Shown here one piece after another: positions 1 through 41,017 of a stretch of DNA of 41,017 bases. A program made the position numbers and the translations under genes. Below the pieces are notes generated by a model. That model did not search any database. It was not told the DNA's origin and was given only the letters and a program-made list of their open reading frames with translations. Within the stretch, counting starts at the first letter, position 1. Every line of letters starts with the position of its first letter. Source of the stretch: a virus; IMG/VR virus record IMGVR_UViG_3300044691_000460, positions 1 through 41,017 of that record; one strand, 5' to 3'.

Positions 1-112
1 GAGGCTCCTAGCCCCCACCCCTATTTTAGTTAGTAGTACCTTTTGTCCGTGCCTTCTTCTGCTCCTCTGCCTCTATTACTCTTTGGCTCTCGCACTTGCC
101 CCACATCTACAG

Positions 113-154
113 CCCATCCGCAGCCGATTCGCGCCCCATCCGCAGCCGATTCGC
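113..154. repeat. 20-bp tandem direct repeat, two copies
   Basis: CCCATCCGCAGCCGATTCGC occurs at 113-132 and again, identical, at 135-154, so the period is 22 bp with a 2-nt linker. It lies in non-coding DNA upstream of the first plus-strand gene. Its position and 22-bp spacing (about two helical turns) would suit a protein-binding iteron pair or an origin element, but function is inferred. Confidence 0.8.
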
Positions 155-196
155 AGCTGTATAGATAATGCTTTGCTGCCACTTCCACGATTTTCC

Positions 197-226
197 TTGA
201 CTCGTTTTCTGGTATTCGGCTAATGT
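197..226 (+). promoter_or_regulatory. possible sigma70-like promoter for the left plus-strand genes
   Basis: TTGACT at 197-202 matches five of six bases of the -35 consensus. An 18-bp spacer leads to TAATGT at 221-226, a poor -10. The first gene starts at 278, so a transcript from here would include the hairpin at 235-246. The -10 match is weak. Confidence 0.35.
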
Positions 227-234
227 CTATCTAT

Positions 235-252
235 CGGGTTCGCCCGTACCTC
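235..252 (+). promoter_or_regulatory. conserved leader hairpin, copy 1
   Basis: CGGG-TTCG-CCCG forms a 4-bp stem with a UUCG loop. It is followed by TACCTC and, 15 bases later, by the AGGAG ribosome-binding site of the gene at 278. The same 18 bases recur at 1729-1746 upstream of the ArdC-like gene, each time just before the Shine-Dalgarno sequence, so a shared translational or mRNA-stability function is likely. Confidence 0.6.
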
Positions 253-277
253 TGGCACCACACAGGAGAACCACCCA

Positions 278-961
278 ATGGACACACTATTCGCACCTGA
301 TTCGCTCTCGAATGGCGCAACATCCGCGCAACCCACCTTCGCATTCCCCCAGCCACTTACAGAGAAATACAGACCTGAGACTCTGGCCGCATTTGTCGGG
401 CTAGACAAACCGCGTCGCATCTTTGAGAAGCTGGCCGCGAACCCATATCCGTCTGCATGGCTCTTTGTTGGTCCTAGCGGGACTGGTAAGACGACTATGG
501 CCATGGCTCTGGCGGCTGCGGTTCCTGCGGAAATACATCACATCCCATCGCAGGAGTGCAACCTGGAGAATATCGAACGTGTGCGCAGAACTTGCCAGTA
601 TGTTCCTGCTCTGGGATACAAAATGCATCTCATCCTGATCGATGAAGCCGATCGCATGACTGACGCGGCACAAATTTCCCTGCTCTCTAAGCTTGACTCA
701 ACAAACTTCCCACCCAACACAATTTTCATCTTCACCTGCAATGCAACTGACCGGTTAGAAGCGCGGTTTCTGTCTCGCCTTCGCACAGTGGAATTTTCAA
801 GCTATGGCATCGCGAAAGAAGCGGCCGCGTTGCTCTCTCGCATCTGGGAGAGCGAAGCTGGCAATGCACCTGCACCGAACTTTGTACGCATCGTCAAGGA
901 CAGCTCGAATAATGTCAGGGCCGCGCTGATGGCCTTGGAGCTGGAGCTGATGGCCGTTTGA
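278..961 (+). CDS. clamp-loader-like AAA+ ATPase (RFC/DnaX-like small subunit)
   Basis: This 227-residue protein has the order of a clamp-loader ATPase. An N-terminal TEKYRPETL motif (about 28-36) is typical of RFC/gamma-tau subunits, followed by Walker A GPSGTGKT (65-72), Walker B LILIDEAD (118-125), sensor 1 TCN (153-155) and SRLRTVEF (166-173) in the place of the SRC arginine-finger motif. It is shorter than cellular loaders (over 300 residues) and lacks most of the C-terminal collar. Family members open sliding clamps with ATP and load them on primer-template DNA. No polymerase or clamp is encoded in the window, so it may act on host factors. The start has AGGAG 9 bases upstream. The last 47 bases overlap the convergent HNH gene. 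Confidence 0.8.
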   Translation: MDTLFAPDSLSNGATSAQPTFAFPQPLTEKYRPETLAAFVGLDKPRRIFEKLAANPYPSAWLFVGPSGTGKTTMAMALAAAVPAEIHHIPSQECNLENIERVRRTCQYVPALGYKMHLILIDEADRMTDAAQISLLSKLDSTNFPPNTIFIFTCNATDRLEARFLSRLRTVEFSSYGIAKEAAALLSRIWESEAGNAPAPNFVRIVKDSSNNVRAALMALELELMAV

Positions 962-1508
962 GCTGATGGGGGCAAACTCCATTCCCATAGTGCTGCTTCG
1001 CCATATTGCAGTTCCAGCAAAGGATTTGAAGATGCTTTGGATAACCCAGTTTCCGGATTGTGCGCCACCAGTATCCAGCGACATAGCGCGCACGATCGAT
1101 CTTGCCGTCGCTGTTTATATGGTCGATGGTCAGAAACGGCAATTCATCCTCACCACAACAAATGCACTTCCCCCCATAAGCGGCGATCACCTCGCGACGG
1201 ATTGTCGCATTTCTCGCGTTGGTTCGCTCTTGCCAGCGTTTCCTGTTGTGTGGCTTCTGCATCCAGACTTTGGCGCGCTCGGCGCACTTAGCGCACTTGG
1301 ATTTGCCTTTTATTCTGGGGCTTCCGCAGCCACACAATCCCATTGCATAGCATTTGCGATCTCGCTCTCTTCTCTTCATGGAGCAAGGCTCACACTGCCT
1401 CTTCCCTGCGGGCGGAAAGTTATTCGAACAGCTATAACATCTCCCCTCCTGTTTCCGCTTCTCTCGCCATGCAGCCCCATATTCTTTGGTGTTTTGCATA
1501 GCGAACAT
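915..1508 (-). CDS. HNH endonuclease, probably free-standing homing type
   Basis: This 197-residue protein is very rich in cysteine. CxxC-type pairs occur at about 24/27, 39/42, 59/61, 72/75 and 115/118. The HNH core follows: LTIDHINSDG (127-135), a basic stretch, then LQILCWNCNMAKQ (160-172). The DH pair and the Asn within CWNCN are the expected metal and catalytic residues. It is the only minus-strand gene among plus-strand genes and its 3' end runs 47 bases into the clamp-loader gene. Both facts suggest insertion as a mobile gene. The start could instead be Met4 at 1499; neither start has a strong ribosome-binding site. Confidence 0.75.
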   Translation of the reverse strand: MFAMQNTKEYGAAWREKRKQEGRCYSCSNNFPPAGKRQCEPCSMKRRERDRKCYAMGLCGCGSPRIKGKSKCAKCAERAKVWMQKPHNRKRWQERTNARNATIRREVIAAYGGKCICCGEDELPFLTIDHINSDGKIDRARYVAGYWWRTIRKLGYPKHLQILCWNCNMAKQHYGNGVCPHQLKRPSAPAPRPSARP

Positions 1509-1533
1509 TATTCCACGAAAGGAGAATCACCAC

Positions 1534-1716
1534 ATGGAAACGACCTTCAATAACGTCACCATCACGATAACCGCAATCGACAGCAAAGAGGCTTATGGTC
1601 GGCTGTGCAGTGCTCTCGCTGCTCTGGGAGCTGAATTCACCACTGACACCTTTTCGACGGATCTCTCCGACGATTGCTTTATGTCAACAAAGCTGCTCAT
1701 GCCTGCGATCGACTAA
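1534..1716 (+). CDS. small hypothetical protein
   Basis: This is a 60-residue acidic protein with no recognised family. The start at 1534 is chosen because AAAGGAGA lies 8-10 bases upstream; an in-frame ATG at 1486 has no such site. The sequence begins METTFNNVTITITAIDSKEAY, which looks like a beta-strand followed by an alpha-helix. It is separated from the ArdC-like gene by the second leader hairpin, so the two may be regulated separately. Confidence 0.6.
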   Translation: METTFNNVTITITAIDSKEAYGRLCSALAALGAEFTTDTFSTDLSDDCFMSTKLLMPAID

Positions 1717-1728
1717 TCCAAACTTCAC

Positions 1729-1758
1729 CGGGTTCGCCCGTACCTCCAAAGGAGATTT
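1729..1758 (+). promoter_or_regulatory. conserved leader hairpin, copy 2, with possible SD sequestration
   Basis: Bases 1729-1746 are identical to 235-252 (CGGGTTCGCCCGTACCTC). Here the terminal CTCC can pair with the following GGAG across an AAA loop (1745-1755), which would cover the Shine-Dalgarno sequence of the gene at 1765. This is a plausible translational control element. No computed folding energy is available. Confidence 0.5.
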
Positions 1759-1764
1759 ACCGCA

Positions 1765-2628
1765 ATGAACATTTACGAAACAATCACCGATCGCATCATC
1801 GCAACCCTCGAAACAGGCGTCATCCCATGGCGAAAGGAGTGGAAGACAGACGGGTGCGGAGCATTGCCCGTCAACTTCTCCACCAAAAAACCGTATCGCG
1901 GAATAAACGTTCTAACCCTCCTCTGCTCTGGCTACTCCTCCCGCTATTGGATGACCTACAAACAGGCGCAGGAGCTCGGCGGCCAGGTGCGCAAGGGTGA
2001 GAAGGCGTCGCCCGTTGTCTTTTGGAAATTCAGCAAACAATCCGACAAAAAAACTGGCGAAGAGAAGGAGTTCGCCTTCGCCAAACAATACAGCGTTTTC
2101 AATCTCGACCAGATTGATGGCTTGCAACCTGCTCTACCGTTCGATGCTCCACCATTCGATGTCATCGATGCGGCGGCCGCGATCGCCGACGCCTATATGG
2201 TGAGCGCGAATCGTCCAACGCTCTCGCACGGCGGCGGTAAGGCCTTCTACCAGCCCGGCGCCGATCACGTCCAGATGCCCCTGCAGGCTGCATTCTCTAA
2301 TTCTGCCAGCTATTACTCCACTCTGTTCCATGAGTTCGCGCATAGCACCGGGCATCAATCGCGTCTCGACCGCAAGGAGCTGTCTAAGAAGGCTGCATTC
2401 GGCGATGAGGACTATAGCAAGGAGGAGCTCACCGCAGAATTTACCGCAGCGTTCCTTTGCGCTGAGGCTGGATGCGCGAATGACGCTCTGCTCACCAACT
2501 CGGCCGCATACATTCAGGGCTGGATGAGATCGCTCAAGAATGACAAAACGCTGGCGATCTCTGCGGCACAGAAGGCGCAACATGCTGCCGACTATGTCGC
2601 CCAACGCACCGCACCTGCAACTCTTTAA
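1765..2628 (+). CDS. ArdC-like antirestriction protein with zincin metallopeptidase domain
   Basis: This 287-residue protein has the two-part architecture of ArdC-type proteins. The N-terminal single-strand-DNA-binding domain (about 1-125) includes the start MNIYETITDRII, the PWRK motif (21-24), YRGIN (44-48) and GEKASPVVFWKF (78-89). The C-terminal metallopeptidase has the zinc motif HEFAH (189-193) and a downstream EELTAEF segment (220-226) likely to give the third ligand. In plasmids and phages such proteins protect incoming DNA or inactivate host factors. AAAGGAGA precedes the ATG by about 8 bases. Next to a clamp-loader-like gene it fits an establishment or early role. Confidence 0.85.
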   Translation: MNIYETITDRIIATLETGVIPWRKEWKTDGCGALPVNFSTKKPYRGINVLTLLCSGYSSRYWMTYKQAQELGGQVRKGEKASPVVFWKFSKQSDKKTGEEKEFAFAKQYSVFNLDQIDGLQPALPFDAPPFDVIDAAAAIADAYMVSANRPTLSHGGGKAFYQPGADHVQMPLQAAFSNSASYYSTLFHEFAHSTGHQSRLDRKELSKKAAFGDEDYSKEELTAEFTAAFLCAEAGCANDALLTNSAAYIQGWMRSLKNDKTLAISAAQKAQHAADYVAQRTAPATL

Positions 2629-2634
2629 CCGCAT

Positions 2635-2655
2635 GCCCGGCGCGTCAGACCGGGC
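2635..2655 (+). promoter_or_regulatory. leader hairpin upstream of the gene at 2668
   Basis: GCCCGG (2635-2640) and CCGGGC (2650-2655) form a 6-bp all-GC stem with a 9-base loop, immediately before GAAAGGAC and the GTG start at 2668. There is no U-tract, so it is not a classical terminator. It occupies the position of the hairpins at 235 and 1729 but differs in sequence. Confidence 0.4.
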
Positions 2656-2667
2656 GAAAGGACCCCC

Positions 2668-2898
2668 GTGAAAGTGTTCTATGTGTCCATGGCCGCCGAT
2701 CTCCTCGGCGTCTATATCGAATATCAGGCGGAGAGTCGCAAGGCCCTCGAGCAGTATTTACAGAGACAGTATCTGCGCAATGGCATTTGGAAGCTTCCAT
2801 GGTGCGCCATCTATGAGGAGAAACCAATATCTCGCCTGAGCATTCCCTTCCATTTCGTCGCGGCGCAGTGCGGCCAGGTCACGGAGGAAAATGAATGA
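2668..2898 (+). CDS. small hypothetical protein
   Basis: This is a 76-residue protein starting with GTG, supported by GAAAGGAC just upstream. It is rich in aromatic residues (MKVFYVSMAADLLGVYIEY, then WKLPWCAIYEE). No family is recognised. Its stop overlaps the next start by ATGA, so the two are translationally coupled. Confidence 0.65.
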   Translation: MKVFYVSMAADLLGVYIEYQAESRKALEQYLQRQYLRNGIWKLPWCAIYEEKPISRLSIPFHFVAAQCGQVTEENE

Positions 2899-3053
2899 CA
2901 GAGCCCATCAAATCCGCTCCTAAGTTCTCCGCTGCCGGCCAGGATGTGAAGCAAGGCAAGGAGGTCACAATCGCGCGTGCTGCGTCGACCAACATGGCCA
3001 AGCGCATCGCGAACGCGCTCAACTCCTACACCCCAGACAAACGCGGTCAGTAA
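2895..3053 (+). CDS. 52-residue basic hypothetical protein
   Basis: It starts at the ATG within the ATGA overlap with the preceding gene, with GGAGG 8 bases upstream, and ends in TAA at 3051-3053. The product is small and basic (11 Lys/Arg), with segments KFSAAGQDVKQGKEV and NMAKRIANALNSY. The second could be an amphipathic helix. No family is recognised. It is the last gene before the terminator hairpin. Confidence 0.55.
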   Translation: MTEPIKSAPKFSAAGQDVKQGKEVTIARAASTNMAKRIANALNSYTPDKRGQ

Positions 3054-3068
3054 TCTAGCAAGCAAAAC

Positions 3069-3097
3069 GGCGGCGAATCCTTCGCGGATTCGCCGCC
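3069..3097. terminator. bidirectional terminator hairpin between converging operons
   Basis: GGCGGCGAATCC (3069-3080) and its exact complement (3086-3097) form a 12-bp stem with loop TTCGC. It lies between the end of the plus-strand cluster (3053) and the end of the minus-strand early operon (3162). T-tracts are modest: ATTGCTGTTT on the plus side and GTTTTGCT on the minus side. Confidence 0.75.
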
Positions 3098-3161
3098 ATT
3101 GCTGTTTATGGGGAGGGACCTGCTGACGCTGCTATGAGTTTACAGGGGCTTTCCGCTGCGC

Positions 3162-3737
3162 TCAATAGCCTCCAGCTTCAGCCCTCTCGCGCATCTCCTC
3201 CACCGTGATCTGTTCGGCTCGAGTCAAAACGCATTTGTTATATCCCACGGCTGTCTTTCCATTGGGCAGAAGGAGATTCAGATCCGAGTTGCCTCCCTCG
3301 GCCGCTCCGACGATCTGGGAGATCGTCACATAGGCAAAGACCTCGAAGCATCGCAGCTCGCCCCGCTCGAGGATCCTGCGGTTGCCTGGGCAATGGGCGA
3401 GAGCATAGAGAATGCACCTGGCGCACGCCGGTGGCTCTGTGAGGACCTGGTAGACCTTCCCGTCCATCCTCATCATGGAGCTGACATCCATCGCAAAGGA
3501 TCTCTCTTGTTTCAAGCTGCAATTGCAGACTTGGCAACGTCGATGCACGATCGTTTCGCGCTGTCGCGCTTCATGCATTTTGCCCCACACTGGCTCGCCC
3601 TGGCCGCGCTCGCCATGCGCGAAGACTGCCTCTCTGTCGCCTGCATTGGGGTCGACGGCAATATATCGCTCACTCTCTCCCGACCACAAAGCCACATAAG
3701 GGACTGGGATTCCCTTCCAGTAAAGCTGCTCTCTCAC
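3162..3737 (-). CDS. hypothetical protein with zinc-ribbon-like cysteines
   Basis: The last gene of the early operon encodes about 191 residues. The GTG at 3737 is preferred because it makes a GTGA overlap with the previous stop and has GGGGAAG upstream; the ATG at 3764 lacks a site and would overlap by 31 bases. The N-terminal segment WKGIPVPYVALWSGE is followed by CQVCNC (about 87-92) and later CARC (about 118-121), suggesting a zinc knuckle. Function is unknown. Confidence 0.65.
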   Translation of the reverse strand: MREQLYWKGIPVPYVALWSGESERYIAVDPNAGDREAVFAHGERGQGEPVWGKMHEARQRETIVHRRCQVCNCSLKQERSFAMDVSSMMRMDGKVYQVLTEPPACARCILYALAHCPGNRRILERGELRCFEVFAYVTISQIVGAAEGGNSDLNLLLPNGKTAVGYNKCVLTRAEQITVEEMRERAEAGGY

Positions 3738-4105
3738 AGCTTCCCCGTTCGATGCGAATGCCATGCTTGATGCAGCTCAGGGTCGCCGACGATCGCACCG
3801 CAGTCTGGACATCTAAAGACGAGCTGGGCGTCACCCTTCTCATCCATGAGATGAGACCATTTCCATTGCTCCCATCGCCGATCGACTGTGAGCGCGGCTA
3901 GTTTTCGGTTTTCTTCTGAAATATTCCCCCAGATTTCGCGCGATGCATCCTGATTTGCTTGCTCGATACGCCGATCGCTTTCGAGCATTGCAGTGTGGTG
4001 CTCCATAGCTCCGAGGATCGGGAAAGGCAATGGTTGATGAGGGCACACGGTCGATTGCTCGGCATCATCGTAAACGTTAGGACACTTGTGGCAATGCTGC
4101 ATCAT
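3734..4105 (-). CDS. zinc-ribbon-like hypothetical protein
   Basis: This 123-residue protein has an N-terminal CHKCPNVYDDAEQSTVC (5-21) and a C-terminal CPDCGAIVGDPELHQAWHSH, a treble-clef or C2H2-like pattern. A Trp-rich helix lies between them. Starts and stops overlap its neighbours by four bases on both sides, so it is coupled within the operon. No specific function can be assigned. Confidence 0.65.
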   Translation of the reverse strand: MMQHCHKCPNVYDDAEQSTVCPHQPLPFPILGAMEHHTAMLESDRRIEQANQDASREIWGNISEENRKLAALTVDRRWEQWKWSHLMDEKGDAQLVFRCPDCGAIVGDPELHQAWHSHRTGKL

Positions 4106-4314
4106 AGGATGTACCTCAAGTCGATTGCCTGACCGGGCTGCAGCTGCTCTTTCAGCTCCTTATCGAAAGCCTCCGCGTTGGCGTCATTTCGCACCGCGAT
4201 GCGATGAACGAATACGAGGCAAGGCGTCCCATCTGCTATTACACCATTCCATACTCGGACGGGTATGCCAACAATGTGCGTCAAATTCCCAGTTGATTCA
4301 ATCGTGATCTTCAT
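4102..4314 (-). CDS. small conserved-looking hypothetical protein
   Basis: This 70-residue protein has strands KITIESTG, IPVRVWNGVIADGTPCLVFVHRIAV and an acidic helix near the C-terminus. The pattern resembles small proteins that I have seen in other soil-bacterial phages and prophages, but no function is known to me. It has an ATGA overlap with both neighbours. Confidence 0.6.
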   Translation of the reverse strand: MKITIESTGNLTHIVGIPVRVWNGVIADGTPCLVFVHRIAVRNDANAEAFDKELKEQLQPGQAIDLRYIL

Positions 4315-4535
4315 TTTGCTCTAACCTCAATGCGATCGATAACTCCATCTTGCTCGAGCTGCCTACAGCTTTTCAAACAATTCGATAAGGCTAGGCGGGC
4401 GACTTCTTCGGAAGAAAACTCCCACACCTCACCTGAATAAATGGTAGGCATTTCATCCATGCCAGTCGAGGTCAAGACGACCCTCCACTTTTCTCCATCT
4501 TGCTGCAGATCCAGCGCAATGCTTCTTATGCTCAT
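4311..4535 (-). CDS. small hypothetical protein
   Basis: This 74-residue protein has alternating beta-strand segments (RSIALDLQQDGEKWRVVLTS), a helix with SSEEVARLALSNCLKSC and a final strand. No family is recognised. It overlaps the upstream stop by ATGA. Confidence 0.6.
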   Translation of the reverse strand: MSIRSIALDLQQDGEKWRVVLTSTGMDEMPTIYSGEVWEFSSEEVARLALSNCLKSCRQLEQDGVIDRIEVRAK

Positions 4536-4789
4536 TTTCCATCCTTTCCCTTATCCTTCCCCGGAATGAACATTAATGGATTGGCGGCCATCGCCATGAC
4601 TCCCAAGTGCTGCTCGATCTGCTTCAACCGCAGGTGGAGTTCGATGTTCTCGGATAGCAGCAACTGAACCTGTTCAATGGGAAGCTCACAATAGCGCATG
4701 CCCTCTTTGCGGCGCTCCTCCAGTTCCATAATTTTCCGGTGAACGTTCTTGACGTGGAAGTTTTCCCAGTCTTCTTTCGTTGGCATCAT
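4532..4789 (-). CDS. coiled-coil hypothetical protein
   Basis: This 85-residue protein starts at the ATG overlapping the helicase-loader stop (ATGATG at 4789), rather than at an in-frame ATG at 4840 that would lie inside the loader gene. Residues about 15-60 are highly charged and heptad-like (KIMELEERRKEG, LLLSENIELHLRLKQIEQHL), predicting a coiled coil. It directly follows the helicase loader, so a partner role is possible but unproved. Confidence 0.6.
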   Translation of the reverse strand: MMPTKEDWENFHVKNVHRKIMELEERRKEGMRYCELPIEQVQLLLSENIELHLRLKQIEQHLGVMAMAANPLMFIPGKDKGKDGK

Positions 4790-5613
4790 TTCCCTTTCTT
4801 CGCCCGGTAGTCGTCGCCGCGCATCTCTACGATCTGACACATCTCCTGCAGCCTCGAATGCATCCGCGCTCCGATGCGATCGCCCAGCGTCTCGCCCCGC
4901 ACGGCCGCGGCCGCCCGTCCATAGTCAACCGCGCCGGCATCGAGGGCGGATCCGCCAGGCGGAAGATTCGGGAGGTTGGTAGTGATGAGAGTCGTTTTGT
5001 TGTCGTTGTAGCGTCCGTTGATAATTCGCTCGACCGCATCAAAGGTCCAGTCAGTTGCCTGCACCGCGCCCAGCTCGTCGAGGACCAGGATGTCCGCCCC
5101 GAAAATCGGGTCTAAGATCTCGGCCTCGCTTTTCGCCTTATCGCTGAAAGTGCGCTTGACCTGGTTGAGCAACTCGCGGAAGTCGCAAAATCGGCCTCTG
5201 GCGCCCTTGCGCAATACCAGCTCCCGCAACATTCCCACCGCCAGATGGGTCTTTCCGATGCCTACCGTGCCCACCATGAGCACGCCGCGCCCTTCGGTAC
5301 CCACTGGGTACTCCTCGACAAAGCGACGCGCTGAGCCCAGCGCCCGCCCCAAGGATTCATGCCCTCCGATCGCGTTGAAGCTGTCCAGAGTCTTCGTCCG
5401 ATAACGCTCTGGGATCTGCGCGCGGTTGAGATAGCCCTCGACCCGCTTCTGTACCCTACAGATGCAGTCCGTCATATAGCGATCTTCGCCTCGCTGTACA
5501 AACACCATGCCAGATCCGCCGCAGCCGCAGGCCTCCGCCGCGCTCGGGGATGGTGCTTCCGTCATCTTCGGGATGAGCTCTCCCAGCATCTTTTCGGTTT
5601 GCGCTCTCTTCAT
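4786..5613 (-). CDS. DnaC-like replicative helicase loader (AAA+)
   Basis: This protein has about 275 residues. Four cysteines near the N-terminus (CGC at 29-31, CIC at 50-52) suggest the zinc site common in DnaC/DnaI relatives. The AAA+ core has Walker A GTVGIGKT (115-122), Walker B ILVLDE (175-180), sensor 1 TTNLP (211-215) and a sensor 2/arginine region DRIGARMHSRL (245-255). Such proteins load the hexameric DnaB helicase at the origin. No helicase is seen in the window, so it probably captures the host helicase together with the YdaU-like initiator at 39003. The start at 5613 makes an ATGA overlap with the upstream gene. Confidence 0.9.
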   Translation of the reverse strand: MKRAQTEKMLGELIPKMTEAPSPSAAEACGCGGSGMVFVQRGEDRYMTDCICRVQKRVEGYLNRAQIPERYRTKTLDSFNAIGGHESLGRALGSARRFVEEYPVGTEGRGVLMVGTVGIGKTHLAVGMLRELVLRKGARGRFCDFRELLNQVKRTFSDKAKSEAEILDPIFGADILVLDELGAVQATDWTFDAVERIINGRYNDNKTTLITTNLPNLPPGGSALDAGAVDYGRAAAAVRGETLGDRIGARMHSRLQEMCQIVEMRGDDYRAKKGK

Positions 5614-5789
5614 CGCGTCCACCCGCTCCCTTCACATCTCGAGCACTTCTGCTGCAGCTGCCGATCGAACCCTGATCCCTGGCAATCCGGACAGTGAACC
5701 CTTGTGCCGGTCCCCTTACACATTTTGCACTTGGGATTGGCGCGCTTCTTTTGGATGAATCGATCGACCTTTACGCAGGGGCAATTCAT
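5610..5789 (-). CDS. DnaJ-type zinc-finger mini-protein
   Basis: This 59-residue protein starts MNCPCVKVD at the ATGA overlap (5789). It contains CKMCKGTG, CPDCQGSG and CSRCEGSG, that is three CxxCxGxG repeats of the DnaJ cysteine-rich domain, which normally has four. No J-domain is present. Such mini-fingers can bind zinc and protein or nucleic-acid partners. Coupling to the helicase loader by a four-base overlap suggests linked expression. Confidence 0.7.
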   Translation of the reverse strand: MNCPCVKVDRFIQKKRANPKCKMCKGTGTRVHCPDCQGSGFDRQLQQKCSRCEGSGWTR

Positions 5790-6085
5790 GCTCTGATTCC
5801 CACCCATTCAGCCACTGAGCTCCGCGCCATGCCAGGGGCGATGTAGATCGACTCCTCGCATCCGGCGACGATGCAATGGGCGAACACCCCGCCGATGTCC
5901 GTGACGTGTATCTTGCTGCGCTCGAGGTCCAAAATATGAACATGGACAGGCGGAGGCGCAACTGGATCCGGTCTGAGCCGCGCTATTGCCGCAGCCTGCT
6001 TGCGACGAATGAACCATCCGAGAAATCCGCAAAAAGGGAAGTACAGAAGCAGAAACGCGCTGCAGCTCAGTCCGGCATAGTTCAT
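5786..6085 (-). CDS. small membrane-anchored hypothetical protein
   Basis: This 99-residue protein has one clear N-terminal transmembrane segment (about 5-26, GLSCSAFLLLYFPFCGFLGWF) followed by RRK, giving a cytoplasmic tail by the positive-inside rule. The tail has a Pro-rich stretch and a folded-looking segment (HVHILDLERSKIHVTDIGG). No family is recognised. It has ATGA overlaps on both sides. Confidence 0.55.
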   Translation of the reverse strand: MNYAGLSCSAFLLLYFPFCGFLGWFIRRKQAAAIARLRPDPVAPPPVHVHILDLERSKIHVTDIGGVFAHCIVAGCEESIYIAPGMARSSVAEWVGIRA

Positions 6086-6324
6086 TTTGATCTCTCTTTC
6101 TCTTCGTGGATCTCAATTGGACGGTAAAGGGTAACGGCCTCATAGCCAATGGCCTCCGGGATCTTGCCGCCCGGTGGTTTCTGGCGAATGAGGACGCCGC
6201 CCAGAAATGTATTCGATACGCCGAGCTCCTCTGCGAACTCGCGGATACTGCGACCTTGGCGCAGCGACTCCACCAGGTCAACAAACTCAAACTCAGTTAG
6301 CCAGCGTTCCCTACTCGCTTTCAT
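6082..6324 (-). CDS. helix-turn-helix protein
   Basis: This 80-residue protein starts MKASRERWL at 6324 with GAGGAAAAG upstream. Residues about 26-46 (SIREFAEELGVSNTFLGGVL) fit a Cro/C1 or Xre-type helix-turn-helix. It lacks an obvious dimerisation domain. Its position in the early operon suggests a DNA-binding regulator. It overlaps the upstream 56-residue gene by 14 bases and the downstream gene by ATGA. Confidence 0.6.
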   Translation of the reverse strand: MKASRERWLTEFEFVDLVESLRQGRSIREFAEELGVSNTFLGGVLIRQKPPGGKIPEAIGYEAVTLYRPIEIHEEKERSK

Positions 6325-6481
6325 GTTTCTTTTCCTCGTCTGCTGCATACTTGCGATTGCCGCTGCAGTAGATGCAGGGGCAGTTGTGGCCTGGGGGAAT
6401 ACACGGCGATGGCGCGGCCGGGGGAAGGTCCTTCTTCCCCCACTCGCGCAGCGCCTCGTCATAAGCGTCCTTGTCGCTCAT
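6311..6481 (-). CDS. 56-residue Cys-containing hypothetical protein
   Basis: The gene starts at the ATG of an ATGA overlap with the SMC-like gene (6481-6478) and ends in TAG at 6311. The product is highly charged, beginning MSDKDAYDEALREW, with a central C-x6-C-x-C-x2-C pattern ending in CPCIYC, likely a small zinc knuckle. No family is recognised. The four-base coupling and open frame support it despite its size. Confidence 0.55.
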   Translation of the reverse strand: MSDKDAYDEALREWGKKDLPPAAPSPCIPPGHNCPCIYCSGNRKYAADEEKKHESE

Positions 6482-7842
6482 TTCGCTTTCTGAGCTCCTT
6501 TCTTCTTCGCTGCGTCGTGGGCGGCCCGCACCGGCGCGGCGGCGACTGGTGCAGGCGCATCCTCCATATCGTTGTTGGCGATGACCTCGCCATCCTCGAA
6601 GACGATGCCCACCTTGCCGCTGGTGTCGACTACCTCGATCCAGATCTGATAGTCGCGCTCGATCGCCATCTTCCGGACGATCTCCATGCTCTCGTCATCA
6701 AGCAAGCTGCCGTCAGTGATGCGGATGATGCGCACCTGGGGATTGCTGGCCATCGCGATCGCCATTGACACCTGCAGCTGCTGAGCTCCGCTGGCCTGGT
6801 TGAGCGGGAATCCGAGATAGGTGACTTCTCCATTCTCGAATCCCAGTCCGGCCACTGGCATCTGAGCCTTGCCGATCGCCTCCTCCTTCTGCGTCACGCG
6901 ATCCTTCATCTGCTGGGTGAGCGCATCGGCCTCGGCCTGCTTCTCCACCAGCTCCTCCTGCAGCTCCTCCCTGCGGGTGCGTTTCTCGATCTGCGCGTTG
7001 GTCGCGCGGGCATTCTGGATCTCTTCGACCAACGCCGAGGTATCGATCAGCTCGGGGATGACCTGCTTGGACATCTCCTTCGTTTCCTTATCGGCCGCCG
7101 CCGTCTTGGCGTCGGCTAGCTTGTCGAACTCATCGGCCTTGCGGCGCAACTCCTTCGCCTCTTCGCGGAGTCTGTCGGCCGAGGCTCGAGATTCATTGAT
7201 ATGGTTCTCCCGCTGGGCGCGCGCCAGCCGCGCGGAGGCGATCTCCGTATTGTGGGTTCCCGCCTCAGTGACCTGATTCAGCAACGCCGTGATGTCGATC
7301 GGCTTCGCCGGCAGCTCGGCCACGAAGCTGATGCCGTCGACCTGCGCTTTGAGCTGCGCGATATTGCGATTGACCTGGGTGCGGATGTCATAGTCCACCT
7401 TGTTGGCCGCGTCGATCGCGGTGGGATCGATGTCCAGCTTCGAGAGCCGCTGCAGCTCGGCCGCCTGTTCCTTGGGCTTCATGCGCGTAAAGGTCAAAGG
7501 ATCGAAGGCGAGATCCGCGAACAAGGTGTCTAGCAGCTGTTGCGGTTTCTGAAAGCGCGCGCCGTTCTTGCCCTCGACGATGAGGACGTTTCCGCTCGCG
7601 GTGAATTTACGCACGACGCGGTACTCGCCCAGGTCGATGAAGATGCCGCCCTTGTCCGCGCCCTTGCGGATCGGCTGGCTGGGGAGATCCTCGGTGCCGG
7701 CCAGGGCATACAGGATGGAATCGAGGACGGAGGTTTTGCCGCTGCCGTTGCGGCCGGTGAGCTCGATGACATGGCCCTTCGGCTTGATCGAAACGACCTT
7801 CAGTTTCTTGATGTTCTCAACTTGCAGCTCGAGGATCTTCAT
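6478..7842 (-). CDS. SMC/RecF/SbcC-like ABC-type ATPase
   Basis: This 454-residue protein has the split ATPase of the SMC family: N-terminal Walker A GRNGSGKT (30-37) and C-terminal signature-like ASGAQQLQVSMAIA (349-362) with Walker B IIRITDGSLLDDE (372-384). Between them (about 190-325) lies a charged, coiled-coil-forming region. It is much shorter than SbcC or SMC, so the arms are short; RecF-like or phage gp46-like roles in recombination and replication are likely. The C-terminal 35 residues are Ala/Pro/Lys-rich. No SbcD-type nuclease is adjacent. The start follows a 42-base gap after the upstream gene. Confidence 0.8.
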   Translation of the reverse strand: MKILELQVENIKKLKVVSIKPKGHVIELTGRNGSGKTSVLDSILYALAGTEDLPSQPIRKGADKGGIFIDLGEYRVVRKFTASGNVLIVEGKNGARFQKPQQLLDTLFADLAFDPLTFTRMKPKEQAAELQRLSKLDIDPTAIDAANKVDYDIRTQVNRNIAQLKAQVDGISFVAELPAKPIDITALLNQVTEAGTHNTEIASARLARAQRENHINESRASADRLREEAKELRRKADEFDKLADAKTAAADKETKEMSKQVIPELIDTSALVEEIQNARATNAQIEKRTRREELQEELVEKQAEADALTQQMKDRVTQKEEAIGKAQMPVAGLGFENGEVTYLGFPLNQASGAQQLQVSMAIAMASNPQVRIIRITDGSLLDDESMEIVRKMAIERDYQIWIEVVDTSGKVGIVFEDGEVIANNDMEDAPAPVAAAPVRAAHDAAKKKGAQKAK

Positions 7843-7884
7843 GGGTGCCTTTCGTGGTTGCTCTGCGTGGAGGGATGGGGGAGA

Positions 7885-8076
7885 TTATTTTCCGACGACT
7901 TTATTGACGTAGTGAAGGAATGCCTTCAGCGTTCCGGGTTCAAGAAAAACTTCGTGGGTGTTGCCGTGCTCTCTAATGGTCCAGAGTCGGATCTGGAATC
8001 CGTCAAACTCCGCATGCAGGCCATCGCCGAGATACTCAGGCCTTATCGGCTCTTTCACTCCTACAAAATCCGTCAT
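7885..8076 (-). CDS. small conserved-looking hypothetical protein
   Basis: This 63-residue protein starts MTDFVGVKEP at the ATGA overlap with the KH gene. The segment RPEYLGDGLHAEFDGFQIRLWT, then VFLEPGTLKAFLHYV, resembles a small protein common in phages of several hosts whose function is unknown to me. It is not basic enough to suggest DNA binding by itself. Confidence 0.65.
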   Translation of the reverse strand: MTDFVGVKEPIRPEYLGDGLHAEFDGFQIRLWTIREHGNTHEVFLEPGTLKAFLHYVNKVVGK

Positions 8077-8393
8077 CGCTTCTCTATCTCCTCTCCTATA
8101 ACTGCTGACTGCATGATGTCGAGGGTGACGCTCACCTTCTCGCGTTGCGCCCATGCGCTCAGGATGACGCGCATAGCTCGGGCATGGCGGCCTGCTTTAC
8201 CGATGACCTTGCCCAGATCCTCGGGCGCTGTGCGGATTTGAATGACATAGCGTTCGTCAGACTCGTTGAGGGGGACGCGCTCGATCTCGATCGAAACATT
8301 GTTGGGATCATCGACCAAAGCAAAGACCATCGTCTCGATGAGAGTTTCTGCATCTGATTTTGGCTGTTCGGTGCGGATTGCCAGGACATTCAT
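8073..8393 (-). CDS. KhpA-like KH-domain RNA-binding protein
   Basis: This protein has about 106 residues when started at the ATGA overlap (8393). Residues 20-90 match the compact single-KH fold of KhpA (YlqC): LVDDPNNVSIEIE, YVIQIRTAPEDLGKVIGKAGR with the GxxG loop GKAG (65-68), then ARAMRVILSA. KhpA in bacteria binds many RNAs and often partners KhpB. A phage copy in the first genes of the early operon could act on phage or host mRNA. It has a 15-20 residue N-terminal extension compared with KhpA. Confidence 0.8.
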   Translation of the reverse strand: MNVLAIRTEQPKSDAETLIETMVFALVDDPNNVSIEIERVPLNESDERYVIQIRTAPEDLGKVIGKAGRHARAMRVILSAWAQREKVSVTLDIMQSAVIGEEIEKR

Positions 8394-8578
8394 TTCTGGA
8401 TGGCCTCGCTCTCGTAGGTTACAAAGTCCATGCACATTTCGTCTTTGATCTCATAATCGTCGATTGCTTCCTCAGCCTTCATCTCGGCTTCCTCTTTCGA
8501 GGCCGCCTCAACTTCACGCTCGAATTTGATCGATTGTTCGGGAAGATAAGCCTTCACTTTCACAGTCCACAATGGCAT
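8390..8578 (-). CDS. first gene of the early operon, small acidic protein
   Basis: This is a 62-residue acidic protein (many Glu/Asp). It begins MPLWTVKVKAYLPEQSI and has a central EAASKEEAEMKAEEAI helix, resembling the small beta-alpha-beta fold proteins frequent in phages. AGGAGCAAGGGA precedes the ATG. It is the first gene downstream of the structured leader (8607-8747). Confidence 0.65.
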   Translation of the reverse strand: MPLWTVKVKAYLPEQSIKFEREVEAASKEEAEMKAEEAIDDYEIKDEMCMDFVTYESEAIQK

Positions 8579-8606
8579 TCCCTTGCTCCTCTTCTTTTCG
8601 GGTTGT

Positions 8607-8747
8607 GGGGATTGGTTGGTGCGCTCTGTTCTGCTTTCTGTAAGGCTGACGCGACACTAAGAGGACAAGGACGGGGCTAGCACCCGATTAATCTTTAGCC
8701 GTTGAAAGCCTGCAAAAACATACTGGAGAGCGCACCAACCAATCCCC
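8607..8747 (-). promoter_or_regulatory. structured 5' leader closed by a perfect 21-bp inverted repeat
   Basis: Bases 8607-8627 and 8727-8747 are exact reverse complements over 21 bp (arm begins GGGGATTGGTTGG), extendable with one bulge to about 25 bp. The 99 intervening bases can form inner helices when read on the minus strand: GUUUU/AGAAC, GCUUUC/GAAAGC and GGCUA/UAGCC. The promoter at 8754-8782 would start transcription at about 8747, the first base of the outer arm, so the early mRNA would begin with a closed structure ending 28 bases before the first start codon. It could be a stability element, a regulatory RNA or an origin. It is unlike any riboswitch I recognise. Confidence 0.75.
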
Positions 8748-8753
8748 AAACCG

Positions 8754-8782
8754 AATGTATCCTTCATGTATCACCGTGTCAA
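8754..8782 (-). promoter_or_regulatory. sigma70-type promoter for the early minus-strand operon
   Basis: On the minus strand, TTGACA (8782-8777) is a perfect -35. A 17-bp spacer follows, then TACATT (8759-8754) as a 4/6 -10. The predicted start is about 8747. It lies directly downstream of the lysis-operon terminator and upstream of the KH/SMC/helicase-loader operon. Confidence 0.75.
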
Positions 8783-8795
8783 CCATTTTGATTGC

Positions 8796-8828
8796 AAAAA
8801 AGAAGGACCAGGGAAAAATCCCTGGTCC
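8796..8828 (-). terminator. intrinsic terminator of the lysis/late transcript
   Basis: GGACCAGGGA (8805-8814) and its complement (8819-8828) make a perfect 10-bp stem with a four-base loop. On the minus strand it is followed by TTCTTTTTT (8804-8796), a classical U-tract. It sits just after the last late gene (8867) and 14 bases before the -35 of the early promoter. Confidence 0.9.
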
Positions 8829-8866
8829 CGCGGAAGTGTCAGCCTGCAGTTTCATGGCATTCGGAT

Positions 8867-9220
8867 CTAGGCGAGCACCTCGGGGAGATCGGTGAGGGTG
8901 CTGGGGTCGGTTTGCTGCTCGGCGAACTGGTATCCGGCCAGCGCCTGCGTGAGGGCGGAGTCGAGCGAATCGGCGATCGCGAGCTTGGCCGGCGAGAGAA
9001 CCCCAGCATCCCGCAATACGCCGATCTCGGTCTTGAGTCCTGCCAGGACCGACATCGCCTCATCGGTCGGTCCGGTACCGTTCGAGAGGGAGGTGACGAG
9101 GCCGGGCAGTGCAGCTCCCAGTCTCACGATAAGGCTGCCGATCGCCGGCGAGATGACGCGGGTGCCCTCGAGGATCTGGGGCAGGAGGTTGATGACGAGC
9201 ATCAGGATAGTTCCGAACAT
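8867..9220 (-). CDS. small membrane protein of the lysis region
   Basis: This protein has about 117 residues, starting MFGTIL at 9220 because AGGA lies 8 bases upstream; an ATG at 9235 has a poorer site. The N-terminal MFGTILMLVINLLPQIL and a nearby ISPAIGSLIVRLGAALPGL are hydrophobic helices; the rest is soluble and Ala/Leu-rich. It is the last late gene before the terminator. It may be a holin-like or antiholin-like component, by position only. Confidence 0.5.
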   Translation of the reverse strand: MFGTILMLVINLLPQILEGTRVISPAIGSLIVRLGAALPGLVTSLSNGTGPTDEAMSVLAGLKTEIGVLRDAGVLSPAKLAIADSLDSALTQALAGYQFAEQQTDPSTLTDLPEVLA

Positions 9221-9273
9221 AATTGCGGTCCTCATCTCTTTCTGGGGTTAGTGTTGCTGCTACTTCAGTGGGT

Positions 9274-10050
9274 TTAGGCTCCAGCTAGCTGCGAGAGAGC
9301 GGCCTGAGCTTTAGTCCACGCTTCAAGGACGGCTGTGATCGCTGTATTCATCGTCGCCGCGCTTCCTCCTCCTGCCTTGTGATAGTTCTGCTCAGCATGG
9401 TCTGCGACGTTGAGGGCTTTGTTGAGCGACTCCATCGCCAGCCGCTGGCTGCTGGACACCTGGATCTTTCCGCTCAGGATGTCGGCCGAGATTGAGGCGG
9501 CGAAGTCGTGCGCCGGCCGCAGCACCTTGAAGGCGTTGGCATCGGCTGAGTCAACGGCTCCGCTGGGCAACGCCGGAGCAGGACCGGGAGTCGCGGCGGT
9601 CGGACTATGCACGCATCCGGCCAGGCCGATCGATGCCGACGCCAATACCAGCAGCAGAACGAGGTTCTTGCGATCCTTTTGGACGAGTGGCGTCTGGCCC
9701 GTGGGCGGGGCTTTGTAATCTCGTCCAAAGGGATCAACCTCAACCTTCGGGGCATCGAGCGCATTAGCCGCCGATCGGACGGTGCCATGGATCCCGGCCG
9801 CGCTCGCGGCGGTCAGCATCAGACTCGCCCAGAATGTCGGGGTTGCGAGATCGTCCGGCTTGGCCACAGAGATGATGCCCACTGCAGTAAGCGCGAAGTT
9901 GATGGCGACGGCATACTTGCCGCCGATCGCCGGGAAGTAGCGCTTGAGGATGGTCAGCAGCACATAGACCGAACCGGCAATCGTGACCAGTTTGACAGGC
10001 AGTGCGGACCAGAATGTGGCCCAGATGATTGCTGCAAGAATGACGTGCAT
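9274..10050 (-). CDS. putative holin-like multi-span protein fused to a lipoprotein-like domain
   Basis: This 258-residue protein has hydrophobic segments at about 3-35, 46-63 and 72-88. A polar linker (95-128) follows, then a second lipoprotein-like signal: basic KDRKNL, hydrophobic LLLVLASASIG and lipobox LAGC (143-146). The C-terminal 110 residues are Ala/Ser-rich and helical. The lipobox is internal, yet no ATG, GTG or TTG with a ribosome-binding site precedes it, so one polypeptide is predicted. The order next to the endolysin suggests lysis (holin plus outer-spanin-like function). AAGGAG lies 10 bases before the start. Confidence 0.55.
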   Translation of the reverse strand: MHVILAAIIWATFWSALPVKLVTIAGSVYVLLTILKRYFPAIGGKYAVAINFALTAVGIISVAKPDDLATPTFWASLMLTAASAAGIHGTVRSAANALDAPKVEVDPFGRDYKAPPTGQTPLVQKDRKNLVLLLVLASASIGLAGCVHSPTAATPGPAPALPSGAVDSADANAFKVLRPAHDFAASISADILSGKIQVSSSQRLAMESLNKALNVADHAEQNYHKAGGGSAATMNTAITAVLEAWTKAQAALSQLAGA

Positions 10051-10087
10051 GGTTGGAGCTCCTTGGGTGAGGCGTGGGGTGAAAGGT

Positions 10088-10693
10088 CTAGGCTACGGCT
10101 AGGGTCGCTATTTCTTTGCCGGCATCCAGGAAGCAGCAGCGCGTCCAAGAATTGCGCTGGGCGAAGGCGGCATCGTGGATATTGCGATCGCACTCCCTGG
10201 CCACCGTCTCCCAATCGCCCGCAAGCAGGCCGCGAATCATGTCCGGATAGCGCAGGAACCTCGTCGCGCCCAGGTTGTAGCGCATGTCGAGGGCTCCGAG
10301 CTTTGCCGGTTTCCGCCAATTTGGATAATTAGGGAAGTGTTTGGCCAGCCAGCGGTCGCAGTCGGCCAGCTCTGAGAACAGGAGCGCCTCGATGTCCGGA
10401 TCCTGCAGGCGACAGGAATGCTCAGACAGATAGTAGATGGCAGTGTGGCCTGGCTCCATCCCAGACACTCGCGCGAAGTCAATGGCGATCTCCTCTGCCG
10501 TCGCCGGCATGCCATCCTGGTAGCGGAAGGGTAGAGCCTGCGCGAATGATAGGGAGGGCAGCTCCTTGCCGATCCCCACGGTGACATTGCCCGGCTTGTC
10601 CAGGTACATCCAGTGGATCCGGTTCTCGAAGTCTTCTACCTTGGCAGCCGATTCATCCAAGTACTCCATACCTGCAGGAGTTGAGATCGTCAT
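10088..10693 (-). CDS. T4-type lysozyme endolysin
   Basis: This protein has about 201 residues, starting MTISTPAG at 10693 with GGAGCGC upstream. The sequence EDFENRIHWMYLDKPGNVTVGIG (20-42) puts E23, D32 and T38 at the same mutual spacing as the T4 lysozyme catalytic residues Glu11, Asp20 and Thr26. The C-terminal half has the helical LGALDMRYNLGATRFLRYPDM pattern of GH24-like lysozymes. It would cleave the peptidoglycan glycan backbone. No signal sequence is present, so release depends on a holin; membrane proteins flank it on both sides. Confidence 0.85.
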   Translation of the reverse strand: MTISTPAGMEYLDESAAKVEDFENRIHWMYLDKPGNVTVGIGKELPSLSFAQALPFRYQDGMPATAEEIAIDFARVSGMEPGHTAIYYLSEHSCRLQDPDIEALLFSELADCDRWLAKHFPNYPNWRKPAKLGALDMRYNLGATRFLRYPDMIRGLLAGDWETVARECDRNIHDAAFAQRNSWTRCCFLDAGKEIATLAVA

Positions 10694-10707
10694 GACTTGC
10701 GCTCCGT

Positions 10708-10980
10708 TCAATGCGTGGCTTTGTAGTAGATCTGCATGCAAATCCAGATAAGCCCAGGCAGCGCGAACAATCCGCCCACTCCCCAGATAGCTCCGTACAG
10801 TCGATCGACCTGACTCACCAGCTCGTCGGTCTTCTCGTCATTGGTGACGATCGACTCTTTGAGCGTCTTCACCGTTGGCAGTAATCGCTGGCTTTCGAAT
10901 TCATCGAGCGCCTCTACAATCATCCGGAATCCTCCATCTCTAGTGAGAGTAATCTGGCCTGAATCCTGTTGTGTCAGCAT
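10708..10980 (-). CDS. one-span membrane protein, holin candidate
   Basis: This 90-residue protein has an N-terminal soluble half ending in a coiled-coil-like segment (KTLKESIVTNDEKTDELVSQVDRLYG). A single C-terminal transmembrane helix (about 62-84, YGAIWGVGGLFALPGLIWICMQIYY) and a short basic tail follow. This layout resembles XhlA-like and other one-span lysis proteins. It lies just upstream of the endolysin. Confidence 0.6.
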   Translation of the reverse strand: MLTQQDSGQITLTRDGGFRMIVEALDEFESQRLLPTVKTLKESIVTNDEKTDELVSQVDRLYGAIWGVGGLFALPGLIWICMQIYYKATH

Positions 10981-11070
10981 CGCTAACTGACTCCTCTGCA
11001 GTCCTCATAATCGTCGCAGTGGAATATGGCTGGAACAATGCAACTTTCGCAGGAGTTGTTTCCTCTCAGA

Positions 11071-11430
11071 CTACTTCTTTTCAGCTTCTTTTTTATGCGA
11101 CTCCGGATCCTTAGGCAGTGGCATGCAGATTCCCATGGGACTAATTCCGCTGCAACCATGCTTGGCGTTCGTAGATCCTAAAAGTTGATTGAAAGCATCT
11201 TCCGCTAAGGCTACTTTCTTGGCCGCGTCTGCTGCATTTTGCCGCGCAACAAGAACTTCAATTTCGGAACGAAGCAGCGCTTGATACTCTTCGGCGGGCA
11301 AGGCAACAGTTTCCGACTTCGCGGCGGTCGTGGCGGTGGGGACGACGGGGGCCTGCTGAGTAGGGGTCTGTTGAGCGAGAGCGGGGAAGAGTGCCGAATA
11401 GAGGATGAGGCCGTACCAGAATGTCTTCAT
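11071..11430 (-). CDS. secreted helical protein, spanin-like by position
   Basis: This 119-residue protein begins with a signal peptide (MKTFWYGLILYSALFPALAQQ, cleavage probably after ALA). A Thr/Ala/Pro linker follows, then a helical coiled-coil-like segment (about 48-85) and a Cys/Pro-rich end with two cysteines (HGCSG, GICM). GGAG lies 5 bases before the ATG. It could bridge or remodel the envelope during lysis, but no family is recognised. Confidence 0.5.
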   Translation of the reverse strand: MKTFWYGLILYSALFPALAQQTPTQQAPVVPTATTAAKSETVALPAEEYQALLRSEIEVLVARQNAADAAKKVALAEDAFNQLLGSTNAKHGCSGISPMGICMPLPKDPESHKKEAEKK

Positions 11431-11452
11431 TTTTCTCCAATATATTTATGGC

Positions 11453-13570
11453 TCACTTGCCCCCGCACCAATAGGAGATTTGATACTGATTGTTGGCTAT
11501 TAATGCAGTTCCCATTGCATTTAGGGTCATAGAACTTGTGTTATTTCCGGGATCTCCAACCGGAACTAAAGTAAGACCAGTATTTTCATTGATCGCATTT
11601 CCGGTAACACAATTGGGGATATTTGTTCTAGTGAAGGGAAAAGTTACAGTAACCAGAGATCCTGTTGTTGGTGGTGCCGTTCCAGCCGTGAAAATGAGTC
11701 TCCCACTCACGGAATCGCACACTGTAGCGCAACCGGCGGTCCCACCCAGCGTTGCTCCTGTACCAGCCGCAGGTCCTAGCGATATGGTGGCTGCTCCTGT
11801 TCCAGTATGAGAACTAAATGAACCAATTCCGCCATTGTTGGTGATCGACCAAGTGGGTCCGCCAGTGGTTGCCCCAGTCATGCTGGTTCCAGAGAGTGAG
11901 ATGCGCCCGCTCCCCGTTAGAGCTGAACCAATAAACATAGTGCCCCCACTAGCATCTATGCTGACCATGAACGCGTTGCTCGCAGAAAATCCATTGATAG
12001 TACCGGGAGTGATATTCCACCCTTGAATAGGTCCGTTGGTTACATCCACCTCATTGGTGAAGGTATTCTTTTGCGACCAGGTGTTGGTGGTGCTTTGCCG
12101 GGGTACGGCTACCCCATTGACGGACAGTATGCCGGGAACGTCTACCCCGGTGGGGGAAACTGTCATTGCCAAAGTGTGATTTGGGGTGAACAGGATGTTT
12201 TCCCCCGAAGCAGCGGTGCTCAACACTAGAGGTCCAGCGGTTCCTACTCCAGCTTCAAAGACGGAAGAGAAGCCAGGCCAAGCAGCAATCGCTGGACTAG
12301 AACCTTCCTGAAAGATTTGTGATTGTGCCGTCCCGTTCTGGAGAATAAATTCTCCTCCTACTCCGGTAGAGGAAGAAGAAGAAAAAATCGGAACCTTATA
12401 CGTCATAGACGTTCCATTCATTATCCCTACGGTGACGCGGTTGACTTGGGACACAATGGACTTCCCTGGCCCGAAGGCGTCGAGGTATAGATCCGCTCCA
12501 GTGGCAGTACCATCCCCTCCAGCTTCAAGCACTGCGGAATTGTTAGTCCACGAAGGTACGCTGGCATTGATGGCCGATCCGTTTTGAGTAAATGATGATT
12601 GGGTTGTTCCATCGGCGATCACTAGCAACTTCCCGCCTATCGTAGTCGAAGAGACGGCAGAGCTAACAATTCCAGTCGCAGAAACACTGGTCGGCGTAAT
12701 CGCCCCGAGCGTGAAAGTCAAAACTGGATTTGCTCCACCGGATGAACTCCCCGATACACCCGCGTTTGTTCCTACACCTATTGTCTGGACCTTGGTGTCG
12801 AGCTGCGTTTGTACCGAACTTGTAGGATCAAGAAAGCCAAAGATGATGGGCGTGACTCCATTGACAGTCTTATTAGTTAGCGTCTGCGTATCGGAGATAC
12901 CGACGAGCGGGCTGGAAGGTGCGGCGAATGATGTTGCCCAGGCCGAACCCGTTGATACCGGGATCCCAGCGGGTGGGAAGACCATACCACCGGAAGCTCC
13001 TCCATCTGCAAGTCCATAGCCTCCTCCGGCCGCATCATTGATCCAAACGGCGACGTGACCAACTACAGGTCGAATCGCGGTTGTGTCAGTGAAGTTGACA
13101 ATGGCCTGGCTGTCTCCAGTGCTGGATAGGATTAGGTGTCCTCCTCCGGAAGTCAGCTGCAAAGCCGGCATTGTCTGTGCATTGGTGAAGGTGTTTGGTG
13201 TGCTTAGGCGTGGGAAGTCGGTTTGAATGGTGTACTGAGATCCATTCCAGGTATAACTATTCTGCCTGCCGCCGCGCTCATCGGTGATGAATCCCGTCGT
13301 GCATCCTCCTGTGACTGCCGCGATCGTATCGCTGGGCGCTGCTGCTGCAGGGATCACAACTCGCGCTCCAGTCATAGAGCAGGCCTTCGTGATGCCGCTC
13401 TGAATCGTCGGATAGAATCCCCCTGGTTGGCCGATATATAGATTCGTGTTCATCTGCGGTGTTGTGAACGCGCCCATCTGCTGCTGCGCTTCGAGGGCGG
13501 CTTCGAAATACCATCCAAAGACTGTAGCCAGCCCTGCGATCGCGAACCAATAACCGATTTTTCTGAGCAT
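11453..13570 (-). CDS. large fibre-like protein with N-terminal signal/anchor
   Basis: This protein has about 705 residues and is rich in Gly, Ser and Thr, with repeated TFTN and NTFTNAQTMPAL/KNTFTNEVDVTNG segments and beta-rich repeats typical of phage tail fibres. The C-terminal 110 residues (GPAAGTGATLGGTAG, TVTFPFTRTNIPNCV, YQISYWCGG) look like a folded receptor-binding tip. Unusually, residues 1-30 (MLRKIGYWFAIAGLATVFGWYFEAALEAQ) look like a signal peptide or anchor. GGAGAAGTG precedes the ATG at 13570. Confidence 0.65.
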   Translation of the reverse strand: MLRKIGYWFAIAGLATVFGWYFEAALEAQQQMGAFTTPQMNTNLYIGQPGGFYPTIQSGITKACSMTGARVVIPAAAAPSDTIAAVTGGCTTGFITDERGGRQNSYTWNGSQYTIQTDFPRLSTPNTFTNAQTMPALQLTSGGGHLILSSTGDSQAIVNFTDTTAIRPVVGHVAVWINDAAGGGYGLADGGASGGMVFPPAGIPVSTGSAWATSFAAPSSPLVGISDTQTLTNKTVNGVTPIIFGFLDPTSSVQTQLDTKVQTIGVGTNAGVSGSSSGGANPVLTFTLGAITPTSVSATGIVSSAVSSTTIGGKLLVIADGTTQSSFTQNGSAINASVPSWTNNSAVLEAGGDGTATGADLYLDAFGPGKSIVSQVNRVTVGIMNGTSMTYKVPIFSSSSSTGVGGEFILQNGTAQSQIFQEGSSPAIAAWPGFSSVFEAGVGTAGPLVLSTAASGENILFTPNHTLAMTVSPTGVDVPGILSVNGVAVPRQSTTNTWSQKNTFTNEVDVTNGPIQGWNITPGTINGFSASNAFMVSIDASGGTMFIGSALTGSGRISLSGTSMTGATTGGPTWSITNNGGIGSFSSHTGTGAATISLGPAAGTGATLGGTAGCATVCDSVSGRLIFTAGTAPPTTGSLVTVTFPFTRTNIPNCVTGNAINENTGLTLVPVGDPGNNTSSMTLNAMGTALIANNQYQISYWCGGK

Positions 13571-13579
13571 CACTTCTCC

Positions 13580-14344
13580 TTAGCTGTATTGCATGAGACT
13601 GGCACCGTCCATGCTCCCGTCTGTGTCGACCGCGAACAGCTGTACCGATCGCGCGTTGGGTGCGGGGCTGATATCTCCATGTCCGCGAACATTGGCCGGC
13701 CAGGCGAAATTGCGACCACCCACCGCATCCTGGATGATCCGGATCGGGACGATGAGCTTCCCCGCCATGTTGCTGACGAAGGAGCTGACCACATCGCCGG
13801 AGAGGGTGAGCTTGAAGGATCCTCCCAGATTGCCATTGAACGTCACGCTGGCGGCATAAGGCACCGTATAGATAGCGCCGCCGCCGTTGATCGTTCCGGT
13901 GACGATGAGGTTGCCGTTGATCGTGATCGATCCATTGATCGTCTGTAGGGCCGAACCGGGAGGATTGAGAAGGACGGGATTTACGGCAAAAATCGCGGGC
14001 GGCTGCGGATCATAGAGCGCGGTATTGCTCAGGTCAAAGGTCCCGACACCCGCAAACTGATAGGCGTTGAGCTGGATCGTGTTGCCCCGGTCGTCGGTGA
14101 CGGCGAACGTATAGTAAGTCCCGGCCGGGGTGATGACATCATTGCCCCAGATGGTCTCCGAAATGAATCCTGTCACTCCTGCCTTCACGGGCAGAGGGGA
14201 AGTCTTTGCGATCAAGGCAGTCCCGGCAACGCGCGGTACCTGGCTCCCATAACCGCAGAGCTGCGCGGTCAGTGTGGAGTTCGGCTGGATCGCTCCCAAG
14301 AGGTCGAACATGCTGGCGACGATCGTTACTTGCGGGGTGAGCAT
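13580..14344 (-). CDS. fibre/virion-associated beta-rich protein
   Basis: This 254-residue protein has a beta-rich pattern. The central GSITINGNLIVTGTINGGG resembles short beta-helical collar repeats of phage fibres. The C-terminal half (PYAASVTFNGNLGGSFKLTLSGDV, FAWPANVRGHGDISPAP, VQLFAVDTDGSM) matches the head of tail-fibre-type proteins. It lies just upstream of the larger fibre-like gene, so it is probably a fibre or tip component. Confidence 0.6.
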   Translation of the reverse strand: MLTPQVTIVASMFDLLGAIQPNSTLTAQLCGYGSQVPRVAGTALIAKTSPLPVKAGVTGFISETIWGNDVITPAGTYYTFAVTDDRGNTIQLNAYQFAGVGTFDLSNTALYDPQPPAIFAVNPVLLNPPGSALQTINGSITINGNLIVTGTINGGGAIYTVPYAASVTFNGNLGGSFKLTLSGDVVSSFVSNMAGKLIVPIRIIQDAVGGRNFAWPANVRGHGDISPAPNARSVQLFAVDTDGSMDGASLMQYS

Positions 14345-14350
14345 GGTTTT

Positions 14351-14761
14351 CTATCCAAAGAACGAAGTGAGGCCGATGGTTGCGCGAAGGGGATGGTTTG
14401 CTGGATCGCGCGCGATATTATGCAGAAACCAGTCGCTGGTGATGTTGTGGGGCTCCGCATAGTACAGAGCCCCGTTGGTGGTGTCCTCATCCGATCCGTG
14501 GTAAACGTCATCGATCTGCTGCAGAAACTGCTTTACCTCGCTCTTGCGCAGGTCCAGCCTAGAGAGGTTGGCTGGCATTGATCCGCGCGAGATCGAGGCC
14601 TCCTCCAGTGCCGTCATCCAATCGCCTCCATACCAACCTGCCTCCACGCGGTTGCGCAGGACATGGGCGACACCGATCATGTTGTCGATGCCGCCCGCCC
14701 CGATCGCCTCGCGGATACAGAAGTTGGCTAGTTGCCCTTTGATGAAAGTGTCCGCGTTCAA
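14351..14761 (-). CDS. SleB/cell-wall-hydrolase-like protein
   Basis: This 136-residue protein starts with TTG in a TTGA overlap with the upstream stop. FCIREAIGAGGIDNMIGVAHVLRNRVEAGWYGGDW (14-48) and ALYYAEPHN resemble the hydrolase_2 (SleB) fold, in which the EA..E-like helix and the N.RV motif cut peptidoglycan. It lacks a signal and lies amid tail genes, so it may be virion-borne and act during entry, distinct from the T4-type endolysin. Confidence 0.6.
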   Translation of the reverse strand: MNADTFIKGQLANFCIREAIGAGGIDNMIGVAHVLRNRVEAGWYGGDWMTALEEASISRGSMPANLSRLDLRKSEVKQFLQQIDDVYHGSDEDTTNGALYYAEPHNITSDWFLHNIARDPANHPLRATIGLTSFFG

Positions 14762-14961
14762 ACCGCACCCCGATGATCTATGCGGCTATCTGCTCGCGGC
14801 CAAGGATTGCCATACGGGATGTTGTTCTTGAGGACCTGGAGACAGAGACCACAGCAGCGGGCGAGTTCCGTTGAATCGCGGGCCCGGACCATGCCGGTCG
14901 CGCGCCGCCAACAGAATTCACATCGCTTGCGAGGTTTGGCTTTGGAGCATCCCATTCGCAT
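14758..14961 (-). CDS. zinc-knuckle hypothetical protein
   Basis: This 67-residue basic protein starts at the ATG in a TGATG junction with the previous stop. CEFCWRR and CCGLC suggest a four-cysteine zinc finger. A longer version from 15039 would lie almost entirely within the upstream gene. No family is recognised. Confidence 0.5.
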   Translation of the reverse strand: MRMGCSKAKPRKRCEFCWRRATGMVRARDSTELARCCGLCLQVLKNNIPYGNPWPRADSRIDHRGAV

Positions 14962-15236
14962 CACTCGCCCGCCTTTCGGTAGAAGTGGTTGGCCATCATC
15001 AGGAGATCGCCCTTCGTCCCCGTTCCCACATGCTTGCAAACCATATGAGTGTCGCTATGGCGGAAGGATTTGACGACGATTCCAACATCGGTTACGCGCC
15101 CATACTCGCCGCGCTCGATCGCGCGGGCCAGTGATTTCAATCGTCCCGGAACGTCATAGGCCGTTCCCTGGTCGATTAGTCTGAGTTTCGCTTTCTTCAG
15201 TAGAGATTTCGGCGACTCTTTCGCTGCAGAATTCAT
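14961..15236 (-). CDS. basic hypothetical protein
   Basis: This 91-residue basic protein starts with MNSAAKESPKSLLKKAKLRLID and has GRLKSLARAIERGEYGRVTDVGIVVKS in its middle. It has an ATGA overlap with the gene at 15233. No family is recognised. It is co-expressed with tail/internal protein genes. Confidence 0.6.
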   Translation of the reverse strand: MNSAAKESPKSLLKKAKLRLIDQGTAYDVPGRLKSLARAIERGEYGRVTDVGIVVKSFRHSDTHMVCKHVGTGTKGDLLMMANHFYRKAGE

Positions 15237-15976
15237 ATTTGGAGTCCCATTTTCACCCTTCGATTGATTTGCAACTGCTCCCGGTAAAACTCACTGGCGG
15301 GACCCACTGCGGGGCCGAAGGCTTTCTCCGCTTCCTCTTGCGTGATTACTTCCGAAACAATCAGACACAGCAACGCCGTGCGCCAGCCGCGAAATCGCTC
15401 CTCGGTGGGCACGTCATAGTCATTGAAACGCATGATGCTGTACTCGGGTCCATACGGATATTGCAGCGATGTGACTGTCATCGCCTCGCCGCAGACCCTA
15501 GCATTCACCCCGATGCGGCCGACCAGGGTGAAGGGGTTGAGCCAGAGCCGCGCGTTCTTGTGCTCCTCCACGCGCGCATCGACTCCCACCTCCCGCAGCT
15601 TCCGAAGAAATTTATAGGGGTGCATGATCTGCACCAGGCGCATCTCCTCGGCTTCCTTGCCTTGCCAGCGGCGTTGCCCTGGCCAGCGCTGCCGGCGCGT
15701 TCCTTCGTGGTTGTAGCTCATCTCCCATTGCATCAGCGCCATTTCAACGTTTTGGTTGGAGCTCTTGAGGTAGCGATGCCGCATCTCGCGCAGCAGCTGC
15801 GCCACCTCGGGGTGGCGCGTGAGGGGGTTGTCGAGCTCCTGGTCATAGTCATCGGCCGCCTGCGCCGCGATCGCCGCCTGCAGCTGCGCCGGCGACATCA
15901 TCCGGGGATCCGTGGCGAAATAGAAGCTGCGAGGTTCGCCGGGCAATGACTGTTTTACTCCCCTCATCTCAATCAT
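15233..15976 (-). CDS. hypothetical virion-cluster protein
   Basis: This 247-residue protein is rich in Arg, Gln and Glu, with an Ala/Gln-rich helix (about 29-45) and a central basic region RRQRWPGQRRWQGKEAEEM. The C-terminal part looks globular and contains EVITQEEAEKAFGP. Its start (15976) has only a weak Shine-Dalgarno, so Met4 is an alternative. No family is recognised. It follows the internal-virion-like genes. Confidence 0.55.
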   Translation of the reverse strand: MIEMRGVKQSLPGEPRSFYFATDPRMMSPAQLQAAIAAQAADDYDQELDNPLTRHPEVAQLLREMRHRYLKSSNQNVEMALMQWEMSYNHEGTRRQRWPGQRRWQGKEAEEMRLVQIMHPYKFLRKLREVGVDARVEEHKNARLWLNPFTLVGRIGVNARVCGEAMTVTSLQYPYGPEYSIMRFNDYDVPTEERFRGWRTALLCLIVSEVITQEEAEKAFGPAVGPASEFYREQLQINRRVKMGLQI

Positions 15977-16003
15977 TTGTCACACTCATAGTGTTCATTT
16001 CTC

Positions 16004-18250
16004 CTACTGCGTTGGTTCGCTGTTGATCGCAGAGGCAATCAGCGGGGCGAAGATTCTGGGGTTGACCTGGTGCCGGACGGCGCGGTCGACCAGCATCCCC
16101 ACGCGCGGGTTGATCGCCGCCTGGCGCAAGATGAAGCGGGTTCCGTCCTCGAGGGCCGCTCCGGTAAGGGCACCAACCGCCGTCTGGCCGAAGATATGGC
16201 CCACCACTCCGCCTACCAGCGCGCCCTTGCCCACCCTGCGCGTCATCTCGCGGGCGATCTCGGCGGCGACGTTGCGCGTTGGCAATGCCGTTTCTGGCTT
16301 CGAGAGTAGATCCGAGACGCGGTACAGATTTTGTAATCCGTCATAGCCGATGACGCGCTCAACGTCCGCTCTCGGCGTCTTCACCAACATGCGGTTTAGT
16401 CGAGTCTCGAGCGAATTGCCTCGGATGAGGCGATTCTTGCCCAGCGTATCGGCGATGTCCTGCGGTGCTCCCTTGATCGCCCCATCGACCGTGGCATGAA
16501 TGGTATGCAACACATTCGCATCGCGCCATGCGGCATTCGCGCTCTGCAACTCTGGCCGGCTGACTTCCGTTCCATAGCGATTGAAGAGGTCCTGGATGCC
16601 ACTGTCTGCTGCGGCCTTGCTTGTAACCGCCTCCTCATAGGCCTTGACGCTGCCCGGCTGGAACATCACCTTCGCCGCCGCCTTGCTCTGATTACGGAGC
16701 GCGGTGAACTGGCCGCCTGATACCTCGTCGAGCTTCTGATAGATCGGCTTGACGGAGGCCTCGAGCTGGTCGGCCGCGTCTCCGAAGCTTGAAACATGCT
16801 GCGCCAGGCCTGCGGCATCGACTGGCTCGAAATGCGGGTTGAGCCGCTCTTGTGCGTGGTAGAGGCCGAGCTGCTCCTGCATGGAGTCGCGCGCGGCGGT
16901 GATCTGCGCCTGCTGTGCCTTGGGCATCTCGGCGAATTGCGCGCTATCGTGGATGTCTTCGAGATGGCTGAGATAGGCCTGAGCCTGGCCGGGGTCAGTG
17001 AACTTGAGTTGGCCGCCGCCCTTGGTCACGTCCGTTGCTGCTGTCCCACCCTTTGGGCTACTAAGGTACTGGAAGACAGGTTCCTTGTGCCCCTTGCCCG
17101 CGAATGGATCGGCATCGGACACTGCCGGCAATGCCGCCTCGTCTCCATATTTGAAGGTTCCCTCCGGATACGCTTCGGTCGTCGGGGAGGCTCCCGATCC
17201 TTTTCCTCCGACATATTGAGTCCCGATCTGCTTCTTCCGTGGCTCCGCCGTTCCTCCCCCTTCAACCACTTCCTGCGGCGGCGGTCCATCGATCGTGAAC
17301 TCGAAGCCCTTCGAGCCCTCGGGAGCCTCGAGCAGACGGGACGGGTCGGTGATGGCGGCGATGCGCTGGCGGAGCGCGTTGACCTTCTCGAGTCCATTGC
17401 GCGTCGCGCGCTGCGCGATGTTTACGATCGCATTTCGGCCACCTTCCTGTTGAGCCTCGGCCATCTTCTCCGTTCCCGGTGTCGCCATCGTTGCGATCTT
17501 GCCGGCGATCGGGGCGGCCTTGGGGAGCTGCGAGGCGAGGACAGGAACGTTTGCACCCTCGAGGACCGTAGCGCGCGGCCGGATCTTCGCAATCAGGCTC
17601 TTGACTCCGCCATAAGCTGCTGGAATGACCGCCTCCGCTGCTCCGCCCGTCACGCCTGTAATCGCGCCCGTTGTCAGCGCCTCACTCGCACTTTCGCCGT
17701 GCTCGGCCGACTGCGCGGCTCCCACCGTCCCCTGACGAATGCCAGTCTCGAGGATCTTCGCCATGCGCGGATATTTCTCGAGCGTCTTGAGGACAGGCGC
17801 GATCTTCTGCAGCTTGGCTCCCAGACTCAGACCCTTCAAAGCTTCCTCTCCGGTCAGAAACTCCGCGATCGTCTCCAGGCCTCCGCCGACGCTCTGGCTC
17901 ATATTTTCATTCGGCTTCGCAGCTTCACCCTGGTCATGCGAGATCTGCTCATCCAAGCCATGCTTGCCAAGAAATTCTCCGACGACGGGAATCTTACGCA
18001 TCATCTGCTCTGGCAAAACCATGCTCCTGTCGAACGCTCGGGCGAAACCGGTGTTCATGTCCGAAAGAATTCCGCCATGCGCATCGGCGGCTGGGGATCC
18101 GGAGGTCGAAGGAGGATTCGCAGGCGGCGCGCCAGCGATAGGAGTCACGGTTGCGCCGGGAGGCAGGCCCTCGATCTGCGGGGGCGGCGCTCCCGGTATC
18201 GGAGTGACTGTTGCGCCAGGCGGTAATCCTTGAATTTGCGAGCCGTCCAT
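16004..18250 (-). CDS. internal-virion-like protein, 748 residues
   Basis: This long, Ala/Gly/Gln-rich protein has an N-terminal tandem repeat: QIQGLPPGATVTPIPGAPP (5-23), then QIEGLPPGATVTPIAGAPP (25-43). A central helical region follows (about 240-560), including KMAEAQQEGGRNAIVNIAQRATR. The C-terminal part is partly hydrophobic (KGALVGGVVGHIFGQTAVGALTG), as in ejected membrane-spanning phage proteins. It follows the next internal-virion-like gene without a gap; GGGA precedes the ATG. Role in DNA ejection is inferred from position and composition. Confidence 0.55.
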   Translation of the reverse strand: MDGSQIQGLPPGATVTPIPGAPPPQIEGLPPGATVTPIAGAPPANPPSTSGSPAADAHGGILSDMNTGFARAFDRSMVLPEQMMRKIPVVGEFLGKHGLDEQISHDQGEAAKPNENMSQSVGGGLETIAEFLTGEEALKGLSLGAKLQKIAPVLKTLEKYPRMAKILETGIRQGTVGAAQSAEHGESASEALTTGAITGVTGGAAEAVIPAAYGGVKSLIAKIRPRATVLEGANVPVLASQLPKAAPIAGKIATMATPGTEKMAEAQQEGGRNAIVNIAQRATRNGLEKVNALRQRIAAITDPSRLLEAPEGSKGFEFTIDGPPPQEVVEGGGTAEPRKKQIGTQYVGGKGSGASPTTEAYPEGTFKYGDEAALPAVSDADPFAGKGHKEPVFQYLSSPKGGTAATDVTKGGGQLKFTDPGQAQAYLSHLEDIHDSAQFAEMPKAQQAQITAARDSMQEQLGLYHAQERLNPHFEPVDAAGLAQHVSSFGDAADQLEASVKPIYQKLDEVSGGQFTALRNQSKAAAKVMFQPGSVKAYEEAVTSKAAADSGIQDLFNRYGTEVSRPELQSANAAWRDANVLHTIHATVDGAIKGAPQDIADTLGKNRLIRGNSLETRLNRMLVKTPRADVERVIGYDGLQNLYRVSDLLSKPETALPTRNVAAEIAREMTRRVGKGALVGGVVGHIFGQTAVGALTGAALEDGTRFILRQAAINPRVGMLVDRAVRHQVNPRIFAPLIASAINSEPTQ

Positions 18251-20152
18251 TTATTGTCCCAGCGCAACGTATCTGTTGTTGACCGTGTGGCCGATTAGCT
18301 TGCCCTGTGCGTCGTGAACCTCGTTCTGCGCTCCCGCTGGCGCGGCTTGAGGCTTTGAGGCCACGCCAGTCGGATGGTGATAGACCATGCTCTCGGGTAC
18401 GCCGAAGTGCTGCAGCGCGGCCTTTCCGTCCTCGTCCAGCATGTTCGGAACGTCAGTCCCGATGACGCGACGGAATGTACTATTTACGGCACTCATCCGA
18501 ATAGCTGCAGTCGCAACGAATTGCTTCGCGACGCTCTGCATATCGGCGGGCGACATATCCTCGTTCAACATCTTCTCGCCTTCCTCTTTGTCTTGCGCGA
18601 GTAGGGCATGGTTGTTATTGAGGAAGTTCTGAAACTCCGTCTTGGCTGCTGACTGCTGGACAATCAGGTCCTTTACGGCCGGATTGCTGCCGAACTTCTG
18701 TTTGAGAACCCGCATCGACTTGTTCATCAGCGGTATATTGCTGGACCGCATGGCATTGATCGACTGCGAGAGGTCCATGGTGTGACCAAGAAATTGATTG
18801 AAGGACTGGATCGCGATCGCATTCTTGCCATCGCCGGTGAAGGATTTGCGGGTTGCCAGTTTCAGCTGATAATCCTGCATATTGAAATTCGGATCCGCTC
18901 TCTTCGCTGCCTCGATATATTGCTCCCTGCGATTGCCTCGGATGCTGGCGACCTTGCTGATATCGACCGTTCCGTCGATCATGCCCTTCACGATCTCGTT
19001 ATCTCCCATGCCTTCAGGATTGAGGATCAATCCAGATTCCGCTTTCGCCTTCGCCGCCAGCGCATAGTCTTTCGCAGCCTCGGCCGCATTCTTCGCGATC
19101 GCGCTGTTGTCGACGCGCTCCTGGTGAGCGACCTTGTTGTTCTCTGTTTGCCACTTCAGGATTTCATTGCCGGCTGCAGTCTGCCGGTTGATGTAATCCC
19201 CGTTGGTCATCGTTCCGGCCTTGACCGTCTGCTTCACGATCTCCGGTTCGTCGCCGATCTTGGTGGGCGGCTTCAGCGTAAAGAAGCCCTGATCGGTATC
19301 GATCTTGGCATCCTTCCATTGCGGCGTTACCAGGGCGAAGCGCGTGCCGTCGAACTTCCCATCCGAGTTGATATGCGGAACGGTGACGATATTGCCCTGC
19401 GCATTCTCCTTCATCAGATTGGGCATGTCCTTGTGCATCTGGAGGACGTTGTCGAAGTTCTGCGCGACGCCCAGGTCCTGGCTCCCGTTGCCGCCATTGT
19501 TGATGAGTTTCACAAACGCATTCTCGCGATCGCTATCCTGCACCTTGGCATCGACCTGCATCCTCGAGAGCTGGAAAGCGGAGACGGCCGACTGGTAGGT
19601 CAGGGCCTGCGTCTGCGCCTTGCGCACCAAAGCCTGCTGCTGGACGTTGTAATCCTGGTCCGCCCGGTCGCGCCCCTGCTGCTGTTGCTGCTCCGCTCCC
19701 TGAGATCCCGCAGTGATACCTGCGCCCGCCGCCCGCGAAAGCTGGCCAGGTCCTGGCGGGACGCTGAGGCCTGCGGCGGTGCCCTGGACGACGCCGGCGA
19801 TCATGCGCTTCCACTGCGTTCCCGGTCCGGAGGGGGTTTGCGTCACGACCATCTTGCCGGTCTGCGGATCGCGCTGATAGCTGGTGTCCTGCGTCCCGCC
19901 AAGAGCTCCCATGATGCCGTGATAGACCCTGACGGCTAAATTGTCGCCCTTCACGGGCGGAGTTGCCGCGGCCGCCGCGATTGGGGCAGGTCCGCTGGGC
20001 GCGGCATCGGGCTGGGCGATCATCTGCGTCTGCTGCGGCGAGGCCTGCGTCTCGATCGGGTCGGGCGCTGGCGCGGTGACATTGACCGACGATCCCGGTG
20101 CCGTGGGCATGGATGGCGGTGTCGTGCTGTTCGCTGCTATCTCGTCTGCCAT
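18251..20152 (-). CDS. internal-virion-like protein, 633 residues
   Basis: The N-terminal 150 residues are disordered and Pro/Ala/Thr-rich. A Gln-rich stretch (EQQQQQGRDRADQDYNVQQQ) and long helices with low complexity (IAKNAAEAAKDYALAAKAKAESG) follow. This composition fits the ejected internal core proteins of podoviruses. The ATG at 20152 follows directly after the upstream stop, with GGAGG 12 bases before. No enzyme motif is visible. Confidence 0.55.
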   Translation of the reverse strand: MADEIAANSTTPPSMPTAPGSSVNVTAPAPDPIETQASPQQTQMIAQPDAAPSGPAPIAAAAATPPVKGDNLAVRVYHGIMGALGGTQDTSYQRDPQTGKMVVTQTPSGPGTQWKRMIAGVVQGTAAGLSVPPGPGQLSRAAGAGITAGSQGAEQQQQQGRDRADQDYNVQQQALVRKAQTQALTYQSAVSAFQLSRMQVDAKVQDSDRENAFVKLINNGGNGSQDLGVAQNFDNVLQMHKDMPNLMKENAQGNIVTVPHINSDGKFDGTRFALVTPQWKDAKIDTDQGFFTLKPPTKIGDEPEIVKQTVKAGTMTNGDYINRQTAAGNEILKWQTENNKVAHQERVDNSAIAKNAAEAAKDYALAAKAKAESGLILNPEGMGDNEIVKGMIDGTVDISKVASIRGNRREQYIEAAKRADPNFNMQDYQLKLATRKSFTGDGKNAIAIQSFNQFLGHTMDLSQSINAMRSSNIPLMNKSMRVLKQKFGSNPAVKDLIVQQSAAKTEFQNFLNNNHALLAQDKEEGEKMLNEDMSPADMQSVAKQFVATAAIRMSAVNSTFRRVIGTDVPNMLDEDGKAALQHFGVPESMVYHHPTGVASKPQAAPAGAQNEVHDAQGKLIGHTVNNRYVALGQ

Positions 20153-21001
20153 CTACTTTGCCTCCGCTTTCTTGAGTGCGAGGTTGAAGATCCTGGTGAA
20201 TGCCCACCGCAGGGAGTTGTGCTTGCGAACCGAAGCCGCCATCCGTTCACCGAAGCGCCTGTAGAGATTCACCAGGGCACGCCCGATCGCTCCGCGTGAG
20301 AAGTCACTGACCAGCCACTCCCGGACCAGGACCGTTCGCGGCTCATCCCAGCCCCCGAAGATCTCCGCCGCGATCCAGCACGGAGGCTTCGCTCCTCCTG
20401 TGTAGGCCGTGGCTGCTGCACCAGCCACTCCGCCCAATGCGCCCATCACTGCAGTAAAGGGCGAGTTGGCCGAGGCGGCGATCGCATTCGCTTCATTCGC
20501 CTGGCCGCTGTTCGCGCTGGTCGTCGCGTCGGAATAGCCGACCGGATTCAGTTGGGTAGAAACTCCCAGCTCGCCCTGCACCGCGTTCTGATAGTTCGTC
20601 CGGCCAGCCGCGTAGTTGTCCTCGAGGATCTGGCTGTGCAGCGTGGAGTCGGTCGCGGCTCCAGTCGCCGCCAGCTGCTCGCGCTGCTGATCGGCCACTC
20701 CGGAGGGGATGAAGGTATCGCCGCCGCCCTGCGCCGCCTGTCCTTCGCCCAGCGCCTTCGAAGCCTTCGACATGTTCGCGGCGACGGATTCGGTCGCCGT
20801 GGTATCGAGGATGTTTTGCTCATCGGCGCTGAAACCCTTCTGGCTGGGGCCAGCGGCGACGATCTTCGAAAAACCGGCATTGAGGTTATCGAGGATGCTT
20901 TGCTGCTTCCCGAAGACGGTCGCATTCTCCGTCATCATCTGCTTGGAGAAGTCGGCTTGCTGCTGATACGTCTGATCCTGCTGGCTTACATCTCCGCACA
21001 T
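20153..21001 (-). CDS. virion protein with CFI-box-like C-terminal segment
   Basis: This 282-residue protein has a helical, Gln/Ala-rich N-terminal part (about 1-200), similar to podovirus internal proteins. It ends in a domain that begins KPPCWIAAEIFGGW (about 204-217) and continues EPRTVLVREWL, RGAIGRALVNLYRRFGER and IFNLALKKAEAK. This resembles the CFI-box-type C-terminal region seen in many bacterial proteins, from memory. AAAGGGTG precedes the ATG. Confidence 0.6.
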   Translation of the reverse strand: MCGDVSQQDQTYQQQADFSKQMMTENATVFGKQQSILDNLNAGFSKIVAAGPSQKGFSADEQNILDTTATESVAANMSKASKALGEGQAAQGGGDTFIPSGVADQQREQLAATGAATDSTLHSQILEDNYAAGRTNYQNAVQGELGVSTQLNPVGYSDATTSANSGQANEANAIAASANSPFTAVMGALGGVAGAAATAYTGGAKPPCWIAAEIFGGWDEPRTVLVREWLVSDFSRGAIGRALVNLYRRFGERMAASVRKHNSLRWAFTRIFNLALKKAEAK

Positions 21002-21041
21002 GGCTCGGTCACCCTTTCCGTAAATTATTTTGCTGCCACTT

Positions 21042-21503
21042 CTACGTGTTTTTACCCGGCCTATAGGCTGGCGGTGGGGCTACCTTATAGGAAAGCTCGT
21101 CTGGAACCTTCCTGAAGGCGAGACGCCTCTCGGCAAATCGAACCAGGGGCTCGTTGGTGGAGTCGAAGAGGATCTCCCAGATGCCGGACCCAGCCGCTCC
21201 CGTCCGCAGCCACTCGAAACCCTCGCGCATGGCGTCGGCATTGCGCTCCCGATCGGCGATCATCTCGTCGGATCCGAACTGCACATCGAGCCGCAGGGCG
21301 CGCGTCATCTTGATATAGAAGACGACGTGACCATGGTCATCTTCGACCGCGAAGCATTCCTTGCCCTGATCGGACCGCATGAAGAAATCGGGATCGACGC
21401 GATCGCGGTGATCCGGATCCTGCTCGATCCATACCGCGAGGAGATCTCGATCGCGCTCCATCACCGGCCGCAGACTATAGCGTCCAATCTTGGCTGCGCT
21501 CAT
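21042..21503 (-). CDS. GNAT-fold acetyltransferase-like virion-cluster protein
   Basis: This 153-residue protein has the strand order of a GNAT fold: YSLRPVMERDRDLLAVWI, FAVEDDHGHVVFYIKMTRALRL, a helix with MREGFEWL, then IWEILFDSTNEPLVRFAERRLAFRKV, which resembles the typical C-terminal NEPALRFYEKLGF motif. A clear acetyl-CoA loop (Q/RxxGxG/A) is not visible, so it may be a degenerate or structural version. It lies in the tail cluster and overlaps its upstream neighbour by ATGA. Confidence 0.55.
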   Translation of the reverse strand: MSAAKIGRYSLRPVMERDRDLLAVWIEQDPDHRDRVDPDFFMRSDQGKECFAVEDDHGHVVFYIKMTRALRLDVQFGSDEMIADRERNADAMREGFEWLRTGAAGSGIWEILFDSTNEPLVRFAERRLAFRKVPDELSYKVAPPPAYRPGKNT

Positions 21504-21727
21504 TTGCCCCCCTGCACTGGAAGCAGTCGCGTCTGGGGTACGCGCGAGCCGTAATACTGGCGGGTGAGGGAGTCATAGGTTGACGCCATGAGCGGCATGG
21601 GGCAGTGCATAAAGGCCGACATCCCCAGCGCGGCCTCTGCAACGATGGAGGTTGGTCCCGATGTCGCCGGGGCGGCCGGGCTGAGCCGGCTGCGGTCTAT
21701 GTTCGCTGAGTCCTGGATAGACGGCAT
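21500..21727 (-). CDS. small virion-cluster hypothetical protein
   Basis: This 75-residue protein starts MPSIQDSANIDR at 21727, just after the stop of the nozzle-like gene; a longer start at 21814 would lie inside that gene. It is Ala/Ser-rich with LTRQYYGSRVPQTRLLPVQGGK at the end. No family is recognised. Confidence 0.5.
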   Translation of the reverse strand: MPSIQDSANIDRSRLSPAAPATSGPTSIVAEAALGMSAFMHCPMPLMASTYDSLTRQYYGSRVPQTRLLPVQGGK

Positions 21728-21728
21728 T

Positions 21729-24700
21729 TTATTTACTCTCAGTCTCGTTATGTAAAGCGCCAAAGATGGTGTAGGTGAGCAGCTCGTTGGGCGCGTCTTC
21801 TGCAGGCCAGTCAAAACGGATCTGCAGATGACGGCAGTAGGTGGTTTGTTGGTTCTGCATCATCGCGAAGCGGTCGTTATAGAGCGTCTTGGCCTTCGGC
21901 AGCAACGGCGGGTCCTGCCGGGTGGGGTAAAGCAGCTCGAATAAATCGGGATGCAGCGGTCCATCGATCTCGCCCAGCATTACCGACACCGTCGCCTGGG
22001 TTCCGATCTTCACGCTCTCGAGGGTGAAGAAGTCCAGCTCCGCGACCTGGCCGGGTTGCGCGAGGACGATGCTGCCAAGGATTGGATACCAGGGGAAGGT
22101 CGTTCCAACATCGGTGTTGACAGTGGGATCGCGATAGAGGATCGGTCCATTCGCTGCAGGTCCAAGCAGCAGCAGCTTTTGCCCTTTTGTTACCTCCACC
22201 GAACTCATCGCCTTATAGCCCGATGCGATGGTTCCCATCGGACTCCACACCAAACCCTGCTCGGGCGCGGAGAGCGCCGCCATGCGGAACCAGCTGTCCT
22301 CGTCGTCTCCGACATAGAGCGCAGTGTCGCCGTGCGATCCTTCATGCCAGGTGAGCTGCGCGGTGCTGGGATCATAGAGGCTATCGAATTGGTCTGCGAT
22401 CGGGAAGCCTGGCTCGATAAGGCCGGCGCTGGGATCGAGCGCCATGACGTTCTTGGTCGAATTCATCAGATATGGCGTCGTTTTGTTGAGGGTGAAGGCG
22501 TCATAGCTCAACAGGCCGAGACCCGGGATGTATTTCTTGGTAAAGAGCGGGTCGGCATCCGTGCCGGATCCCAGCACGATAAACACATCCGAGACGGTGA
22601 AGACGATCAGGCCGAGCGTGCAGGCCCATGCCCGCACCACTCGCGCGGGATAGGTGAAACGGTTGTCCGGCAAGAAGGACTGATTGGGATCGCCCGTCTG
22701 CTGGGTTCCGTTGCTCCAGCTCAGGACATTCCCCACCGCGCCAAAGACGCGCGAGAGATGATATTCGAGCGGTTTGAAGCCCACCGGGGGAGGATCGTTC
22801 GAGTGTGCGATCGCGGCGGGCAGGAGCTGGTTGAGGAAGCTGTCGGGCAGCAGGTCCTTATACTGCCACATCTGGCCGGCCGGAGGCGCGGGGATCTCAT
22901 CGAGGAAAAGCAGCGTCGATCCGCCCTGGGGGATGCGGTAGATGACGATGATGTCGGCCTGCTCATCCGGACTTCCAGAACCCTGCATAAAGGCGAAGTT
23001 GTTCGCGTCAAGAAATATAGTTCCACTGAGCTTACTGGCTGTAGAGGTGTGATTGGTGGCCGCGCTCTTGAAGGCAAAGGCCCACTGCGAGGGCTGGGTG
23101 CGCGCAGCGGTCGTGATGCCGGTATTTGTCCAGGTTGCGGCATTGTCAATGGTTCCTGCCCCCTGTCGTGTCTGCCAGGCCGGGGCGATCGCTCCAGAGA
23201 GGCCGCTGATGGCGATCGTCTGCAGGTTGCTGTTCGAATCGACTACCTTCTGCGCCGGGCTGATCGGCGTCGTCACCAGGATCGCCGCCACTGCAAAGAC
23301 GTTTCCAACGGCCACGGAATACACGCCGCCGCCGTCCGCGATCTGACCATTGAAGACCAGGCCGGTCATGCCGCAGATAGGCCATCCATGCGATACGTTG
23401 CTTCCGCTGAGCGGGCTCGAGCGGATGGCGGCCGTAGCTGCGAGGGCATAGCTCGCAAAGCCGGGCGGCAATGGCATGGATGCTCCATTGTTGACCTGAG
23501 CCTGGATCACGGCGAGGACATGCGGTCCCGCCGTCGGAATCGTGATCGCGGTACTGCCAGCTCCTCCATAGGCGATAACTCCGCCCGTCGCCTGGTAGAA
23601 CAGGCCGAAGATATTGGCTTGGCCTCCCCACGTATGGCCGTTGTCGTCGTCGTAGGTGACGGTGAGATTCAGCGCAAAATCCAGTTGGCAGGCGATGACC
23701 GCATTCATGCCGTTGCCGGTGGGGTTCGTTCCGGCCAGGCCTGCGATGTTCACGAACTGGGTGGCGAGGAATCCGGCCGGTACCGGAACGGCTCCGCCGC
23801 CAGCAGTGCCGGAGCAGAAGCAAAGCACGTCTCCGAGCGCCGTTGTGAACTGCGCAAATTGGAATCCACCCACGGCGGAGACAGTGACAGCAGCTCCAGC
23901 AGTCCAGGCGGCGATCGCCCAGTTGGAGGTCGCTGCAAAGGCGATTCCGTTGGATCGATTCTGGAAGTTGCTGTTGAGCACCCCGCCCGCGCTGGTGGAT
24001 TGAAAGACGCCGCTAATCTGAATTCCTGAATTGAACCCTGGTCCAGCGGTGCTCCATGACAGCGAATTCGCAAGATTGAATCCGGTCGGGAGAGCAATGA
24101 TGGTTCCATTCGCGGCGGCCTGCCCCACGCCAAGACAGATAGAGCCTCCGCCCTGCAGGGGGATGAATCCGAAGTTTCCGTTCATGGTGGAGGAGGTAAT
24201 ATTGCCCCACGCCTGCACGACGCCGACATTCTCCCAGGTGACGGTATTGTCGATGACCTGCGAATTCAGCGGCGCGGTGAAGATTGGCGGCGCAATGGCC
24301 GTGATCCCCGCTGTCAGAGCCTTATAGAAATACTGCTTTCCAAGTGCGTCGGTCTGGATGACATATGCTCCCAGCGCGACCGCGGTGTTACTGACGTAGG
24401 TACCGGATCCCTGACACGTCCACATGACCGTGCCATCGCCGGTTAATCCTCCGAGGACATCGTTGAATACGGGAATAATGCTGCCCGTCGTTCCGAAGGT
24501 CGTCACCATCTGGATAAAACCGGCTGCATCGACGATCAAAAAGCAGGTCGAAAAGTAAGTATTCGCGCTCCACGCAGGAAAGATGGTCGGCAATGCGGAT
24601 TGCACGACGCTCGGCGCGGCGGTCGGGGCGGCAATGCCCCAGTTTTGAACGGAAGGCCCCTTGCAGATCCACTGCTGCCCTCCATCGGAGGTATAAGCTC

Positions 24701-25586
24701 CGATCACAGTCGACCAGGCGGGTTGCGCGACGCCGGTTATGCCGCTGCCACTGTTCGCCGCGCCGTTATCGCCGACTGGACCGTAATCGGCATGAACTAA
24801 GGCAGCAGTGAGGACGTTGCTCGAGTAAGCTGGAGATCCTTGCGGCACGCTGGCGATGGTGATGGTCTGCCCGTTGAGGAATCCCGCGCTGATGAAGCCC
24901 GAGAGATTGAGCGGCAGGCCTACCAGGGCCATCAGGTTCGAAGGCAGATTGACGTCGTTCGGATCGAGCGTCAGCGTGAGCACGTTGCCGGCGACGGCGA
25001 CGGACACAACCCCGACTACGATTCCGCCCTCGGCAACCTGCAGGTTGTTGTTGCTGTCGACGATGTACTTTCCCGCGTTGAAAATGGCTCCAGCGGACCA
25101 TTGCGGCTCCTCCTGTACCCACTTCTTTTGATCGACTCCATTCCCAAAAAACAGATTGTTCCCCACCGACATGAAGGTGGTATCGCCCGCGCCGAAGCTC
25201 TTATTCCAGATATTGAGCTTGCGGTTGGGGCCGGTGGCGTCGTAGACGGAGGCCGCGGTATCGGCCATCACGCGGATCGTCTCGGTGGAGGTGCTGAAGG
25301 CCTTGAAGGGATAGAAGCGATTGATCGCCGGAAAGTTCTGCGAGTTATAGACGCTGTGGCCTGGCCGCCGCTTCATCGTCATCTTCGGGGTCAGCTCTCC
25401 GTTCGAGCCGCCGATGAGACTGTCGAACCTGGTCGCCGAATAAAACTTCTCATAGAGGAACGTCGTCGCCGCATCGCGGAGCTGATTGCGGTTGGTCCAC
25501 AGCCCCGTCATGAATCGGTTGGTGTGGAGCGGCGCGAATTCGCTCTGGCTGGTGAGTCCGCCCGCTTGCGTGATCGGAGAGCTCAT
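21729..25586 (-). CDS. large tail protein (nozzle/needle-like), 1285 residues
   Basis: The N-terminus (WTNRNQLRDAATTFLYEKFYS, LTPKMTMKRRPGHSVYN) and the C-terminal beta-propeller-like part (AWACTLGLIVFTVSDVFIVLG, GLGLLSYDAF, DQFDSLYDPS) resemble podovirus tail-nozzle proteins that sit below the adaptor. The middle (about 160-825) contains at least four copies of a module with VxDxxGxxQ, xTGxxxPxW and DGTxxW (about 175-310, 338-393, 400-460 and 780-825). The protein is Gly/Ala/Thr-rich with few charges. The exact role is inferred from its position after the two adaptor-like genes. Confidence 0.6.
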   Translation of the reverse strand: MSSPITQAGGLTSQSEFAPLHTNRFMTGLWTNRNQLRDAATTFLYEKFYSATRFDSLIGGSNGELTPKMTMKRRPGHSVYNSQNFPAINRFYPFKAFSTSTETIRVMADTAASVYDATGPNRKLNIWNKSFGAGDTTFMSVGNNLFFGNGVDQKKWVQEEPQWSAGAIFNAGKYIVDSNNNLQVAEGGIVVGVVSVAVAGNVLTLTLDPNDVNLPSNLMALVGLPLNLSGFISAGFLNGQTITIASVPQGSPAYSSNVLTAALVHADYGPVGDNGAANSGSGITGVAQPAWSTVIGAYTSDGGQQWICKGPSVQNWGIAAPTAAPSVVQSALPTIFPAWSANTYFSTCFLIVDAAGFIQMVTTFGTTGSIIPVFNDVLGGLTGDGTVMWTCQGSGTYVSNTAVALGAYVIQTDALGKQYFYKALTAGITAIAPPIFTAPLNSQVIDNTVTWENVGVVQAWGNITSSTMNGNFGFIPLQGGGSICLGVGQAAANGTIIALPTGFNLANSLSWSTAGPGFNSGIQISGVFQSTSAGGVLNSNFQNRSNGIAFAATSNWAIAAWTAGAAVTVSAVGGFQFAQFTTALGDVLCFCSGTAGGGAVPVPAGFLATQFVNIAGLAGTNPTGNGMNAVIACQLDFALNLTVTYDDDNGHTWGGQANIFGLFYQATGGVIAYGGAGSTAITIPTAGPHVLAVIQAQVNNGASMPLPPGFASYALAATAAIRSSPLSGSNVSHGWPICGMTGLVFNGQIADGGGVYSVAVGNVFAVAAILVTTPISPAQKVVDSNSNLQTIAISGLSGAIAPAWQTRQGAGTIDNAATWTNTGITTAARTQPSQWAFAFKSAATNHTSTASKLSGTIFLDANNFAFMQGSGSPDEQADIIVIYRIPQGGSTLLFLDEIPAPPAGQMWQYKDLLPDSFLNQLLPAAIAHSNDPPPVGFKPLEYHLSRVFGAVGNVLSWSNGTQQTGDPNQSFLPDNRFTYPARVVRAWACTLGLIVFTVSDVFIVLGSGTDADPLFTKKYIPGLGLLSYDAFTLNKTTPYLMNSTKNVMALDPSAGLIEPGFPIADQFDSLYDPSTAQLTWHEGSHGDTALYVGDDEDSWFRMAALSAPEQGLVWSPMGTIASGYKAMSSVEVTKGQKLLLLGPAANGPILYRDPTVNTDVGTTFPWYPILGSIVLAQPGQVAELDFFTLESVKIGTQATVSVMLGEIDGPLHPDLFELLYPTRQDPPLLPKAKTLYNDRFAMMQNQQTTYCRHLQIRFDWPAEDAPNELLTYTIFGALHNETESK

Positions 25587-26297
25587 CTAGCGCCCTCTCG
25601 ATTGAGTACCCTGTTGGGGCTGGATCTGGGCGCGGAGGACCTGTTTGGTGTACTCCGTCCAGTTGGCGATGAAGATGTTCTTCTGCATCTCGTCCAGGCC
25701 GTCCTGAGCGCCCAGCAGATGCGCGACAAAGCGATCGTTGAAGATGGGGAAACGGCTGTCACCCGTAATCATCATGCTCAGGGCGAGGAATCCATACTGA
25801 TAGATATAGCTCAGCTCGTCGGGAATCGGGTTCCAGCGGTTGGCCATCGAAGACATGAGGATCGGCTTCTGTTGAAACAGCACCGTCAGGATGTAGGCCT
25901 TGTTGGGCGCTGGCAGCACGCGGAAGGTGATATTTCCGGCTCCGTCGTCGATCTGTACGGAGATCTTGTCCGGCCGTCCCTTGGTGCTGTCTTTCGAGAG
26001 AGCGGTTGCGACCTCGATCTCCTTGATCTCCTGAGTATCGGGATCCTGGACCCAGGCTTTTTCGATAAACCCGAAGGTGGGCAGCGCGGCCACGTAATCC
26101 TGCGTTCCTGCAACGCAGACGATCGGCGCGCTTTCGGCGCGATTCCAGGGCCAGCAGAAAGGTGCACCCAAGACGGTCTGCTTGATGAGGTTCGCATTCG
26201 ACATCGAGGGCTCGTTGCCTCCGATGATGAGCGGCTGGTACCGGACGAAAGGGCCTGTCCATAAAATCGTCTGCTGCAGATTGAGCGTCGCTGGCAT
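25587..26297 (-). CDS. tail adaptor-like protein
   Basis: This 236-residue protein has VLPAPNKAYILTVLFQQKPILMSS and IPDELSYIYQYGFLALSMMITGDSRFPIFNDRFVAHLLG, which resemble podovirus tail-tube A or adaptor proteins (T7 gp11-like). The C-terminus is Gln/Arg-rich. It is encoded between the nozzle-like and the second adaptor-like genes. Confidence 0.55.
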   Translation of the reverse strand: MPATLNLQQTILWTGPFVRYQPLIIGGNEPSMSNANLIKQTVLGAPFCWPWNRAESAPIVCVAGTQDYVAALPTFGFIEKAWVQDPDTQEIKEIEVATALSKDSTKGRPDKISVQIDDGAGNITFRVLPAPNKAYILTVLFQQKPILMSSMANRWNPIPDELSYIYQYGFLALSMMITGDSRFPIFNDRFVAHLLGAQDGLDEMQKNIFIANWTEYTKQVLRAQIQPQQGTQSRGR

Positions 26298-26300
26298 CGG

Positions 26301-27299
26301 CTAGCGCCCCCCATTCCAGGGCCAGCCTGAGCCGTAGGGATTCGCCGGACCTACATCACCGGCATAGCCATTGCCCATCACGTTCCGATCGGGGATGAAG
26401 CCCGCATCGTCTGCCTCGCGGTCGCCCTGCTTGAGTGCTCCCATGATGTCCGCTATCCAATCCGCCTTCAGCAGCGGAAACATCCTCTTCACGTTGGGGT
26501 CGACGGCGTATTTGTGGCAGTAGACATAGACGCCGGCGCGGAAGGTGCCCGAATAATCATCGGGGATCGGATCGATCTTTTGATCGAGCGTCACAAAGGC
26601 GGGCGGGTTGGCCTGGCCGAGCAGGTCCAGCTGGTACACCACCCCGGACATTGGAGGCATGGGGATGACGCGGAAGCCCTGCGCGTCGGGATCGGCGACG
26701 GTCCAGATGCAGGTGCCATCATTAATAGTCGCTCCGAAGACTGGGTTTGCGCCGGCATCGGGTGCCACGCCTCCGGTGATGCCGAAAGTCGTGAGTATGA
26801 GGATATTTCCGTGCGCGTCATTGATGTTGGTGGGAGGATTCTGCGGCGTTCCCGTCGCTCCGAGGGGTTTGATATAAGGCTTTGCGGGACCAGGCCATGA
26901 CCCTTGCTCCAGTACCTTATTGCTAAACCAGCACACCTTTTTGGGAGGGCTCGCTGCCTGGCTGGTGGGTTGGAGGCCTCGGACGGCTTCGATCGGCCAG
27001 CGCGGCTTCGGAAGCGAGGTATTGTTGATGTCTGTCCAGGTTCCGCTTTCCACCCATCCAATGCCCTTCTGGCCGACGGTGGCATAGTCGCACTGATAGC
27101 TGACCGTCCAAAAAGGCGGGATCTTGAACTGATTCCACTTCCAGTTGAATTTCTGCGAGATGAGATCGTTAACCACGTCGGTCGCGATCGCCAGCCAGGT
27201 CAACTGGGAATAGCCCCCAGTTGCCTGCTGTACGCTCAGCGATCCCATGGTCTTCATGAGGTCCACCACGGATTGAAGTGAAACGGTGCTGCTTCCCAT
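26301..27299 (-). CDS. tail adaptor/head-completion-like protein
   Basis: This 332-residue protein contains, in its middle, one copy of the module repeated in the nozzle-like protein (NINDAHGNILILTTFGITGG followed by a NDGTCIW element). The C-terminal part (IPDDYSGTFRAGVYVYCHKYAVDPNVKRMFPLLKADW) is similar in layout to the C-terminus of the preceding adaptor-like gene. A paired adaptor role at the tail-head interface is inferred. Confidence 0.5.
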   Translation of the reverse strand: MGSSTVSLQSVVDLMKTMGSLSVQQATGGYSQLTWLAIATDVVNDLISQKFNWKWNQFKIPPFWTVSYQCDYATVGQKGIGWVESGTWTDINNTSLPKPRWPIEAVRGLQPTSQAASPPKKVCWFSNKVLEQGSWPGPAKPYIKPLGATGTPQNPPTNINDAHGNILILTTFGITGGVAPDAGANPVFGATINDGTCIWTVADPDAQGFRVIPMPPMSGVVYQLDLLGQANPPAFVTLDQKIDPIPDDYSGTFRAGVYVYCHKYAVDPNVKRMFPLLKADWIADIMGALKQGDREADDAGFIPDRNVMGNGYAGDVGPANPYGSGWPWNGGR

Positions 27300-27306
27300 A
27301 TTGGCC

Positions 27307-27732
27307 CTATACGGTTACTGCTGCGGGTGCTTCGACGAGGACCTGGCCAGTGGTTCCCTGAGACATCGGGGATCCGTGGATGCTGCCTGTGGCCGCGCGG
27401 CGGTCTACCTCTTGCCACAGCTCTTCATTCGAGAGCAAAGCAAGTTGTTCCGGGGTCGGCTTCTGTATTGCGCCTTCGAGCAACGCCATAGGAGCTTCGG
27501 GAGCTGCGGGTTCCACATGCAGCCCATGCCCCTTCAGCTTCTCGACGATCGCGTTGAGGCGGTCAGAAATGCTGGATGACTGGGTCACACCTGCCGTTGG
27601 AATCTCGACGGTGTCGCCCTTGTCGCCTTTCTCGCCCTTTTCGCCCTTTTCGCCCTTTTCGCCGGGATCGCCCTTGTCGCCCTTGGTGGTGGACACTCCG
27701 GAGACTGCTCCTGCTACCTCTTCACCGTCCAT
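27307..27732 (-). CDS. collagen-like repeat protein
   Basis: This 141-residue protein has eight uninterrupted Gly-X-Y triplets (about 18-41: GDKGDPGEKG, then GEKGEKGEKGDKGDT), a bacterial/phage collagen-like segment. It is followed by helical residues (DRLNAIVEKLKGHG, QLALLSNEELWQEVDRRA). It would trimerise. Such segments serve as stalks or fibres on capsids or tails. AAGGAGAG precedes the ATG. The stretch of 82 bases upstream contains the CRISPR-repeat-like sequence. Confidence 0.7.
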   Translation of the reverse strand: MDGEEVAGAVSGVSTTKGDKGDPGEKGEKGEKGEKGDKGDTVEIPTAGVTQSSSISDRLNAIVEKLKGHGLHVEPAAPEAPMALLEGAIQKPTPEQLALLSNEELWQEVDRRAATGSIHGSPMSQGTTGQVLVEAPAAVTV

Positions 27733-27777
27733 ATTGACTCTCCTTGTACTTCCTGTTTTTCGACATCATTCGAGGCC

Positions 27778-27810
27778 GTTTCAATCCACGCTCCCTTATG
27801 GGGAGCGAAC
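27778..27810 (-). CRISPR. solitary type I-C-like CRISPR repeat (no array)
   Basis: Read on the minus strand, the 33 bases have GTT, then a 7-bp stem CGCTCCC/GGGAGCG with loop CATAA, then TGGATTGAAAC. This is the architecture of type I-C repeats (about 32 nt): GC hairpin followed by the 11-base tail that becomes the crRNA 5' handle. The length here is 33, with one extra T near the 5' end. No second repeat is found within the window, so it is not an array. It lies in the gap between two late genes, in the sense orientation of the transcript. A mimic that occupies Cas proteins or a remnant captured from a host array are the leading readings. Confidence 0.8.
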
Positions 27811-27814
27811 TCGG

Positions 27815-28372
27815 TTAGGCGGCGGTGTTCTTACGCGCGGCCTTGGGCTTGCGAGATGCGCGCGGGGCCGTGGTCTCTTCCTCTTCTTCCTCTTCATAGC
27901 GCCGCTGGGGAGCTCGCTGGATGAGGAAGAGCTGGGTTCCGCTGGGCTCGTTGTCGGTCGGCCACTCCAGCGCCTTGCGGTAGTTGCGCGCGGCGACGGC
28001 ATAGGCTTCGGGATCGCTCTTCTTCAGCGCGATCGGCGGGTTGCTCCAGATGGCTCCGCACCGCTGGCAGAGCACGATTACCTCGCCGACAGGCATGGTG
28101 TGCTGGATGACCGCGTAATTGCTGTCGGTGCCGCGATCGAGGCCGCCCTTGTTCCTGCCGCCCTTCTTATGCTTGCAGTTGGCCTCGCGGATGATGCGCT
28201 GCCGTTCGTTCTCAGCCAGGTCGCGCTGCTGGCTCTCAAGCTGGATGCGGCGGCTTTGCTTGCGTTGGTTGATCTCCTGCAGCTGCTCTCTCTGGAGTTC
28301 CAGCTGGACGCGCTTCATCTCCAGATCGATCGTTGCGGATTCGTTCAATAGTTCGTCTGTGGTCTGCCCCAT
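27815..28372 (-). CDS. coiled-coil protein with zinc-ribbon and basic tail
   Basis: In this 185-residue protein, residues about 10-62 form a charged coiled coil (LEMKRVQLELQREQLQEI). A CKHKKGG...CQRCG zinc-binding pair follows (about 66-107). The C-terminus has a run of acidic residues (EEEEEEE) and then a Lys/Arg/Ala-rich tail. GGGAGATATG precedes the ATG. Placed between the collagen-like and the capsid genes, it is probably a head-associated protein. Confidence 0.6.
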   Translation of the reverse strand: MGQTTDELLNESATIDLEMKRVQLELQREQLQEINQRKQSRRIQLESQQRDLAENERQRIIREANCKHKKGGRNKGGLDRGTDSNYAVIQHTMPVGEVIVLCQRCGAIWSNPPIALKKSDPEAYAVAARNYRKALEWPTDNEPSGTQLFLIQRAPQRRYEEEEEEETTAPRASRKPKAARKNTAA

Positions 28373-28390
28373 GGCATATCTCCCTAGCTG

Positions 28391-28423
28391 AAAAAGTTGG
28401 GCGGATGAGACTCGGCTCCGCCC
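28391..28423 (-). terminator. intrinsic terminator after the major capsid gene
   Basis: On the minus strand GGGCGGA (28423-28417) pairs with TCCGCCC (28405-28399) across an 11-base loop and is followed by AACTTTTT (28398-28391). It lies 43 bases after the capsid stop codon. A partial terminator here would make capsid mRNA more abundant than that for downstream tail proteins. Confidence 0.75.
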
Positions 28424-28465
28424 GGTGCCGTCTTCCAGGATCGGGCAAGGAAAAGCCCAAAAGAG

Positions 28466-29653
28466 CTAGGAGATGTTAGAGGGTGCGTCGATGAGCCGAA
28501 CGCGACCGATGAGGTCGGGGACGACAGTGGGCACGAAGTTGACGTTATAAGCCGTGGATCCGCCGATCATGTTCGAGGGGTCGGAAACGCTCACATCGTC
28601 ATACCGCTTCGTGTACATCTTCAGGTTGCGCCAGTCTCCATCGCCGATCTGCGCGCCTTCCTTCTTGCCCATAGAGACGGTCAGAACGCCGTTTTCTCCG
28701 AAGATGGCCGTCCGGAATGCGGTGACGCCAGCATTTCCCAGATAGTTTGGGGTCATGGTGACTTCGGTAGAGGGCAGGAAGCTACAGCCCGCCCAGTCCA
28801 TCACCTGCGCGCTATCCTCGCCCGTCGGCAGTTCCTCCAGCTTCATCTGGCCTTCGATCGTGTGCTTCAACACATCGGTCAGGGAGTTGTTGGAGGTGTC
28901 GTTGAGCGTGTCGCCCACCGCGAAGTTATGGATCACTCCGCGATAGCGGCCGTTAGCGAATGCATGGACGTTGCGGCCGCCCAGCGAGGAGATCGACGTG
29001 GTGATGTTGTTTTTGGAGAAGGGGACATTGAAGGCGTTCTGTTTGAGCACAGACGCATCGGATGCTACCAGGCCATCGGCGGTGAGACGGACGAGCTGCG
29101 AGGTAGTGCGCGCCAGGCGATATCCCAGCTCCTTCGCTCCGTTGTCCAGCGCGGGGTCGATCGCCAGCTGCAGCGAGAATTTGCTGTAGTTGAGATAGTC
29201 CGCATAGTTGCCCATTTTGGTGAAGTTGTTGAGAACCCCGATGGTGATGCCAGAGCCTACAACGCCTTCCGCCGCCTGTGTGGTGTTGGCTCCCAGCGCC
29301 TGGTACTCGTAGAGGGCGAGAGTATTTCCGGCGTTTTCCGGCATCTCGATCCGCTTCGTGCACTTCAGCCAGGGAGTCTCGGCCTTCAGGTTGTCGATGA
29401 AGGTCTTCTCGTAGTAGATCGCCTGCGTCTGGGTGAGGTTGCTGCTGTTGTTCGATGCGGGGCTGAAGCCGTCGTTGAGGACCAGCTGCTGGCTCTGCAC
29501 CGTGGCGAAGGTGCCGATCGTGACGACTGCGGCGCGCCAGAGGAGGCGCGGCAGGAACATCACGTGGGAACCCAAGGTCAAAAGCAATGCTGCGATTACG
29601 GCGAAGACGCGGGCGGTGAAAAGGACCGCCCGGTCGAAACGTGTATACATCAT
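28466..29653 (-). CDS. major capsid protein, N4-gp56-like
   Basis: This 395-residue protein contains QAIYYEKTFIDNLKAETPWL (about 76-95), RLTADGL, SLGGRNVHAFANG and ITIGVLNNFTKMGNYADYLNYSKF, the pattern of the N4-gp56/HK97-fold capsid family. The first 50 residues are strongly hydrophobic (LFTARVFAVIAALLLTL, then LWRAAVVTIGTFATVQ), unusual for a capsid; they may be a propeptide or membrane-interacting arm. GGGAGAACG precedes the ATG, supporting the long start. The scaffold-like gene lies upstream and a terminator lies downstream. Confidence 0.75.
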   Translation of the reverse strand: MMYTRFDRAVLFTARVFAVIAALLLTLGSHVMFLPRLLWRAAVVTIGTFATVQSQQLVLNDGFSPASNNSSNLTQTQAIYYEKTFIDNLKAETPWLKCTKRIEMPENAGNTLALYEYQALGANTTQAAEGVVGSGITIGVLNNFTKMGNYADYLNYSKFSLQLAIDPALDNGAKELGYRLARTTSQLVRLTADGLVASDASVLKQNAFNVPFSKNNITTSISSLGGRNVHAFANGRYRGVIHNFAVGDTLNDTSNNSLTDVLKHTIEGQMKLEELPTGEDSAQVMDWAGCSFLPSTEVTMTPNYLGNAGVTAFRTAIFGENGVLTVSMGKKEGAQIGDGDWRNLKMYTKRYDDVSVSDPSNMIGGSTAYNVNFVPTVVPDLIGRVRLIDAPSNIS

Positions 29654-29705
29654 GGTCGTTCTCCCGGTGCATCAGTCACTCAGGAAAACTCGACCTGCTT
29701 GGTGG

Positions 29706-30512
29706 TTAGAAGCGTAGGGTGTTGACGAGAGCCGCGAATCCCGCTTCGTTCGTCATCTTGTGCGCATAAACCGACCTGGGCATCTCGAGAATTTCCTGCC
29801 TGGTATACTTCGGCTTCGGCTTTGGCGCTGGAGTATGGCCGACATCTGAGGACCGCACTCCGGTGGCTCCAAAGCTTCCGCGTGGCCGAGTCGTCTGCTG
29901 GGGAACAATCCGCTCCTGGGCGTCTTCTTCGGGTTTGCTGTTGGTCGTCTCCGGTCTCTTGGTTAACAATCCGTCTCCCATGAGCCGATCAAAGGCAATT
30001 CCAAAATTCTTCACTGTGAAGGCCATGTTGTTTGCATCCATGTAGTCCCACAGTGTTTGCTTGTTTTCGGTCGTAGGGTACCACCCTGGAGTTTGCTCTA
30101 CCCAAACTTTTGTGGCATTGCGCGCGGCCTCGATCGCGTCTTTCTCATCAAGGTCAGTCAACCGCTTCGCAACCGTCTCGAGCGGAGCTCCCAGACGGGC
30201 CTCGATGATGCTCTCAACCATCTCCGGAAGTCTGCTCGGATCGTTGATGTCGCTCATCGCCTGGAACCTCTCATCAGCCGACAGGTCGCGCGGCTTGAAC
30301 TCGCTGGAGGTCTTCTTCAGGTCGGGCAGGACCTCTTTCTTGAGCTCGTTGATCCGCCGCGATCCGTGAAACTGAGCGTTGAGGACCTTGTCCGCGACTT
30401 CCTTATACGTCGCGCCCTTGAAGGTTTGGACCTGCGAACCATCCTCGGCATCCACGTCGGCGATGTACTCGCCATCGACCGGCTCTCCGTTGTTTCTCCA
30501 TTCAACTCCCAT
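29706..30512 (-). CDS. scaffold-like protein
   Basis: This protein has about 268 residues, starting at the ATG at 30512 (GGAGG 9 bases upstream); a TTG at 30530 would put that site inside the gene. It is acidic in the N-terminal half, with helical charged stretches (LPEMVESIIEARLGAPLETVAKRLTDLDEKDAIEAARNA) and a Pro/Lys-rich C-terminus, as in scaffolds that bind capsid protein by their basic end. Its position immediately before the capsid gene supports this. Confidence 0.65.
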   Translation of the reverse strand: MGVEWRNNGEPVDGEYIADVDAEDGSQVQTFKGATYKEVADKVLNAQFHGSRRINELKKEVLPDLKKTSSEFKPRDLSADERFQAMSDINDPSRLPEMVESIIEARLGAPLETVAKRLTDLDEKDAIEAARNATKVWVEQTPGWYPTTENKQTLWDYMDANNMAFTVKNFGIAFDRLMGDGLLTKRPETTNSKPEEDAQERIVPQQTTRPRGSFGATGVRSSDVGHTPAPKPKPKYTRQEILEMPRSVYAHKMTNEAGFAALVNTLRF

Positions 30513-30549
30513 TTCCTGTTCCTCCACCAATCCGGTGCCTTTCTAGGTA

Positions 30550-30903
30550 CTACGGTCGTAAAATTCGTTGCGCTTCGTCGAAGTTGTCCAGATCATCCCG
30601 ATTTACCTTGCTCTCCTCTTCGAGCTGCATCTGGAAGTTGACCTCCGTATTGACCTTCCGCTGGAGGGCCTGGAACACCTGCCAGAAAGCCTTTGCCATC
30701 TTGTGCTCGGCGACGATGGTCGATTCGTCCTCGACCGGAACATTGATAAGCCTGGTCTCCTGCTCGATGCAGGCCATCTCGATCAAGTCGAGCAGCACCT
30801 CGTATCCAGGCATAAAGCGGATCTGGAGGAGGTGGCCGCGATCGGCGGGGTCCAGCCGCTCCCTGAGTCCATGGGTGCGGGCTTTGCGGATCTCGTCGCT
30901 CAT
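30550..30903 (-). CDS. helical hypothetical protein
   Basis: This 117-residue protein is predicted to be mostly helical (YEVLLDLIEMACIEQETRLI, MAKAFWQVFQALQRKVNTEV). No family is recognised. It is coupled by ATGA to the upstream Acb2/Tad1-like gene and sits before the scaffold-like gene. Confidence 0.6.
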   Translation of the reverse strand: MSDEIRKARTHGLRERLDPADRGHLLQIRFMPGYEVLLDLIEMACIEQETRLINVPVEDESTIVAEHKMAKAFWQVFQALQRKVNTEVNFQMQLEEESKVNRDDLDNFDEAQRILRP

Positions 30904-31121
30904 GCTTCTTTCTCCAGGGCTATCGAGGCGTTGGCCGTCGCCACACAGACCCGCAGATCGCGGATTGCTGCCGACTGATCCGCGGACGCCGGAGTGTTCG
31001 CAATGATGACTTTGGCCAGACTCTTTGCCGCCTCGCGAATCGCTTGATAGCGTTCTGGCTGTCCAGGCTTGGGTGCATGGTAGGTAAATAGATCGTCGAT
31101 ATCGGTTTCACTGATTGCCAT
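30900..31121 (-). CDS. Acb2/Tad1-like helical-hairpin protein (candidate cyclic-nucleotide sponge)
   Basis: This 73-residue protein has FTYHAPKPGQPERYQAIREAAKSLA (about 12-36), then TPASADQSAAI and LRVCVATANASIAL near the end. This pattern of a YHAP...RY..IR helix and an L..AV..ANA.IA helix matches, from memory, the small phage family annotated as Acb2/Tad1 hairpin domain. Acb2 sequesters CBASS cyclic oligonucleotides and Tad1 the Thoeris signal. The assignment needs a profile search; a structural role in the head cluster is the alternative. GGAGGCC precedes the ATG. Confidence 0.55.
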   Translation of the reverse strand: MAISETDIDDLFTYHAPKPGQPERYQAIREAAKSLAKVIIANTPASADQSAAIRDLRVCVATANASIALEKEA

Positions 31122-31123
31122 CT

Positions 31124-33253
31124 TTAGGCCTCCATTCCTTCACGCATCTCTTGACGCTCCTGTTGGCGCAGCACATAGGCCGCCGCCTGTTCGCCGGACT
31201 GCAACATCATCTTGCTGGCCAGAGATGCCTCATGATTCTGGTCAATCTCGGCCGTCTTCGCCTGGTGCTTCGCCCCCACCACTGCGATATCGCCCTGGAC
31301 CTTCTGCAGCCCTGGGTTGTTCGACTGGAACCGCGCATATTCCTCCTTCGTCATCGGGCGGATGAGCTCGCGGCGGTCCTTCCACTCGCTGACCTCCATG
31401 AACATGGCAAAGAGCAGTTTGGCATCGACGGCATAGCCCATCGCGTTGAGCTGCGCCACCAGGGCCGGATTCTCGATGATCTGAATCATCAGCGGGAGGG
31501 CCTGGGCCATCGCTTTCTTCGCCGCCAGCTTCGCGCCGGCCAGGACCTCGAACTTGTCGTTAGAGTTGAGGAAGTCTTCCTCGTCCAGCTCGAAGGCATC
31601 CCCCAGCTCCTCGCCGAGTACTTCGCGGATCTCGGCGATCGGCATCCGCTCTTTGACCATGTCATCGAGCATCTCGAGGAAGGGAATGAAGACGCCGCGG
31701 ACGAAGCGGCCGACCGGTCCCTCGATCTTCTGCGCGTTCGCGGTGATGATGCCGCCTGCCCCGGTAGCGGTCCGCGCTGCGCTCGATCCGCCCTTTCCGG
31801 GCAGGCTGCCCTGGGCGAAGGCCTCGTCGGCTCCGGTGGTCGATTGGCTCGACTGGCGGGCATCCTGCAGGAGCGGGAAAACCTCGCCGGGAACGCGCGG
31901 CTGCTCGATCAGCCCGAACGCATCGCGGACGTTTCCGCCTTTCGGAACATCCACGTCCACAATCCCCGCCAATCGGGTGCGGATCTGCTGCGAGGGCACG
32001 TTGGCTCCCCGGTCTCGCGCGTAGGACGGGTTGAGCGCGAAGCTGAGAATATCCAGAGCGCCATCGACCAGGCCTTTTTCGATGCGCTGATCGCTGCCGG
32101 CCAGTCGGCCGACTCCAATTCCGTATCCGGCTCCGGGGATGTTCCAGAAGTTTCCCGAGAAGAAACAGTGCCGCCCCATGCCGTGTCGCTCGTTGCGGAT
32201 GACGACAACGTGATCGTCGTCGGTGCGCAAGATGGTGCGGACATAGGTGTCATCCCAACGCTCGAGCATCTCGATCGGATGGTCGGTAAAATCATCGGTC
32301 GTGATCTCATTGCGGCCGGCCGCGTGGTGGATCGCAGTATTGTTGGTCTGCTGCTCTTCGAAGGTAGACGGCGGGGTGGCGTTCTGATCGTGCGTGAAGA
32401 AGTACTCAATGAGCTCATCCTCGCTCGGGATGCTATAGCCCTGCACCTCGCCGTCCTTCGAGGTCGGAGCTCCTTTGATCGGCCGCAGCTTGTCCAGGTC
32501 CTTGAAGGTGGGATAGGTTTGGTGGATGACGAACTTGGCCTTGTCCAGCCGGTTCGCGTGCCGCCAGCCAGGATCGACATAGACCTGGCCAAGTGGGATG
32601 AACTCAAAGAAGGGACGGTTGGTCGTCACCTCACTGTCGATGACTTCAAACTCGTCGCTCTCCGCCGTATGTACCGCAACATCCTTGTCGACGAAAGGCA
32701 TCTTGACGCGGACGGGAGCTTGCTTCCGCACCTGGATCTTGACCTTCTTCGTCTCTGTGACCCATCCTCCCTTGCAGATGCACGTTCCGCTGTTGACCAT
32801 GCCCTCGATCGCCAACACACACTCATCCTGAAAGTTGATTCCATCCAGCAGCGCGCCATACAGGGCTATCTTTGCGAAGGCAGTTTGTTGGCTCTGCTTC
32901 GGCCGCGGACGGATGAGAAAGGGCGGATTCTCATAGAACAGGCCTGCCTCGATCATCGGGGCGAGGGTATTGACCTGTTTGGCGACGGTGAAGCGTGAGA
33001 CGTTGGCGCGGGATACGACGGAGTTTTCGAAATTGGTGGATCCGCGCGGCGACTGGTAGAGGGTATCGGCCTCGTTCCAGTGCAGCGGCCACTGTTTTTC
33101 TTGCTGGAAGGCCTGCGCGCGGGTCATATCGCCCACTACCAGCTTGGCGGTGCCTTCGTCGGTATACTTCGGCGCGAGTTTCGGCCCCTGCAGGATGACT
33201 TCGGAGCGCTCGATGGTGCCTGTGGAGCTGACTGCCCCTGTTATTTCACTCAT
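31124..33253 (-). CDS. portal protein
   Basis: This 709-residue protein fits the podovirus-type portal: large size, position after the terminase and the pattern FEFIPLGQVYVDPGWRHANRLDKAKFVIHQTY (about 210-245). A beta-rich middle and a helical C-terminal region with KELIRPMTKEEYARFQSNN-like charged helices follow. It would form the dodecameric ring for DNA packaging and exit. ATGA overlap with terminase indicates coupled expression. Confidence 0.8.
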   Translation of the reverse strand: MSEITGAVSSTGTIERSEVILQGPKLAPKYTDEGTAKLVVGDMTRAQAFQQEKQWPLHWNEADTLYQSPRGSTNFENSVVSRANVSRFTVAKQVNTLAPMIEAGLFYENPPFLIRPRPKQSQQTAFAKIALYGALLDGINFQDECVLAIEGMVNSGTCICKGGWVTETKKVKIQVRKQAPVRVKMPFVDKDVAVHTAESDEFEVIDSEVTTNRPFFEFIPLGQVYVDPGWRHANRLDKAKFVIHQTYPTFKDLDKLRPIKGAPTSKDGEVQGYSIPSEDELIEYFFTHDQNATPPSTFEEQQTNNTAIHHAAGRNEITTDDFTDHPIEMLERWDDTYVRTILRTDDDHVVVIRNERHGMGRHCFFSGNFWNIPGAGYGIGVGRLAGSDQRIEKGLVDGALDILSFALNPSYARDRGANVPSQQIRTRLAGIVDVDVPKGGNVRDAFGLIEQPRVPGEVFPLLQDARQSSQSTTGADEAFAQGSLPGKGGSSAARTATGAGGIITANAQKIEGPVGRFVRGVFIPFLEMLDDMVKERMPIAEIREVLGEELGDAFELDEEDFLNSNDKFEVLAGAKLAAKKAMAQALPLMIQIIENPALVAQLNAMGYAVDAKLLFAMFMEVSEWKDRRELIRPMTKEEYARFQSNNPGLQKVQGDIAVVGAKHQAKTAEIDQNHEASLASKMMLQSGEQAAAYVLRQQERQEMREGMEA

Positions 33254-34926
33254 CCTGATAGCCCCGGCATGACGTCATCCAACCCATAGGGGTTGGTTTG
33301 CAGTATCGCTTCCTCTTCGTAGTCTTCAACGGGCGCAGGCGGGGCCTCCTGCTCTGCATAGCGGCCCACCCCATACACCCGATCGTGCATGTCGCGCTCG
33401 CGCGCCCTCTCGAACTCCTCGTCATCGTCATCGTCGGCCGCGGCGGCGCTTTTGATCGACTTCGGCAGGGCCTCACAGATGCGGGCGATGCACTCGACGA
33501 TCTCGTTTTCTTCGACCATGCCGAAGTTGGTAAATTGCCGCATGAGATCCGCCATGGGAACAATCGCGTCCGAGAGCCGCACCCGGCCGGTGGCGATCAG
33601 CGGCTGGATGGTTTTGAGGCGGAGATCCCGCGCGGCTTCGTCCTGGTCGTACTCGATCCACTTCAATGCGACCTTATAGCCCACCTCGAGCGCATAGTTG
33701 TGGATGTGGTGCTCGACGTGGCGCGCGCCAGGCGAATCGATGATCTGCACCGTGCGGACATCATGCTTCTTCGCCAGCTCCACCACCTTGCGGGCCTGCG
33801 CGGACGGATTGTAGATCCCCCGCAACACATCGATGATGAACATCGATCCGAAGGCCTGCCGACCCACCGCCGCGCCGGCGTACTTCATGGAGGCATCCCC
33901 GGACTTGCTGAACCGCCATACGATCTTCGCCGGTCCCTGTACCGGGTCCTCGTCCTCCTCGACCTTCGCGGCGTTCATCTCCTCCACTGGGAAAATGACC
34001 TCTTTTCCGCCGAAAGCATCGTTCATGTACTGCGTCATGAAGGATGCATAGTCGTCTTCGAACGACTCCTTCAAAAACTCGTAACTCAGCAGGCTCGGGA
34101 ACGTCAAAGTACACTCTTCAGGTTCGGGGAAACACTCTGAGGTGAGCCGATCTCCGCTCAATAGCTCCAATGCCGGACGGCAAAGGATCTTGATCTTGCC
34201 TGGTCGCGCCTTCGCGATGTCATCCCCATAGGCATCGAAGGGGTCGTAGCGCGTTCCGGCCGTGTCGCGGAAGCAGCCCGGCATGAGCATCTTGCGGTTG
34301 ATGTGCCGGTTCTTCTTCGTCTTCTCGATGCCGGCCGGAGTCTCCGAGTTGCGGTTGTCGACGATGTCGTCTTCCTTCAACCATTCGAAGTGCCAGCCCG
34401 ACATCGCGGACTCCATCGATCCCGACATCAGCGTGTCGTCTTTGCGCCCAGTCTGACGGTGGGGTGCGCAGTAACTTCCCACCCTCACCGCCGATGGAAT
34501 GATGCAAAACTCTGGGAATAGCTCTTGAAACCCGCTCCCGCTCGCGCCCTTGGGCTTAACAAAGTGCTGCGTGACCTCACCGACGAAGGCCTGCGCCAAT
34601 TTGAGGGATCCGCAGAGCAATAAACCCGCGTTCTCGGGGAAGCAGATGATCCACTGGACGCAATCGCCCATGTTGATGGTCGATTTGTAGGTTCCCCGGG
34701 GGTCCAGATGCAGGCGATTCTTGATGGTGTCCTGGTGTTCGATCGGGATGCGGGGATCTTTCTGCACGTAATGATCGGTGACGGCGCGATGGTCCGCCTC
34801 GGTGAGTTTGTTGTAGCCCAGGAGCTCGTAACAGAGCCAGAAAAGGTCCGTCTGCGCTCGGAGGCGCAGTTCGTCCCGATAGGCTCGGTCCTCGCGTACT
34901 CGCGCGAGATTGATGGTTGCTGACAT
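33250..34926 (-). CDS. terminase large subunit
   Basis: In this 558-residue protein the ATPase has the P-loop-like DPRGTYKST (75-83), a variant seen in T7-type terminases, and a Walker B-like FEWLKEDDIVD (180-190). The C-terminal RNase-H-like nuclease shows DASMKYAGAAVG (about 341-352), IIDVLRG and the later acidic D in TVQIIDSPGARHVEHHI. An acidic run (DDDDDEE) precedes the end. It drives DNA into the prohead and cuts concatemers. No small subunit could be identified with confidence. Confidence 0.85.
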   Translation of the reverse strand: MSATINLARVREDRAYRDELRLRAQTDLFWLCYELLGYNKLTEADHRAVTDHYVQKDPRIPIEHQDTIKNRLHLDPRGTYKSTINMGDCVQWIICFPENAGLLLCGSLKLAQAFVGEVTQHFVKPKGASGSGFQELFPEFCIIPSAVRVGSYCAPHRQTGRKDDTLMSGSMESAMSGWHFEWLKEDDIVDNRNSETPAGIEKTKKNRHINRKMLMPGCFRDTAGTRYDPFDAYGDDIAKARPGKIKILCRPALELLSGDRLTSECFPEPEECTLTFPSLLSYEFLKESFEDDYASFMTQYMNDAFGGKEVIFPVEEMNAAKVEEDEDPVQGPAKIVWRFSKSGDASMKYAGAAVGRQAFGSMFIIDVLRGIYNPSAQARKVVELAKKHDVRTVQIIDSPGARHVEHHIHNYALEVGYKVALKWIEYDQDEAARDLRLKTIQPLIATGRVRLSDAIVPMADLMRQFTNFGMVEENEIVECIARICEALPKSIKSAAAADDDDDEEFERARERDMHDRVYGVGRYAEQEAPPAPVEDYEEEAILQTNPYGLDDVMPGLSG

Positions 34927-34929
34927 GCT

Positions 34930-35238
34930 CTACTGCCCCATCGATGGGTCTGGTGTGTTCTGCGGCGGGGGAGGTGCCTGGGGCTGGCCTTCGCCCGCTG
35001 GCGGCTGATCGCCCATCGCTCCCTGCACGTTCTCCTGCAGCGCATCGTTGTCCGCTACCACATGAGTCTGCGTCGGGCCATCATTGCCGTCTTCATCCTT
35101 CAAATGGTGATGTACGATATGGCCGCCGCCGTCCGCGCGCTCGATCGTCAACCGGTGAACATGATGCTTTTTAGGCTTTTCCTTGCCCGATTTCGCTGAA
35201 CCAAGATGCGACATAACTGCAGATTTTTCTTTTGCCAT
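34930..35238 (-). CDS. His/Pro-rich hypothetical protein
   Basis: This 102-residue protein has KKHHVHRLTIERADGGGHIVHHHL (about 23-46), a histidine-rich beta-hairpin, then an acidic stretch and a Pro/Gln-rich end. It occupies the slot of a terminase small subunit (upstream of the large subunit) but lacks a recognisable HTH. Function is unknown. Confidence 0.55.
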   Translation of the reverse strand: MAKEKSAVMSHLGSAKSGKEKPKKHHVHRLTIERADGGGHIVHHHLKDEDGNDGPTQTHVVADNDALQENVQGAMGDQPPAGEGQPQAPPPPQNTPDPSMGQ

Positions 35239-35264
35239 GGGGAGGGCCTTTTACTACGTTTTTT

Positions 35265-35297
35265 GAAGGGGAGGAGATTTTTGGCCTCCTCCCCTTC
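35265..35297. other. perfect 12-bp hairpin without a clear U-tract
   Basis: GAAGGGGAGGAG (35265-35276) and its exact complement (35286-35297) form a 12-bp stem with a 9-base loop in the 130-base gap between two minus-strand genes. On the minus strand it is followed by AAAAAA rather than U's, so it is not a classical terminator. It could be an attenuator or an mRNA-processing site. Confidence 0.6.
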
Positions 35298-35368
35298 TGC
35301 TCTGGTCATTTACCTTGACTGCTTCTCCCTCTGGAAAGCTCTAGCGGCTCATCGAGGGCGACGAGTTG

Positions 35369-35920
35369 CTAGGCATCAAGACAGAAATCGGCAAGGCGTC
35401 CGCTGTTGGCGGCGCTTCCGGTGGAGAAAGTCAGGCCCACGGCGAAGACCATGACGGGTTCGTTTGCCCCGATCACGGCAGTCAGAGGGTTGCTGATGGC
35501 CGCTTTCGCCACAAATATGTTGTTGACGTTGGTTTCGAATTCGCCCTGCAGCTTGCCAGAAAGGCTATCGAATAGGAGCTCGGCCTCGATGAGCCATCCG
35601 CAGGATGTGGTGCCTACTGCGGCGGCCGTGCCTGCGGCCAGGAGGCTCCAGCTGGCGGGGGTGAAGGGATTGGCGGGTTGGACGAGAGCACCGAAGAGGG
35701 AAGGGAAGGCAGTGAATGCGCCGGCCGTCGTGAGATCGCCCGAGGCGCGGACTTTGAAGCGTTTCTGCTCCAGGCGGAGACTGCCCGAGCAATTGAGAAT
35801 GCAAGGAACAAGCGGCTGGCTGATGGGGGAAGCATTGAGGACGGGAAAAATCTGAGCAGTAGCCACTGCGGCGCTGATTGGTCCGGCGGCGAGGGATCTT
35901 TGGATGGCGGCAGAAGACAT
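35369..35920 (-). CDS. beta-rich virion-associated protein
   Basis: This 183-residue protein is hydrophobic and Ala/Ser/Gly-rich, with no charged helices, as in capsid decoration or minor structural proteins. Segments SWSLLAAGTAAAVGTTSCGWLIEAELL and NVNNIFVAKAAISNPLTAVIGANEPVMVFAVGL are beta-strand-like. AAGGAAG precedes the ATG. It is the first of the terminase-proximal genes after the tRNA-like element. Confidence 0.5.
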   Translation of the reverse strand: MSSAAIQRSLAAGPISAAVATAQIFPVLNASPISQPLVPCILNCSGSLRLEQKRFKVRASGDLTTAGAFTAFPSLFGALVQPANPFTPASWSLLAAGTAAAVGTTSCGWLIEAELLFDSLSGKLQGEFETNVNNIFVAKAAISNPLTAVIGANEPVMVFAVGLTFSTGSAANSGRLADFCLDA

Positions 35921-36030
35921 AGGGTTGTTCTTCCTTTCAAACTTAGGCGTGAAGCCTCAGTCCCTATGTCTAAGCGTAGCGGCAATTTATTGCAACAAGA
36001 TTCGAGTTTTATTCCACTTTTGGGGGATGA

Positions 36031-36123
36031 TGGAGCGGGAGGGTTCGAACCTCCGACCTCCTCGCGACCGTCACCTTGCGGCAGAGTTTCGCGGGGTGCT
36101 CTAACCACCTGAGCTACTACTCC
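36031..36123 (-). tRNA. tRNA-like sequence with enlarged anticodon arm (possible pseudo-tRNA)
   Basis: On the minus strand there is an acceptor-like 5' GGAGUAG, UA, a D-stem GCUC/GAGC with a GGUGGUUA-type loop, and a T-arm GGAGG-UUCGAAC-CCUCC. The acceptor 3' strand CCGCUCC gives five pairs, one wobble and one mismatch, and shares one base with the T-stem. Between D- and T-arms, CCCCG (27-31) could pair with CGAGG (one mismatch) followed by the canonical variable loop AGGUC. The loop between them is about 27 bases instead of 7 and has no clear U33. The anticodon cannot be read. It may be a tRNA-like element or a decayed tRNA rather than a functional one. Confidence 0.5.
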
Positions 36124-36129
36124 CCTTAG

Positions 36130-36474
36130 CTAGACGCGCCACTCGCGTTCTTTTTTGAAATCCTCCAGGAGTTGGGTAATGGACTCGGCCATTCCTTGCG
36201 CCAGATCCGGGGCATCATTACCATATTGGTACGACTTGAGCGCATGGAAAGCTGCTCCGAGGACCGTGCTGGATCGATCGCGCAGGTCCTCGAGGTTGCG
36301 AAGTGCCATCAGCAGCCCCATTTCATCGCCGGACTTGATGATGCAGCCAGGAGTCGAGGCGGGCGTCGTTCCAAAATGGTCCCGCGCGGCCCCTTCCGTC
36401 GTAAATCTCTCCCCGCAGTGAAAGCAGATCCATCCGTCTTTCGGTTTGATGTATGTGCCTATGGGTTCACTCAT
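36130..36474 (-). CDS. C2H2-finger-like hypothetical protein
   Basis: This 114-residue protein has CFHCGERFTTEGAARDHFG (about 17-35), a C-x2-C...H single zinc finger like a truncated C2H2, and a second cysteine at about 44. The rest is helical (NLEDLRDRSSTVLGAAFHALK, ESITQLLEDFKKERE). It is the last gene of this minus cluster. It overlaps its upstream neighbour by 8 bases. Confidence 0.6.
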   Translation of the reverse strand: MSEPIGTYIKPKDGWICFHCGERFTTEGAARDHFGTTPASTPGCIIKSGDEMGLLMALRNLEDLRDRSSTVLGAAFHALKSYQYGNDAPDLAQGMAESITQLLEDFKKEREWRV

Positions 36475-36874
36475 GGCGGAGGTCCTTTATAGGCGGTACC
36501 GTGGTAATCGAGTCGTTCGGAAGCTTGATCTCAAACTCGAAACCCATAGCCTCGGCCTCCCGAATGGTTGGGTCTTCGAAGAGTCGCCGCTTCATCTCGG
36601 CCACGGACGGCTTCAGAACAAAGTTGATGGACTTCCTCGCCATGCGCGGGTCGATCGGCCAGCCGTTATGCGTTCCCTTGCGCCACTCATCCACCATGCG
36701 CTGCTGTGCTTTGTGGTAACGCAGGTTTGAATCGATCTCATCCTCGACCATGGCAAGGTGAAAAGGATATCGATTTCTCCACCAGAATCCCCATAATGGC
36801 GGTTCTCCTTGTCCGCTAGGAGGCGAAGTGCTCCTGCCGCGCGGCCAACCAGGAATGACGTTACGTGCTTTCAT
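36467..36874 (-). CDS. Trp/Arg-rich hypothetical protein
   Basis: This 135-residue protein starts MKARNVIPGWPRG at 36874, supported by GGAGGGCC upstream; an alternative at 36946 would overlap the previous gene. It contains LWGFWWRNRYPFHLAMVEDEIDSNL and WRKGTHNGWPIDPRMARKSI. The C-terminal half is acidic. No family is recognised. Confidence 0.6.
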   Translation of the reverse strand: MKARNVIPGWPRGRSTSPPSGQGEPPLWGFWWRNRYPFHLAMVEDEIDSNLRYHKAQQRMVDEWRKGTHNGWPIDPRMARKSINFVLKPSVAEMKRRLFEDPTIREAEAMGFEFEIKLPNDSITTVPPIKDLRHE

Positions 36875-36888
36875 GTTTTGGCCCTCCA

Positions 36889-37143
36889 TTAGTGCGGTTG
36901 ATATGGGAGACTTTGCTGCGGGGATTGATCCTTGTGCTTCGGGCAATAATCGACCTCAACCGCGATCCGAGTGGAGCAGCGATTACACATAACCTTGTCG
37001 CACGTCCTCTCTCCTGGGCCGACAGGGAAGTCGCACAGCCGCTCTTCGAATCCGGTAGCGCAGAAGGCGCAGCGGCGACGTGGGCGCTTCGCCATCTTGA
37101 TATGTGCCCAGCCTCCTCCAGGCAGATCAATGAACGGGCTCAT
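36889..37143 (-). CDS. zinc-ribbon hypothetical protein
   Basis: This 84-residue protein has a cluster CAFCATGFEERLC, TCDKVMCNRC and YCPKHK, seven cysteines and a histidine, consistent with a double zinc site of the type found in anti-sigma-like or RING-like fingers. It starts at an ATGA overlap with the upstream gene. Function is unknown. Confidence 0.6.
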   Translation of the reverse strand: MSPFIDLPGGGWAHIKMAKRPRRRCAFCATGFEERLCDFPVGPGERTCDKVMCNRCSTRIAVEVDYCPKHKDQSPQQSLPYQPH

Positions 37144-37493
37144 TGCACAGGTCCCTCCGGTACCGCGTTTTCGAGGACGGCTGTCTTCGCCGCGCAGGGC
37201 ATACAGCGAACGATCGTCTTCCCCGTCCTATTCTTAATCGTCTCCTGGGTGGAGGGCGCGATCGAGAGGAAGCACTTGCAACCTTCGCACCTGGTCTGCA
37301 TGCTCCCGATGATCTCGGAGGGCCAGGATCCTCCGATCACCACCATTAGCGCATCTGCGGGTATAGAGGAGCTGCTGGGGAGCTGGCCCCGGGTCGCCAT
37401 CGTTACCAGTTTCGCCATCAATTCGGGATGGTCCTGGAACATCTTGCGGAACATCTTGCGGATCGCTTCGCGCTCTGTCACACCTTTAGGCAT
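37140..37493 (-). CDS. zinc-knuckle hypothetical protein
   Basis: This protein has 117 residues when started at the ATG at 37493 (MPKGVTEREAIRKMF), overlapping the previous stop by 8 bases. A longer reading from 37616 lies inside the neighbouring gene. A helical N-terminal half is followed by CEGCKCFLS and CMPCAAK, a likely zinc ribbon. Confidence 0.55.
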   Translation of the reverse strand: MPKGVTEREAIRKMFRKMFQDHPELMAKLVTMATRGQLPSSSSIPADALMVVIGGSWPSEIIGSMQTRCEGCKCFLSIAPSTQETIKNRTGKTIVRCMPCAAKTAVLENAVPEGPVQ

Positions 37494-37788
37494 TTTTGGC
37501 CTCAGCTTCGGCCAATACTCCGAGTATCGCCTCCCTCTTTCGTGCCTCCGCACGTTTCCGCAGCATCTCCATCGGAACTCCCTCTCCCTGCTCGAACAGG
37601 GCAGCCATTTGCGCACCGATCCGGTCGCTTTCCCGCAGCAAATCCTTGCGCCATTTCATGCCCGAACCATGCTCCCATTGCGCCTTAGCGCCTCGCGTTG
37701 CTTCCGCCTCGGCCTCAGTGCCGGTGAATTCAAAGGTTCCATAGCCGGCCACGCGGATCATCCAGACCGTTCTCTCTTCACTCGCCAT
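37486..37788 (-). CDS. charged hypothetical protein containing a palindrome site
   Basis: This protein has about 100 residues starting MASEERTVWMIRVAG at 37788, with a globular N-terminal beta part and helical C-terminal region (LRKRAEARKREAILGVLAEAEAKNA). The 13-bp near-palindrome at 37515-37527 encodes part of its C-terminus (ILGV). It has no recognised family and overlaps the upstream gene by 11 bases. Confidence 0.55.
   Translation of the reverse strand: MASEERTVWMIRVAGYGTFEFTGTEAEAEATRGAKAQWEHGSGMKWRKDLLRESDRIGAQMAALFEQGEGVPMEMLRKRAEARKREAILGVLAEAEAKNA
37515..37527 (+). promoter_or_regulatory. 13-bp near-palindrome site 1
   Basis: ATACTCCGAGTAT, inverted repeat with 6-bp arms ATACTC/GAGTAT and one central base. 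It lies inside a minus-strand gene. All intact copies read with the central C on the plus strand. Confidence 0.7.
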
Positions 37789-37966
37789 TGGTCGCCTCCC
37801 GGGGTTTGAAGGTGATTTCATGCTTCAAAATCAGTTCCGCTATGTCGTTGGTCACATCGAACTTTTCTCCCGTTATGAGAACGACACCGGGCCTTTCCTG
37901 CTTGTAGGCGCGAGAGGCGTAGAACCTCCTTGAGAGGGGACTCCAGAATACTTTTATTGGTTTCAC
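37778..37966 (-). CDS. small hypothetical protein (GTG start)
   Basis: This 62-residue protein starts at GTG 37966, in a GTGA overlap with the previous stop and with GGAGG 8 bases upstream. The sequence MKPIKVFWSPLSRRFYASR continues with GEKFDVTNDIAELILKHEITF, a compact alpha/beta pattern. No family is recognised. Confidence 0.55.
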   Translation of the reverse strand: MKPIKVFWSPLSRRFYASRAYKQERPGVVLITGEKFDVTNDIAELILKHEITFKPREATNGE

Positions 37967-38256
37967 CTGGCCGCCTCCTGGGTCGATACTCCGAGTATCG
38001 CGGGAGCATTCTCCGGTTTCTTCTTTGGCCGGCCTTTCTTGGGTATGGGAAAAGTCTCCCGCCGCCAGCGTTGGAACAGGATTCTTTCCTCCGGAGTGCA
38101 TGGGCGATAGCACATGGGGCATTTTTTGGCCTGATTCTTGACCGATTTGCGGATGGCTGCGAGTTTTTTCTTGCATTCAACGCTGCAGGTGACGGCGTGG
38201 CGCCGTTCGCGATCCTCGGGGATCTCGACTTGATCTACGACACAATATGTTGCCAT
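37963..38256 (-). CDS. zinc-finger hypothetical protein containing a palindrome site
   Basis: This 97-residue basic protein has VTCSVECKKKLAAIRKSVKNQAKKCPMCYRPC, a C4-type zinc finger cluster, then a Lys/Arg/Pro-rich linker (KKGRPKKKPEN). The near-palindrome at 37986-37998 encodes AILGV close to its end. It follows the nuclease-like gene directly, with its ATG adjacent to that stop. Confidence 0.6.
   Translation of the reverse strand: MATYCVVDQVEIPEDRERRHAVTCSVECKKKLAAIRKSVKNQAKKCPMCYRPCTPEERILFQRWRRETFPIPKKGRPKKKPENAPAILGVSTQEAAR
37986..37998 (+). promoter_or_regulatory. 13-bp near-palindrome site 2
   Basis: ATACTCCGAGTAT, identical to site 1 and extended to CGATACTCCGAGTATCG. It lies within a minus-strand gene 471 bases from site 1. 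Confidence 0.7.
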
Positions 38257-38703
38257 TTAGGACTTCCTCACTTTTTTCTCTTCGAACCACTTCATCAGCT
38301 CTTCGCAGTTTTCGGTCACACAGATGTGCGCCGCGCCGATCGACAACACCCACAGGCGGAATGCCAGCTGGTGCTCGTCCATCTTGCCCTCGCCCGCTTT
38401 GCATTCGACCCAGAGGGGAATGGTGAAGCTGACCGGGATTTTGACGTGCGGGAATGACTTTCCTGGGGAGACTTCCGCAACGAGAGATACCCTCGGCTGC
38501 AGTAACAGGTCCGCCATGCCCTTGCGGTGCTTCACGCCCATCGCATCCGTCCATTCGCCCACGAAAAACGGCCTCTCGCGCCCACCGACGCCTGGCACGA
38601 TGAAGGTCCTCGATTGCATTCGCAGTAGGGGCACTCTATACAGCCCACAAACGTCTTCGACGACCTTCATGACAGAGTTTCCAGCTTCACTCGCTTTACT
38701 CAA
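38257..38703 (-). CDS. VRR-NUC/RecB-like nuclease fold protein
   Basis: This protein has about 148 residues if started at TTG 38703, which has GAGGAAC upstream; the ATG at 38670 is an alternative. RKGMADLLLQ, then PLWVECKAGEGKMDEHQLAFRLWVLSIGAAHICVTE, match the core G.xDL...W.E.K.G.G...Q..f of VRR-NUC or Holliday-resolvase-like nucleases (Asp, then Glu-x-Lys, then Gln). It may resolve branched phage DNA. It is divergent from the ribbon-helix-helix gene. Confidence 0.7.
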   Translation of the reverse strand: MSKASEAGNSVMKVVEDVCGLYRVPLLRMQSRTFIVPGVGGRERPFFVGEWTDAMGVKHRKGMADLLLQPRVSLVAEVSPGKSFPHVKIPVSFTIPLWVECKAGEGKMDEHQLAFRLWVLSIGAAHICVTENCEELMKWFEEKKVRKS

Positions 38704-38718
38704 CTTGGTTCCTCTCGT

Positions 38719-38748
38719 TTGACGTCTGCATGTGATACAGGATATACC
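38719..38748 (+). promoter_or_regulatory. candidate promoter for the plus-strand replication genes
   Basis: TTGACG (38719-38724), an 18-bp spacer and TATACC (38743-38748) suggest a sigma70 promoter. The predicted start (about 38755) is one base before the ATG at 38756, so the transcript would be leaderless for the first gene. This fits the lack of a clear Shine-Dalgarno there. Matches are 5/6 and 4/6. Confidence 0.45.
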
Positions 38749-38755
38749 ACATGAT

Positions 38756-38992
38756 ATGAAAAACAAACAGGAATCTCCCAGCAGCAAAGAGAAAAACTAT
38801 CGCATTCGATTCAGGGATGCCGCTCAATTGGCATTGATCAAAAAGGCCTCTAAGCAGCAGGGTATTTCATTCAACCTCTTCGTGATCCATGTCTGCGAGA
38901 CGGCGGCGAAGGTAATGCTCAAGACAAAACCCGCTACAGGTCTAAACATCGTCGCGGACGCGGTAAATGAAGCACTCACCTCAAAGGAATAG
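38756..38992 (+). CDS. ribbon-helix-helix DNA-binding protein
   Basis: This 78-residue basic protein starts MKNKQESPSSKEKN; a GTG at 38732 would add eight residues. NYRIRFRDAAQLALIKKASKQQGISFNLFVIHVCETAAKVML (about 14-55) has the strand-helix-helix pattern of Arc/CopG/MetJ-like repressors. Such proteins bind palindromes as dimers, so it could recognise the 13-bp palindromes at 37515-40179. It is the first gene before the YdaU-like initiator. Upstream DNA is shared with the divergent nuclease-like gene. Confidence 0.65.
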   Translation: MKNKQESPSSKEKNYRIRFRDAAQLALIKKASKQQGISFNLFVIHVCETAAKVMLKTKPATGLNIVADAVNEALTSKE

Positions 38993-39002
38993 CCCCTGAA
39001 CT

Positions 39003-40127
39003 ATGCCCAAAATCGATGTATGGATGCCCTGGTATATAGCGGACTATCTTGCCGACACTTCACATCTGACCGGTCCCCAGCATGGCTCCTATTTGCTTCT
39101 GATCGCTCATGAGTGGCGTACGGGAAGATTGCCGAATGATATGAAACTCATCGTTCGCCTCACCCGAAACGAGTTTTTTTTGTCTCTTACTCCGAGTATC
39201 GCCCGAGTAGTTCTTGAGAATGACTCTAGTACGGCCAAGAATGAACACGAAACTACCCAGGAGATCGTTTATCGGTGGTTGAGATGCCTCTTAGAAGAGT
39301 TCTTTACCCTCGACGGCGAGGGCCACTGGTTCAACGGAAGGATGGAAGAAATACAGGAAGAATGGCTCCAAAAGAAGGTCCGAAGGGTTGAAAAATCAAA
39401 GAAAGCGATAAAAACGCGTTGGGATCGTATCCGCGCATTGCGGGCTGCTGCGGGCGATACTCCGAGTATGAAAAGTGGCGATACTCCGAGTATTGCTGAA
39501 GTAATACTCGAACCTTTCCCGTCATCGTCATCAGGAAAGAACAAAAGCAAAGTACCAACGCATTCTTCGAATGCTGGTTTTGATTTGCATCAAAACGCGG
39601 CGCTGGGATCTCCGGGTCCTCGCAAATCTCGATCGCAACCACCGGCGAAAAACAGGCGAAACCCTGAACCCTCGCAGAATCGCCCAGGAGGCGCTGCTAA
39701 ACCCCGAGGTAAGGGTAAGGGTCATTCGCGGCCCGTCGATGCAGCCACGGTGCCAAAGAAATTGATTGCTGACGGGGAGAATTCGGCACGACGACCCCCG
39801 AAAACAAGAAAAGATGTCGATCCGCGTTTTGGACCCTTCCGCGAGCAGATTTTTCTGTACTGGTCCGGGATCCATAAAACGGAGATCGAGGCCGGCCTGG
39901 TGCCGCGCGATCCGCCCTGGGGTCCGCGTGAGCGAGTAGAGCTGAACCTGTTGCTAGCCAGCTCGCCGCATCTTTCGTTGGAGCAGTTCAAACGCATGCT
40001 GATGTTGCGTGCTAGTTCAAAGGTGAATCATTCATTCCCGCCTTATAGGTGGATGAAGGAATTGTTCGGGTTCGCGGCCAGTGCACAGGATCGCTATAGT
40101 CAGCCATTGACTCCGAAAAGTCGATGA
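39003..40127 (+). CDS. DUF1376/YdaU-like replication initiator
   Basis: This 374-residue protein has an N-terminal domain, WMPWYIADYLADTSHLTGPQHGSYLLLIAHEWRTGRLPND, with the DUF1376 (YdaU) pattern of phage replication proteins, ending at about 120. A basic linker (about 140-270, SKVPTHSSNAG, RNRRNPEPSQ) and a C-terminal alpha-helical part with a final PYRWMKELFGF follow. It would bind the origin and recruit DnaC-like loader and helicase. Near-palindromes at 39187, 39457 and 39481 lie within the gene, as lambda origin iterons lie within O. The start is 10 bases after the previous stop. Confidence 0.75.
   Translation: MPKIDVWMPWYIADYLADTSHLTGPQHGSYLLLIAHEWRTGRLPNDMKLIVRLTRNEFFLSLTPSIARVVLENDSSTAKNEHETTQEIVYRWLRCLLEEFFTLDGEGHWFNGRMEEIQEEWLQKKVRRVEKSKKAIKTRWDRIRALRAAAGDTPSMKSGDTPSIAEVILEPFPSSSSGKNKSKVPTHSSNAGFDLHQNAALGSPGPRKSRSQPPAKNRRNPEPSQNRPGGAAKPRGKGKGHSRPVDAATVPKKLIADGENSARRPPKTRKDVDPRFGPFREQIFLYWSGIHKTEIEAGLVPRDPPWGPRERVELNLLLASSPHLSLEQFKRMLMLRASSKVNHSFPPYRWMKELFGFAASAQDRYSQPLTPKSR
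39187..39199 (+). promoter_or_regulatory. 13-bp near-palindrome site 3 (one mismatch)
   Basis: TTACTCCGAGTAT, differing from the consensus in the first base. It lies inside the initiator gene and in the same orientation as sites 1, 2, 4 and 5. Confidence 0.55.
39457..39469 (+). promoter_or_regulatory. 13-bp near-palindrome site 4
   Basis: ATACTCCGAGTAT, exact. It encodes DTPSM of the initiator. Site 5 starts 24 bp later. Confidence 0.7.
39481..39493 (+). promoter_or_regulatory. 13-bp near-palindrome site 5
   Basis: ATACTCCGAGTAT, exact. It encodes DTPSI of the initiator and is spaced 24 bp from site 4, which would favour cooperative binding on one DNA face. Confidence 0.7.
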
Positions 40128-40166
40128 TGCTTTGAAGCAATCGGTTATTGCATTCGAAACTGCTCG

Positions 40167-40179
40167 ATACTTGGAGTAT
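40167..40179 (-). promoter_or_regulatory. 13-bp near-palindrome site 6, opposite orientation
   Basis: ATACTTGGAGTAT on the plus strand; on the minus strand it is ATACTCCAAGTAT, 12 of 13 bases equal to the consensus. It is intergenic, between the initiator stop and the next gene (40305), so it is in the best position for an operator. Confidence 0.55.
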
Positions 40180-40304
40180 TCGGATAGTACCCGCAGCGTC
40201 ATATCTTTAGTCACCTTTGGGTATTTGACGAATTAAATATCTTGCAAATTGTTTCGCGCAGTGTTCGCCTAGCATCAAAGTTTCGGGAAAGCGAGGTAAG
40301 AGTG

Positions 40305-40664
40305 ATGGTGAAGGATGAGAACGGCAAGGTGTTGGCGGTGAACGATCGGTTGAAGCTGCACTTTCCGTACGAGGGCGTGTGCCACGGCGTGGTGGAGGGA
40401 ATTATCGTTAATAAGGGTTCGCGGCGTGGGCGTGGCTCCATGATCGTTCGCACCACATTTGAGGTTGTGTTCACCGATACAGATTCGGTGATCGAGGGCA
40501 TCACAAAGCTTCCTCCATTGGTTATGGGTTCGCCTCCAGACTACGCAGCGGCAAAAGCAGCAGGAGAAGCAGCGAGGAAGATTGTCCCCAGAGGCATCGC
40601 TAAGATCGCGAAGTCCCCAAGGGCCTCGAAAGCTGCTCCATCCAAGGAAAAGCGTCGCGCATAA
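40305..40664 (+). CDS. basic hypothetical protein
   Basis: This protein has 119 residues from ATG 40305, with GAGGT upstream; an earlier start at 40242 lacks a site. The N-terminal half is beta-rich and resembles a small barrel (VNDRLKLHFPYEGVCHGVVEGIIVNKGSRRGRGSMIVRTTFEVVFTD). The C-terminal tail is Ala/Lys/Arg-rich (KAAGEAARKIVPRGIAKIAKSPRASKAAPSKEKRRA), likely nucleic-acid-binding. It could be a DNA-compacting or accessory replication protein. Confidence 0.6.
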   Translation: MVKDENGKVLAVNDRLKLHFPYEGVCHGVVEGIIVNKGSRRGRGSMIVRTTFEVVFTDTDSVIEGITKLPPLVMGSPPDYAAAKAAGEAARKIVPRGIAKIAKSPRASKAAPSKEKRRA

Positions 40665-41017
40665 GCAAACGCGAAGCGCTGGTGTCTGTAGACATATAGG
40701 GCGGGTGAGTGGATCTGGTGTAGTAAATGCCAGCCCATTCCCTGCCCTTTTCGTTCGCCTCTCAATAAATGCTTAGAATCGGAAGCTATGCATTTATCTA
40801 TATATCTCGATATCCAGTTATGCCTCTGTTCTCCTCTGGAGCGAACGAGCTAACAAACGGCTAACTGTGGTTTTGGGAGAAGTGTGCCTTTCAAGCTGTG
40901 GCAATCCTACAGCCAACAAGCTAAATAGCGTGTAAGCAAGAGGCTGCTGCATCAGCTAGGACAAATACTCACATAAAGATTGACTTATCTGCTGCAAAAC
41001 TGCTAGGGTCAAGTTGG
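40665..41017. other. non-coding right end
   Basis: No convincing gene is seen. The stretch is AT-richer than the coding DNA, with short repeated GCTAA/GCTAAC motifs (at about 40850 and 40920) and a TTGACT at about 40980 that could be a -35 element. In a circular or permuted molecule it would join the left non-coding end and form a candidate origin or regulatory region of about 630 bp. Confidence 0.5.

Follow-up and report, generated by a model that had tools for sequence, protein, structure and literature searches.

Genes and features around the element

The window, i.e., the complete stretch of 41,017 nucleotides analyzed here, is a 41-kb virus record in which the genes for the terminase, the portal, the major head protein and the tail region lie on the minus strand, with portal and terminase at the start of the late gene block. 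Within this block a short element is found in the 82-base gap (27733-27814) between the genes of a coiled-coil protein and a collagen-like protein, in sense orientation to both of these virion-region genes. The features of the locus are as follows.

27307..27732, minus strand: downstream gene, encoding a collagen-like protein of 141 aa with GxK/GxP repeats; ORF with weak PHROG tail-fibre and Pfam Collagen matches
27733..27777, minus strand: 45-nt leader of the collagen-like gene; ribosome-binding-like AAGGAG at 27740-27745
27778..27810, minus strand: solitary CRISPR repeat assigned to type I-C, 33 nt with a 32-nt core at 27778-27809; from direct sequence, covariance model and BLAST
27778..27788, minus strand: 11-nt tail TGGATTGAAAC, corresponding to the 5′ handle of type I-C crRNAs; its 5′ edge is the predicted site of the Cas5d cut
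27789..27807, minus strand: hairpin CGCTCCC-CATAA-GGGAGCG, perfect 7-bp stem and 5-nt loop CATAA; from RNA folding
27815..28372, minus strand: upstream gene, encoding a coiled-coil protein of 185 aa that has a CxxC pair; ORF with syntenic orthologues in the related contigs L002 and L003
28466..29653, minus strand: major head protein (phrog_1357), 42% identical to that of phage Tunturi_3
31124-33253, minus strand: portal (phrog_1216), with a relative in Tunturi_3
33250-34926, minus strand: terminase large subunit (phrog_38), with a relative in Tunturi_3

Upstream of the terminase block there is a tRNA gene (36031-36123, minus strand; Rfam, 35 bits). An ArdC-type anti-restriction gene with an ArdcN domain and a zincin-like metallopeptidase is located 25 kb from the element (1765-2628, plus strand), so that the phage also has a protein counter-defence gene.

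The minus-strand sequence of the element (27778-27810) is GTTCGCTCCCCATAAGGGAGCGTGGATTGAAAC, and the repeat pattern to which it corresponds is (G/T)TCGCTCCCCATAAGGGAGCGTGGATTGAAAC, position 1 being either base. It begins 4 nt past the stop codon of the coiled-coil ORF and is separated by 45 nt from the start of the collagen-like ORF; the ORFs overlapping it are shadow frames only and the element is intergenic. In the predicted fold of the 82-nt gap, exactly the repeat stem is formed in both the minimum free energy and the centroid structure, as would be expected of the hairpin of an RNA anti-CRISPR, while the stability of the whole gap is not exceptional (z -1.4). The abutting tail TGGATTGAAAC is identical to the invariant 3′ end of 13 out of 13 distinct aligned array repeats. 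From the established activity of Cas5d, a cut is predicted 5′ of this handle. Type I-C systems are without Cas6 and the processing is done by Cas5 (PMC7913775). A first-pass annotation, made from the letters of the sequence, had described a 7-bp CGCTCCC/GGGAGCG stem followed by an 11-base tail, placed in sense orientation in an 82-base gap between a coiled-coil and a collagen-like gene, and this description is correct in sequence, coordinates, strand and neighboring ORFs. Neither a sigma-70-like promoter near the element nor a terminator at the site was predicted; likewise no acr family was recognized beside the element, both neighbors being without a match in PADLOC, which is not a dedicated Acr library.

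No second repeat was found in the 100-bp flanks, where the best ungapped identity is 42% upstream and 39% downstream, and in the entire 41-kb record the pattern matched only once, at the element itself. Ten window proteins scanned with PADLOC contained no cas family and the window proteins scanned with PHROGs and Pfam no cas protein, some small ORFs lying outside these scans, and an Rfam scan had no match at the element, returning only the tRNA. The earlier statements that a second repeat and a cas gene are absent are thus borne out, the latter among the proteins scanned. For the class of solitary repeat units (SRUs) we used the SRUFinder thresholds of at least 90% identity, at least 90% coverage and at least 41.1 bits, taking the values from PMC10651486 and not running the program itself. 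The best natural match of the element reaches 93.5% identity over 31 of 32 nt and 46.1-48.2 bits; being in addition intergenic, with no repeat in the flanking 100 bp, no array and no cas among the proteins scanned, the element is an SRU by the applicable SRUFinder-type criteria.

Relationship to type I-C repeats and to the likely host

When two mismatches are allowed, the tail alone occurs at 4 sites against 2.8 expected. As the tail alone is not rare, the weight of the evidence lies on the combination of the tail with the abutting stem. Given the base composition, chance would produce the exact stem with its tail about 1e-10 times on both strands of 41 kb; a 7-bp stem of any sequence, with a loop of 3-8 nt and abutting TGGATTGAAAC, has an expectation of about 4e-6. 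We also aligned 13 distinct 32-mers from true arrays of the genome collection and the viral contigs; the covariance model derived from the alignment took the stem as its structure. In these array repeats the stem is 100% paired, with a compensatory change at the single variable pair. The model matched the element end to end with 41 bits and an E-value of 5.7e-9, the second-best site having an E-value of 0.9.

The nearest natural repeat found by BLAST is GTCGCTCCCCATGCGGGAGCGTGGATTGAAAC, identical at 29 of 31 aligned positions. It occurs in arrays of Paenibacillus, Saccharibacillus, sulfate-reducing Desulfobacterales, Kuenenia, a planctomycete and an acidobacterium, and in the acidobacterium cas5c and cas8c adjoin the array. 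Compared with this repeat, which is also the commonest, the element differs at 3 of 32 positions, namely position 1 and two loop positions, and the stem and the handle are intact. Three random changes over 32 positions would all fall outside stem and handle with a probability of 0.007; this sparing is only suggestive, as the ancestral repeat is not known. An exact 31- or 32-mer of the element has no match in the viral and genome collections. The stem together with the GTGGATTGAAAC-type 3′ end is as in arrays adjoining cas5c, cas7c and cas8c.

At the DNA level the locus has no similarity to named phages. The only named and isolated relative of the head protein and the portal, and the best one of the terminase, is Tunturiibacter phage Tunturi_3 (PP885686.1), whose head protein, portal and terminase are 42%, 38% and 27% identical to those of the window phage; it differs by its genome of 97.6 kb, in which no I-C repeat-like site was found. 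Since this only isolated relative infects Tunturiibacter (Acidobacteriota), the window phage, a soil phage, probably has an acidobacterial host.

Among 396 sampled Acidobacteriota genomes 13 have I-C-type repeats, three of them within three mismatches of the element. In these three genomes (G001, G203 and G373) cas5c and cas8c lie beside the closest arrays, in the latter two together with cas7c, and the best E-values of the Cas5c, Cas8c and Cas7c matches are all below 1e-50 (Cas7c tested in two). Their array repeats agree with the element in stem, handle and length and have 2-3 mismatches to it within the 31-nt pattern: position 1 is T in the phage copy where the arrays have G, and its loop CATAA stands in place of CATGC, CACGC or CCTGC. 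The array repeats are accompanied by spacers and cas genes, whereas the phage copy is solitary. In the comparison with arrays of candidate hosts that had been proposed in the first-pass annotation, close, cas-flanked repeats were found in three genomes and the exact 32-mer in no genome of the collection. The spacers of the I-C arrays matched this phage group at chance level only (best 27 of 35 nt, a G203 spacer to contig L177). Single I-C repeats lying off arrays were also observed in acidobacterial genomes (G220:C157:789, G022:C76:38330, G218:C1:640209, G274:C146:8727 and G114:C255:800, listed as loci L249, L250, L252, L254 and L261); these may sit in prophages.

The array-derived model, the near-identical repeats in arrays flanked by cas5c, cas7c and cas8c and the presence of such systems in the likely host phylum strongly support the assignment of the element as a solitary type I-C repeat. 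The initial observation of a single type I-C-like repeat, for which coincidence had been called unlikely, is confirmed by the model match, by a natural array repeat differing at only three positions and by the chance expectations.

Related phages and other solitary repeats

L002 and L003, the closest viral contigs, have their genes in the same order as the window, and their head proteins are 83% and 76% identical. Neither has the element in the same gap or anywhere else in its 40-kb record, up to 3 mismatches having been allowed in the search. The leaders in these two contigs give a rough alignment to the 45-nt leader of the collagen-like gene. A wider search for relatives yielded 80 loci. Conservation in related phages, for which the first-pass annotation had suggested looking, was not found: an intact I-C repeat is absent from all 47 related records examined, the two nearest being searched with up to three mismatches and the other 45 with the exact degenerate pattern only. 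The covariance model likewise gave nothing above chance on stretches of the head-protein relatives and Tunturi_3. Because L002 and L003 are without the element and none was found in the 47 related records, it was either gained in the lineage of the window phage or lost in the others, and if gained, the gain would be recent. The two syntenic relatives thereby offer a natural plus/minus comparison of the gain. The region from the coiled-coil gene to the gene of a conserved MGSSTV-type protein is a variable spot with differing small genes in the relatives (L002 11424-11475, L003 11819-11886, and L171-L178).

Solitary repeats of this kind are a known class. A total of 2,103 viral solitary repeats has been catalogued with SRUFinder, and SRUs are the class from which the RNA anti-CRISPRs (Racrs) were defined; the tested members inhibit CRISPR, and among nine tested candidates one, RacrIC1, is of type I-C (PMC10651486). 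The idea has been reviewed in PMC11656645. Like the viral SRUs the element consists of one full-length repeat in an intergenic position, with no cas found, no neighboring repeat and a match above the thresholds, and nothing essential differs. With the general I-C pattern we obtained 103 matching stretches in viral contigs. Sixty-eight of these are solitary copies clear of contig ends and arrays, and 52 of the 68 lie outside ORFs of at least 150 aa, compared with 31% of random positions (Fisher p 5e-14); under a stricter gene model, sense orientation to both neighbors is the commonest arrangement of the intergenic copies (21 of 43), all of these counts including some near-duplicate contigs.

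In some phage contigs solitary I-C repeats are present as two or three dispersed copies of identical sequence, the flanks being mostly unrelated and several copies lying directly 5′ of ribosome-binding sites (L010 and L013, IMGVR_UViG_3300031673_000079, at 9274-9303, 11331-11360 and 11928-11957; also L020/L069, L048 and L065). These raise the question whether they are multi-copy decoys or dispersed Cas5d cut sites.

RacrIC1, from a Bifidobacterium pseudocatenulatum prophage, is a validated type I-C RNA anti-CRISPR and is expressed inside an operon, as a bicistronic unit with the acr gene upstream of it (Camara-Wilpert et al. 2023, PMC10651486). Like our element it is a type I-C repeat standing alone in a phage genome, intergenic, in operon sense and 3′ of a protein gene. 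RacrIC1 follows an acrIC5 homologue at a distance of 11 nt and has a mapped transcription start and tested activity, whereas our candidate element has virion-region neighbors, no recognized acr and no predicted promoter, and belongs to a different phage and probably to a different host phylum. Racrs are often found near acr genes, which are enriched in the published set but not required (PMC10651486).

Possible function of the solitary repeat

We consider it probable that the element is a solitary type I-C repeat unit acting as an RNA anti-CRISPR, i.e., a candidate Racr, a role already put forward in the first-pass annotation, whose interpretation is supported in part. We infer the following course of events. 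Read-through of the late operon would place the repeat on an mRNA. If the host has a type I-C system, Cas5d (Cas5c) would bind the hairpin and cut behind the stem, and the 11-nt handle would head an RNA that continues into the phage leader and not into a spacer delimited by another repeat. This non-productive RNA would tie up Cas5d and probably also Cas7, fewer working Cascade complexes would be formed and the phage would benefit. The match to the natural-repeat model with intact stem and handle, the near-identical repeats in real arrays, beside cas genes in three acidobacterial genomes, and the acidobacterial host of the only isolated relative are consistent with such a function, as are the solitary, intergenic state above the SRUFinder thresholds, the frequent and mostly intergenic occurrence of solitary I-C repeats in viral contigs and the position of validated RacrIC1, likewise in an operon and 3′ of a protein gene (PMC10651486). 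Against it stand the lack of a sigma-70-like promoter nearby and of a recognized acr family beside the element, the absence from all 47 related records searched and hence of conservation across phages, the lack of a spacer found against this phage group and the occurrence of such repeats in only 13 of the 396 sampled host-phylum genomes. Possibly the late-operon position also means expression after the CRISPR attack on the incoming DNA has started.

As no conservation across phages is seen, a smaller but real chance has to be given to a neutral host repeat which was captured by illegitimate recombination and is functionless debris, still undecayed. A possibly recent arrival, as the absence from every relative examined allows, the site at a spot of variable gene content among the relatives and the missing promoter of its own would fit this. 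Debris would, however, hardly be expected to comprise exactly one repeat length without flanking array, spacer or leader sequence, nor to keep stem and handle unchanged, with the differences from natural repeats confined to position 1 and the loop; moreover phage genomes are compact, the solitary I-C class is strongly intergenic and tested solitary repeats inhibit CRISPR (PMC10651486). A remnant of a CRISPR mini-array directed against competing phages, with the downstream 45 nt as spacer, is very improbable and largely refuted: some viruses do have mini-arrays (PMC11656645), but there is no second repeat within 100 bp, and the 45 nt hold the ribosome-binding site of the next gene and gave no protospacer-like match in the relatives, the named phages or the viral contigs. 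At least two repeats and a spacer matching other viruses characterize a mini-array, and here one repeat and no spacer match were found.

Intergenic inverted repeats are common, yet a coincidental hairpin, terminator or mRNA-stability element with no link to CRISPR is hardly credible here, given that the 32-mer matches natural I-C repeats over its whole length; a terminator would in addition call for a U-run 3′ of the stem, which is missing, and the terminator scan made no call. We reject the chance hairpin on the chance expectation and the E-value of the model. It is also improbable that the element is a Cas5d-dependent processing or regulatory site, at which the host endonuclease would cleave the late mRNA in the gap from the coiled-coil to the collagen-like gene and shift the ratio of their products. 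The sense orientation, the close spacing to the stop codon and the next start and the location of the ribosome-binding site downstream of the predicted cut would suit such a site, and so would the dispersed copies in other phages, some just 5′ of ribosome-binding sites; but phage expression would then hinge on a patchily present host defence system, the relatives manage without the element, and the same placement is explained by Racr action. It is conceivable, if a long shot, that solitary phage I-C repeats are decoys and at the same time Cas5d-dependent cut sites in operon leaders, so that the immune endonuclease of the host processes phage mRNA. If this were true, the extended form would be seen in the phages whose two or three dispersed copies are identical.

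The class has already been described in 2023, and the element of the window phage is an additional, good candidate for a Racr. It adds a clean candidate type I-C Racr from a phage group whose sole isolated relative infects Acidobacteriota, a phylum with little-studied phages, and it shows that solitary I-C repeats occur inside virion operons and not only beside acr genes.
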